Origin: an uncultured Alphaproteobacteria bacterium
Lineage (GTDB): Bacteria; Pseudomonadota; Alphaproteobacteria; VGEJ01
Direction of reading: 5' to 3'
Length of the DNA: 48,632 nt
NCBI GenBank assembly: GCA_913041535.1
Contig: CAJWJK010000013.1
Location: 1-48,632 of the forward strand
Each line of letters starts with the position of its first letter. Positions within the stretch are counted from its first letter, which is position 1. This document shows, piece by piece, positions 1-48,632 of this stretch. A model generated the notes under the pieces. It saw only the letters and a program-made list of their open reading frames with translations. It had not been told where the DNA came from and ran no database searches. A program made the translations under genes and the position numbers.

Positions 1-337
1 TGTGGCGTGGCGACAAAAAGAACAGTTCTCCGATGGTGTGGGCTACAGTTGGATAGACTCCCTCAAGGATTTTGTGAACAAGCAGGTGAGCGACCAGGAT
101 ATGCAGAATGCGGCCTTCCGCTTTCCGATAAACACTCCGTCCGGCAAGGAAGAATACTATTACCGCAGTATTTTCAGCGAGCATTTCCCTTCGGATGCGG
201 CCGCACAATGCGTTCCTTCCATTCCTTCGATAGCCTGCAGTACGGCTGAGGCCCTGGCCTGGGATGAGTCCTTCCGGAACCAGAATGATCCTTCGGGGAG
301 AGCGGTAAAAAATGTGCATAATCAGGCTTACCAATAA
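1..337 (+). CDS. asnB: Asparagine synthetase B, C-terminal fragment
   Basis: This is the 3' end of a gene that begins before the window; the first full codon is at base 2. The 111 visible residues match the C-terminus of glutamine-hydrolysing asparagine synthetase B, which makes asparagine from aspartate, glutamine and ATP. Recognisable stretches are WRQKEQFSDGVGYSWID at the start, SKEEYYYRSIF-type text (here GKEEYYYRSIF) in the middle, and DPSGRAVKNVH near the end. The catalytic glutaminase and most of the synthetase domain lie outside. The GTG at base 2 is an internal valine, not a start. Wording and codon choice look like Bacteroidota and fit the next gene but not the bulk of the window. 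The family call is firm; the taxon is inferred. Confidence 0.93.
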   Translation, partial: VAWRQKEQFSDGVGYSWIDSLKDFVNKQVSDQDMQNAAFRFPINTPSGKEEYYYRSIFSEHFPSDAAAQCVPSIPSIACSTAEALAWDESFRNQNDPSGRAVKNVHNQAYQ

Positions 338-388
338 ACACTGAGCCCGCTTTTTTGTCATTTTAACATTATCCCAAAATTTTAGCAG

Positions 389-1504
389 ATGATCATTGGA
401 GTTCCCAAAGAGATAAAGAACAATGAAAGCCGGGTGGCCCTTACCGAAGCCGGTGTGTACGAGCTTACCAAGCACGGACACGAAGTGCTGATCGAAAAAG
501 GAGCCGGTAATGGCAGCGGTATTTCCAACCATGAATACGTGGAGGCCGGAGCCACCATACTGGAGGATGTGGAAGAGTTATGGAAGCGTGCCGAAATGAT
601 CATCAAGGTAAAGGAACCTATTCAAGAAGAACTCTCCCGTGCCCGTAAGGGTCAGATCATCTTCACCTATTTCCATTTTGCTTCCAGCCAGGAGTTGACA
701 GAGGCTATGGTGAAAAGTGGTGCTATATGTATAGCCTATGAAACCGTGGAGCGCGATGATCGCAGCCTGCCCCTGCTTATTCCCATGAGCGAGGTAGCCG
801 GCAGGATGGCTATACAGGAAGGAGCCCGCTACCTGGAAAAACCGGTAAAGGGACGTGGTGTACTCTTAGGCGGTGTACCGGGAGTGCCTCCAGGTAAGGT
901 ACTGATCCTGGGAGCCGGTATTGTGGGCGTGCAGGCCGCTAAAATGGCCTCCGGCCTGGGTGCTCAGGTTACCGTACTGGATGTGAATATGGACCGCCTG
1001 CGTTATGTGAACGATATTTTACCGGACCATGTGGTCACCAATTATTCCAGTGAGTATACCATCCGCAAGCTTATACGTGATCATGACCTGATCATCGGTG
1101 CGGTGCTGATCCACGGGGCCAAGGCACCCAAGCTGATCACCAGGGATATGCTGAAAGAAATGCGCCCGGGTACGGTGATCGTGGATGTGGCGGTAGATCA
1201 GGGTGGTTGTGTGGAAACCTCCAAGCCCACCACCCATGAAGAGCCTACGTTTATAATTGAGGATGTGCTACACTACGGGGTGGCCAATATGCCGGGAGCG
1301 GTACCCTTTACCTCTACCCTGGCCCTGACCAACGTTACGATACCTTACATCTTAAAGGTAGCGAATAAGGGATGGAAACAAGCCAGCCGCGAAAACCGTG
1401 ACCTGCTAAAGGGGCTCAACATAGTGGAGGGCAAGATCGTATATGAAGGGGTGGCTGATGCCTTTGGTATGGAGTTCACTCCCGCAGAGCACTTCCTGGA
1501 CTAA
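389..1504 (+). CDS. ald: Alanine dehydrogenase
   Basis: A complete 371-residue NAD-dependent alanine dehydrogenase, the usual family length, which interconverts L-alanine with pyruvate and ammonia in the cytoplasm. The N-terminus MIIGVPKEIKNNESRVALT is diagnostic and contains Arg15. Lys75 (in IKVKEP) and His96 (in FTYFHFAS) are the pyruvate-binding and catalytic residues known from the family. A Rossmann segment (GAGIVGVQAAKMA, about residues 172-185) binds NAD, and VDVAVDQGG lies near residue 270. The gene is 51 bases after the asnB tail and 5 bases before a 2'-5' RNA ligase-like gene on the same strand, so these look like one native stretch of a donor genome, probably Bacteroidota. Identity is certain; operon membership is inferred from spacing. 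Confidence 0.96.
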   Translation: MIIGVPKEIKNNESRVALTEAGVYELTKHGHEVLIEKGAGNGSGISNHEYVEAGATILEDVEELWKRAEMIIKVKEPIQEELSRARKGQIIFTYFHFASSQELTEAMVKSGAICIAYETVERDDRSLPLLIPMSEVAGRMAIQEGARYLEKPVKGRGVLLGGVPGVPPGKVLILGAGIVGVQAAKMASGLGAQVTVLDVNMDRLRYVNDILPDHVVTNYSSEYTIRKLIRDHDLIIGAVLIHGAKAPKLITRDMLKEMRPGTVIVDVAVDQGGCVETSKPTTHEEPTFIIEDVLHYGVANMPGAVPFTSTLALTNVTIPYILKVANKGWKQASRENRDLLKGLNIVEGKIVYEGVADAFGMEFTPAEHFLD

Positions 1505-1509
1505 TCCTT

Positions 1510-1821
1510 TTGGATAAGCGGCCGCTCATCCTAACCTTAAAGCTCAATCCTGAAGCAGAGCTGTTCTTTAATAAGCTGCGGGAGGAATATTTTCCTCCGG
1601 AGCGGAATTACCTGAAGGCGCACCTCACCCTCTTTCATGCTTTGCCAGGCGAACAACTATCTGAAATCCAAAGTGGATTAAAGGAAATTGCCGGTAAAAC
1701 CATCCCCTTTCAGCTAAAGCCTGAAAGCTGGAAAGCAATCGGCAAAGGGGTGGCCTTTATTTTGGATTGCCCGGAGTTGATAAGCCTGCATCAACAGCTT
1801 CAAAGCCTCTATGTTATCTGA
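1510..1821 (+). CDS. 2'-5' RNA ligase-like phosphoesterase, truncated by a join
   Basis: This encodes the first half of a 2H phosphoesterase of the 2'-5' RNA ligase/cyclic phosphodiesterase type. The first catalytic H-x-T motif is present as HLTLFH around residues 38-43, but the protein stops at 103 residues, before the second H-x-T motif that such ~170-190-residue proteins need. It starts with TTG five bases after the ald stop. The reading stays convincing through LHQQLQSL (about residue 100), then ends in three unrelated residues and a stop. I therefore place a sequence join near base 1805-1812 rather than a natural truncation. As drawn it cannot be active. Confidence 0.7.
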   Translation: MDKRPLILTLKLNPEAELFFNKLREEYFPPERNYLKAHLTLFHALPGEQLSEIQSGLKEIAGKTIPFQLKPESWKAIGKGVAFILDCPELISLHQQLQSLYVI

Positions 1822-2182
1822 TGCGGGCAATACGCATGGCTGGGCTAATTTTGGAGAAGTGTGGTGGGAACTCTCTTCTATAAAATTATCTGGTTTCGTC
1901 GCATTTAGTCTGAACTTCGTTATGGCATTAATGGTTTTGTCGTTATGTTGTTTGAGTCGCTGTATATTATCAAATAAAATGACCATCATCTTTATATTTG
2001 CACTAGGCATGAAGGCTCATGTATGCCCTGTGTATGATATTCGATGCATGTCTCTGGATATCATTGCTCGCGAAAGACTACATCATCTGGAAGTGGAAAT
2101 CAAAAGTAATTCCTATTTACAACGACTTACGTTATCATAAGTGATCATTCGTGATCAGGAAGATATCGGATATGATGAAAAA
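1811..2182. other. Unassigned DNA between two apparent joins
   Basis: About 370 bases that match neither the upstream Bacteroidota-like genes nor the proteobacterial genes that follow. A plus-strand open frame of 109 codons (1811-2140) contains one hydrophobic stretch (FVAFSLNFVMALMVLSLCCL), but it has no recognisable motif and its start overlaps the suspected join. I see no credible gene, promoter or RNA here on either strand. It may be a fragment of a third source or the distal end of a genomic island. Confidence 0.4.
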
Positions 2183-2235
2183 AGAGCTGTCTCTTAATCA
2201 GCGGGTCCTAGGTTCGAGTCCTAGTGCGCCCACCA
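2183..2235 (+). tRNA. 3' part of tRNA-Lys(CUU), incomplete
   Basis: The anticodon loop CTCTTAA (2191-2197, anticodon CUU) is followed by the 3' anticodon stem, the variable loop, a perfect T-stem CTAGG/CCTAG enclosing TTCGAGT, the acceptor strand GCGCCCA and an encoded CCA ending at 2235. From 2191 onward it agrees base for base with my recollection of the standard proteobacterial tRNA-Lys(CUU). The 5' acceptor strand, the D-arm and most of the 5' anticodon stem are missing: upstream only AGAGCTGT resembles a tRNA, and base 2190 would give a U-U mismatch. It is therefore a remnant, either one arm of an attachment site left by island integration or the edge of a chimeric join. Confidence 0.8.
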
Positions 2236-2359
2236 TATAATCACGGGCTTAGCTGATTACTAACGATAGGCACTATTGGGGAAACGACGGACGACTTGGT
2301 TAAACATCGGTGTTAGCCACTTGCAAAGGCCCTCGTTTTCTCAGCCGATAGGAAAATTG

Positions 2360-3265
2360 GTGGAAACAAAAAGAACTTTTGGCAAGAGTGGGACGGGCGG
2401 GGGCTTTCTATCTATCACGTTGGCATTTCTGATGTTGCCGGCGATTGATGCAATCGCAAAAGGCCTTTCTGACAACATTTCTGCAGCTGAAATTGCCTGG
2501 TTTAGACATATTCTTCAGACCATATTCCTTCTTCCCTTTGTTATCCACTATGGTTTTTCCGTAGATGGGCCAATATGGATACATGTTTCGCGTGGAGTTT
2601 TGATGGCGGGTGTTTGGGTGGCCTTTGTAATGGCTCTTGTTGTAATGCCGTTAGCTAACGTTGCTGCCATCTTTTTTATCAGTCCCCTTATACTTACACT
2701 GTTGGGAGCATTCTTTTTAGGAGAATCAATTGGCTGGCGCCGTATTAGTGCAATAATAGCGGGTCTTTGCGGTGCTCTTTTGATAATTCAGCCAAGCTAT
2801 ACTGACTTTGGTGCGACATCATTATTGCCTGCCTGTGCAGCATTCGGCTTTGCTTTTTATATGTTGTTGACTAGAAAGCTTGCAGATGGAGGTAAGGTGT
2901 CCAATGCAATCTCAATGCAGTTTTACGCTGGCTTGTTCGGCGGAATATTTTTGACAGGGGCGTTAATAATTGGTCTGTTCGTTGACGTGCGGTTTCTAAC
3001 TATTGTGCTACCAGATAGGTTTGATTGGTCGTTACTGATTTGTCTTGCAATCATAGCGACAGTTGGACACATGTTAATAGCTTTTGCCGCAAGTCGAATT
3101 GGAACAGCGCAAATTGCACCATTCCTCTATCTAGAAATTGTTGGCGCAACCGTTCTTGGCTTAATCTTTTTTGATGATTTCCCAGACCTGCTAGCTTGGA
3201 TTGGGATTTTCATTGTAATTGCCTCTGGCCTCTACGTTTATTATCGGGAGACTAGATTAGTTTGA
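2360..3265 (+). CDS. EamA (DMT-superfamily) membrane transporter
   Basis: An inner-membrane protein with about ten hydrophobic segments in two EamA repeats. One runs roughly through the first 140 residues (typical text: AEIAWFRHI near the first helix and MPLANVAAIFFISPL near helix 4); the second follows, with AQIAPFLYLEIVGATVLG near its end. The family exports or imports metabolites, drugs or amino acids; the substrate cannot be read from sequence. The frame is open back to 2276, but the family begins near the first helix. I prefer the GTG at 2360, with AGGA six bases upstream, which gives 301 residues, the usual size. It lies just downstream of the tRNA remnant and converges with the MFS gene. 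Confidence 0.85.
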   Translation: METKRTFGKSGTGGGFLSITLAFLMLPAIDAIAKGLSDNISAAEIAWFRHILQTIFLLPFVIHYGFSVDGPIWIHVSRGVLMAGVWVAFVMALVVMPLANVAAIFFISPLILTLLGAFFLGESIGWRRISAIIAGLCGALLIIQPSYTDFGATSLLPACAAFGFAFYMLLTRKLADGGKVSNAISMQFYAGLFGGIFLTGALIIGLFVDVRFLTIVLPDRFDWSLLICLAIIATVGHMLIAFAASRIGTAQIAPFLYLEIVGATVLGLIFFDDFPDLLAWIGIFIVIASGLYVYYRETRLV

Positions 3266-3329
3266 ATGTGGAGACTTTGTCTGATCTGGGGTTTTTGAAA
3301 CTAGCAGTGCTGACGATATGTGAATCATT

Positions 3330-4541
3330 TCACTGTCCAATATCTCTAGCGCGATAGCGATGTAAAGCGAGCCAAACAGTAGCCATTGAAGTGAAGGCTA
3401 TGAAGGGCAGTGCGCCAAGGTTTAGTATTGTCCAACCGAATAGATGCAAAAGTGTTCCGGCACCAAGAGACGCTAGAGCGACGGTGCCAAAGACGAAGAA
3501 GTCATTGAGAGCCTGAACCTTGCTCTTTTCAGATTCGGTGTGACACTCAGTTAGAAGTGTGGTGCCACCGATAAACAGGAAATTCCAACCTAACCCAAGG
3601 CTGAACAGCCCAATCCAGTAGTTAATAAAGTCGGTTCCTAAGACACTAAAGGTGGTGGCAATGCAGAGAAATATAGATCCTGCCAACATTACGTTAAGGA
3701 CTCCAAAACGGCGAATCAGGTGGCCCGTAAAAAATGAGGGGCCGAACATTCCAACAATGTGCCATTGAATAACGATAGTTGCATTGCTGAAGGTATGGCC
3801 ATGGCTAACCATTGCAAGAGGTGTTGCTGTCATCACCAGACTCATAACGCCATATCCAATCATGGCGGCAGTCATAGCGACTAAGAAGGCCGGTTGCCGG
3901 GCAATATTAATTAGCGAACGACCACTATGAGATCGATCGTTCGGGCTGAGTCCTGAAATATCTAATGGGATTAGAATCAGGATGGCCAGGGCTGCAAGGA
4001 TGACGATAGATAGGTAGGTACCAAGAAAGGTCAACGGGTCCAATAAGTCTTTTGTCCAGCCAGCACTCGCGGGACCAAGAAATGCTGCCATCAGACCTCC
4101 GGCCATTACTAAGGAAATTGCTCGGGACTTAAAGTCCTCGTTTGTGCTATCAGCGGCAGCAAATCGATAATATTGGCCAAAAGCGTTGTAGATACCAAGG
4201 AAAGCTGTACCTAAACAAAACAGCCAGAAATCAGCAATCCAGATGGCGCTTGAAGCAATCATACCGCCCATGATTCCAAAGGCTGCACCAGTCATGAAGC
4301 CAAAACGGCGTCCAATGCGACGCATCCAAAGAGAGGCTGGAATTGTACCAATTAGCGTGCCGATCATGGCCGTTGAAACGGGCAATGTAGCTAAAGTTTT
4401 TTGAGTCGCTAGCGTGTACCCAACGAGGCTGCTTGCAGTGATTAAGATTGCACCATTGGTCATAACAAGACCCTGACAGATCGAAAGCACGGCAATATTT
4501 TTTATAAGTTTTTTCATGTCTGGGACTAAACGGGCAAGCAC
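3330..4541 (-). CDS. MFS transporter
   Basis: A major facilitator superfamily permease of about 400 residues with twelve predicted membrane helices. The loop between helices 2 and 3 carries the MFS signature as RRIGRRFGF, around residues 74-82. The substrate is unknown. The longest frame starts with GTG at 4541, but its Shine-Dalgarno-like GGAG directly abuts that codon, so the ATG at 4517 (MKKLIKNIAVLS, directly before helix 1) may be the true start. It lies 126 bases downstream of zur in the same direction, so read-through from the zinc operon is possible, but nothing ties it to metals. Confidence 0.85.
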   Translation of the reverse strand: MLARLVPDMKKLIKNIAVLSICQGLVMTNGAILITASSLVGYTLATQKTLATLPVSTAMIGTLIGTIPASLWMRRIGRRFGFMTGAAFGIMGGMIASSAIWIADFWLFCLGTAFLGIYNAFGQYYRFAAADSTNEDFKSRAISLVMAGGLMAAFLGPASAGWTKDLLDPLTFLGTYLSIVILAALAILILIPLDISGLSPNDRSHSGRSLINIARQPAFLVAMTAAMIGYGVMSLVMTATPLAMVSHGHTFSNATIVIQWHIVGMFGPSFFTGHLIRRFGVLNVMLAGSIFLCIATTFSVLGTDFINYWIGLFSLGLGWNFLFIGGTTLLTECHTESEKSKVQALNDFFVFGTVALASLGAGTLLHLFGWTILNLGALPFIAFTSMATVWLALHRYRARDIGQ

Positions 4542-4667
4542 CTCCGACTAAGGGCATACTGGTGATAACCACGATATTGGCGCGTTAAACTGATGGAGGC
4601 GATGAGGATAAGGTTGGACGGAAACTGGAGTTTTGGTACCACTTCAGGAAGGGTGCTATTGCGGAGG

Positions 4668-5072
4668 TTAACCGCAGGTACTACAGAAGCCACTAAGTTC
4701 TACAGTTGATTTTCTAGGCACAAAACCGTTGGTGTTAGCTAGGTTTTCAAGGTGTTTGTCAAAAGCATTATCGAAAATCTCTGAAACATCTCCACATGAT
4801 TCACAGATAGTAAAGGCTACCCTAGCGTGGCTTTTGTCATCAGGGCATTGACAGGCTATGAAAGCGTTCTTGCTCTCTATTCGGTGTACCATTCCATACT
4901 CGAGTAATTTGTCGAGCGCCCTATATACCTGAAGAGGTGCACGAAATCCGGATTCTCTAAGTTGATCGAGAATTGTGTAGGCACTAAGGGCTCCGTGGAA
5001 ATTTAACAGAGTTTCCATCACAAGAAATTCATTATTTGTAAGTTTTGGGTGTTTACCAGAGCGGTGGGTCAT
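4668..5072 (-). CDS. zur: Zinc uptake regulator, Fur family
   Basis: A 134-residue Fur-family repressor with an N-terminal winged helix (about residues 8-75, recognition region QVYRALDKLLEYGMVHR) and a C-terminal metal-binding and dimerisation domain. Two Cys pairs, CESCG and CSTCG at the extreme C-terminus, form the structural zinc site. The CPDDKSH segment supplies the regulatory ligands typical of Zur. In the family, zinc-loaded Zur represses zinc uptake genes. It is the last gene of the minus-strand unit znuC-znuB-zur, starting 28 bases after the znuB stop, and the shared divergent region with znuA holds a candidate operator. Choice of Zur over Fur or Mur rests mainly on this context. Confidence 0.93.
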   Translation of the reverse strand: MTHRSGKHPKLTNNEFLVMETLLNFHGALSAYTILDQLRESGFRAPLQVYRALDKLLEYGMVHRIESKNAFIACQCPDDKSHARVAFTICESCGDVSEIFDNAFDKHLENLANTNGFVPRKSTVELSGFCSTCG

Positions 5073-5100
5073 AGTTCTTATCCTTCTTATTCTCTACATA

Positions 5101-5925
5101 TCAGGAATGTGGTGCCTTTTTAAGAACTAATATGTTTGCCAGAGGTGACAAGCTAACAAGAAAACACGCGAGCGCTGCTACTACAATAGTCGGCCCTGAG
5201 GGTGTGTCCCATGTGAGAGAACCAAATAATCCACCAATAACCGACGCAGATCCAATCAGTCCGGAAATAACGACCATTTGTTCTGGGCTGCTGGAGAATC
5301 GACGCGCTGCCGCTGCAGGTATGATTAGCATTGCCGTGATGAGGAGCACTCCAATAATCTCTATCGATATAGCGATAACACACGCAATTAGAAAGACAAA
5401 AATGATATTGGCACGGTCAGGGTTCATACCTTCAGCTTTTGCTATTTCCCGGTCAACTGTTGCCGCGAATAACGGTCGCCAGATAATAGCAAGTGCAATA
5501 AGAGCTGTGAGGCCTCCGATATAGATGATTAGTATATCAGTTACCGATGTTGCCAAGATATCACCGAATAGCACCCCCATGATGTCCACCCGCACCCAGC
5601 TGATAAATCCAAGAACTACCAACCCTAGTGCTAAGGTAGAGTGGGAAAGTAGGCTTAGTACGGAATCGGCGGGCAGTATTGTGCGCTTCTGGATTAATAG
5701 AAGAGATAGTGCGACAAAGGCGGAAACCAAGAATACTACCAAGGTGGTACTGCTGTTGATCAACAAAGAAAGTGCAACTCCAAGAAGTGCCGCATGTGAT
5801 ATTGTATCACCAAAGAATGCTAGTCTGCGCCAGACGATAAAACAGCCGAGAGGACCTGCTACAATTGCAATTCCAACACCAGCTACGAGAGCGCGCATAA
5901 AGAAGTCGTCTAGCAATCCGGCCAA
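5101..5925 (-). CDS. znuB: Zinc ABC transporter permease
   Basis: A 274-residue ABC-3 family permease with about eight membrane helices that forms the membrane channel of the high-affinity zinc importer. Family text is clear: GDTISHAALLGVAL in the second helix region and IEIIGVLLITAMLIIPAAAARRFSS-type wording later (residues roughly 190-215). It starts 21 bases after the znuC stop and is followed after 28 bases by zur. The partner ATPase is ZnuC and the periplasmic binding protein ZnuA is encoded divergently. Manganese-specific ABC-3 permeases look similar, so zinc specificity relies on Zur and on the His-rich partners. Confidence 0.94.
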   Translation of the reverse strand: MAGLLDDFFMRALVAGVGIAIVAGPLGCFIVWRRLAFFGDTISHAALLGVALSLLINSSTTLVVFLVSAFVALSLLLIQKRTILPADSVLSLLSHSTLALGLVVLGFISWVRVDIMGVLFGDILATSVTDILIIYIGGLTALIALAIIWRPLFAATVDREIAKAEGMNPDRANIIFVFLIACVIAISIEIIGVLLITAMLIIPAAAARRFSSSPEQMVVISGLIGSASVIGGLFGSLTWDTPSGPTIVVAALACFLVSLSPLANILVLKKAPHS

Positions 5926-5946
5926 TGGTTTTTCTACTTTGTTTCT

Positions 5947-6753
5947 TTAATCAGGGCTATTAGGGGGACTTACAGAGTCTGAATGGTGTTGGTCTGACTT
6001 ATGATAATAATCTGTCACACTGCCATCAGGTAGATGCCTATGGTCATGTCGGTGTTTATATAATGCATGGGTTTGGTCCTCGCTAGTATGGAAGAGCTCG
6101 CGGTAGGCAGCTGTTGAGGCGACATGATCTGGGGTGCCAGAGCAGCAAACATGCCCGTTCAAACATATAACTTGGTCAGTTGCCGCCATGACAACATGAA
6201 GGTCGTGGGAGATTAGTATTACACCGCAGTGAAGCTCGTCTCGAATGCGCTTAATGAGTTCGTATATGGCAATCTCACCAGTAAAATCTATGCCCTGAAT
6301 AGGTTCATCAAGGACTAACAGATCTGGTTTGCGTACAATCGATCGAGCTAACATAACGCGTTGAAATTCACCACCCGATAGCGTGCGCATTTCCTCTCTT
6401 CTCAAATGACTAGTAACAGTTTCAGATAGTGCCCAGTCAATGTCTGTGCTTGAAACCCGACCAGTGAGCTTCATAAAACGATCGACAGTAAGAGGAAGAC
6501 TCCAGTCGAAGGACACTGTCTGTGGCACATATCCTACACGCAGATGACTGTATCGGCTTGCTATTCCTTCATCGGGCGGAAGTATACCAAGTATCATTTT
6601 AGCTGTCGTTGATTTGCCTGAGCCATTGGGTCCTATGAGGGACACGATCTCTCCAGACTCCACAGTCATGTCAACGCCGCGAACAAGCCAACGGCCGCCG
6701 CGATTGATCCCTGCTGCATCTAGGGAGGCAAGGGGACTTTTAGGGATAAACAT
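5947..6753 (-). CDS. znuC: Zinc ABC transporter ATP-binding protein
   Basis: The ATPase of the zinc importer, 268 residues. The Walker A motif GPNGSGKST is near residue 42, the ABC signature LSGGEFQRV near 135, Walker B LLVLDEP just after it, and the H-loop ISHDLH near 190. The last 50 residues form a His-rich tail (for example KHRHDHRH and DQHHSD), which the family often carries and which may buffer zinc. I chose the ATG at 6753; a TTG one codon earlier is also in frame. It is the first gene of the znuC-znuB-zur unit, and its start lies 101 bases from that of znuA on the other strand. Confidence 0.95.
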   Translation of the reverse strand: MFIPKSPLASLDAAGINRGGRWLVRGVDMTVESGEIVSLIGPNGSGKSTTAKMILGILPPDEGIASRYSHLRVGYVPQTVSFDWSLPLTVDRFMKLTGRVSSTDIDWALSETVTSHLRREEMRTLSGGEFQRVMLARSIVRKPDLLVLDEPIQGIDFTGEIAIYELIKRIRDELHCGVILISHDLHVVMAATDQVICLNGHVCCSGTPDHVASTAAYRELFHTSEDQTHALYKHRHDHRHLPDGSVTDYYHKSDQHHSDSVSPPNSPD

Positions 6754-6808
6754 CAATCGGTCCGCACACTGAATTGTTGAACACCGAATCTAACTATATT
6801 ATATATGG

Positions 6809-6825
6809 ATGTAACCATATAACAT
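6809..6825. promoter_or_regulatory. Candidate Zur operator in znuC-znuA divergent region
   Basis: An imperfect palindrome with outer arms ATGT and ACAT in an AT-rich region; the right half contains ATAACAT, which resembles the half-site of known Zur boxes. It lies 30 bases before the znuA start and 55 bases before the znuC start, so one bound repressor could block both directions. A second ACAT copy follows directly (6827-6830). Only five of the eight base pairs match, so this is a candidate only. Confidence 0.5.
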
Positions 6826-6854
6826 AACATATCATACCATGAGGTTTACGACGA

Positions 6855-7784
6855 ATGTCAATTCTGAAAGCATGTTTGTTTTTGATTTTTGGGCTCGTGA
6901 TCACCATAGGGCCTGCGGCCGCCAAGATAAAGGTAGTAACCTCAATCAAGCCAGTACACTCTCTTGTGTCTGCAGTCATGGAGGGGGTCTATAAACCAGA
7001 TCTTATTGTCACGGGAGCATCTTCACCTCACAATTTTTCTCTTAAACCTTCCCAAGCACATGTCTTGGAACAGGCAAATTTAGTTTTCTGGATCGGGCGA
7101 GATCTAGAGGCTTTCCTTGTGAAACCAATTGTGAATATTGCGTCGAATGCACGGTCTGTAGAGTTGATAAAGACAGAAGGATTGAACAGGTTGGCACTCG
7201 AGGGTGGCCATATCCATGCACAACACGATCATGACGAACACAACGATCATGACGAACACAGCATATTCGATGCTCACATTTGGTTAGATCCCGAAAATGC
7301 GAAGGTTTTGGTCAAGAGAATTGTGATCGAGTTGAGCGCTGTTGACCCTGACAATGCTACCACTTACGAAAACAATGGTAATGATTTGGTAACCAATCTC
7401 AGTCGGTTGACCGAGGAGTTAGAAATTGCAATGTCAGGTCTGGGAGGTAGAAAATTTATTACCTTCCACAGTGCTTATCGGTATTTCACTGAGCGCTTTG
7501 GAATATCAGCTGCAGAGTCCATTGTTGTATTACCGGAAGTGCTTCCGGGTGCTGACAGGATCAGAAAGATTCGAGATAAGGCGCGGCGTTCCCATATATC
7601 GTGTGTGCTTACCGAACCACAGTATGAATCTAACCTCGCGGCCTTGGTTACCGAAGGAACTGAAATCCAAATTGGGATGATCGATCCACTTGGTGCTATG
7701 CTGGAGGATGGACCTCAACTTTACTTTTCATTGCTCCGCTCTCTAGCAGAGTCTATTCGTAACTGTTTACTGCCAACGAGTTAG
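6855..7784 (+). CDS. znuA: Zinc ABC transporter substrate-binding protein
   Basis: The periplasmic zinc-binding protein of the ZnuABC importer, 309 residues. Residues 1-23 form a signal peptide ending in AAA. Metal ligands line up with the E. coli protein: His59 (SSPHNF), His141 (DAHIWLDP), His205 (TFHSAYRY) and Asp277 (MIDPLGA). A His- and Asp-rich loop at residues 119-135 is the zinc-collecting loop typical of ZnuA and argues against a manganese protein. The loop is built on a perfect 18-base duplication. It is transcribed away from znuC, and control by Zur is inferred from the candidate operator upstream. Confidence 0.95.
   Translation: MSILKACLFLIFGLVITIGPAAAKIKVVTSIKPVHSLVSAVMEGVYKPDLIVTGASSPHNFSLKPSQAHVLEQANLVFWIGRDLEAFLVKPIVNIASNARSVELIKTEGLNRLALEGGHIHAQHDHDEHNDHDEHSIFDAHIWLDPENAKVLVKRIVIELSAVDPDNATTYENNGNDLVTNLSRLTEELEIAMSGLGGRKFITFHSAYRYFTERFGISAAESIVVLPEVLPGADRIRKIRDKARRSHISCVLTEPQYESNLAALVTEGTEIQIGMIDPLGAMLEDGPQLYFSLLRSLAESIRNCLLPTS
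7225..7260 (+). repeat. Perfect 2 x 18-bp tandem repeat inside znuA
   Basis: Unit ACGATCATGACGAACACA occurs twice without a mismatch (7225-7242 and 7243-7260). It adds six residues per copy to the His/Asp loop of ZnuA and keeps the frame, so copy number could vary without breaking the gene. Confidence 0.95.
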
Positions 7785-7845
7785 TTCTTGATGCTCAAAA
7801 AGTCAGCTGCTTCTATACAATTAGTGCCTCTATAGGAACAGAAAT

Positions 7846-7911
7846 ATGTCCAATAATACAAGATCCCTATCTGGATGTTCCGAGGCTACAGAACATACAA
7901 TTGAGCTATGA
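7846..7911 (+). CDS. Possible 21-residue leader peptide before the DUF4396 gene
   Basis: A short frame starts with ATG at 7846 and ends with TGA at 7909-7911, sharing ATGA with the start of the next gene at 7908. Such overlap is typical of translational coupling. Its own ribosome site is only a weak AGGAACAG stretch. It has no recognisable sequence and may be chance. Confidence 0.2.
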   Translation: MSNNTRSLSGCSEATEHTIEL

Positions 7912-8369
7912 CGGCAAACCCAAACGCCCCATATACACGGGGAAAGCATGTTGCCTATCGTACCTCTGCGCGAGTTACACTGCACTGTCTTTCGGGATGT
8001 GTTGTTGGTGAACTCGCCGGACTCATAATAGGTGTATCATGTGGTTTTAGTGCAATTGTCACCGTAACTTTGGCCGTGGTACTCGCCTACCTTTGTGGTT
8101 TTGGGTTAGCACTGTGGTCCCTGGCATCTTCCTCCGGCCTTAATGTAATCGGTGCGTTCAGAGTTATCTGGCTGGGTGAGGTAATCTCTATAGGGGTTAT
8201 GGAAATTACCATGAACACTGTCGATTGGTATGTCGGAGGAGTGAATGTTGGGTCAGTGTTTGACTCAATGTTCTGGTTGGGACTCGCTATAGCTATTCCC
8301 GCCGGGTATTTCTCTGCTTGGCCTGTAAACCACTTTCTCTTGAAGTCACAACTAAAACGCTGTCATTAG
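7908..8369 (+). CDS. DUF4396 family membrane protein
   Basis: A 153-residue protein with four hydrophobic segments that matches the uncharacterised DUF4396 family. The family's conserved H-C-x-x-G-C motif is His26-Cys27 to Cys31 (LHCLSGCVVGE) at the start of the first helix. Other conserved pieces are the short MEIT segment in the middle and PVNHFLL at the end. The His/Cys cluster at a membrane edge suggests metal binding, but no function is established that I know of. It sits 123 bases after znuA on the same strand and could share its message, so a role in metal handling is worth considering. That link is inference. It converges with the oxygenase gene. Confidence 0.8.
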   Translation: MTANPNAPYTRGKHVAYRTSARVTLHCLSGCVVGELAGLIIGVSCGFSAIVTVTLAVVLAYLCGFGLALWSLASSSGLNVIGAFRVIWLGEVISIGVMEITMNTVDWYVGGVNVGSVFDSMFWLGLAIAIPAGYFSAWPVNHFLLKSQLKRCH

Positions 8370-8449
8370 GGGTTATTCAGTTGATGTTAGAAATGGTGTT
8401 TTGGAGGGGGTGTCTTCGCCATGATAATGTATTGGAGTAGTTTGTTAAG

Positions 8450-9520
8450 CTAGTCCTGCTTTTCGGTGGGTAGGTTCAGCTCAGGACTTTGGTAGTGTGA
8501 GAAGGTTGCTAGAAAACGACTCCACATATAATCACCAGCTCTTATAGGGCTGTAATTTGAAGTTCCGTCTGCATTGCAACAGTTCGGCAAACAATCGATC
8601 ACCGTATCGTATGCAGCATGAAAAAAGAATGGCGAGGCATATCGATCCTTGCCGCTAACATTAATGACTCGATGTCGCGTTGACCTAAATTGATCATTAC
8701 TCCAACGCTGTAACTCGTCACCCAGATTCACAACAAATGTTTTCTCGAGTGGTGGAGCAGTCACCCACCCTTCATCTGGGGTATAAACCTGAAGGCCGGG
8801 ATTCATATCTTGTAGCAGTATGGTTAATAATCCATAGTCTGTGTGAGCTCCTGTTCCTATAACTTGTTTGTTAACTTGACCTGCCTGTGACGGGTAGTGC
8901 AGCATCCGTAGCATCGCAAGAGGACCATCGAGCTTGTCGGAAAAAAATCCACTTGGCAGTTTTAACGCTACGGCAATGGCTTGCATAAGCCTCGTTGCAA
9001 GAATTGTCATAGAGTTATAATAGCGCATCGTAATACTCTTAAATTGAGAAAGATTTTCAGGCCACTGATTTGGGCCGTGAAATGGCAGATTCGCAACAAC
9101 CCGCGGATCGTCGAGGTTGTGTTCGGCCATCACATCAAATCCTTCCTTCAGGTCTAAACTTGAGGCTGGGTCATTATTCTCACCATATAGTGGGAAATAA
9201 CCGCGATGAGCTGTTGAGGTGCGCACATCAAATTTCATTTTTTCCTCTAGAGGAAGCGAAAATAACTGCTTTACTTGAGATAAATAGTCTGTCTGTAACG
9301 AGTGATCAATTTCGTGGTTATAGATATAAAAGAACCCAAGATCCTGACAGGCACTCAGAATCTTTTCTGCTACAGGTTTTGGGTCATCGCTCTGTAACAG
9401 AGGCCTCATATCGACTACTGGAATTCGATTAGGAACAATAACTGAACCATGTAGATCATTCTCAACATTGATATTTTTCTTGCCAGTAATTGGGTGGTTC
9501 TCGAGAAAGTCTTGATGCAT
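8450..9520 (-). CDS. 2-oxoglutarate/Fe(II) oxygenase, isopenicillin N synthase family
   Basis: A 356-residue soluble enzyme of the isopenicillin-N-synthase-like dioxygenase family, with the N-terminal DIOX_N domain (about 30-150) and the C-terminal jelly-roll (about 200-300). The iron-binding facial triad is His226 and Asp228 (GAHTDYG) with His283 (STRHRV). Arg293 should bind the 2-oxoglutarate carboxylate. The usual R-x-S motif reads R-Y-A-S here, so the serine is one position late. Substrates of relatives range from gibberellins and ethylene precursors to thymine-like bases and amino acids; this one is not predictable. It follows the ACC deaminase gene on the same strand after 124 bases, so they may be co-expressed. 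Confidence 0.87.
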   Translation of the reverse strand: MHQDFLENHPITGKKNINVENDLHGSVIVPNRIPVVDMRPLLQSDDPKPVAEKILSACQDLGFFYIYNHEIDHSLQTDYLSQVKQLFSLPLEEKMKFDVRTSTAHRGYFPLYGENNDPASSLDLKEGFDVMAEHNLDDPRVVANLPFHGPNQWPENLSQFKSITMRYYNSMTILATRLMQAIAVALKLPSGFFSDKLDGPLAMLRMLHYPSQAGQVNKQVIGTGAHTDYGLLTILLQDMNPGLQVYTPDEGWVTAPPLEKTFVVNLGDELQRWSNDQFRSTRHRVINVSGKDRYASPFFFHAAYDTVIDCLPNCCNADGTSNYSPIRAGDYMWSRFLATFSHYQSPELNLPTEKQD

Positions 9521-9644
9521 TTCTATGCCTGTTCTTTGATGGTTTAGCTTACTCCAACGATAATAGTATTTATGTCATAATCATCTCATCGCAGAAACAT
9601 TAATGTGGTTCTGATGAAATGGCAGTTGGGGACCGCATCCGAGC

Positions 9645-10658
9645 CTATCCATTTCGGTACGTGTAACTGTACGCATTTATCGCTGGAACTCCTCCGAGAT
9701 GCGCGTAGAGTATTTTTGACCCGGGTTCAAAGAAGCGTTTTTCAACAAGATTAATCAGTCCTTGCATCGACTTTCCTTCGTAAACTGGGTCCGTCATCAT
9801 TCCTTCCATGCGTGCGCAAAGGCGAATAGCGTCATTGGTTTCGTTGGATGGAACGCCATAACATGGGTATGCGTAGTCCTCATTAAGTACGACATCATCG
9901 GCAGTTATAGCTTGTTCCAAATTGACTAGGTTGGCTGTATTCTGGGCTATATCAAGTATCTGTGCTCGTGTTTTTTTCGGCGTGCCGGAGGCATCGATTC
10001 CAATTACCCGTTGAGCTCGATCATCCACAGCAAACCCCACAATCATACCGGCTTGAGTGGAGCCCGTGACGCTACATACTATGATATAATCGAATTTGAG
10101 TTGCATTTCCGTTTCCTGTGCGCGTACTTCCTCTGCAAAACCGACATAACCGAGTCCACCAAGCTTGTGTACCGATGCACCAGCGGGAATAGGATATGGC
10201 TTGCCACCTTTAGATTTGATCTCCTCTAGGGCTTTCGTCCAGCTTTCGCGGATTCCAATATCGAATCCCTGATCAACTAGCTCAATATCTGCACCCATTA
10301 CTCGGCTCATCAGTATGTTGCCAACACGGTCGTACACTGCATCTTCAAATGGCACCCACCCCTCTTGGACAAGGTGACACTTGAATCCGAGTTTTGCAGC
10401 AACGGCTGCAACCTGGCGAGTATGATTAGATTGGATTCCTCCGATAGTGACCAATGTGTCTGCATTTGAGGAAATCGCATCGGGAATAATGTACTCAAGC
10501 TTTCGCAGTTTGTTGCCACCAAATGCAAGCCCGGAGTTGCAATCTTCTCTTTTTGCAAAGATCTCAACGTTGTTTCCTAGATGCTCAGAAAGGCGGCTCA
10601 ACTTCTCTATAGGGGTTGGACCAAACGTGAGTGGATAGCGATCAAATTGTTCAAGCAT
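9645..10658 (-). CDS. acdS: 1-aminocyclopropane-1-carboxylate deaminase
   Basis: A 337-residue PLP enzyme that opens ACC to 2-oxobutanoate and ammonia. It matches true ACC deaminases nearly throughout ([45 protein letters not shown]). Lys50 carries PLP and Ser77 sits in the GIQSNHTR loop. The residues known to separate ACC deaminase from the related D-cysteine desulfhydrase are present: Glu294 (VYEGKS) and Leu321 (AHLGG), with Tyr293, one number below the Pseudomonas positions 295, 322 and 294. It can supply nitrogen from ACC. The gene has its own divergent control region with a nested inverted repeat, opposite hyuB. I see no acdR regulator beside it. Confidence 0.95.
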
Positions 10659-10687
10659 TCCCTTGCCTTCTATTTCTAGCTAAAAGA

Positions 10688-10725
10688 AATCGAAAGATAT
10701 TAATGTGGACCATTAAGTTTCGATT
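10688..10725. promoter_or_regulatory. Nested inverted repeat upstream of acdS
   Basis: Outer arms AATCGAAA (10688-10695) and TTTCGATT (10718-10725) match perfectly and enclose a second perfect pair, TTAATG (10700-10705) and CATTAA (10711-10716). It lies 30-67 bases before the acdS start, in the 281-base region shared with hyuB. A dimeric regulator operator or a leader hairpin could explain it. I do not recognise the regulator. Confidence 0.55.
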
Positions 10726-10939
10726 CAGATTAAAGTCATTTTACATTCGACTACTATGATAACCGATACATTCCTGTGGGGATCAATCAATAAATTGAGT
10801 TGGATAATTTGATTCTGTGAATTTAGGAATTTTCAAGTGGGGTATATGCCAAATATTGTTGATGTAGGTTACACTTATTGTGACCGATTTGGTGTATGCA
10901 ATCAGTGTGAGCGTTCTAGAAGAACGGGTAAGGTCCTAG

Positions 10940-12751
10940 TTGTCGCAATCTAAATCACTAGAAGACCCTTTCGGGTTTGAGTTATTTAAGAATGCTTTAA
11001 GTGCAATAGCGGATGAAATGGCGGTAACTATCATCCGTACAACGTACTCTAGTGTCCTCAAAAACAATATGGACTTTTCGACTGCGCTTGGTGACGGCAA
11101 TGGGCGTCTTATAGCCCAGGGCCTTACACTTCCTTTACACCTAGGTTCAATGCCTGATGCGTTCCTATCTGTGCTTCGCCACTTTGATGGCGATATCGAA
11201 CCAGGTGATATCTTTGTGCTTAATGATCCGTTTGATGGTGGTACTCATCTTCCCGACATATTTCTTTTAAAGCCAATTTTCATCGGAGCTAAACGTATCG
11301 CATTTGCAGCTGCTTGCTGCCACCATACTGATGTCGGTGGTAGGGTTGCGGGTTCAAACGCATCAGACTCAACGGAGATTTATCAAGAAGGTCTGCGTAT
11401 TCCACCGTTAAAGCTCTACCAACGTGGTGTTCCCAACCACACACTGTTTTCATTAATTGAAACAAATGTTCGTGTGCCATCACTCGTTATGGGTGACTTG
11501 AGAGCTCAAATCTCTGCCTGTGAGGTTGCAGAGCAACAATTTCTGACGCTAGTAGGGCGGCATGGGGTGGCATTATCAGGTGATTACATTGAACGAGTAT
11601 TAAACAATGCTGAGCAATTGACTCGCGCCGCGTTACAGGAACTGCCCGATGGTGTTTTTAGTTTCGAAGATTGGATAGATGATGACGGCGTTGATTATGG
11701 AAAGCCAATTCGTTTGTTTGTAACACTTACGAAAAAGGGAGATCATCTAAAGGCTGACTGGTCTGGAAGCAGCCCACAGGTGAAAGGAGCAATAAACAAT
11801 ACTCTCTCTTTTACTAAGGCTGCCACATTTTGCTGTATTCGGTCAGTGTTGCCGCCCAATATTCCCAATAATGATGGTGTATTCCGAGCGATTGAAGTGA
11901 CTGCCCCAGAAGGGTCGATAGCAAATATGGTTCTTCCTGGGGCCTGTGCTGCACGAGGCCTTACTGGGTTTCGCATGGTGGATTGCTGCTTTGGTGCACT
12001 CGCACAGATGGTGCCGGATCAAGTTTTTGCGGCTTCTGACGGTGGTAACACCGGAATATCGATTGGCGGTTATCATGATGATCGCACACCTTTCATTTAT
12101 GTTGATTTTGCGTGTGGCACTTGGGGTGGTCGCCCTAAAGCAGATGGAATGTCAGGAGTTTCCAATGTGGCTGCTAATATGGCATCGACCTCTGTTGAGA
12201 TAACGGAGGCAGAGCATCCTATAGAGATATTAGCGTATGAATTAGTCCCTGATCGGGCTGGAGCAGGACGCTATAGAGGAGGAGTGCCGTATTGCCGGGA
12301 ATATCGTTTGCTTGCTGATGAGGCAGTGCTTCAAGTTAGATCTGACCGCCGTATATTTCGTCCTTATGGTTTGCAGGGGGGGGCTTGTGGAGCACCGTCA
12401 TCAAATATTCTTAATCCTGGCCCCGATGAAACAATGATGCCGGCTAAGTTTACTGTTACTTTAGGGAAAGGAGATCGCTTACGACATGAGCTGGCAGGGC
12501 CTGGGGGCTGGGGAGATCCTCTGTTGAGGGATACTGCCTCAGTGCTACAAGACTTAAGAGATGAGCTAATTAGCATTGACACTGCCACTAAGGTTTATGG
12601 CGTCGTAATTGATGTTAAAAACTGGCTCGTTTTGGAAGAGGAAACCGTTCAATTACGTCGCGAATTGGGAAAAGAGAGAGGCTGGACTACCACGCCGGCT
12701 GTTATCCAAGATTCCCCTAATAACATTAGCAACAGCGGGCGTATTGGATGA
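10940..12751 (+). CDS. hyuB: Hydantoinase B/oxoprolinase family protein
   Basis: A 603-residue subunit of the HyuB (N-methylhydantoinase B, acetone carboxylase alpha-like) family. The N-terminus PFGFELFKNALSAIADEM and the conserved DPFDGGTHLPDI block (about residues 95-106) are characteristic, as are CCHHTDVGG (about 125) and the Gly-rich end GPGGWGDP. With HyuA the family opens cyclic amides such as hydantoins or 5-oxoproline using ATP, or carboxylates ketones. The substrate here is unknown. It starts with TTG, supported by AAGG six bases upstream. Its stop overlaps the hyuA start by four bases (ATGA), so the pair is translationally coupled and likely forms one complex. The order B then A is the reverse of the fused protein further on. 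Confidence 0.88.
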   Translation: MSQSKSLEDPFGFELFKNALSAIADEMAVTIIRTTYSSVLKNNMDFSTALGDGNGRLIAQGLTLPLHLGSMPDAFLSVLRHFDGDIEPGDIFVLNDPFDGGTHLPDIFLLKPIFIGAKRIAFAAACCHHTDVGGRVAGSNASDSTEIYQEGLRIPPLKLYQRGVPNHTLFSLIETNVRVPSLVMGDLRAQISACEVAEQQFLTLVGRHGVALSGDYIERVLNNAEQLTRAALQELPDGVFSFEDWIDDDGVDYGKPIRLFVTLTKKGDHLKADWSGSSPQVKGAINNTLSFTKAATFCCIRSVLPPNIPNNDGVFRAIEVTAPEGSIANMVLPGACAARGLTGFRMVDCCFGALAQMVPDQVFAASDGGNTGISIGGYHDDRTPFIYVDFACGTWGGRPKADGMSGVSNVAANMASTSVEITEAEHPIEILAYELVPDRAGAGRYRGGVPYCREYRLLADEAVLQVRSDRRIFRPYGLQGGACGAPSSNILNPGPDETMMPAKFTVTLGKGDRLRHELAGPGGWGDPLLRDTASVLQDLRDELISIDTATKVYGVVIDVKNWLVLEEETVQLRRELGKERGWTTTPAVIQDSPNNISNSGRIG

Positions 12752-14835
12752 CCGATTATCGAGTTGGTATTGATATTGGGGGTACATTTACGGATATTGT
12801 TGTCCTTGGAGAGGGCGGCCAGTTGTATACTAAAAAGGTGTCATCGACTGTTGGAGATTATGCAGGAGCAATTGCTACTGGACTTGAGGTGCTCTTCAAC
12901 GAAACAGCCCTTGAATCAGATGATATTCGCGAAGTTTTGCACGGGACTACGGTAGCGTCTAATGCCATTTTGGAAAAAAAGGGTGTCAGAACCGGATTAA
13001 TAACGACCAAGGGTTTTCGCGACATACTCGAGATCAGGGATCTCAGAGTTCCGCAGCTCTACCATATTGGCTGGAATAAGCCGACCGTACTGGTGCCTCG
13101 CTATTTACGTGTGGTGGTGGATGAGCGAGTCAGTATTACCGGTGACGTTAGTACTCCTCTTAGTATAGAGGATGCTGAGAATGCGGTGGAGAGACTAGTG
13201 TCGGAGGGCGTTGAGGCAATAGCTGTGTGTTTGCTTAACTCTTTTTCTAATCCGATCCATGAGAGGCAGATTCTTGAAATTATACAACACAGAGCGCCAC
13301 ATCTGTTGTGCAGTATCAGCTCAGAGGTTCATCCTGAGATCAAAGAATATGAGCGCACTTCAACTACGGTCGTAAATGCGTACATCAAACCCATAGTTTC
13401 ACGGTACTTGCAATCAATGCGGGAAATTCTTGAAGACAGAAATGTCAAGGGTTCATTGCTGCTTATGCAATCGAGTGGGGGACTTACTACGGTTGATGAG
13501 GCAATAGAGAAACCAGTTAATATTATTGAGTCTGGCCCTGCCGCTGGAGTGATCGGCGCTCAAATGCTTGCGCGTCATCACGGACTTGGAAATATCATTA
13601 CACTTGATATGGGCGGCACGACGGCTAAAGCCTCTATTATAGAGAAGGGAATAGTGAATCGCTCTAAGGAATTTCAGGTAGGTGGAGGTGTGCTCTCGGG
13701 TTCACGCTTATTGACGGGAGCTGGTTACCTTTTAAGTGTTCCCGCTGTGGACCTTGCGGAAGTTGGTGCAGGTGGTGGCTCCATCATCACTATAGATGCC
13801 GCGGGATCTTTGTGTGTTGGTCCTGAGAGTGCTGGTGCTGATCCAGGGCCACTTTGTTATGGTATAGGTGGATCACGAGCAACGGTGACAGACTCTAACA
13901 TTATCCTTGGTTACTTGAATCCTGAACGTTTGGTGGGCGGTGAGCTGAAGCTGAATCGGCAGGCAGCGCTTACAGAGTTTGAGCGTAGTATTGCTGCACC
14001 CCTTGGAATGTCGGTCGAGGTAGCAGCGTATGGAGCCCATCGGATTGCTGCCGCAAATATGATCCGTGCAATTCGATCTGTTTCGAGTGAACGCGGAAGA
14101 GATCCAAGAGACTATTCTTTATGCGCTTTTGGAGGTAACGGGCCAGTTTTCGCAGCAACCATGGCGGTAGATCTTGGCATAGCCGAGATCATTATACCCC
14201 CTGCTCCGGGGTTATTTTCAGCGTTTGGTTTGCTTTACGCGGACGTTGAACACCACTATTCCGCTACCATTAAATGTCGCCTCGACCAAGTTGATGCTAG
14301 CAATGTTGAGCTTGCTTACTCTAAGTTGGAAGATAAAGCTCGTTCACAGCTGCAAAGCGATGGGTTCAGTCTAGATTTGTGTAAGATTGAGCGGTCAGCA
14401 GAATTACATTACCAAGGACAAACGCATGAACTGAGTGTGGATATACCCAGTGGTTCTATTGATAGTAATGCGCTAACTCAAATCGCTGATCAGTTTCACT
14501 TTGAGCATGAACGCACCTACGGGCATCGAGCGGATATCGGAGAGCCTGTGGAACTAGTCAATGTTCATGTGGTAGGTATTGGCCTAGCTGATCGGCCGCG
14601 AACACCCAAGGGAAAATTTGAGACTGATCGAAAGGTTCATATTTCTCAGGGTGAGAGAGAGGTTTTCTATGGACCAAGCCTAGGCTGGTTGAAATCTCCA
14701 ATCCTAACACGCGGAGATTTATACAAGTCGATCCAAGGGCCTTGTATAATAGAGGAGTACGATTCTACGTGTGTTGTACCGCCAGGTTCTTCTGTTTCGT
14801 TAGATGTGGCGGGGAATATTCGCCTTAACATTTGA
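12748..14835 (+). CDS. hyuA: Hydantoinase A/oxoprolinase family protein
   Basis: The 695-residue ATP-binding partner of the preceding HyuB. It carries the ASKHA-type N-terminus RVGIDIGGTFTDIVVL, the HGTTVASNAILE block (about residues 65-76), the second phosphate loop LDMGGTTAKASII (about 285-297) and GAGGGSI (about 340). This fold splits ATP to activate the amide or carboxylate that the HyuB subunit acts on. The C-terminus ends cleanly at the family boundary. Its closest uses cannot be separated by eye among hydantoin, oxoproline and acetone-carboxylase-like reactions. Gene order and the overlap with hyuB make a two-subunit enzyme very likely. Confidence 0.9.
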   Translation: MTDYRVGIDIGGTFTDIVVLGEGGQLYTKKVSSTVGDYAGAIATGLEVLFNETALESDDIREVLHGTTVASNAILEKKGVRTGLITTKGFRDILEIRDLRVPQLYHIGWNKPTVLVPRYLRVVVDERVSITGDVSTPLSIEDAENAVERLVSEGVEAIAVCLLNSFSNPIHERQILEIIQHRAPHLLCSISSEVHPEIKEYERTSTTVVNAYIKPIVSRYLQSMREILEDRNVKGSLLLMQSSGGLTTVDEAIEKPVNIIESGPAAGVIGAQMLARHHGLGNIITLDMGGTTAKASIIEKGIVNRSKEFQVGGGVLSGSRLLTGAGYLLSVPAVDLAEVGAGGGSIITIDAAGSLCVGPESAGADPGPLCYGIGGSRATVTDSNIILGYLNPERLVGGELKLNRQAALTEFERSIAAPLGMSVEVAAYGAHRIAAANMIRAIRSVSSERGRDPRDYSLCAFGGNGPVFAATMAVDLGIAEIIIPPAPGLFSAFGLLYADVEHHYSATIKCRLDQVDASNVELAYSKLEDKARSQLQSDGFSLDLCKIERSAELHYQGQTHELSVDIPSGSIDSNALTQIADQFHFEHERTYGHRADIGEPVELVNVHVVGIGLADRPRTPKGKFETDRKVHISQGEREVFYGPSLGWLKSPILTRGDLYKSIQGPCIIEEYDSTCVVPPGSSVSLDVAGNIRLNI

Positions 14836-14959
14836 TCTCAATAGAGATGGTTAAGTAAATTGTTTGAAAGTTTAGCTTCCTGCCGTGATAGAATAGGTAA
14901 CTTCAATTGTTTGTACATTCGTATTTGAGAACTTCTTTCAGGTAATTGGCCAGCGTACG

Positions 14960-15544
14960 GTGTGCCTCTTGAGATTATCCACACTAACATGCGCGTTATT
15001 TTTGGTGACTGGGTGCGCTATCGTAGATGTGTCCCCACGATACCAGGACATAAGTTATGAGCATTTTGGCCAATTTGACCTCGATGTTGCTGAAATAGAT
15101 ATCGTTAACGAATACAGGCCACCGCTGAGGTCACCGAATGTGGAACATCTCTTTCCCATGTCTCCAGGGCGCGCAGCGGTTCGTTGGGCAAAAGATCGGT
15201 TGAGGCCAGTAGGAAATGTTCGTAAAGCAAGTTTTATTGTCCGTCATGCCTCTGTCATTGAAACTCAGTTATCTTTGGAAGAGGGTGTGCGTGGAGCTAT
15301 AACGACGGAGCAGGCTCATCGATATGAAGCTCGCTTAAGTATCATTATAGAGATTCGGTCAGAAACCCGAGGTAAAGAAGCGTACGTCGAGGCGGAGGCC
15401 ATTAGGGTGCGTACCTTACCCGAAAATTCAACTATAAATGAACGTCTGGGTATGTTCCATGCGATGACCCAAGAACTTATGGCTGATGCTAATGTTCAAC
15501 TTGAAAGAAATATAAGGCAGTACCTAACGAAATTTGTTAGGTGA
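14960..15544 (+). CDS. Putative lipoprotein of unknown function
   Basis: A 194-residue protein with a short signal peptide and a lipobox L-V-T-G-C at residues 15-19, so Cys19 should be lipidated after cleavage. The rest is a soluble alpha/beta-looking domain with no motif I recognise. The wording (SPRYQDISYEHFG, RAAVRWAKDRLRPVG) resembles conserved hypothetical lipoproteins of Alphaproteobacteria. It starts with GTG, 124 bases after hyuA, and stands alone before the TetR gene. Confidence 0.7.
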   Translation: MCLLRLSTLTCALFLVTGCAIVDVSPRYQDISYEHFGQFDLDVAEIDIVNEYRPPLRSPNVEHLFPMSPGRAAVRWAKDRLRPVGNVRKASFIVRHASVIETQLSLEEGVRGAITTEQAHRYEARLSIIIEIRSETRGKEAYVEAEAIRVRTLPENSTINERLGMFHAMTQELMADANVQLERNIRQYLTKFVR

Positions 15545-15649
15545 TGGTACTTGGTGCGGAAAAGCTAGCTTTTCTGTATGGCTGCATACATGTCCTAACA
15601 GGTCATTGTTTAGTTAAAAGAACGGTAGACGGTTATCGGTCTAGCTCTA

Positions 15650-15681
15650 AAATAATAAAGAACCATAGTTCTTTAATATTT
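15650..15681. promoter_or_regulatory. 32-bp palindrome, candidate TetR operator
   Basis: Arms AAATAATAAAGAAC (15650-15663) and GTTCTTTAATATTT (15668-15681) are inverted repeats with one mismatch in 14 and a 4-base spacer CATA. The core is two perfect 8-base arms. It lies 98 bases before the TetR-type gene, where an autoregulatory operator would be expected. A partial copy AAAAGAAC occurs at 15615-15622. It could instead be the terminator of the lipoprotein gene, though it lacks a GC-rich stem. Confidence 0.55.
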
Positions 15682-15779
15682 GCAAATGACTGAAGAGTTT
15701 TCTTCAAACTTTAGTTGTGTTAATGAGTAAAGTTGCCTATGTTCTTAATCACGGCCGTTAAACGACGAGAAGTCTCTTA

Positions 15780-16388
15780 ATGGAATATCGGTTTATACGT
15801 GCAAGACAGCCAGTCCAAAAAGAAATGAGGCGTCGCGCTATTCTTCAAGCCGCTTCTGCCTTGGCATATGAGGGACGGGTTGAAGACATAACTCTTGGCT
15901 TGATTGCATCGCGGGCCCAACTAGCAAAATCAAATCTTTACCGATATTTTGAGAATAGGGAGCACATACTTCTCATCGTGATGCTGGAGGATTGGGAAAA
16001 ATGGGTCACTAAGTTGGAACATACAGTCTGGGATGAAGGCACTACGGGAGGAAAGGAAAGTTTTGTCGCGTCAATATTGGCTGATAGTTTTAGAAAGGAA
16101 GCGAGATTGTGCGACCTTGTTTGTCTCTTATACACTGTATTGTTGCCAAACCTCTCTAAGAATGTTCGCCTACGATTTGAAAATGAGTTTGCTGTTTATG
16201 AGCAACGAACCTCGAGGGCTTTGAGACAAGGCTTACCGACTTACAGTCAAACAGAGCGCGCCATCATTCTTCGATTTATGGTGGTGGCGATGGCAGGACT
16301 GTGGCCCATGCGTGAACGCAACGAGAACCAGTTTGTTACGGAACTGGCCCACAATCTACAGACGCATATTCGGGGACTAGCACCTTAA
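15780..16388 (+). CDS. TetR/AcrR family regulator
   Basis: A 202-residue one-component repressor. Residues about 12-65 form the DNA-binding domain, with RRRAILQAASALA as helix 1 and LIASRAQLAKSNLYRYFENREHI covering the helix-turn-helix and helix 4. The remaining ~135 helical residues form the ligand pocket and dimer interface and are not conserved enough to name a ligand. The gene is flanked by a strong palindrome upstream and converges with an LLM oxidoreductase gene 11 bases downstream, so control of that enzyme would have to act at a distance. Autoregulation is the safest inference. Confidence 0.9.
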   Translation: MEYRFIRARQPVQKEMRRRAILQAASALAYEGRVEDITLGLIASRAQLAKSNLYRYFENREHILLIVMLEDWEKWVTKLEHTVWDEGTTGGKESFVASILADSFRKEARLCDLVCLLYTVLLPNLSKNVRLRFENEFAVYEQRTSRALRQGLPTYSQTERAIILRFMVVAMAGLWPMRERNENQFVTELAHNLQTHIRGLAP

Positions 16389-16399
16389 TCAGGAACTGC

Positions 16400-17230
16400 T
16401 TAAGTGAGCTTTGCGTAACTATCCAGAATCGGCAGCACCTGGTCTCGTGAATCGGATGGAACACCGAGAAGGGCACGAGACACGCCAGCTGATCGTAGTT
16501 TTTCAAGACTCGCTTGGTCGGCATCTGGACGAAAAACGTGCACAGACAACTCTTGGGGATCTCGGTTTCCAGCCTCTGCGGCTGCACGCAAGCGTGCCAT
16601 GTCTGATTCGGCATTGAAATTTCCGCCGCGTGGAAACCAACCGTCACAATACTCCACCACGCGCTGTAACGTGTAGTCACTCTCCCCGCCTAGGAGAATT
16701 GGAGGATGGGGCTTTTGAGTAGGTTTCGGGTGGCACCACGAAAGATCAAAATCAACAAACTCGCCATGAAACTCTGATTCATCGTGAGTCCATAGTTCCT
16801 TCATAGCTAATACACGTTCGCGCATCAGTTTGAATCTTGTTTTGTATTGGGTGCCGTGATTATTCATTTCCTCCTGGTTCCAGCCAGCACCGATAGCAAA
16901 AATGAATCGGCCGTTCGACATGCGGTCAATGCTTGCCACAGATTTGGCAGTAACAATCGGGTCACGTTGTGTAACGAGGCATATGCCCGTACCAATTTTG
17001 AGGCGACTAGTGGCTGCGGCGGCGAAAGAGAGAGCCACGAATGGGTCGTGGGTGTGAGAATATTCACGCGGCAGCTCATCACCACCAGGCCATGGCGAAA
17101 GGCGACTGGTTGGGATATGGGTATGTTCGCAGAGGAACAGTGATTCCAGACCTCGCTCCTCAAGCGCCACGGCGAGCTCATCGACTCGTATGCTGTACTC
17201 TGTGCTGAAAAAGAAAACCCCAATGTCCAT
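16400..17230 (-). CDS. LLM-class F420-dependent oxidoreductase
   Basis: A 276-residue luciferase-like TIM barrel of the group that uses reduced F420 rather than FMN (TIGR03619-like). Characteristic pieces are the N-terminal strand MDIGVFFFST, the LFLCEHTHIP loop, the middle strand text IGTGICLVTQRDPIVTAKSVASID with FAIGAGWNQEEM, and the C-terminal ILLGGES with DGWFPRG. Relatives reduce or oxidise unsaturated or hydroxylated substrates by hydride transfer; the substrate is unknown. Cofactor choice is inferred from subfamily resemblance and from the complete F420 pathway ten kilobases away. It is divergent from the monooxygenase gene at 17527. Confidence 0.87.
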   Translation of the reverse strand: MDIGVFFFSTEYSIRVDELAVALEERGLESLFLCEHTHIPTSRLSPWPGGDELPREYSHTHDPFVALSFAAAATSRLKIGTGICLVTQRDPIVTAKSVASIDRMSNGRFIFAIGAGWNQEEMNNHGTQYKTRFKLMRERVLAMKELWTHDESEFHGEFVDFDLSWCHPKPTQKPHPPILLGGESDYTLQRVVEYCDGWFPRGGNFNAESDMARLRAAAEAGNRDPQELSVHVFRPDADQASLEKLRSAGVSRALLGVPSDSRDQVLPILDSYAKLT

Positions 17231-17526
17231 GACTTACTCCTAAGCTATAGTGATTCTCTACGAGGGCTATAGAACTGCATGGCTGTTGTCTACCATTATC
17301 GGGTACATCCAGCTTGAGCTATTCAAAAGTTTAATCGTATTCCGGCTGTGGGGCCGTTGAAGCGATAGGAAAAGAAGGAAGGGTTCTATTGAAACTTGAT
17401 TTAAAAAATCTGTAAGTACCGAGACACAAATGTAGGTTCGACCCGATGAGGTTTCAGTGCGGCAAAGACCTGCTATTCTAACATTAGTTCGATGAAATGA
17501 TTACTATCATAAGGGGAGTGATGATA

Positions 17527-17883
17527 ATGGAAAACGAAGTGCATTGGATGCTTGAAGCCACAATCAAAGATGGTGAAGAGGAAAATTTTAGAGTGGTGAT
17601 GCCAGAGATGGTGGAAGCAGCGCTAGCGGAACCGGGCACCACGAATTACGAGTGGTTTCTCGATGATGACGGAAAAACTCTTCATGTCTATGAGCGCTAT
17701 GTTGATTCAGCGGCAGTGATAGACCATGTAGATTCTTTTCATGCAAATTTTGCCGATCGTTTTTTGGCAATCATTGAGCCAACAAGTTTTGTTTGCTATG
17801 GCAATCCAAACGATGCGGCGCGAACAGTTCTGGATGGATTTGGTGCGGTGTATATGAACCAAATTGGAGGTTTTGCACGTTAG
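17527..17883 (+). CDS. ABM-fold (antibiotic biosynthesis monooxygenase-like) protein
   Basis: A small protein of 118 residues from the preferred ATG, with the dimeric alpha-beta barrel signature of the ABM/quinol monooxygenase group: NEVHWMLEATIKDGEEENF, then AALAEPGTTNYEWFLDDDGKTLHVYERYVD, then HANFADRFLAI. Members include YgiN-type quinol monooxygenases and heme-degrading enzymes, but many have no known reaction. The frame is open from 17497, but AAGGGGAG at 17511-17518 sits eight bases before the ATG at 17527. It is followed after 106 bases by a sugar-isomerase-like gene on the same strand, so the two may act together. Confidence 0.75.
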   Translation: MENEVHWMLEATIKDGEEENFRVVMPEMVEAALAEPGTTNYEWFLDDDGKTLHVYERYVDSAAVIDHVDSFHANFADRFLAIIEPTSFVCYGNPNDAARTVLDGFGAVYMNQIGGFAR

Positions 17884-17989
17884 GGATTACGAGCGAGATC
17901 TATCTGAATTAAATGCTTCTGTCAGCAAAATTTTCGCTCATTAAACGTTTGGTGTTGTTTGAAACCCTTAGTAAGGGGACGAAACAGAT

Positions 17990-18835
17990 ATGCAAAAATT
18001 GTTAATTTATCAATCAATGTGGGCTATGGAACGCCGTCGTCCAGACGGCGAAGAATGGTCACTTGAGAAGAAGCTTGAGATGATACATGGCGCTGGATTT
18101 GATGGGGTTGGTTTCCACGACTACGAGACTGCTGGGGTCGTTGCGGACTTTCTTGACTCACACGATATGACTGGGGCTGCTTTCTGTTTTCCACGTAACG
18201 GTGATGATTTACGGGCAGTTGTCGATGAAGTTTCGATGTTGGGCCCAGTAGTTGATCATATTAACCTTCAGCCCGATATTAAGCCTTATACGCTTGATGA
18301 AGCCGTACATGTAGTTGAGGAGTGGAGAGATGTTGCGGATGGTAGTAATATTCCAATTCACGTTGAGACACATAGAGATCGAATGACGACAGATCTCTTT
18401 TTCACTCTCCACCTTCTTGATCGTATTCCAGACCTGAGACTTACAGGCGACCTTTCCCACTATCTTGTGGGGCGTGAGTTTGCCTGGCCTATATCTGACG
18501 ATAATCATGCGCTAATGCATCGGATTATTGATAACTGTTGGGGTTTTCACGGCAGAGTCGCGAGTCGCGAGCAGATACAGGTTCAGATCAGTTTTCCCCA
18601 ACATAAGGATTGGGTTGATCTGTTTATGAAGTGGTGGGAATACGGCTTTCGGAGTTGGCGGCGGCGTGCACCAAAAGACGCTACTTTAACTTTTCTTTGT
18701 GAGTTAGGACCAAGAGAATACGCTATGACAGGCTCTGATGGATATGAACTATCAGACCGTTGGCAGGAAACACTAGCGATGAAAGAAATGGTGCGCACCC
18801 TCTGGGATAATATTGAGGCAGAAGGCAAGCATTAG
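17990..18835 (+). CDS. Sugar phosphate isomerase/epimerase-like TIM-barrel protein
   Basis: A 281-residue protein of the xylose-isomerase-like (AP endonuclease 2) TIM-barrel superfamily. Expected metal-site elements are seen: GFDGVGFHD early in the barrel, IPIHVETHRDRMT in the middle (Glu and His), LTGDLSHYLVG (Asp and His), and FLCELGPREYA near the end (Glu). Members isomerise or epimerise sugars and related polyols, or cleave hydroxy acids, with a divalent metal. The substrate cannot be inferred. It lies downstream of the ABM-fold gene and is followed by a likely terminator. Confidence 0.75.
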   Translation: MQKLLIYQSMWAMERRRPDGEEWSLEKKLEMIHGAGFDGVGFHDYETAGVVADFLDSHDMTGAAFCFPRNGDDLRAVVDEVSMLGPVVDHINLQPDIKPYTLDEAVHVVEEWRDVADGSNIPIHVETHRDRMTTDLFFTLHLLDRIPDLRLTGDLSHYLVGREFAWPISDDNHALMHRIIDNCWGFHGRVASREQIQVQISFPQHKDWVDLFMKWWEYGFRSWRRRAPKDATLTFLCELGPREYAMTGSDGYELSDRWQETLAMKEMVRTLWDNIEAEGKH

Positions 18836-18965
18836 CCACACCAATAGCGCTTACGCATAAGAGGCATAAATTACCAACTCGACGCCTCGCGCGAACTGAG
18901 AGGCTAAATAAACAGTCCCAATGGTCACCGGACAAACCGGTTTACCAAGTAGTATCGCAGCCACC

Positions 18966-18998
18966 GAGTCTCGCTGGTATTGCGCGACTCAGTGATTT
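18966..18998. terminator. Hairpin terminator between convergent genes
   Basis: GAGTCTCGC (18966-18974) and GCGCGACTC (18982-18990) pair with one mismatch around a 7-base loop. They are followed within a few bases on the plus strand by a run of five Ts (18996-19000). It lies between the TIM-barrel gene and the convergent cold-shock gene and may serve the plus-strand gene chiefly. Confidence 0.6.
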
Positions 18999-19006
18999 TT
19001 AGTTGC

Positions 19007-19216
19007 CTAGTCGACTAGTTTGAGTTCCTCTGCAGAACTCTTTCCGTCGCGTCCCTGCTGCAGCTGGTACTCAACCCTTTGGCCTTCGGCAAGGCTGGCT
19101 AAGCCAGCTCGTTCAACTGCAGATATGTGAACAAAAGCATCTTTAGCTCCGTCGTCGGGACTAATGAAGCCATACCCTTTGGTGGGGTTGAACCATTTTA
19201 CGGTTCCAATCGTCAT
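19007..19216 (-). CDS. cspA: Cold-shock domain protein
   Basis: A 69-residue single-domain cold-shock protein that binds single-stranded nucleic acid and melts RNA structure. The RNA-binding motifs RNP1 (KGYGFIS) and RNP2 (DAFVHIS) are intact and the start [14 protein letters not shown] is canonical. The frame is open 24 codons further upstream, but that part is leader sequence forming a hairpin and not protein. The symbol is used in the family sense; there may be paralogues elsewhere. The gene stands alone with a long structured leader, as is common for csp genes. Confidence 0.95.
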
Positions 19217-19245
19217 GTTGTCGTTTCCTTGTCGCACGTTAACGG

Positions 19246-19269
19246 CCACCTTCACCCGCGTGAAGGTGG
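19246..19269 (-). promoter_or_regulatory. Perfect hairpin in the cold-shock gene leader
   Basis: Arms CCACCTTCAC and GTGAAGGTGG form ten perfect pairs around the loop CCGC, 29 bases before the csp start codon on the transcribed strand. A GC-rich hairpin this close to the ribosome site suggests RNA-level control of translation or stability. Confidence 0.65.
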
Positions 19270-19568
19270 GATCTAAGCCCGACGGCAAAGAAAAATCTCC
19301 TGCCCGACAGGACTTAATCCTCTACTATAGGCATGGTCAGGCCATTTCTACCACCGACTTTATGCCATAAATTTTTTTTATTTATTTTTGGCTATTTGTT
19401 GGTGTGGCCTAAAATTGCGATCACGCAACCGATTTTTCTCCATTAACAAGCAATTAGTGGCAGATTGATCGGTATGAACCTGCTTATTTCACGGCTGAAA
19501 TAATGTCGCTGGGGTAGCCACGATTAATGAAAAAAGATTAATTTACGAAGAAATCAGATGGGCATTTC
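19270..19568. other. Divergent control region between csp and the second hyuA
   Basis: No gene is seen here. The part nearest csp is probably its untranslated leader and promoter (ACTATA read on the minus strand gives a TATAGT-like box near 19323). Upstream of hyuA the sequence is AT-rich, and a 4-codon frame at 19558 ends in a TGA that overlaps the hyuA ATG. No convincing operator was found. Confidence 0.4.
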
Positions 19569-21629
19569 ATGAGTTACAGCGTTTGCATTGATATTGGCGG
19601 GACCTTTACCGACTGCTTAGTTGCTGAGCATGAGAAAGGACTAAGCATATTCAAATCAGCTTCAACACCTGGAGAGTTTGAAACTGGTTTTATGAATGTG
19701 CTGCAACTAGCGGCTCAGCACTATCAGAAAAGCCTGAGAGAGTTTCTCGCCGAGTGTGACCGCATTGTCCATGGTACAACGGTATCTACAAATGCACTCG
19801 TTGAAGCGAAAGGTGCTACCGTCGGATTTATCTGCAACAAGGGGCATCCAGACATACTTCTCTACAGGGAAGCTCCTCGTAAGCGCTGTTTTGACCTTCA
19901 GCTGGATTATCCAGAGCCGTTGGTGCCAAGGGTGCGTACGCACGAAATTGATGGGCGTATAGATTTTCAAGGAAATGTGGTTACACCGTTTTCAGAGTCT
20001 GACGTACATGATGCGATACAGCGTTTCCGAAGTATGGAAGTCCAGGCCATTGCAGTATGCCTACTCTGGTCAAATGTAAATGGAGAGCATGAGCGAAGGG
20101 CCCGTGATATCATTCGAGATGTTTGGGGAGAGGTGCCCATCACTCTGAGTCATGAACTTAATCCTATCCCACGGGAATATCGCCGTGCTGCTTCAGCTGT
20201 TATTGATGCCTCTCTATACCCAATTGTAAGCTCATATATTAGCTCGTTGCTTAATGCTCTTGAAGCCGAAGGTTTTTCAGCAGAACGCTTCCTGATTGCT
20301 AATTGTGAAGGTGGAATGATGCCACCTGATGCGATAATTCAAAAGCCCATATATAGCGTCATGTCAGGGCCAACACTTGCACCAATTGCGGCGCAGAACC
20401 TTACTCCAGATCCCGACGTGTTGGTAGTGGATATGGGTGGTACAACCTTTGATGTTTCCGCCGTTCGGGATGGTCAAGTGATCATTACGCCGGAGGCGAT
20501 GATCGGTGATGACATGCTCGGCATTCCTAAAGTTGATGTGCGATCCATAGGTGCTGGCGGCGGATCTATTGCGTGGGTGGATGCAGGTGGTTTAATTCAA
20601 GTAGGGCCGCAAAGCGCGGGTGCCCACCCTGGCCCGGCATGCTATGGCCTTGGTGGCATCAGACCCACGGTTACTGATGCTAACGTAGTACTCGGCTTAA
20701 TTGATCCGGATTATTTTCTTGGCGGCCGATTTCAACTCGATAAGGATGCGGCCCATCGTGCAATAGAGCCCATAGCGACAACGCTTGGTATTGATATCAT
20801 GAAAGCTGCTTACACCATTTACACAATATGCAATCACAACATGATTACTGCTATAGAGGACATTACAGTTATAGAGGGAATTAATCCACGGGATAGCTAC
20901 CTTGTAGCTGGAGGCGGTGGCACTGGATGCCACATAGCTGCCATAGCGACGGAATTGGGGATAAAACGTTTCATGGTGCCCAAAGTGGCGGCTGGTCTTA
21001 GCGCGTATGGGGGTCTGATTTCCGATATTCGATGGGAAGAATCAGCAACCTTGCATACCAAGGGCGACAATTTCTCTCTTGACCGAGTGAATGATGTTTT
21101 AAGAACTTTGCGTAGTCGTGGAGTGAGATTTTTGGAACGTTCGCAAGTTAGTTCAGAGCGACAACGTATTGATTACGTATTCTCTGGTCGTTACGAATTC
21201 CAGTCATGGGAAATTGACGTGCCATTTTCGCCTAAGAATGGTGTTCTTCAGGAAGAAAATATTCCGCAGCTAATTTATGACTTTCACCAGATGCATGAGC
21301 GAATCTATACCATCAAAGATGAGAATAATCCTGTTGAGTTCGTCGTCTGGAAAGTACGCGCAATTGGAGATATAGGCAGCCAAACAGATATGGATTCAAA
21401 CTCCAGTCGTGACCAAACTGGAGCGCTTAAACCTAAGTCAAATCGGCCAGTTTATGTGCACGAAATTGGTGAGTTGGTAGACGTGCCAATATACGCTGGC
21501 GACACATTAGGTAATGGAGAAACTATCGTAGGCCCTGCAATAGTTGAAGAAGAAACCACTACGATTTTTTTAATGCCTGATATGGTTGCAAAGACCGATT
21601 CATGCGGTAACTATGAAGTAACATTTTAA
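19569..21629 (+). CDS. hyuA: Stand-alone hydantoinase A/oxoprolinase family protein
   Basis: A second HyuA, 686 residues, with the same landmarks as the first: SVCIDIGGTFTDCLVAE, HGTTVSTNALVEAKG (about residue 68), VDMGGTTFDVSAV (about 290), SIGAGGGSI (about 330). It differs in a YREAPRKRCFDLQLDYPEP segment (about residues 98-116), which reminds me of the acetone/acetophenone-carboxylase-like branch. No HyuB gene follows; the next gene is DsbA-like. It might borrow a HyuB from the pair at 10940, work with one elsewhere, or act alone. The function is open. The paralogues are too different to be a recent duplication. Confidence 0.87.
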   Translation: MSYSVCIDIGGTFTDCLVAEHEKGLSIFKSASTPGEFETGFMNVLQLAAQHYQKSLREFLAECDRIVHGTTVSTNALVEAKGATVGFICNKGHPDILLYREAPRKRCFDLQLDYPEPLVPRVRTHEIDGRIDFQGNVVTPFSESDVHDAIQRFRSMEVQAIAVCLLWSNVNGEHERRARDIIRDVWGEVPITLSHELNPIPREYRRAASAVIDASLYPIVSSYISSLLNALEAEGFSAERFLIANCEGGMMPPDAIIQKPIYSVMSGPTLAPIAAQNLTPDPDVLVVDMGGTTFDVSAVRDGQVIITPEAMIGDDMLGIPKVDVRSIGAGGGSIAWVDAGGLIQVGPQSAGAHPGPACYGLGGIRPTVTDANVVLGLIDPDYFLGGRFQLDKDAAHRAIEPIATTLGIDIMKAAYTIYTICNHNMITAIEDITVIEGINPRDSYLVAGGGGTGCHIAAIATELGIKRFMVPKVAAGLSAYGGLISDIRWEESATLHTKGDNFSLDRVNDVLRTLRSRGVRFLERSQVSSERQRIDYVFSGRYEFQSWEIDVPFSPKNGVLQEENIPQLIYDFHQMHERIYTIKDENNPVEFVVWKVRAIGDIGSQTDMDSNSSRDQTGALKPKSNRPVYVHEIGELVDVPIYAGDTLGNGETIVGPAIVEEETTTIFLMPDMVAKTDSCGNYEVTF

Positions 21630-21713
21630 AGTCTGATGATTTGGGGAAATCTTAATTCTTCTGCGTAGATAATTCTATATTGATTTTCCTTTTTTGAACG
21701 GAGGACCCAAGAT

Positions 21714-22337
21714 TTGTCTGTACCCCTGCCCCGAGAACCAATAGGAATCAAAATGACTCATGTTCCATCTCCGTCAGTTATTGTCGAGATGTTTCATGAC
21801 GTATGCTGCCCGTTTTCAAATACAATGTTCACCACAATTCACGGCCCAGTAATTGGCGAATTAAAAAAAGAGAAAGTCATTGAGAAGATTGAATTTGTAT
21901 TCCATTGCGTTCCACAACCATGGCATTCTCAGAGCTGCTGTATGAACGAGGCAGTAATGGCTGCTGTTATCCTCGATGAAACACGGGCAGTTTCATACAT
22001 TAAAGGTATCTTTGCTCATCAGGAGAGTTTTTTTGACGATAGCACGGGAGATTTGAGTAGAAATAACCTTTACGAGAAGCTATCTGATATTGCTGTACGT
22101 AGTGGGTACGATCGTACAAAGTTTAGATCATTGTTGAGTTTGGAGGGAGTTGCAGGAAACGAGGGGCTTGGGGATGTTACACAACACCTTAAATGGGCAG
22201 TTAAATATCATCGAGTTCGAGCTGTTCACGTAACCCCGACTGTTTTTATTAATGGCATGGAAGCACCTGATGTTTCATCCGGGTGGAGTCCTAAAGAGTG
22301 GCTGGCAAGGTTGGAACCCATGCTTATGCCGGTATGA
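21714..22337 (+). CDS. DsbA-family thioredoxin-fold protein
   Basis: A cytoplasmic-looking thioredoxin-fold protein of about 207 residues. The active-site region after the first strand reads FHDVCCPFSN, that is C-C-P-F-S: the resolving cysteine of a CxxC site is replaced by serine and an extra cysteine precedes. The cis-proline loop appears as VTPTVFINGMEAPD near residue 183. An NMFT-like helix follows the motif as in DsbA and 2-hydroxychromene-2-carboxylate isomerase relatives. No signal peptide is seen. A TTG start at 21714 has GGAGG nine bases upstream; an ATG at 21753 also has AGGA. It follows the lone hyuA after 84 bases and may be co-transcribed. Its reaction is unknown. Confidence 0.7.
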   Translation: MSVPLPREPIGIKMTHVPSPSVIVEMFHDVCCPFSNTMFTTIHGPVIGELKKEKVIEKIEFVFHCVPQPWHSQSCCMNEAVMAAVILDETRAVSYIKGIFAHQESFFDDSTGDLSRNNLYEKLSDIAVRSGYDRTKFRSLLSLEGVAGNEGLGDVTQHLKWAVKYHRVRAVHVTPTVFINGMEAPDVSSGWSPKEWLARLEPMLMPV

Positions 22338-22444
22338 TATAGAAACTAATCCGCTGACTTTAAAACTGCCACTTGTGAACCCAGGCTGTTAACTTGACAG
22401 AACAGTTACAGATGATTCATGGCTTCCAGCGTTAGGATTGACGT

Positions 22445-22469
22445 AAACGAGTAGTTTTGCTTCTCGTTT
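22445..22469. repeat. Inverted repeat in the intergenic region before the HyuA-HyuB fusion
   Basis: AAACGAG (22445-22451) and CTCGTTT (22463-22469) are perfect inverted arms with an 11-base T-rich loop. It lies about 100 bases after the DsbA-like gene and 138 bases before the next start. Terminator or operator are both possible. Confidence 0.35.
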
Positions 22470-22606
22470 CACTATAAAACATACAGTGTGCAAGTTTTTT
22501 CATGGGGCTCTTTTTCGTTTGTGAGGCCAACTGCGCAGGAGCCCAGCAGTATTCTATAGAAAGTTTGCTGGCTAAAAGATAGATTTATTGTTTCACGGGG
22601 TATTGG

Positions 22607-25600
22607 ATGTCTCAACGGACGCTTGGGATTGATGTTGGCGGCACATTTACCGATCTCCTCATGATCGATACCGCGAACAATCAATTTCGGACAGCAAAAG
22701 TTCCAACAACTCCAACAGATCAGGCCATTGGTTTTATGGATGCCATAGCAGATCTCGATTTGTCTTTAGATGGCGTCGGGGCCTTGGTTCACGGTACGAC
22801 GGTGGCGACGAATGCCATCCTCGAGCGAAAAGGTGCAAAGTGTGGGTTAATCACCACTCAGGGGTTTCGTGATACAATTGAGTTAGGACGTCGCACTCGC
22901 CCAACTCCTTGGGGTCTTTGGGGTAACTTTGAGGCAATCATTCCCCGAGAATTACGCACTGAGGTGCCAGAGCGTATCGATGCTAATGGGAATATTCTTG
23001 TTCCACTGGATGAACATGCAGTCCGCGCTGAGATTAATGGGTTGCTGGAAAACGGAGCTGAGGCCCTTGTAATTCACTTTGTACACTCGTATGTGAATTC
23101 GACACATGAGGATCGCTGCGCGGAAATAGCAAAGGAGCTGTGGCCAAACCAGCATATTACTCTTGGGTCGCAGATATTACGAGAAGTACGAGAATTTGAA
23201 CGAGGAAGTACAGCAGCAGTAAACGGCTATATTCAACCAGTCATTTCACAATATATGGCCAGTCTACGCGAGCGGCTGTTTGCTGCGGGATTTCCGCGTG
23301 ATCTTCTTGTTATGCAAGGCAATGGTGGCATGATGTCATCGGAGCTAGCGGGTAGCTATGCTGTCCACACAGTGATGTCAGGCCCTGCTGCGGGAGTTAT
23401 TGCTGCAGCTAAATGTGCAGCCGAAGCTGGCTTCTCCAACGTTATAAGCTGTGATATGGGCGGCACTAGTTTTGATATCGCAGTCATCAAAGATGGAGTC
23501 CCCTCCATAACGACCGAGAAAGATATAACGTATTCGGTACCGGTTAGAATACCTATGGTTGATATACACACCATAGGGTCGGGTGGTGGCAGTATTGCCA
23601 AACTGAACGAAGGTGGAATATTGCAGGTTGGCCCAGAAAGTGCTGGCGCTACACCTGGTCCTATATGCTACGGCCGCGGTGGTACCGAGCCCACTGTTAC
23701 AGATGCTAACCTTCTCCTTGGTCGATTAGATCCGACAGTATTGGCAGGAGTTACTGTATCTGGGGATATTGAACAGGTTTCACGCATTATTGAGAATAAA
23801 ATTGGAAAACCTCTGGGTCTTGATGCCATAGAATCCGCTGCCGCAATAGTCTCTATAGCTAACAATGAGATGGCAAATGCGGCACGTATGATATCTATTG
23901 AGAAAGGTCATGATCCGCGTGAATTTGTCATTTTTTCATTTGGCGGTGCCGGCCCACTTCACGCGTCTGCTATTGCTCGCGAGCTTGGTGTTCCGCATGT
24001 TCTCGTACCACGTTTTCCTGGTATTACCTCGGCCATGGGTTGCGTCCTTGCAGATATCCGTCACGACTTTGTTCAAACTTTGCATAAACCGCTTAGTTCA
24101 ATTTTTGGCCAGGAGGCTGATAAAGTTCTGCAGGAGCAAGCCGAGGCGGGACGAAGCCTGATTGCTAATGAGGGAGTCGAAGTCACGTCCATTGAAGTTA
24201 CACATGAAGCTGACCTTCTGTTTCAGGGCCAGAGCCACGTTATGCGAATACCACTGGAGAGTCCTGGGTTTATGCATGAGAAGGTACTTAACGACTTTCT
24301 GGTTCATTATCGCACTAGGTTCGGGATCGACTTGCCCGATATGGTTGCGGTTTTGGCCACACTCCGCACTACCGTAATCGGGCGACGGCCACTTGTGGAC
24401 GGGGGCTTTTCCGTCTCGAGTCGCAGTTTAGATGTTAACAAGGCACTTAAAGGGTCACGACAGGTCTATTTTGATGGTGTGTGGCTCGAAACAAAGATCT
24501 ATCAGCGCGAACAACTCCCCTTCAAGGCAAAGATCCCAGGACCTGCGATTATCGAGCAGCATGATACAACGATTTTGATCGAACCAGACTCGATTGCTGA
24601 AATTGATCGTTTTGGCAATTTAATTATCCCAGTACCTGTCGACAAAACTGACATTTCAAGAGAATGTCGGGATAAAATTCTTGACCCTGTTACCTTAGCG
24701 GTCATTCACAACGGACTTCAGCAGGTATCAAGCGAAATGGACCTTGTTCATCAGAAAACCTCGTTCTCGCCCATCATCTCAGAGGCTTTTGATCGATCCA
24801 ACGGTATTTATGATAAAGATACGGGAGAGATCATTGCCCAAGGAGAACTTGGATTACCAATATTTCTTGGAGTAATGCAATCAACCACGCAATCCGTAAT
24901 CGAACATCGTCAAGACATCGAAGAGGGCGACGTGATTATCGTGAATGACCCATATTTTGGCGGAACTCATCTGATGGACGTTAAAATGGTTAAGCCATTC
25001 TACTATAATAACAGTCTTTGGGCTTATCTATCAAATACAGGGCATTGGCCAGACACTGGGGGAAGCGTGCCTGGTGGGTTCAATAGTGAGGCAACAGAGA
25101 TACAGCAGGAAGGACTTCGCCTGCCGCCGATAAAACTTTACAGCCGTGGCAAGCTGAATCAGGACATCGTAGATATCGTGCTTCATAACATTCGTGTCCC
25201 AGAAGAGCGTGTCGGTGACATTCGTGCACAAGTCGGTGCACTAAGCGTTGGCGAGGAACGTCTCACCTCTCTGTTAGACAAATACGGTGAGGATACTGTG
25301 TCTGCTGCGATATCCGAACTTAACGAACGTTCTGAGCAGCTCATGCGTACGCACATAGAATCCATTCCCGATGGCACGTACACATTTCATTGCTTTCTTG
25401 ATAGCGATGGGGTCGACCCGGGGCTATTGCGGGTAGAAATAGAAATGCGAATTCAGGGTTCCGATATATATTTTGATCTCTCCAATAGCAGCCCTGCTTG
25501 CAGAGGGCCTTTAAATTCTGTTTGGGCAACAACGCAAGCATCCGTCTACTGCGGCATTAAGCATATTTTTCCTGAGGTGCCTATAAACTCTGGATGCTTC

Positions 25601-26326
25601 AAACCTCTTCACTTGGATAAGCCAAAGGGTACATTTTTGCATGCTGAATATCCGAGGCCAGTCGCAGGTTGTGCTGCAGAGACGGCACAGCGAATAATGG
25701 AAGCAGTTTTTGGCGCCATGGGCCAGGCCATGCCTGATCGAGTATTTTCAGCACCTGCGGGCACCAGTGGTAACTTCAGCCTTGGCGGAATTGATCCAAC
25801 TGGTGACCGCCCGTATGTAATGTACATTTTCAGTGGCGGTGGATATGGAGGTTACGAAGGTTCTGATGGCCTTACAAACGGCACGTCTACTGTGGGTATA
25901 TCAAAGACCCAACCTGCCGAGATTATGGAGCAACACTATCCAATATTGTTTGAAGAGTATGCCCTCCATGAGGGATCAGCTGGTTATGGTCGCTTTCGTG
26001 GCGGATTTGGAGTCCAATACCGTGTTCGATTGCTGCGCGGTGAGGCAAAAGCATCATTTATGATGGACCATGGGCGCACTGGACCGCACGGTCTTAAAGG
26101 TGGTTCAGAGGGTGCTAAAAACTTAATTGAGATTTGCCAAGCGGGTAAAGTGGTGATACCTGCACACGACTCCAAGGGGCAAGGCTTTGAGCTACGAGCT
26201 GGTGATACAGTGCAAGTACGGACACCTGGGGGCGGGGGCTATGGTAATCCGAGTGAGCGCGATCCAGAACTAATTGAGCGAGACCATAGGCGGGGTTATT
26301 TTGGGGCCCACTCCAGCAAGCTATAG
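22607..26326 (+). CDS. 5-oxoprolinase-type HyuA-HyuB fusion
   Basis: A 1239-residue single chain with HyuA (residues 1 to about 688; LGIDVGGTFTDLLMID, HGTTVATNAILERKGA, CDMGGTSFDIAVI, GSGGGSIA) followed by HyuB (about 690-1239; ILDPVTLAVIHNGLQQVS, DPYFGGTHLMD, and the end TPGGGGYGNP). This length and order match ATP-dependent 5-oxoprolinase, which opens 5-oxo-L-proline to glutamate. Related fusions act on hydantoins, so the substrate is probable but not proved. The ChaC-type gene at 39976 would make 5-oxoproline, which supports the call. The start at 22607 directly precedes the conserved N-terminus. It is flanked by long intergenic regions, so it is likely its own transcription unit. Confidence 0.85.
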   Translation: MSQRTLGIDVGGTFTDLLMIDTANNQFRTAKVPTTPTDQAIGFMDAIADLDLSLDGVGALVHGTTVATNAILERKGAKCGLITTQGFRDTIELGRRTRPTPWGLWGNFEAIIPRELRTEVPERIDANGNILVPLDEHAVRAEINGLLENGAEALVIHFVHSYVNSTHEDRCAEIAKELWPNQHITLGSQILREVREFERGSTAAVNGYIQPVISQYMASLRERLFAAGFPRDLLVMQGNGGMMSSELAGSYAVHTVMSGPAAGVIAAAKCAAEAGFSNVISCDMGGTSFDIAVIKDGVPSITTEKDITYSVPVRIPMVDIHTIGSGGGSIAKLNEGGILQVGPESAGATPGPICYGRGGTEPTVTDANLLLGRLDPTVLAGVTVSGDIEQVSRIIENKIGKPLGLDAIESAAAIVSIANNEMANAARMISIEKGHDPREFVIFSFGGAGPLHASAIARELGVPHVLVPRFPGITSAMGCVLADIRHDFVQTLHKPLSSIFGQEADKVLQEQAEAGRSLIANEGVEVTSIEVTHEADLLFQGQSHVMRIPLESPGFMHEKVLNDFLVHYRTRFGIDLPDMVAVLATLRTTVIGRRPLVDGGFSVSSRSLDVNKALKGSRQVYFDGVWLETKIYQREQLPFKAKIPGPAIIEQHDTTILIEPDSIAEIDRFGNLIIPVPVDKTDISRECRDKILDPVTLAVIHNGLQQVSSEMDLVHQKTSFSPIISEAFDRSNGIYDKDTGEIIAQGELGLPIFLGVMQSTTQSVIEHRQDIEEGDVIIVNDPYFGGTHLMDVKMVKPFYYNNSLWAYLSNTGHWPDTGGSVPGGFNSEATEIQQEGLRLPPIKLYSRGKLNQDIVDIVLHNIRVPEERVGDIRAQVGALSVGEERLTSLLDKYGEDTVSAAISELNERSEQLMRTHIESIPDGTYTFHCFLDSDGVDPGLLRVEIEMRIQGSDIYFDLSNSSPACRGPLNSVWATTQASVYCGIKHIFPEVPINSGCFKPLHLDKPKGTFLHAEYPRPVAGCAAETAQRIMEAVFGAMGQAMPDRVFSAPAGTSGNFSLGGIDPTGDRPYVMYIFSGGGYGGYEGSDGLTNGTSTVGISKTQPAEIMEQHYPILFEEYALHEGSAGYGRFRGGFGVQYRVRLLRGEAKASFMMDHGRTGPHGLKGGSEGAKNLIEICQAGKVVIPAHDSKGQGFELRAGDTVQVRTPGGGGYGNPSERDPELIERDHRRGYFGAHSSKL

Positions 26327-26614
26327 CCGTTATGGGAGTCAGGGTGTAAAATGAGACAATGTTGTCATCATCAATGCTGAAAATATAGGGTTTGAGTTTT
26401 AAAGTGTATGTACGGTGGAAATTTTTTCTCCACGGAAGAATTGACAGCGCTGCAATGTTTTCTCCATCAGATACGGCTGGCCGTGTCCACAGGATAACGT
26501 TGCTCCTGTTAAGGAATGAGCCGTCTTGTGATGTGAGTGAGATCGCCAGTGTTGGTTAATCGTTAATAGTATCTTGTCACAGCTATAGTATGTTTTAGTT
26601 AAGGAGTTATCCGA

Positions 26615-27949
26615 ATGAGCGATTCTGTTGTCACTATCAGCCCAAACGATTTGGATTCATGTTGGAAACCTTATACTGCCAATAAGCAGTTCAAATCACA
26701 GCCGCGGATTTTTGTAGCCGCTGAAGGCATTCATTATCTGACTGACGATAATCGAAAAATCATAGATGGCAGTGCTGGGATGTGGTGTGTCAATGCAGGG
26801 CATTGTAACAAAAAGATAGTTGCGGCAGTTCAAGAACAAGTGGCTCGCATGGATTATTCCACTGCTTTCCAAACTGGTCATCCTGGAGAATTCGAGGTAG
26901 CTGCAAAACTTGCTTTGATGGCGCCTGGAGATCTCGATCATGCAATTTTTGCGAATTCTGGGTCCGAGGCAGTTGATACTGCACTAAAGATTGCACTTGC
27001 CTACCATCGTCTTCGCGGTGAAGGAAATCGTACGCGGCTTATCGGTCGTGAAAGAGGCTATCACGGTGTAGGATTTGGGGGGACATCGGTTGGTGGCATC
27101 GTGAATAACCGAAAGTTCTTCGGCCCCCTCTTAAATGGGGTAGATCATTTACCTCACACTCACAATCCCGAGAAAAATGCATTTAGTCGTGGGCAACCAA
27201 AACATGGTGCTGATCGGGCGGATGCACTGGAAGACTTGATAGCATTACATGATGCTTCGACTATAGCTGCAGTGATTGTTGAGCCTATGGCTGGATCAAC
27301 AGGTGTTTTAGTCCCCCCAATAGGGTATCTAGAGCGTTTACGCGAGATTTGCACTAAACATGGTATTTTACTTATTTTTGATGAGGTAATTACGGGATTT
27401 GGTAGAGTCGGTGCTGCATTCGCTTCAGAGCGTTTAGGTATTGTTCCAGATATGATGACTATGGCGAAGGGTCTCACAAATGCCACTGTCCCGATGAGTG
27501 GAGTCATGGTGCGCAGTGGAATCTATGAGACATTTATCGAATCTGCACCGGAAAATGCGATTGATCTGTTTCACGGCTATACATATTCAGGCCATCCGCT
27601 AGCAACTGCGGCGGCCAAGGCCACTCTTGAGGTGTATCTCGAAGAGGGGCTGTTTGAACGTGCCAGAGAGATGGAGCCTTATTGGGAGGACGCCGTGCAT
27701 AGCTTGCGTGATGCTCGACACGTCATAGATATTCGCAATTGGGGTTTGGTAGGAGCCATAGAACTCGAACAGATAAAAGATAAACCCACCGCCCGTGCGT
27801 TCGACGTGTTCTTGCGTTGTTTTGACAAGGGACTGACCTTCCGCACAACCGGTGACACGGTCGCTTGGTCACCACCCCTTATTATAGAGAAGAGTCATAT
27901 CGATGATATGGTGAGTATTCTTCGAGAGGTTTTGGATGAAACTGAATAG
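26615..27949 (+). CDS. Class III omega-amino acid:pyruvate aminotransferase
   Basis: A 444-residue PLP aminotransferase of class III. The N-terminus DLDSCWKPYTANKQFK and the text SGMWCVNAGHCNKKI-like (here SAGMWCVNAGHCNKKI) are typical of beta-alanine:pyruvate transaminases. Glycine-rich NSGSEAVDTALKIA binds the phosphate, LIFDEVITGFGR holds the PLP aspartate, and Lys285 in MAKGLTNA forms the Schiff base. Substrates in the family are beta-alanine, taurine-like or other omega-amino compounds. A strong AAGGAG lies eight bases before the ATG. It opens the plus-strand block that continues through the F420 genes (43 bases to the next gene), so it may feed an aldehyde into the following oxidoreductases; that is inference. 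Confidence 0.9.
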   Translation: MSDSVVTISPNDLDSCWKPYTANKQFKSQPRIFVAAEGIHYLTDDNRKIIDGSAGMWCVNAGHCNKKIVAAVQEQVARMDYSTAFQTGHPGEFEVAAKLALMAPGDLDHAIFANSGSEAVDTALKIALAYHRLRGEGNRTRLIGRERGYHGVGFGGTSVGGIVNNRKFFGPLLNGVDHLPHTHNPEKNAFSRGQPKHGADRADALEDLIALHDASTIAAVIVEPMAGSTGVLVPPIGYLERLREICTKHGILLIFDEVITGFGRVGAAFASERLGIVPDMMTMAKGLTNATVPMSGVMVRSGIYETFIESAPENAIDLFHGYTYSGHPLATAAAKATLEVYLEEGLFERAREMEPYWEDAVHSLRDARHVIDIRNWGLVGAIELEQIKDKPTARAFDVFLRCFDKGLTFRTTGDTVAWSPPLIIEKSHIDDMVSILREVLDETE

Positions 27950-27992
27950 GCGGCATTTTGTCGGCAATTAAAGTTCAGATGATGAGGAAAGA

Positions 27993-28862
27993 ATGCGTGT
28001 TGGGGTAGTATTTCCTCAGACCGAGATTGGCTCTGATCCCATTCAAGTAAGGGACTTTGCTCAAGCTGTGGAGGGACTTGGCTATGACCATTTGCTTTCC
28101 TACGATCACATTCTTGGGGCTAACTCTAAGAGCAGGCCTGGTTGGTCTGGATTTTATGATCACGCAGACCTCTTCCATGAGCCATTCGTTCTATATGGCT
28201 ACCTTGCAGGATTGACGGAACGGATAGAGCTAGTAACTGGCATAATAATTTTGCCGCAACGTCAAACCGCTTTAGTGGCTAAGCAGGCGGCAGCAGTTGA
28301 TGTGTTAAGTGGGGGACGTCTGAGGTTAGGCGTGGGAATTGGTTGGAATGACGTTGAATATGAGGCATTGGGGGAAAATTTCGGGAATCGTGGTCGACGA
28401 TCGGAGGAACAGGTTAAAGTTCTACGTAGCCTGTGGACAAATGAACTGGTTACCTTTGAGGGGGATTGGCACAAGATAACGGATGCTGGACTTAATCCGA
28501 TGCCGGTGCAGCGTCCCATACCGATATGGTTTGGCGGAGAGGCTGATGCCGTTTTGCGACGCGTTGGTCAAATAGGGGATGGCTGGTTTCCCATCGCCTC
28601 ACCAGCGAATGGTGCTCGCGTACAGATTGATGCTTTACATGCCTACGCACGAGAGGCAGGTCGCGCTCCTAGTGAGATAGGGATTGAAGGATTTGTTCGG
28701 ATGCGAGACGGCAGTCTGAAGGACTGGATAAAAGATGCTGCGTTATGGAAGGATCTCGGAGCAACACATGTATCAATTGAGACCATGAAAGCAAATCTTG
28801 TTGGTGCACAAGCACATATTGATGCCATACGGCGCTTCAAAGAAGCGCTCGCAACGGACTGA
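27993..28862 (+). CDS. LLM-class F420-dependent oxidoreductase
   Basis: A 289-residue luciferase-like TIM barrel with subfamily marks of F420 enzymes: MRVGVVFPQTEIGSDP, YDHLLSYDHILGAN, the middle strand TGIIILPQRQTALVAKQAAAVD, LRLGVGIGWNDVEYEALG, and IPIWFGGEADAVLRR with DGWFP. It would transfer hydride between F420H2 and an unknown substrate. GAGG lies before the ATG at 27993. Its place between an omega-aminotransferase and F420 biosynthesis genes strongly supports F420 as the cofactor. It is not close to the LLM protein at 16400, so the two probably have different substrates. Confidence 0.92.
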   Translation: MRVGVVFPQTEIGSDPIQVRDFAQAVEGLGYDHLLSYDHILGANSKSRPGWSGFYDHADLFHEPFVLYGYLAGLTERIELVTGIIILPQRQTALVAKQAAAVDVLSGGRLRLGVGIGWNDVEYEALGENFGNRGRRSEEQVKVLRSLWTNELVTFEGDWHKITDAGLNPMPVQRPIPIWFGGEADAVLRRVGQIGDGWFPIASPANGARVQIDALHAYAREAGRAPSEIGIEGFVRMRDGSLKDWIKDAALWKDLGATHVSIETMKANLVGAQAHIDAIRRFKEALATD

Positions 28863-28873
28863 CGAAATGCAGT

Positions 28874-29314
28874 ATGCCTGTGTCGTTGATCAGGATGGAA
28901 ACCTTAGCACTGCAAAAGTTCGTTGATGCGTGCCGTATTGGATATTTTGCAACTTCAGACGAAAACTCTCAGCCCCATGTTGTGCCAGTATGTTTCTTAG
29001 TTCAAGGCGAGAATGCTTATATTACAATAGATGACAAGCCTAAACGGGGTGGCAAGCCTCTGAAGCGAATAAGTAATATTTTACACAATCCTCGTGTTGC
29101 ATTGGTTGTTGATCATTATGAGGAGGAGTGGTCAAAACTGGGTTGGGTGATGTTTAAGGGGCATGCTGAGATTCTAAACATAGGGTCAGAGCACGACTGT
29201 GCTCAAGAACTTCTCCAAATTCGCTATCCACAGATGCAGTTAATGGATCTGCAAAAGCATCCAGTTATTGCTATGCGCATAGATAAGGTCTCTAGTTGGG
29301 GCGCTGTAAAATAA
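28874..29314 (+). CDS. PPOX-class F420-binding protein
   Basis: A 146-residue split-barrel flavin/deazaflavin-binding protein of the pyridoxamine 5'-phosphate oxidase-like superfamily, closest by eye to the group of mycobacterial F420 proteins (TIGR03668-like). Seen are RIGYFATSDENSQPHVVPVCF near the N-terminus, DDKPKRGGKPLKRISNI (about residues 55-71), NPRVALVVDHYEEEW, and VMFKGHAEIL. Members reduce F420-linked substrates such as biliverdin or quinones, or simply bind F420. It begins 11 bases after the LLM gene, an operon-like spacing. The ATG at 28874 and the internal ATG at 28895 are both plausible starts. Confidence 0.87.
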   Translation: MPVSLIRMETLALQKFVDACRIGYFATSDENSQPHVVPVCFLVQGENAYITIDDKPKRGGKPLKRISNILHNPRVALVVDHYEEEWSKLGWVMFKGHAEILNIGSEHDCAQELLQIRYPQMQLMDLQKHPVIAMRIDKVSSWGAVK

Positions 29315-29450
29315 ATTTTCTGACTACGGGAAACTGGAATGGCAAGCGGCTTGGATATGGTGTTATGTTTACCATTAGGAAAGTACTTGCGAGAGACGGC
29401 TTTTCATCAAGGAGCCAATAAGAACAGGTGGTTTAACAAGTGTAACTTTG

Positions 29451-30116
29451 ATGGTGCAGGCTAAACCTATTATTGCAATACTTGGTGGCACTGGTGCGTT
29501 AGGTAACGGGCTAGCGCGACGGTGGGCACGAGCTGGCTATCCTATTATATTGGGCTCACGCTCAGAGAAACGAGCAATCGATTCTGCTGAGGAATTAAAT
29601 GTTGAGTTTGATTCCTCTGTGAGGGGCTTCGACAACATTAGCGCTGTATCTGGTGCTGATCTTATTGTGCTGGCGGTTCCATATTTCCAGAGGAAGGAAT
29701 TATTGCAGTCCATTAAGGCTGGAGCGCAAGGTAAGGTCGTTATTGATGCTACAGTGCCACTCTCGCCTCCTGTAACAAGTGTTAGATTTCCAGATTCGGA
29801 ATGTGGCGGCAGGGAGGCTCAAGATTATCTAGGTGAAGACGTAAAGGTTGTTTCCGCGTTGCAGAATGTGGCTGCCAATCACTTGGCTGACCTTGATCAT
29901 AAACTAGATTGCGATGTTCTCGTTTGTGGTAACGATCGGGAAGCTTGCGAGATCGTGATTGAACTGGTTGGAGCGCTGGGTACTCGAGGTTGGCATGCAG
30001 GTGGAATAGATAATGCAACGGCCGCCGAAGCTCTTACGTCGCTACTTATCTTTATCAATCGACGGTACAAGATTGATGGTGCTGGCATCCGTATTACCAC
30101 TGGTACGGATGACTAA
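29451..30116 (+). CDS. npdG: NADPH-dependent F420 reductase
   Basis: A 221-residue Rossmann protein of the F420H2:NADP oxidoreductase family, which passes hydride between NADPH and F420 and so links the cofactor to central metabolism. The N-terminal IAILGGTGALGNGLARRWA is the NADP-binding loop, followed by LGSRSEKRA, whose Ser-Arg contacts the 2'-phosphate. VIDATVPLSPP and VVSALQNVAANHLAD are family blocks that contact the deazaflavin. A TTG lies directly before the chosen ATG. The gene precedes cofE by 19 bases. With LLM and PPOX enzymes upstream and biosynthesis downstream, its role is clear; the physiological direction is probably reduction of F420. Confidence 0.92.
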   Translation: MVQAKPIIAILGGTGALGNGLARRWARAGYPIILGSRSEKRAIDSAEELNVEFDSSVRGFDNISAVSGADLIVLAVPYFQRKELLQSIKAGAQGKVVIDATVPLSPPVTSVRFPDSECGGREAQDYLGEDVKVVSALQNVAANHLADLDHKLDCDVLVCGNDREACEIVIELVGALGTRGWHAGGIDNATAAEALTSLLIFINRRYKIDGAGIRITTGTDD

Positions 30117-30135
30117 TAGTGATCGAGGTTGATAT

Positions 30136-30906
30136 TTGAGTATTACAGAACTGGAGTTGTTGGCTCCTCCAGGAATACCTTTGATTTCAAGAGATGCCGA
30201 TCTCGCAGACCTGATTCTCAAGGCAATCGAAGGTATGGGAAGGCAACTATCCAGTGGGGATATTGTTGTTGTTGCACAGAAAATTGTTTCAAAGGCTGAG
30301 GGACGTTATGTGAACCTTTGTGATGTAGATCCTTCACCTCGTGCAAAGCGATTGGCGGCTCGCACACATAAGGATGCCCGTTTTGTTGAGTTGGTATTAT
30401 CCGAGTCCAATGAAATTCTTCGGGAACGCCCTGGGTTATTGGTGGTGGTTCACCGCCTTGGTATAGTTCTTGCTAACGCAGGAATTGATTACTCCAATGT
30501 TTCGGATGATGGAGACACGAGTCGGGTATTGCTTCTTCCCGTAGACCCGGATTCTTCAAGCCAGCGTTTGCGGAATGACTTTCGTCGGTTATCGGGCGTT
30601 GATGTTGGCGTAATAATAAACGACAGCCTTGGGCGAGCATGGCGTAATGGAACAGTAGGAGTGGCCCTTGGAGCCGCTGGAATAAACCCACTTGCGGATT
30701 TGCGCAGTCGCGTTGACCTCTTCGGCCGCCCTTTAAATGTTACACAAGTTGCTGTGGCAGACGAATTGGCTGCTGCAGCATCACTTTTACAAGGTCAGGC
30801 GGATGAAGGTCGGCCCGCGGTTATAATAAAAGGCTGGGCTACAGACGAGATGGAACAGGGCGCAGCCAGTCTTGTACGCCCAGAGACAGAGGATATGTTT
30901 CGGTGA
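30136..30906 (+). CDS. cofE: Coenzyme F420-0:L-glutamate ligase
   Basis: A 256-residue CofE that adds gamma-linked glutamates to F420-0 using GTP. The start (LELLAPPGIPLI), DIVVVAQKIVSKAEGR (about residues 43-58), and INDSLGRAWRNGTVGVALGAAG (split over about 160-182) are diagnostic. It is the one-domain form seen in archaea and proteobacteria, without the C-terminal nitroreductase-like domain of actinobacterial FbiB. The start is TTG, supported by GAGG seven bases upstream and by the fit to the family N-terminus. Its end overlaps cofD by four bases, showing translational coupling. Confidence 0.95.
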   Translation: MSITELELLAPPGIPLISRDADLADLILKAIEGMGRQLSSGDIVVVAQKIVSKAEGRYVNLCDVDPSPRAKRLAARTHKDARFVELVLSESNEILRERPGLLVVVHRLGIVLANAGIDYSNVSDDGDTSRVLLLPVDPDSSSQRLRNDFRRLSGVDVGVIINDSLGRAWRNGTVGVALGAAGINPLADLRSRVDLFGRPLNVTQVAVADELAAAASLLQGQADEGRPAVIIKGWATDEMEQGAASLVRPETEDMFR

Positions 30907-31898
30907 CAAAGTTATTAAGGGAAGGTCCCTGTGTTTATCTTTCGGGAGGTGTTGGTGGTGCTAAACTCGCTTTAGGGTTGTCTTCGGTGCTTGATCCATC
31001 CAGTTTGATGATCGTTGCAAATACTGGGGACGACTTCGAACATCTTGGCCTTACAATTTGTCCGGACATAGACACGTTGGCTTATACGCTTGGTGGTGTT
31101 GCTAATACTGATCAGGGGTGGGGTCGGGAGGATGAGACTGATAGTTTTATGTCCGCCTTAGCCGATCTTGGAGGTGAGACGTGGTTCTTCCTCGGTGATA
31201 GAGATCTTGCAACACATATTGAACGTAGTGTGCGGCTCGCTTCAGGCGAGACCCTTACATCTATAACTGCAGGGCTGTGTTCGCGCCTTGGAGTGCGATG
31301 CCAAATCTTGCCTATGTCTGATGACCCTGTCCGAACTTTGGTCAATACTTCCAGCGGTTTGCTCGAATTTCAGCACTATTTTGTGCGTGATCGCTGTGAA
31401 CCTAGAGTTCTCGGTTTTCGTTTTATGGGAGCAGAGCAGGCCGAGCCTAATGCGCACGTGCTGAGGGCGCTATCCGACTCAACTTTGCGTTGTGTAATTA
31501 TTGGGCCGTCCAATCCTTATATAAGCATCGACCCTATTTTGGCATTGCCGGGCTTAATGGAGGCTTTAAAAGACATTAAGGCTCCGATTATAGCTGTATC
31601 GCCAATCATATCTGGCCGTGCGATAAAAGGGCCAACTGCTAAAATGATGCGGGAACTTGGACTCAGTGTATCAGTCCAGCAGATTGTTAAGCACTATGAG
31701 GGTTTGATTGATGGCATTGTTGTTGATACGTCTGATGTGTCAGCGTTGGACATTATCGATAAGGATTCTATTGAGGTGCGCTCTATGCGTACATTGATGA
31801 GCAATCTGGAGGATCGTGCAGAGCTTGCTCGGAGTGTGCTAAAGTTTGCTGATTATCTGAGCTACAAATGCACTGGTGCGTTAAGTGTTCAGGAATGA
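30903..31898 (+). CDS. cofD: 2-phospho-L-lactate transferase (F420-0 synthase)
   Basis: A 331-residue CofD/FbiA that joins the activated phospho-lactate (or equivalent) unit to the deazaflavin Fo, giving F420-0 or its dehydro form. The N-terminus VYLSGGVGGAKLALGLSSVL is the nucleotide-binding loop; ANTGDDFEHLGLTICPDIDTLAY (split at residues 41-63) and FFLGDRDLATHI are classic CofD blocks, and VSPIISGRAIKGPTAKMM lies near residue 240. It starts with GTG inside the end of cofE (GTGA). About 80 bases separate it from cofC. Whether it uses lactyl-, enolpyruvyl- or glyceryl-phosphate cannot be read from the sequence. Confidence 0.96.
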   Translation: MTKLLREGPCVYLSGGVGGAKLALGLSSVLDPSSLMIVANTGDDFEHLGLTICPDIDTLAYTLGGVANTDQGWGREDETDSFMSALADLGGETWFFLGDRDLATHIERSVRLASGETLTSITAGLCSRLGVRCQILPMSDDPVRTLVNTSSGLLEFQHYFVRDRCEPRVLGFRFMGAEQAEPNAHVLRALSDSTLRCVIIGPSNPYISIDPILALPGLMEALKDIKAPIIAVSPIISGRAIKGPTAKMMRELGLSVSVQQIVKHYEGLIDGIVVDTSDVSALDIIDKDSIEVRSMRTLMSNLEDRAELARSVLKFADYLSYKCTGALSVQE

Positions 31899-31981
31899 GT
31901 GATAGCACTAGTGGAAGGCAAGAAGAATTACGTTAGTAGCAAAGTCTAGTGGTTCATTGCTTAATTATTAGGACAGTATTG

Positions 31982-32674
31982 ATGTGGGCGATTGTACCGG
32001 TCAAAACCTTTGTTTATGCCAAGCAGCGTTTACGACGTGTACTTGATAGTGACGAGCGGGCGGCATTGTCTCGTGTGATGTTAGAGGATGTTCTTTCGGT
32101 TCTATCCTGTAGTAATCGATTCGTTGGCGTTGCTGTTGTCACAGGTGACATAGGAGCTGTTAAGTTATCCCGAAAACTTGGTGCTCGAGTAATCTCCGAT
32201 CCCAATGATTGTGGGCAGAGTTCGGCGGTCTCCAACGCAGTAGCAACGTTGATTAAAGAGGATATAGAAACTGTAGCTGTAATTCCGGGTGATGTTCCTT
32301 TAGTTACATCAGCCGAAATAGATTTGTTGCATGAGTCTCACAATGAAGCCCCATCCCTTACCGTTGCTCCAGCACACAACTGTGATGGCACCAATGCGCT
32401 GCTATGTTCGCCACCAACCGTCATTCAGTTCAAATTTGGCGAAAATAGTTTGAGTAAACATATTTCATTGGCCAAAGCGGTTGGAATCGTGCCCAATATA
32501 GTTCGGTGTGAGGGTCTGGGGTTGGATATAGATACTCCATCTGATCTTATGGCACTTATCGCCGCACCAACCAGAAGCCGTGCCCAGTCATACCTTCATG
32601 ACAAGGGGATTGCTTTGCGCGTTCGTTCTTATTCGAAAACCATCACGTCCATGAAGTTAGCGGAATCAAGCTGA
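31982..32674 (+). CDS. cofC: Phospholactate (or PEP) guanylyltransferase
   Basis: A 230-residue CofC/FbiD nucleotidyltransferase that activates 2-phospholactate, phosphoenolpyruvate or 3-phosphoglycerate with GTP for CofD. The start MWAIVPVKTFVYAKQRL matches the family's opening, where Lys binds the nucleotide. AVIPGDVPLVT near residue 98 holds the metal aspartate, and CDGTNALL (about 134) is conserved. LGLDIDTPSDL closes the fold. The frame extends back to 31949, but the family begins at the ATG of 31982. The stop TGA overlaps the fbiC ATG by one base, so the two are coupled. Confidence 0.93.
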   Translation: MWAIVPVKTFVYAKQRLRRVLDSDERAALSRVMLEDVLSVLSCSNRFVGVAVVTGDIGAVKLSRKLGARVISDPNDCGQSSAVSNAVATLIKEDIETVAVIPGDVPLVTSAEIDLLHESHNEAPSLTVAPAHNCDGTNALLCSPPTVIQFKFGENSLSKHISLAKAVGIVPNIVRCEGLGLDIDTPSDLMALIAAPTRSRAQSYLHDKGIALRVRSYSKTITSMKLAESS

Positions 32675-35142
32675 TGCAAAAAATTGAGATGCAATCGTCT
32701 TTAGGCCTTGCTGATGTTCAATCTGCGGTAGAAGCATCCTTAATTGTTGAGCGATATAATCTCGATACGTTGATGAAACAGGCGGCTCAGATTCGTGATC
32801 AAGGACACGGCACCAACGTCTCTTATTCACGTAAAGTATTTATACCGCTTACTCAACTGTGCCGAGATGTGTGTCACTACTGCACGTTCGCTAGCCCACC
32901 TAAGCGTGGAGAAAGTGCTTACTTATCACCTGATAAGATTCTGGATATTGCGAAAAAGGGTGCAGAGTCTGGGTGTCACGAGGCTTTATTTACTCTGGGG
33001 GATAAGCCGGAGCTCCGTTATCGCCTTGCACGCGAAGAGTTAACGGCGCTCGGCCACGACACGACTCTCTCCTACCTTGAAGAAATGGCGCGTCTGGTGA
33101 TTGATGAAACTGGGCTTTTGCCCCACCTCAATCCTGGCGTTATGACTGCATGTGAAATTGCCAATCTAAGAAAAGTTTCTGTTTCGCAAGGGATAATGCT
33201 TGAAAGTGTTTCCGAGCGCCTTTGTCACAAGGGACAGGCCCACCACGGGTCGCCTGATAAGGTGCCAAATATTCGCCTCGAGGCAATTCGCCTCGCTGGT
33301 GAAATGAGTGTTCCTTTTACATCTGGTATTCTTATTGGCATTGGAGAGACGCGAGTTGAGCGGATAGAGGGGTTGCTTGCGCTTCGAACTCTTCACGAGC
33401 GCTATGGTCACATCCAAGAAATTATCGTTCAGAACTTTCGGGCCAAGGCAGGCACTCGTATGGCTAATGCTCCCGAACCATCGTTAGAGGATCTTCTATG
33501 GACTATATCAGTCGCTAGGCTCATTTTTGGGAGTGAAATGAATATTCAGGCGCCGCCCAATCTAAGTTCGGGTTATTTGCCTCAACTGGTTGCGGCCGGC
33601 ATCAATGATTGGGGAGGTGTGTCACCGGTTACCCCAGATCATGTAAACCCTGAGGCACCATGGCCTAATCTTGATGATTTGGACGCCGAGACAGCAGTCT
33701 GTGGCAAAACCCTGACGCCTCGTCTTGCGATTTATCCTAGATATGTAGATGAGTTAGATCGGTGGGTTGACCCTCTGTTGCGACGCCCAGTTCTGCGCCA
33801 TGCTGATTCTGAAGGGTTTGCACGGGACCATAGGTGGTCCCCTGGTATAGAGCTTGATATCCCTCCAATAGGTGGGGGGCGCCGTCGTGGTATAGAGAGC
33901 CCAGTTTTGCGGTCAATTTGCAGTAAGGCGAGGGCAGGTGAAACGCTGTCTGAAACAGAAATTGTAAGACTATTTGCAGCCCGTGGAGCCGATTATCAGT
34001 ACGTTTGTCAGTCTGCCAACATTCTTCGCCAGGAGGTCTGCGGTGATCAAGTGACTTACGTCGTTAATCGAAACATAAACTATACCAATGTCTGTTTTTT
34101 TGGTTGCCGATTTTGTGCGTTCTCAAAGGGTAAGCTCAGTGAACAGTTGCGTGGACGCCCTTATGATCTAGAGCTTGGAGAGATTGGGCGGCGTGCACGA
34201 GAGGCGTGGGAGCGCGGTGCGACAGAGGTTTGTATGCAGGGAGGCATTCACCCAGATTATACAGGCCACACGTACTTAAAAATCTGCGAGACAGTTAAAG
34301 AGGCGGCGCCAGATATTCATGTTCATGCCTTTTCGCCGCTGGAGGTATGGCAAGGTGCCAGTACGCTTGGCATATCAGTTACTCAATTCCTCGCCAAACT
34401 GCGTGACGCAGGATTAAAATCCCTGCCTGGTACTGCAGCTGAGATCTTGGACGATGAAGTTCGAAACATCATCTGTCCCGATAAGATTAATTCAGAGCAA
34501 TGGCTAGAAGTTATGGCTGCGGCGCATAGCGTCAGTCTTTTGAGTACCGCCACTATCATGTTCGGTCATGTTGATAGTTCAAACCACTGGGCGCGACATT
34601 TATTACGGATACGGGCTCTACAATCAGAGACTGGTGGATTTACAGAGTTCGTACCGTTGCCGTTTGTCCATATGGAAGCGCCGTTATACCTGAAAGGGGA
34701 GGCGCGCAGAGGGCCAACGTTTCGTGAATCGGTTTTAATGCACGCTGTTGCTAGACTGGTTTTGCACCCTGTTATAGCTAATATCCAGACATCTTGGGTA
34801 AAAATGGGACCAAAAGGTGCTAAAGAGTGTCTAAGGGCGGGGGCAAATGACTTAGGTGGGACATTGATGAATGAAACAATCACTCGTGCAGCTGGTGCGT
34901 TGCATGGCCAAGAATTAGCGCCTCATCAAATGGAGTCTCTGATTCGTGCTATTGGCAGAGAGCCGAAACAGAGATCAACGCTTTATGGTCCTGTATCCAA
35001 TGATCGGGTAAATAGTTCATTTGCTGCGTCGGATCTTTCTCCGATCGTTAATCATCCAGCAGTACGGCGCTCACGGCGTCGAAAGGCAGATTTGCCTCGG
35101 AATGAAGACCTAAGGTCTCGTGTTGTAGGCGATGGACTTTAA
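32674..35142 (+). CDS. fbiC: Fused Fo synthase (CofG-CofH)
   Basis: An 822-residue bifunctional radical SAM enzyme that makes the deazaflavin Fo from tyrosine and the flavin precursor 5-amino-6-ribitylaminouracil. The N-terminal CofG half carries the iron-sulfur motif Cys63, Cys67, Cys70 (CRDVCHYC). The C-terminal CofH half carries Cys474, Cys478, Cys481 (CFFGCRFC). The junction lies near residue 400. Fusion is the actinobacterial and proteobacterial form; archaea have two genes. It follows cofC with a one-base overlap and overlaps the acyl-CoA dehydrogenase start by 11 bases, so transcription is continuous. All dedicated F420 genes are therefore in this block. Confidence 0.97.
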
Positions 35143-36355
35143 TCTAAGCGATCGCGTAGTTGCCCTTAAGCATAAGCTTGAGGTTTTTATGGACGATTAT
35201 GTCTATCCAGCTGAGGCTGTTTATTTTGAAGCGTTAGAGGTTGAGGGCCGATGGGTAGTTCCGAAAATAATGGCAGATCTGAAGTCCCGAGCACGTCGTG
35301 TGGGGCTTTGGAACCTGTTTCTCCCTGATACAGAATTAGGTGCAGGGTTGTCTACGCTAGAATATGCACCGTTGTGTGAAATTATGGGTCGTTCGCTGAT
35401 AGCACCAACGGTTTTCAACTGCAATGCCCCAGATACAGGCAATATGGAGATGTTGTGGAACTATGGAACTTTAGCTCAGCAAGAGATGTGGCTGAAGCCG
35501 CTGCTCAACGGCGATATCAGATCAGCATTTGCAATGACTGAGCCTAGCGTTGCATCATCCGATGCGACCAACATAGAAGCCCGTATACAGAGTATCGGAG
35601 GTTTATATAGCGTTAATGGGAGGAAATGGTGGGTCACTAATGCGGCACACCCTGATTGTAAAATTCTGATTGTAATGGGTAAAACGGATCCATCTGGACC
35701 ACGTCATAAACAGCAGTCTATGATTCTAGTTCCCATGGATGCGCCGGGTGTTCAAATAGTTCGAAAACTTACGGCTTTCGGTTATGACGATGCTCCTTCT
35801 GGTCACTGTGAGATCAATTTTAATGACGTTAAAGTGCCTGCCGAGAATATCATTCTCGGTGAGGGGAGAGGGTTTGAGGTAGCTCAAGGTCGCTTGGGCC
35901 CAGGACGGATTCATCACTGCATGCGTTTGATTGGATTAGCTGAACGGTCCTTGGAGGCAATGTGTCGGCGTGGAAACAACCGTGTCGCGTTCGGAAAGGA
36001 GTTGGTGAAGCATGGTACTGTGCGTTCTGATATCGCATATAGCCGTGCAGAGATAGACCAAGCCCGGTTGCTAGTCTTAAAAGCGGCGGACCAGATAGAT
36101 AAGTTGGGTGCAAAGGCAGCACGTGCCGAAATTTCTGCCATAAAGTTTGTAGTTCCAAATATGGTGCAGAGAGTAGTGGATAGGGCTATGCAGGTACATG
36201 GCGCTGGGGGCTTTACGGCTGATTTCGGACTTGCTGAGGCATGGGTTAGTGCGCGTACATTAAGGATGGCGGATGGCCCTGACGCCGTGCATATTGAAAC
36301 TGTTGCCAAGATCGAACTAAGCAGGGATCTCGATAGGGTTTCTGTCAGCTCCTAA
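35132..36355 (+). CDS. Acyl-CoA dehydrogenase family protein
   Basis: A 407-residue FAD flavoprotein that introduces an alpha-beta double bond into acyl-CoA thioesters. Expected blocks are [19 protein letters not shown] (flavin and substrate binding, about residues 133-151), [10 protein letters not shown], and the C-terminal [21 protein letters not shown]. Its long N-terminal part and wording resemble the ACAD10/11-like group, often found beside an aminoglycoside-phosphotransferase-like kinase, as is the case here. It overlaps the end of fbiC by 11 bases, giving an operon that links F420 genes with acyl-CoA oxidation. Its own cofactor should be FAD, not F420. Confidence 0.92.
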
Positions 36356-37409
36356 TTGCTTCAACTTCACGCCATCCAGCCTCTGCTACTGGTCGTGCCA
36401 AAGCTGCATGTGCTGCGGCATCTGCACTGGCTGCTGTTCCATCGCGAATCCTACCCTTGATACCCTGAAGTATTGCCGCGAGACGGAACATATTAAATGC
36501 TATGTGAAAGTCTAAATAATCCAAGCCGGATCGGTTGGTACGGGTGCAATAATTTTCTACGTACTCATGTTCGCTTGGGATACCAAGGGCTTTAAGATTG
36601 AGACCTGATAACCCTCTAAATATGTTCGGCGGAAGTCGCCATAGCATGCAGTGGTATGCAAAATCAGAGACAGGGTTCCCAACAGTTGAAACTTCCCAAT
36701 CAAGTACCGCTACGATTCGCGTCTCTGTTAAGTCAAAGATTAGGTTGTCTATTCGAAAATCGCCGTGAACTAAAGAACTTGTCCCTTCAGGGGGCAAGTT
36801 AGAGGGAAGCCAGCTTATAAGGTCTTCCATAGCTGCAATATTCTCTGTTTCCGACGATCTGTATTGGTCGGTCCAACGGTGAATCTGTCTTGATAAGTAC
36901 CCGCATGGCTTTCCAAAGTCATTCAGATGCAGGGTAGAGAGGTCGACGGTGTGAACTTGGGAGATAACCTTATTCATTTCATCAAAAATTGCATAGCGTT
37001 CCATTGGAGACATGTCTGGAAGAGAAAGATCCCAGAATATTCGTCCGTCTACATATTCCATGATATAGAAGGGCGTTCCTATTACGTTAGAGTCTTCGCA
37101 CAAGAGCAGCACTTTCGGAACCGGCACCTCACTTGCCTCTAGTGCAGAAAGCACCCGATATTCGCGTTCAATTGCATGTGCGGAGGGTAGTAATTTTCCG
37201 GGTGGCTTTCGCCGTAGGACATAGGTTCTGTGCGGGGTATAAATCTGATAAGTGGGACATGACTGTCCACCACTAAATTGTTGGATTTGGGTTGGGCCAC
37301 GGTAGAGAGGAAGGTTGTATTCAAGGTATGTTTCAAGGCGCGATTTGTTAAAGCGATACTTCTCTCTCACAGGCGTCGTCTCTTCTCTATTTATGATCGG
37401 GAACCTCAT
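36345..37409 (-). CDS. Phosphotransferase (APH/ACAD10-type kinase domain)
   Basis: A 354-residue kinase-fold protein of the aminoglycoside phosphotransferase superfamily. Nucleotide-lobe text [21 protein letters not shown] contains the ATP lysine and the pairing glutamate. The catalytic loop [11 protein letters not shown] has the Asp base and Asn, and VLDWE is the metal-binding motif. Its close kin are the kinase halves of ACAD10/ACAD11, which phosphorylate 4-hydroxyacyl-CoAs before the dehydrogenase half eliminates phosphate. Its neighbour is an acyl-CoA dehydrogenase of that kind, so 4-hydroxy acid degradation is a sensible guess. It is convergent, sharing 11 bases at the 3' ends, so the two are not co-transcribed. 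Confidence 0.87.
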
Positions 37410-37509
37410 CCTCTAGTGATTCTTTATATGATCTGTATGCGATCACGCATTATCGAGACGGCCAGACTGATATATTTTTCCCGAATGAGTGGTTTCAAAA
37501 ATATGTGCA

Positions 37510-38745
37510 TTAGTTATCGATACTAGAAATTTTTGCTACGGTTTTTGCAAGCACCTCCAGACCGAGGAGGATGTCAGAATCGTCGCTATTTTCTGAGGTA
37601 TCGTGACTGCGGCCGTCTATACTCGGTATAAACATCATTGCTGTTGGAACGTGGTCCGTTAGGTGTTGTGCGTCGTGGCCAGCGCCACTTGGCATATGCA
37701 TAGACGTTGCACCTAGTTCCTTGGCGCACTTTTCGATAATCTTTCCTAATTCTGCATTCATGTGCGCAGGCTCAAGAGCCATAATACGCTTTGTTTGAAC
37801 TAAAACAGGTCCTGAGGCGTCTATTTCGTAAGCGCATTTATGTATTATTCTTTCCATGTGGTCTAATGCGCTAGTTTGTGAGTCCCTAAATTCTATAAGC
37901 AGCTTAGCCTCAGATGGAACGACGTTGCCAGCTCCGGGCTGTACAGACATGTGGCCGAGGTTCCAAACAGAATCGGTTGTGCGGATAACTTCAAAACCAT
38001 CAACAATTCTGTTTGCACAACGAATTAACGCCATGCCTGCGTCCTTCCTCATAGCCATTGGCGTCGTGCCCGCGTGGTCCGCTTGTCCGTTAAAAAGTAC
38101 CTCAATTCGACGGATTCCGACGATGCTTGTTACGATACCTATACGCTTGGAGTTTGCTTCAAGCCGTGGCCCTTGTTCAATGTGAGCTTCGAGATAGGCT
38201 ATATGTCTGTCGGCATCCACGTGAACGGTAGGTCGCCCTGCGTAACCAGCGATTGATAGAGCAGAAGATAAAGAGGTGCCATCAAGGTTATGAGCTGCGG
38301 CTATATCTTCTGGGCTTATCATTCGAACAAACGACCTGCTACCAAGTGTTCCTATAAATGTGCTCTCTTCGTCTGCAAATGAGATAACATCGATGCCGAT
38401 ATCCTTGATCAAGCCTGATTCTGTTAGTGCCTGTGCGATCTCAATTCCATACAGGACGCCCATCGCTCCATCGAGTCGTCCACCGAGCGGCACGGTGTCA
38501 GTATGGGACCCTAAAAGTATTGCCTGAGAGCAGTTGGGCGATTGGCCATAAACATTACCGACACCGTCGATTGCACACTTAAGTCCAGCATCGTTCATGA
38601 GCTGGGACAGCCAGTTCCGTGCATCAACGTCTTCGCGTGAAAAAGATAGCCTAGTAACGCCAGTGCCTTGCTTTCCGAACTGGGCAAGAGTGTTGATATT
38701 AGAGAGCAGGCGCGCACCTTGAATTGGTATCATGTTCATTATCAT
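37510..38745 (-). CDS. M20-type N-carbamoyl-L-amino acid hydrolase/allantoate amidohydrolase family
   Basis: A 411-residue zinc amidase. Metal ligands show as GSHTDTVPLGGRLDGAMG (His and Asp, about residues 78-95), ADEESTFIG-type text (the Glu pair, about 126-133) and later GAGHDAQHL near residue 355. VEAHIEQGPRLE-like wording is present as LEAHIEQGPRLE, and NQADHAGTTPM as GQADHAGTTPM. Family members hydrolyse N-carbamoyl amino acids, allantoate, ureidoglycine or beta-ureidopropionate, releasing ammonia and carbon dioxide. It could finish what a hydantoinase begins, but it is 11 kb from the nearest hyu gene. The exact substrate is open. Several ATGs occur in the first five codons. Confidence 0.9.
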   Translation of the reverse strand: MIMNMIPIQGARLLSNINTLAQFGKQGTGVTRLSFSREDVDARNWLSQLMNDAGLKCAIDGVGNVYGQSPNCSQAILLGSHTDTVPLGGRLDGAMGVLYGIEIAQALTESGLIKDIGIDVISFADEESTFIGTLGSRSFVRMISPEDIAAAHNLDGTSLSSALSIAGYAGRPTVHVDADRHIAYLEAHIEQGPRLEANSKRIGIVTSIVGIRRIEVLFNGQADHAGTTPMAMRKDAGMALIRCANRIVDGFEVIRTTDSVWNLGHMSVQPGAGNVVPSEAKLLIEFRDSQTSALDHMERIIHKCAYEIDASGPVLVQTKRIMALEPAHMNAELGKIIEKCAKELGATSMHMPSGAGHDAQHLTDHVPTAMMFIPSIDGRSHDTSENSDDSDILLGLEVLAKTVAKISSIDN

Positions 38746-39037
38746 AATCCGAAATTTATGGACGGCACAGATATGACATTATCTATGGGTCGATTATCAT
38801 ACAACATATCGAAAATAAGCGTTTGATATTTCAGTCATTGGATGAAAATCATGTATGCAATAAGGAGTGCGCCAATATATTTCTTTTGTGGGAGCCTTGT
38901 TTCTGCTCGTTTTAATTTTACAAGAAGGGTTTGGTTGTTTCGCTTAGATTGACAGGAGAACAATGCATATTGGCGTGATGGCTATCGTGCAGAATTGAAA
39001 ATATTTTGCTGAGTCACAAGTTGAGGGGGTAATAAGG

Positions 39038-39979
39038 ATGACTATAGGTATAGGCGCGTACGGGCCACGCGCGGGCCGAGCAATTTATGACGCTCTAGCT
39101 GCAGCGGAGCGTGTAGGTGTGGGAGCAATTAGAGGTTTCGTGTCGTTTGCAGCGATCGATAAGCAAGGAAATATACTGCAATCCGAGACGCAACGGGGGG
39201 GGTCAACAACACTTTTTACTGAGGGTGAAAGGACAGGAGTCGAACCTCCCTCAGTGATTTCAGAGGCAAAGTTTGCAGGCCTTATATCCAGTGGCCCTGA
39301 TCGTCCTGATCCCTTATCTCAGTTTATGCTGGCGGATAAGGAAGGGGGGCTGATAACCGGTCATCGTATTCCCAATGCGGTTAGTGCTAGCGGACACCCC
39401 ATGAATGAAGAGGCTTTAAATCTTATGATAAAGGGGTACACGGCTCGCGAAGCCATCGATACAGTTATAGCAAGTAACCCTGAGGCGGATTGTGGCTTGA
39501 TTGCGGTAGATTGCCGGGGCGCAGCATTTGCTCGTAATACAGAGCGAGTAGAGCGTCGGCCGGATTTGGGTATGGCTCAACGGCATGACGAGTCAACTGG
39601 TGCGCAAGTACTTGTTCTTCATAATGCCATTCGACCGTATCCAGCACTGGCCGACCTTGTTGCCAATGTTGCGCTTGACACCATGATGGGAGAAAAGGCT
39701 CCAAAAGGTTGGATTACAATTGATGCGGGGACCCCTGTTGAAATGGGCACCGAGAATGCTGTTCACTGTGACAAGGAAGCTGTTGCTACTCGGATAATTA
39801 CCACGGATCCAGCGATAGGGGTGCGTGGCGACGTGGGCGCTGCGATTTACCTTAATAGTGTAGTGTATGTAGCGGGAAAAAATGCTGGACGCACCACCTT
39901 TGAACCGATTACGACCATGATGGATGGGTGTATTACTGAATTAAGTGGTAAGACGCGTTTACGGATGAGTTACTGCTAG
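39038..39979 (+). CDS. Conserved protein of unknown function (DUF6963-like)
   Basis: A 313-residue soluble protein opening with MTIGIGAYGPRAGRAIYDAL. I believe this is an uncharacterised family, possibly the one named DUF6963, but I cannot confirm the number. The start with Thr-Ile-Gly-Ile directly after Met, the later VDCRGAAFARN and the central GHRIPNAVSASGHPMNEEAL suggest an Ntn-hydrolase-like or isoaspartyl/gamma-glutamyl peptidase-like architecture; that is a guess from appearance. AGGGGG nine bases upstream supports the start. Its stop codon shares the four bases CTAG with the stop of the convergent chaC gene. It lies amid amide-cleaving enzymes. Confidence 0.6.
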   Translation: MTIGIGAYGPRAGRAIYDALAAAERVGVGAIRGFVSFAAIDKQGNILQSETQRGGSTTLFTEGERTGVEPPSVISEAKFAGLISSGPDRPDPLSQFMLADKEGGLITGHRIPNAVSASGHPMNEEALNLMIKGYTAREAIDTVIASNPEADCGLIAVDCRGAAFARNTERVERRPDLGMAQRHDESTGAQVLVLHNAIRPYPALADLVANVALDTMMGEKAPKGWITIDAGTPVEMGTENAVHCDKEAVATRIITTDPAIGVRGDVGAAIYLNSVVYVAGKNAGRTTFEPITTMMDGCITELSGKTRLRMSYC

Positions 39980-40650
39980 GGCGCCGTGTCGTTAGTCATC
40001 AATGAGACGACTTGTTTGCCAATGTTACTAAGAACTCGGTCGGGAATGCCGAGTTCATCAAGATGTGTGAGGGTGTTGAGTAAGTAGTCGGCGCAAGTGC
40101 CAATCGAGCCTTCTGCTGTCGCTATAGTCTTAGCAATTTGAGAATTCGATAGCCGTCCCGTATAGCGCTTACAATCACGATTCATTGCAAATGTTAAAGC
40201 AGTCTCTTGGTGGCCGTTGGTGCGGACTTGAATCCACGTCGGAATGTAAGCACCAGTAATCATTTCTCGTGCCCACACAATTGTTGTCTCCTCTTCGACA
40301 GCTGCGGCAGGGATGCGGTATAGAATCCCTTTACATGATCCGCCGCGTTCAAGCCCGAGCAAAAGGCCGGGACGGTCAGGGCTTCCACGGCCCAGGTTAG
40401 TCCAGAGGCAAAAGCGTCTATGATATCCGTGGACATAACCGATGCAGCGTTCAGAAAAGTTGAAAGCGGGATTCCACATGAGTGATCCGTAAGAAAAGAG
40501 CCACAAGTCTTCGGATGCATTGATGCTAGCCAATGCCGCTTTGCGGGAAGCATTTAGTTCTGATTCGCTCAAAATATCTATATCAACACCACTTTCAATT
40601 ATTTGTTGGCGAATCTGTCCACTTAGAAGGTTTTCTCTAGTAAGCTTCAT
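39976..40650 (-). CDS. chaC: ChaC-family gamma-glutamylcyclotransferase
   Basis: A 224-residue ChaC protein. The family marks are LWLFSYGSLMWNPAF (about residues 50-64), which binds the substrate, CIGYVHGYHRRFCLW directly after, and the TIVWAREMITGAY segment with the catalytic glutamate. ChaC enzymes split glutathione or other gamma-glutamyl compounds to 5-oxoproline and the amine partner, for example Cys-Gly. The 5-oxoprolinase-type fusion at 22607 would recycle the product. It starts three bases after the D-aminoacylase stop and so ends the tupBCA unit. Confidence 0.9.
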   Translation of the reverse strand: MKLTRENLLSGQIRQQIIESGVDIDILSESELNASRKAALASINASEDLWLFSYGSLMWNPAFNFSERCIGYVHGYHRRFCLWTNLGRGSPDRPGLLLGLERGGSCKGILYRIPAAAVEEETTIVWAREMITGAYIPTWIQVRTNGHQETALTFAMNRDCKRYTGRLSNSQIAKTIATAEGSIGTCADYLLNTLTHLDELGIPDRVLSNIGKQVVSLMTNDTAP

Positions 40651-40653
40651 AAA

Positions 40654-42108
40654 TTAGGTAGCTCTTTTGAGTACTCGTCCCTGTCGCACGCCGGTTGTCC
40701 GACCTTCCTGCCATGCGACAAGCCCATTGACTATCACCCGTTCGATCCCATCAGCCTGTTGAAGGGGATCTTCGTATGTTGATCGGTCTGTTATCCTCTC
40801 TGCGTCAAAAATGACGAGATCAGCAAACGCACCTGCTTTTAGTTGGCCTCGGTCCTTAAGGCCAAAGCGGTTCGCAGACAACTGCGTCATTTTTCTTACG
40901 GCTTCCTCTAAACTGAAAAGTCCCAATTCCCGAGCATAATGTCCAAGGATGCGAGGGAAAGTTCCCCACAGACGTGGATGAGGTTTAGTATCGTGCGGGA
41001 GTCCATCAGAGCCTATCATGGAATGAGGGTGACGCAGCACCCGCCTTACGTCTTCTTCATCCATCATAAAGTAAACTGCTCCCGCAGGTTGTAGGCGTTG
41101 GCACATCTGTTGCTCACTCATCTCCATTTCAGCTGCGATTTCGTGAAGATATCGACCGGCCGCTGAGGGTATGGCTGTGGACCAAGTAATTAAAACTTTA
41201 CTGCCTTCCTCTAAAAACTCCGGCAATAGAGCCGTTGAACCAGCAGCATAGGGATATACGTCAAGTCCCACATCCTGCGACAAACGAACAGTGTCAATTC
41301 GTGCCAATGTCTCGTGTGTGCGGCCAAAGTTCTTAACACCCGCGCACTTATGGTGTGAAATAATCACCGGTAGTTTAGCGCGCCGACCTATCTCAAATGT
41401 TTCTTCTAGGGATTCTGATACTTGGTCGTGTTCGTTACGCATGTGGGTGACGTATAATCCGTCACTGATTGCGGCAATTTCTGCCAATGCAATTACTTCT
41501 TCTGTCGGTGCTGCTGAGTTCGTGGGATAGAATAGTCCCGTTGAAAAACCGAGTGCCCCTGCTTTCATGCTATCACCTAGTAATTTGCGCATGGTGTGTA
41601 TTTCGGTGTCAGTGGCTGGTCTGTTAACATCGCACATTGTTCCTACCCGTAGCGTAGAGTGTCCGACGAGTAAGGCAGCATTAACAGCTGGGGGCCTCTT
41701 CTCTAGCTCTTCTATGTAGTCATCCATGGTTATAAATCGATACCAACTCTGATCTCCGAGAAGATTCATCGGGGGCGGGGGAGGTCGATTTAGGTGAATT
41801 GGTGAAAGACTAATACCACAGTTTCCCACAATTACAGTCGTGACACCCTGACTAATTTTCATTGCCATTTGAGGGTCTGATATTAGGGCTCTATCGTCGT
41901 GGGTATGCACGTCGATGAATCCAGGGGAAACTATTCTTCCCGTTGCATCTATCTCCTGTTCGGATACGGTGTTTCCCATGTCGCCGACGGACGTGATTCT
42001 GTCACCGCTTATCGCGATATCTGCTTTTGTTCGTGTACTTCCAGTACCATCGATGACGGTGCCGTTCCGAATAATTAGATCACAGTGTTCTGGGGTGTTT
42101 TCAACCAT
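40654..42108 (-). CDS. N-acyl-D-amino acid deacylase (amidohydrolase superfamily)
   Basis: A 484-residue amidohydrolase that removes the acyl group from N-acyl-D-amino acids. The zinc ligands His68 and His70 (FIDVHTHDD) and the family-specific Cys97 (VGNCGIS) are present. GALGFSTGLFYP and VTHMRNE follow, and SDGLPHDTKPHPRLWGTFPRIL (split near residue 370) holds the catalytic Asp. The last 60 residues give the typical small beta-domain (GAFADLVIFD). Length fits. It sits 54 bases after tupA and 3 bases before chaC on the same strand, a curious pairing with tungstate uptake. Confidence 0.93.
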   Translation of the reverse strand: MVENTPEHCDLIIRNGTVIDGTGSTRTKADIAISGDRITSVGDMGNTVSEQEIDATGRIVSPGFIDVHTHDDRALISDPQMAMKISQGVTTVIVGNCGISLSPIHLNRPPPPPMNLLGDQSWYRFITMDDYIEELEKRPPAVNAALLVGHSTLRVGTMCDVNRPATDTEIHTMRKLLGDSMKAGALGFSTGLFYPTNSAAPTEEVIALAEIAAISDGLYVTHMRNEHDQVSESLEETFEIGRRAKLPVIISHHKCAGVKNFGRTHETLARIDTVRLSQDVGLDVYPYAAGSTALLPEFLEEGSKVLITWSTAIPSAAGRYLHEIAAEMEMSEQQMCQRLQPAGAVYFMMDEEDVRRVLRHPHSMIGSDGLPHDTKPHPRLWGTFPRILGHYARELGLFSLEEAVRKMTQLSANRFGLKDRGQLKAGAFADLVIFDAERITDRSTYEDPLQQADGIERVIVNGLVAWQEGRTTGVRQGRVLKRAT

Positions 42109-42162
42109 TGTTTTTCCTGTAATACGAAGTTGCGGATCGACAAAACAGTTAACCAGGAGTTT

Positions 42163-42996
42163 TTACTCGATAACCTCTGGAGCATTCGGATAAAATAGTT
42201 GCTCTCCGCTAATTTTATAGTGACTGATTAGCTTTTGGGCTTCTGGGCTCGTGATCCACTTTACGAAAAGCTTTGCAGCTGCCGCTTGCACGTGAGGATG
42301 GCGACCAGGATTTACGGCTAGTACTGTGTATTGATTACGCATTTTTGGGTCTCCCGAGGATAGGATAGTTAAAGTACCCTTGTTCTGAAAAGCAAGCCAT
42401 GTTGCGCGGTCTACTACTGTGTAGGCACCCATGCCGTTAGCGAGGTTTAGCGCGGCCCCCATTCCAGAGCCCGTTTCACGGTACCACGAGTGGGCTGCAT
42501 CAACATTTATATGAGCTTCTCTCCATAACTTTCGTTCGGCCATGTGAGTACCGCTGTAGTCGCCTCGAGATACAAATAATGCCTGTGCAGTTGCGATTCG
42601 GCGGAGTGCTTTGGTAGCGTCTTTTATGTTTGAGAGGCTGGCTGGATCGTTTTGCGGCCCAACGATGATATAATCGTTATACATGACTTTGTGCCGAGAC
42701 AAGGCGTGGCCCTCAGCCACTAATTTCTCTTCTGAATTCTTATGGTGTACAAGCAAAACATCGGCATCGCCATTCTTGGCAAGGCGGATAGCTTGCCCAG
42801 AACCTATTGCAATGACATGAACTCTAATGCCCGTTCGTGATTGAAAGGCAGGCAATAAAAATTGCAACAAGCCAGAGTTTTCCGTGGATGTGGTCGAGGC
42901 AAGTACAATCTGACTATCTTCTATCGCAAAAGCACTGGTGGCGATATCGAAGGCTAGCCAACAGAGAACCAAGGGAATTAACCTGAGAGTTACCAC
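42163..42996 (-). CDS. tupA: Tungstate ABC transporter substrate-binding protein
   Basis: The periplasmic oxyanion-binding component, 277 residues, with a signal peptide to about residue 24. TupA marks are clear: LASTTSTENSGLLQFLLPAF with the T-T-S-T oxyanion loop, GSGQAIRLAKNGDADVLLVH, and SRGDYSGTHMAE. ModA of the molybdate system lacks the TTST opening, so tungstate is the better call, though some TupA proteins bind molybdate or vanadate too. Its start overlaps the tupC end by seven bases. It is the last transport gene of tupB-tupC-tupA. Confidence 0.92.
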   Translation of the reverse strand: MVTLRLIPLVLCWLAFDIATSAFAIEDSQIVLASTTSTENSGLLQFLLPAFQSRTGIRVHVIAIGSGQAIRLAKNGDADVLLVHHKNSEEKLVAEGHALSRHKVMYNDYIIVGPQNDPASLSNIKDATKALRRIATAQALFVSRGDYSGTHMAERKLWREAHINVDAAHSWYRETGSGMGAALNLANGMGAYTVVDRATWLAFQNKGTLTILSSGDPKMRNQYTVLAVNPGRHPHVQAAAAKLFVKWITSPEAQKLISHYKISGEQLFYPNAPEVIE

Positions 42997-43724
42997 AATA
43001 GCTCCCCTGCAAGAAAACCTTGGGCTTCTGGGCTATCTGGAGACTCGAAGAACATGGCGGCGCTTGTATCCTCTATGACTTTTCCCTTATGTAGAAAAAT
43101 TACTTCATGGGCAATTCTTCGAGCTTGGGCAAGGTCATGACTGGTCATAATAATTTTTGTTCCGGAACGATCGATTGCGCGGACAATATCTTCTACAGCG
43201 CGTGTAGAAGCGGGATCAAGGCTTGCAGTTGGCTCGTCGAGAAATAAAACTTCTGGTTTGAGGACCCAAGCACGTGCAAGCGCTAACCTTTGCTGTTCTC
43301 CGATTGATAAGTGGTGGGCGGGTGTCCGTGCTACCTCTGATAATCCAGTGCGAGCGAGCGCTTCGTCAGCCAGGTGGTTGAGTTTGCGTTTGCTTGTTCC
43401 ATTAAGTCTAAGCGCATAGCGAATGTTGGCATGGGCACTTCTTCTAAGCATCACTGGCCTTTGAAAAACCATAGCCTGCCGTACGCCACCATTGACGATG
43501 GCGCTTCCGTGCCAGCATACGCTTCCCTCTCGGGGTGTAATTAATCCATGACAGATGCGAAGAAGTACGCTTTTTCCAGCACCATTTGGTCCAAGTATCA
43601 CGGTTCGTGGTCCAGTTTCAATCTCGAGTGAAACTTGGCACAGTATATTGCGGCCATTCGCTGCATATGTGACATCGCTTAATGTAAGCGGTAGAGAGTT
43701 GGTAACATTTTGTCCCGTTCTCAT
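42990..43724 (-). CDS. tupC: Tungstate ABC transporter ATP-binding protein
   Basis: A 244-residue ABC ATPase with Walker A GPNGAGKSV (about residues 46-54; Val replaces the usual final Thr/Ser), signature LSIGEQQRLALARA, Walker B EVLFLDEPT and H-loop MTSHDLAQARRI. In the signature, S-I-G replaces S-G-G, a common variant in this group. It lacks the regulatory C-terminal domain of ModC. Overlaps of four bases with tupB and seven with tupA show a tight operon. Confidence 0.92.
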   Translation of the reverse strand: MRTGQNVTNSLPLTLSDVTYAANGRNILCQVSLEIETGPRTVILGPNGAGKSVLLRICHGLITPREGSVCWHGSAIVNGGVRQAMVFQRPVMLRRSAHANIRYALRLNGTSKRKLNHLADEALARTGLSEVARTPAHHLSIGEQQRLALARAWVLKPEVLFLDEPTASLDPASTRAVEDIVRAIDRSGTKIIMTSHDLAQARRIAHEVIFLHKGKVIEDTSAAMFFESPDSPEAQGFLAGELLW

Positions 43725-44425
43725 TTTGGATCTCGACGCACTGAATCGCGGATAATAAATACTGACGCGTTAACAGCGATAGACATCATTACTAGAATCA
43801 TGCCTAGCCCAAGTGCTAGCGTGAGGTTACCTTTACTGGTCTCTAAAGAAATTGTAGTTGTCATTACGCGGGTTAGATGTTCGATATTTCCTCCAACAAT
43901 CATAACCGCACCCACCTCCGCCGTGGCTCTACCTAGGCCAGCGAGTACTGCGGTGGTGAGTGTGAATCTTGCTTCCCAAAGAAGAGTTGTTAGAGCTCTT
44001 GTCGGCCCTGCTCCAAGGGATATAAGTTGTTCTCGGTATTCCTTCCATAAGTCTTCAATAGCTTGATGCGTGAGCGCAGTTATAATTGGCGTTATTAGGA
44101 TTACTTGCGCAATGATCATTGCGGTAGGGGTGTACAGAAGTCCAAATACGCCCATAGGTCCGGAACGTGAGAGTAGAAGATAAACGAATAGACCTACTAC
44201 AACAGGTGGTAACCCCATTAGTGCGCTCGTAATCATTATAATGGTTCGTCGGCCGAAAAAATTGAAGACCGCCAAGGATGCACCTAGGGGCAGGCCAAGC
44301 AGGGAGGCTAATGTAACTGAACTGCAATTAACATTGAGTGAAAGTAGGACAATTTCTACAAGGTCCGAATCGAGGGTTACCACCAAATGGATAGCTGCTG
44401 CTACCGCTGCTGATATTTCACCCAT
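43721..44425 (-). CDS. tupB: Tungstate ABC transporter permease
   Basis: A 234-residue permease with about five membrane helices and the family's cytoplasmic coupling loop EEYREQLISLGAGPTRAL-like text (here YREQLISLGAGPTRALTTLLWE, about residues 133-154). Near its end ATAEVGAVMIVGGNIEHLTRVMTT (split) is typical of TupB. It is the first gene of the tupB-tupC-tupA-deacylase-chaC unit. The 199 bases upstream hold a weak inverted repeat, CATAAT/ATTATG (44507-44535), which could be an operator. No WtpR- or ModE-like regulator is adjacent. Confidence 0.92.
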   Translation of the reverse strand: MGEISAAVAAAIHLVVTLDSDLVEIVLLSLNVNCSSVTLASLLGLPLGASLAVFNFFGRRTIIMITSALMGLPPVVVGLFVYLLLSRSGPMGVFGLLYTPTAMIIAQVILITPIITALTHQAIEDLWKEYREQLISLGAGPTRALTTLLWEARFTLTTAVLAGLGRATAEVGAVMIVGGNIEHLTRVMTTTISLETSKGNLTLALGLGMILVMMSIAVNASVFIIRDSVRRDPK

Positions 44426-44624
44426 ACCCGGTTTCCGTTAAAAAAGACAGCTGCCGATTGTCACGCGTTTGTTAGGAGTTTTAGGCCATTGGGGCTTTGG
44501 TGATGTCATAATGGATTATTTCATATCTGATTATGTGCAAATCAATATTCGAATGAAACTTGAGGTTATACCGGTTGTAGCACACTGCTGTTGCGGGAAG
44601 CATGGCCGAACTGTTGATTGAGTG

Positions 44625-46892
44625 CTAGCGTGTTGGGAGAGCAAACGGTTCATCATTGGCAAAGCGTCTAAGGATATTTCCAGTAAGGCGCGCTACGTTG
44701 TTATTATAGTTGTGTGAAGGAAGGCTTCCGCACCAGGCGATGGAACTAAATGAGAACACCGCACCTCCATTGGGGGTTTCGTAGAACACAAGGTCAGCTC
44801 GTATTAGCGGATTAGCCGTTGCAATTTGAATTGGAGTAGCAAGAACCTGCTCTTCATTAACTAGCAAATAATTGTCAGTTAGGTCTTCAGACTTTGCCAC
44901 AGTGAGAGCATGTGGTGGTGTGCCGAGGCTGCGGTCTGCAATGTCCACTTCAAGGCCTGCAGCTCCTCCACCCTGAAGACCAAAATTTCCAATTAATTCG
45001 TCAGTGGAAATTCCGTCAAAGGCCCATGAAATTCGAGGGTCCTCAGATTCGGGAGTTCGGCGATAATAACTACAGGTATCAAAGCCCTGTGCTATGAAGC
45101 CGGTTCCCGCTATGGATTGCGGAGCTTTTCCATGATGGCGCCATAGGCAGGAATAATCACCGTCAAAGCTGTGGTAGGATTCACCTGGCTGAGAACGCCA
45201 GTTGCGAGTTCCGTCCTCTCCACGTCGTACTTCAATCACACCAGGAAGAGAATTATGATAGGCGGTGTGCCAATAAAAACCATTGCCTCCCATATACATT
45301 AGTCGTCCGCCTTGTTGGGTAAAGGAGTAGAGAGCATTCCACATGTTTTTGGTTGTATACTCTGGGTGAGTCCCAGTAATGACTACGTTATAGTCACTCA
45401 ATGCCTGGAGACCATCTTCATGGATGTCCTCATCCGTTATAACATCAAAGCTAAGACCCTCATGTTCAAGCCAGCCGGTGAGATGTGTATCTGCGTTGTA
45501 GGCCCACAAACCTGAGCCGGCCGATGTGGCGTGCTGAACACCAGGCCGCATATTGATCATCGGACGCAATCTTGAGGAGTAGCAAACGCCGCTTCCGTCT
45601 GAGTGAACATCGTAAAGTGAGGCGCCAAACTGTGGGTGCCCACTAAGGTATTCCTCCCAAGGGTGTATCTCGACTAGTCTGCCCATAAGAAGTTCCATGA
45701 ACTGGGCATTGGGCGCTGCTTGATAGTTGGCGTAAGCCATATAAGAAGCAGTTTGAGCGAGGTAACAAATTTTTTCTTTTGCCTGTCCTTTAGCGGAACG
45801 GACAAAGAACGGTATATAATCCTCGCCATCGTCACTACTTAAGTATGCGGCATAGCAGCCACTTTTCATATGCCGTGGAATCGTTAGAGAAAAATCAACT
45901 TCCCACTCACAATCATAAAAATCATCGTCGTGAAAGTGGATTGCCCCGTACTGATCTGGTGCTATGGTCCAATCGAGAATCTCTCCTGTCCAATTGCAGC
46001 CTGTCATTGCCCTTGCAGGCAGGTTAAACACGTCACCATGTAGGCCGTTTGCACTAATATCTGAAATTTTTGTATCAGTTATATCCAAGGAGAAATCCCA
46101 TGCAGCGACAAGCGTTGAACGATGTTGTTGGGGACTGCGATCGTGGAGAAAGTAATGCATTTCTGCTTGCGTCAGCGAGCAATTAGCAAGCCGCGGGCTG
46201 TCAATCTTTCCATTGAAGTGTTTCGTTGTCGTTTTGCGCTTTTTAACTGTGCGGGCAATAGTTGCAGCTATTGTCAGGGGCATTCCAGCTGCGATGTGCC
46301 GTTTGAATCGTATAGTTTTAGATGTTTCGGCAGAAACTTCGGAGCCGTAGTTCTTCATAGGGCATTGATAAACCATTGCTTTCCGAGATTTTGCATCGTA
46401 GCTGCAACCAACTAGATACCACTCGCGCTCTAGCAGTGAGGTGGACGTACCGATTGAATCCTTTTTATGGCCATTGCCCAAAACTAGGGACAGACCTCCT
46501 GATTCATCTATACAGAGTTGGAACCCTTTGGCGTTATGTTCATCCCAGTGTGCAACAATAACTTGCTCACCTTTCATTGGCGTTGTAGGCCAGATCGCCG
46601 TAACAAAAGAGAAACTATTAAGCTGATCGAGAAGTTTGCAATGCGGAACTACACCGTAAGATCCTGCATATGAAAACTGTTTTCGCCCTTTATATGTGCC
46701 ATTAGCGGCGGTGCTGACAGTAGTTTCCTTGTATCCTGGACCTTTCGGATTAGGGTCACCATTGATAATGCGCCTGATTTCTGCGTTGTATGAAGTTGCG
46801 CGCTCACAACTCACCATAAAGTCTATGGTTTCGCCCACAGCTACACTTATTTTGTCTGAATATCCGAGAATCTGTCCTACCGCTTTTGCCAT
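44625..46892 (-). CDS. N,N-dimethylformamidase large (catalytic) subunit-like protein
   Basis: A 755-residue protein matching the large subunit of N,N-dimethylformamidase, the enzyme that hydrolyses dimethylformamide to dimethylamine and formate with a mononuclear iron. The N-terminal part looks like a lectin/jelly-roll domain (about residues 60-270). The C-terminal half has the glutamine-amidotransferase-like catalytic fold with YNVVITGTHPEYTTKNMW. The His509-x-Glu511 pair is the likely counterpart of iron ligands His519 and Glu521 known from the Paracoccus enzyme; Tyr437 or Tyr427 is a candidate for the third. AGGA lies seven bases before the ATG. The small subunit is encoded upstream on the same strand, which supports the assignment. 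The natural substrate may be another formamide. Confidence 0.85.
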   Translation of the reverse strand: MAKAVGQILGYSDKISVAVGETIDFMVSCERATSYNAEIRRIINGDPNPKGPGYKETTVSTAANGTYKGRKQFSYAGSYGVVPHCKLLDQLNSFSFVTAIWPTTPMKGEQVIVAHWDEHNAKGFQLCIDESGGLSLVLGNGHKKDSIGTSTSLLEREWYLVGCSYDAKSRKAMVYQCPMKNYGSEVSAETSKTIRFKRHIAAGMPLTIAATIARTVKKRKTTTKHFNGKIDSPRLANCSLTQAEMHYFLHDRSPQQHRSTLVAAWDFSLDITDTKISDISANGLHGDVFNLPARAMTGCNWTGEILDWTIAPDQYGAIHFHDDDFYDCEWEVDFSLTIPRHMKSGCYAAYLSSDDGEDYIPFFVRSAKGQAKEKICYLAQTASYMAYANYQAAPNAQFMELLMGRLVEIHPWEEYLSGHPQFGASLYDVHSDGSGVCYSSRLRPMINMRPGVQHATSAGSGLWAYNADTHLTGWLEHEGLSFDVITDEDIHEDGLQALSDYNVVITGTHPEYTTKNMWNALYSFTQQGGRLMYMGGNGFYWHTAYHNSLPGVIEVRRGEDGTRNWRSQPGESYHSFDGDYSCLWRHHGKAPQSIAGTGFIAQGFDTCSYYRRTPESEDPRISWAFDGISTDELIGNFGLQGGGAAGLEVDIADRSLGTPPHALTVAKSEDLTDNYLLVNEEQVLATPIQIATANPLIRADLVFYETPNGGAVFSFSSIAWCGSLPSHNYNNNVARLTGNILRRFANDEPFALPTR

Positions 46893-47125
46893 ATAGATTT
46901 CCTGACTTTCGTAATGACTACGGGGTGTTGCAACTCAGGTGGTTAGTTGGCTGCTAAAGTAATGGTTACATCTCATAAATAAATATAGCCAATTCTAAAT
47001 GGGATGTGACATTCATGTCTGTCTTTATGTATTGCCTTATTAATTATCAAGTTATTCTAATAAGTAATTTCTTTCATGGCTTGGAACTATGGCAACAAGA
47101 TTATTTCGCGTTTTGGGTAGCGCTT

Positions 47126-47428
47126 TTAAAGATTTAACTCATGTCCAGTATGTTTTTTCCACCGAAGTCGGAAAACTTCGCGTTCGGCATCCTCGATCGA
47201 GTTAAAAACCTTTCCCTTAACAAGCTTTATTGGCTTGTCGCGCATGCCAGTTAGTGTTGCGAGTTGCCACTCTTTAAAGGGTTTGGTGCAAACAAGCACG
47301 TACTTTCCCTTAAGGGGTTCTCCACGAAATACCATGAGCACGCGTTGAAGTTCAGGGCTGTGATGTCCGATAGGATTAGCCATGAATTCCTCTGCTACGT
47401 GCTTTAAGTTATGGTTTACCGTGTACAT
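47126..47428 (-). CDS. N,N-dimethylformamidase small subunit-like protein
   Basis: A 100-residue basic protein. I start it at the ATG of 47428, with AGGA six bases upstream, instead of the longer frame from 47476. HHSPELQRVLMVFRG, KEWQLATLTGMRDKP and the end EREVFRLRWKKHTGHEL recall the ~15-kDa light chain of dimethylformamidase. The main support is position: it lies 233 bases upstream of the large-subunit gene on the same strand, the order known for dmfA1-dmfA2. The light chain stabilises the tetramer and has no known catalysis. The family call is probable, not certain. Confidence 0.7.
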   Translation of the reverse strand: MYTVNHNLKHVAEEFMANPIGHHSPELQRVLMVFRGEPLKGKYVLVCTKPFKEWQLATLTGMRDKPIKLVKGKVFNSIEDAEREVFRLRWKKHTGHELNL

Positions 47429-47639
47429 GTTGTTTCCTGATGTTAAGGTCTTACGACACTCTACTACGATAGCCAAACGATACGCACAGGTCTACGGCAA
47501 TACTTTGTTATGATGATCTAAGCGATTTTGGAATAGTTTTTTTGATCCTTGTGCATGCTAGTTCAGGTACACTATTTAATTGTAGGACGATGAGTATGGG
47601 AGTTAAGTCCTTGGGCGGAAATATGGGGTGCAGTATAGA

Positions 47640-48212
47640 ATGCGTTTGATTGTGGCTTTGACTGGAGCAACGGGGGTTGTCCTCGGTGTGCGCCTATTGC
47701 AGGCGCTCAAGGATATTGGCGATATGGAGACTCATCTTATTGTGAGTAAGTGGGGGCAACAAACTCTTGAACACGAGACCACAGTTACATTGACTGGTTT
47801 GAGAGAGTTAGCATCTCACACGTATTCTCCTGGAGACATGACTGCAGCGTTGTCGTCTGGTTCATTTGGCATAGATGGAATGGTGATTGTTCCATGCTCC
47901 ATGAGGACTCTTGCAGCTGTGACGTATGGATATGGAGATAATCTTATACATCGAGCTGCTGATGTGACTCTTAAAGAACAGCGGCCCTTAGTAGTTGTAC
48001 CTCGAGAAACGCCCTTAAGCGCTACTCATTTGGAGAATATGCTAAGGTTGGCACGGGCGGGCGTGACTATCTTGCCGCCTATGCCAGCATTTTATAACCA
48101 CCCGGCGACGGTTGAAGAAATAGTCGACCATGTGGTAGGACGAATTCTTGATCAGCTCGGTATAACGACAAGTCTATCCGTACGCTGGTCAGGTGAGATG
48201 AAGCGTTCCTAA
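47640..48212 (+). CDS. ubiX: UbiX-like flavin prenyltransferase
   Basis: A 190-residue flavoprotein of the UbiX/Pad1 family, which attaches a prenyl group to FMN to make the cofactor of UbiD-type decarboxylases. MRLIVALTGATGVVLGVRLL is the FMN loop; VPCSMRTLAAVTYGYGDNLIHRAADV (split) and VVVPRETPLSATHLENMLRLA are core motifs; ILPPMPAFYNHP completes the site. The start is the ATG at 47640; a GTG at 47628 is also in frame. No ubiD homologue is in the window, so it may serve a distant one or a decarboxylase just beyond. It is divergent from the dimethylformamidase genes. Confidence 0.9.
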   Translation: MRLIVALTGATGVVLGVRLLQALKDIGDMETHLIVSKWGQQTLEHETTVTLTGLRELASHTYSPGDMTAALSSGSFGIDGMVIVPCSMRTLAAVTYGYGDNLIHRAADVTLKEQRPLVVVPRETPLSATHLENMLRLARAGVTILPPMPAFYNHPATVEEIVDHVVGRILDQLGITTSLSVRWSGEMKRS

Positions 48213-48329
48213 GGTGAGTTGTGTGCCCATAACTTGATATCTGTTCAGAGTGAATAGCCGTTATTTGACAGAGTTTATATACACGCTTATTTCCACCAGA
48301 GAGCACTGCCAATAGAGAGGGACTTAGGT

Positions 48330-48464
48330 ATGGAACTTGGTATGACGATTCCTGTTCGGGGGAGTTTTGCTAATGCCGAAGGTATAGCTGCGCATGCGCG
48401 GCGTGGAGAGGAACTTGGGTTTACAATGATGGCAATTCCCGACCATATTGTTGTTCCTAAAGAA
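48330..48464 (+). CDS. LLM-class F420-dependent oxidoreductase, N-terminal fragment
   Basis: The first ~45 codons of a third luciferase-like oxidoreductase: MELGMTIPVRGSFANAEG, ARRGEELGFTMMAIPDHIVVPKE. The DHIVVP text is typical of the TIGR03619-like F420 group. After about base 48460 the sequence no longer follows the family and continues in frame as an IspD fragment. The fragment is a victim of a sequence join and not a short gene. Confidence 0.8.
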
Positions 48465-48632
48465 TGGCATACTTTTATCAAACAGGAAATCCCAAAAAAA
48501 ATTAAACTTATTATAGGGGGAAAAAATAGGACAGAATCTTCATATCTAGGCTTACAGGCTTGTTCAGATGAGTGTGAAAATGTACTTATTCATGATGCTG
48601 CAAGGCCTTTTGCTTCCAAAAAATTATTTAAT
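48465..48632 (+). CDS. ispD: IspD (MEP cytidylyltransferase) internal fragment, foreign
   Basis: About 55 codons open to the window end. IKLIIGGKNRTESSYLGLQA and NVLIHDAARPFAS match the GG-x-R-x-S and HDAARP blocks of IspD/TarI-type cytidylyltransferases, which make CDP-methylerythritol in isoprenoid synthesis (or CDP-ribitol in the TarI branch). There is no start of its own, and the DNA is clearly richer in A and T than everything before it, so it comes from another source. Confidence 0.82.

Follow-up and report, generated by a model that had tools for sequence, protein, structure and literature searches.

Does a gene pair that resembles dimethylformamidase (DMFase), found beside a putative tungstate importer in an uncultured alphaproteobacterium, encode an enzyme for dimethylformamide (DMF) or for a natural amide, and do the pair and the importer form one system? 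The window is the whole stretch of DNA that we analyzed, 48,632 nucleotides long, and it belongs to a genome of 2.09 Mb in 39 contigs (completeness 100, contamination 4.25). Seven of its genes, all on one strand at 39976-47428, concern us here, and are listed in the order of transcription:

47126..47428, (-) strand: small subunit, dmfA1-like, 100 amino acids, ATG start (match to 6lvb_B, alignment, and model)
44625..46892, (-) strand: large catalytic subunit, dmfA2-like, 755 amino acids (PF20254, match to 6lvb_A, and TM score)
43721..44425, (-) strand: tupB, TupB-like permease, a neighbor that is probably outside the amidase system (over the cut-off for NF038017, under it for NF041773)
42990..43724, (-) strand: tupC, TupC-like ATPase, a neighbor that is probably outside the amidase system (PF00005; under the cut-off of the TupC model)
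42163..42996, (-) strand: tupA, TupA-like binding protein, a neighbor that is probably outside the amidase system (NF041772, 220.9 bits with a cut-off of 400)
40654..42108, (-) strand: N-acyl-D-amino-acid deacylase-like amidohydrolase, a conserved neighbor (PF07969, 1.6e-42)
39976..40650, (-) strand: chaC, ChaC-like gamma-glutamylcyclotransferase, a conserved neighbor (PF04752, 3.1e-38)

We call the product of 40654..42108 D-aminoacylase, presumably an apt name; the Pfam name is Amidohydro_3. In the order of transcription, the gaps between the genes are 233, 199, -4, -7, 54, and 3 nt. Because of these gap sizes, tupB through chaC look like one operon, with both amidase genes somewhat separate from it. 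We assume that the small and large subunits are co-expressed across the 233-nt gap. A scan of 39900-47700 for promoters and terminators gave 11 and 7 sites, respectively, versus 11.4 and 6.8 in shuffled sequences.

The large subunit matches DMFA2_C from Pfam (PF20254; 2e-95, 320.8 bits, with a cut-off of 27) and, over residues 8-750, the DMFase large subunit in the PDB (6lvb; 3.5e-152). Its predicted structure has a mean pLDDT of 87, and the top three structural matches are chains of the 6lvb series (TM of 0.91-0.93). The TM score is 0.93 to 6lvb_A and 0.86 to 8huy_A. Judging from the sequence, the large subunit belongs to the DMFase family by homology across its whole length, and this enzyme class is secure. 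The enzyme is a further member of an already known family.

In the Paracoccus DMFase, as far as the available text of PMC7686228 describes it, Y399, Y440, and E521 are the iron ligands, H519 is essential, and N547 is in the active site; the variants Y440A, E521A, and H519A are inactive, and so is the large subunit without the small subunit. We located the corresponding codons in the window, along with that of a residue that may bear on specificity (L684):

45732..45734, (-) strand: Y387, predicted iron ligand (Y399 of 6lvb; Tyr in 108 of 108 aligned sequences)
45612..45614, (-) strand: Y427, predicted iron ligand (Y440 of 6lvb; Tyr in 108 of 108)
45360..45368, (-) strand: H509-P510-E511, catalytic His (H519) and Glu ligand (E521 of 6lvb; His and Glu each in 108 of 108)
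45282..45284, (-) strand: N537, the active-site N547 of 6lvb (Asn in 105 of 108)
44841..44843, (-) strand: L684, at the place of F693 of 6lvb, in a low-confidence loop (Phe in 13 of 108)

Y387, Y427, E511, H509, and N537 are the full set of catalytic residues of 6lvb, and in the alignment all of them are kept. The initial annotation had placed an H-x-E pair at the iron site. The pair is present, but its His is catalytic in the solved enzyme and is not an iron ligand; conversely, the iron site, which is intact, has two Tyr ligands that the annotation had left out. A proper alignment had been named beforehand as the check on which the claim could fail, and the iron-site residues are present in it, so the claim is not refuted on this point.

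The same annotation had considered a small subunit upstream to be probable. The gene at 47126-47428(-) agrees with this by its match to 6lvb_B, its alignment, and its model. The match (4e-5) was found with a 116-amino-acid reading frame that has an earlier start, and 22 other small subunits align to the window's protein, at 25-54% identity. The model has a pLDDT of 94.8, and its only credible matches (from Foldseek) are three small subunits of DMFase: 6lvv_B (1.6e-5, with a TMq of 0.73), 6lvb_B (2.0e-5), and 6lvd_B (1.3e-3). The fourth match is at 0.17.

A small-subunit gene also lies within a fixed distance of 83 of the 106 large-subunit genes. The other 23 include three loci in which the small subunit is fused to the N-terminus of the large subunit (L118, L130 from Marivibrio halodurans, and L140; 7e-26 to 2.6e-29), genes at the ends of contigs (such as L036 and L124), L141, whose small subunit is slightly past the distance limit, and L045_10447, which we did not take to be a family member (branch length of 4.37). 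Because the small subunit is fused in three loci, the case for an obligate subunit pair is strengthened. The homology, the fold, the residues, and the gene pairing are what our analysis shows, and the sequence, the predicted folds, and the catalytic residues bear out a two-subunit, DMFase-like enzyme, as had been proposed.

On balance we favor, with the odds somewhat on its side, an Fe(III) amidohydrolase of two subunits from the DMFase family that acts not on DMF but on a natural compound, an amine or amino acid with an N-formyl or N-acyl group. For the metal, the mechanism, and the role of the small subunit, we rely on analogy with the solved homologue. The large subunit would have Ig-like, pentraxin-like, and ThuA-like catalytic domains, and one ferric ion would be held through Y387, Y427, and E511. 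The iron would polarize the amide carbonyl, which water would attack; H509 and N537 would help catalysis, and the products would be a carboxylic acid and an amine. The small subunit would pack on the catalytic domain and would be needed for a stable, active enzyme. From what the sequences indicate, an N-formyl or N-acyl amine is the most likely substrate, an N-acyl amino acid is the next, and DMF or N-methylformamide is less likely. The earlier preference for natural formamides over DMF is compatible with these results, although the substrate is one that we infer.

How close is the window's enzyme to the family members of known activity? Its large subunit is 37.5% identical to 6lvb versus 38.1% to 8huy, an N-acetyl-(R)-beta-phenylalanine acylase. 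We built a tree (FastTree, 108 sequences) after removing L086, L082, L125, L127, and L123, which we judged by contig number, length, and place of the match to be duplicates of L038, L039, L035, L036, and L045, and leaving out L045_10447 and hits that span less than 1900 nt; L045/L123, with an in-frame stop within the large-subunit gene, were left out of the alignments. In this tree, the window's large subunit does not group with the characterized DMFase. Its clade (support of 1.0) contains the orthologue from G001, which is the sole same-family genome among the 116 searched (69.4% identity), a paralogue from its own genome, on C1 (53.3%), and a protein from a Methylobacteriaceae MAG (53.7%). 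The window's protein groups with L034, L032, and L067, while 6lvb groups with L064, L120, and L117, and the clade of 6lvb includes a protein from a Rhodococcus plasmid (51.8%). The clade of 8huy comprises 8huy and seven loci of solo large subunits (support of 1.0); the window lies elsewhere and has a small subunit. The enzyme resembles the DMFase of Paracoccus sp. DMF (6lvb; DmfA1/DmfA2) in its two subunits, its three-domain large subunit, its iron ligands, its counterparts of H519 and N547, and its fold, but differs in its identity, its clade, the F693 position, and its conserved D-aminoacylase and ChaC neighbors. The acylase shares the fold and the iron-site residues, but its clade lacks the small subunit. 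A literature search on beta-phenylalanine acylase found nothing.

F693 of the Paracoccus DMFase narrows the pocket and is the side chain that restricts larger amides, according to the available part of PMC7686228. At this position, both the window's protein and the G001 orthologue have Leu, and L061, where the pair has a LuxR-type regulator gene as a neighbor, has Tyr; the alignment is variable there, and the loop around L684 (681-687) has pLDDT below 50. In Paracoccus aminophilus JCM 7686, growth on DMF depends on pAMI2, and loss of this plasmid abolishes DMF use, whereas the dmfA1-dmfA2 pair on pAMI5 (our locus L056), whose subunits are 34% and 40% identical to those of the true DMFase, is not linked to DMF use in the portion of PMC4543880 at hand. 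Like the window's pair, the pAMI5 pair is a two-subunit homologue, and the two large subunits are 43.4% identical; unlike the window's, it has Phe at the F693 position and an AmiS/UreI transporter nearby. Given the clade, the identity, the F693 position, and the pAMI5 pair, the name "dimethylformamidase" should not be transferred across such a distance in sequence. The DMF-type specificity implied by the initial annotation is not supported by the clade or by the F693 position (in its low-confidence loop).

We also asked what the rest of the genome could do with the products. There are three large subunits, on C13 (the window), C1, and C22, of which the latter two share 53% and 48% identity with the window's, and two small subunits, on C13 and C22; the C1 copy has none nearby. 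(We rejected recoding as the explanation of a TGA in the C1 paralogue, because this TGA is the terminal stop of that gene.) Three diverged large subunits, two of them with small subunits, suggest different substrates, as far as sequences can tell. About 12 kb from the C1 paralogue, at C1:297110-311669, is a complete N-methylglutamate pathway (mgdABCD, mgsABC, and gmaS). GmaS scores 662.9 for TIGR03105 (cut-off of 469.6); the other parts are SoxB/D/A/G-like or GATase/GXGXG/Glu_synthase, and the Sox-type parts are under the sarcosine-oxidase cut-offs, with MgdABCD assigned from the gene order and the parts. PF11927 (HODM_asu-like), which we take to be the family of dimethylamine monooxygenase and HODM, is absent from the genome, and for a full TMAO demethylase there were only partial matches, below the cut-off. 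A route from DMF through dimethylamine, as first proposed, is not borne out by this gene content; it is the methylamine pathway that is complete.

The lack of a formate dehydrogenase in the genome had also been named as grounds for refuting the claim, but we found one on C21, of the W-FDH1 type, with an alpha subunit of 919 amino acids and a fused beta subunit of 561. MeFDH1 of Methylorubrum extorquens (7vw6) is the best or near-best solved relative of each subunit (1372.9 bits for alpha and 787.4 bits for beta). Both subunits align to it nearly end to end, and the score for TIGR01591 is 749 (cut-off of 666). This formate dehydrogenase differs from MeFDH1 in not being beside tupBCA, and its W is predicted from the sequence. 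The only remaining PF00384 protein in the genome is NuoG. With methylamine carbon going through the N-methylglutamate pathway and formate through the W-type formate dehydrogenase, amides like N-methylformamide would be usable, we infer. The organism could use both formate and methylamine, which is permissive and non-specific. Because these genes are common ones for methylotrophy and lie on contigs other than the window's, they are weak pointers to the substrate of the amidase.

Of the 116 relatives, 20 gave a large-subunit match (E <= 0.001). The orthologue in G001 (69-70% identical over the available part) is followed by a cupin protein, a D-aminoacylase (68%), and ChaC (47%), without tupABC. 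Across the 110 loci, many of which are short, D-aminoacylase homologues are found only near the window's gene, L034, L101, and (weakly) L049, and ChaC only near the window's gene and L034; in L101, the D-aminoacylase (54% identical) is upstream, separated from the pair by about 7 kb. We clustered 1185 neighboring reading frames of 105 large-subunit genes. The top clusters after the small subunit are ABC-transporter ATPases (28 loci; named by eye) and class III aminotransferases (13 loci; representative confirmed). At L070, from a sister clade, the pair is accompanied by a class III aminotransferase, a PotA/PotB-like transporter, and MgsA-, MgsC-, and GlnA-like genes, and four distinct loci of sister clades (L070, L089, L081, and L038) have Mgs-like genes close to the pair, which the window's locus does not. 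Some of the nine named plasmid loci have spermidine/putrescine-type transporters, amine oxidases, or D-amino-acid genes nearby, and the plasmid pairs of Burkholderia G4 and Rhizobium CB3171 are near a D-amino-acid dehydrogenase and other amino-acid genes. These neighbors suggest that the family hydrolyzes amides to release amines or amino acids, with DMFase as one specialized case.

Other readings of the gene pair weigh parts of this evidence differently. It might be an acylase for N-acyl (perhaps D- or beta-) amino acids that works with D-aminoacylase and ChaC to recycle acylated amino acids or gamma-glutamyl peptides. The recurrence of both neighbors in G001 and of D-aminoacylase upstream in L101 points this way, as do the identical iron-site residues in 8huy and the amino-acid genes near the Burkholderia and Rhizobium pairs. 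Yet the known acylase subgroup consists of solo large subunits and is elsewhere in the tree, and few of the 110 loci have either neighbor, so we consider this unlikely, though not negligible. Also, the conserved D-aminoacylase and ChaC would suit N-acyl amino acids or gamma-glutamyl compounds no less than alkyl amides. A true DMF or N-methylformamide amidase, which would feed formate to the W-type formate dehydrogenase and methylamines to the N-methylglutamate pathway, is in our view less probable still. It would agree with the intact active site, the small subunit, and the presence of both pathways, and N-methylformamide is the substrate for which the Paracoccus DMFase has the highest catalytic efficiency (Table 1 of PMC7686228, in the part available). 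Against it are the position outside the DMFase clade at such low identity, the replacement of F693, the absence of PF11927, and the comparable pAMI5 homologue. We continue to prefer an amidase for natural N-formyl or N-acyl compounds.

Is the importer part of this system? The initial annotation had proposed that TupABC beside the amidase could supply a tungsten formate dehydrogenase that removes the formate. The three genes are present, but because they score under the cut-offs of the NCBIfam equivalogs (220.9 for TupA with a cut-off of 400, 167.2 of 320 for TupB, and 110.3 of 400 for TupC), tungstate is a probable substrate and not a certain one. The genome also has three matches to PF20256, from the xanthine-dehydrogenase family, and one of these is on C12 along with a ModA (186.2 bits, over the cut-off). 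A separate ModA for molybdate makes it plausible that TupABC feeds tungsten to the formate dehydrogenase, so that part of the proposal is reasonable; the link from TupABC to the amidase is not supported, as it is not conserved in G001. There, TupA has no match at E <= 0.001 and the best formate dehydrogenase is 35% identical, while the amidase is kept along with D-aminoacylase and ChaC, which fits a pairing of the importer with the dehydrogenase that is independent of the amidase. That the importer is retained to support the removal of formate made by the amidase, as one functional unit, we regard as very improbable. The shared strand of all seven genes and the likely role of the formate dehydrogenase as the genome's tungsten enzyme are in its favor, and the moeA1-mobB-tupBCA cluster of M. 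extorquens has the same tup order (in the available part of PMC13197769). But there are 199 nt between the large subunit and tupB, the formate dehydrogenase is on another contig, and none of the other 109 loci has a tupA or tupB homologue (E <= 1e-8). We rejected the functional unit given its absence from G001 and from those loci. To judge by sequence, TupABC probably serves the W-type formate dehydrogenase and is a mere neighbor of the amidase.

DMF entered the environment only a little more than a century ago, yet in our searches the DMFase family occurs across many bacterial phyla and in one halophilic archaeon, and a genome often has several copies. A broader idea, which we offer tentatively and hold to be possible rather than probable, is that natural Fe(III) amidases form a large and ancient family, in which DMFase is an outlier that faces a xenobiotic. 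The other members would free small amines from their N-formyl or N-acyl forms for gamma-glutamylation of the GlnA/Mgs type and for catabolism. The window's enzyme and its two paralogues would then be amidases of this kind, and their lineage would depend in part on methylamine and related amines. The natural substrates of the family, once known, would explain the origin of DMFase and would caution against treating homologues of about 40% identity as DMF degraders.

The small- and large-subunit genes of the dimethylformamidase-type amidase are separated by 233 nt in the window (46893-47125), whereas in most of the relatives that we looked at, they lie nearer each other. At L118, L130 (Marivibrio halodurans), and L140, the small subunit is naturally fused onto the N-terminus of the large subunit. 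The window also contains:

30136-35142, coenzyme F420 biosynthesis cluster: cofE, cofD, cofC, and a fused cofGH (fbiC), each above the NCBIfam cut-off

47628-48212, UbiX-family flavin prenyltransferase: 271.4 bits to the VdcB model, which is near but below the cut-off of 290

The UbiX-family gene is oriented divergently from the amidase small subunit. Beyond it, the last 164 bases of the window (48469-48632) are probably a chimeric contig end: their GC content is 0.31, versus 0.47 window-wide (only 0.12% of the window's 164-nt windows have GC as low), and they code for a fragment of IspD that is fused in-frame to the N-terminus of a luciferase-like oxidoreductase.

Elsewhere in the same genome (G000), there is one further gene on each of two other contigs, C1 and C22:

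C1:323686-325988 (L032:10686-12989), large-subunit paralogue

C22:18588-19496 (L033), 302-aa protein similar to TMAO demethylase over that enzyme's N-terminal quarter (7.7e-41, covering positions 8-203 of the 763 in the model)

Near the C1 paralogue, we found no small subunit; its neighbors include hydantoinase B, TENA/THI-4, and an oligopeptide-type ABC transporter. The 302-amino-acid protein, which stops early, within DUF1989, is encoded about 5 kb from the amidase pair on C22.

Among the compared loci, dimethylformamidase-type pairs lie near genes resembling mgs of the N-methylglutamate pathway at L070, L089, L081, and L038. GlnA-like genes are also nearby at L070 and L038, and L070 has a class III aminotransferase and a PotA/PotB-like transporter as well. 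Where the pairs are near Mgs-like genes, the arrangement looks like an amine-catabolic operon.
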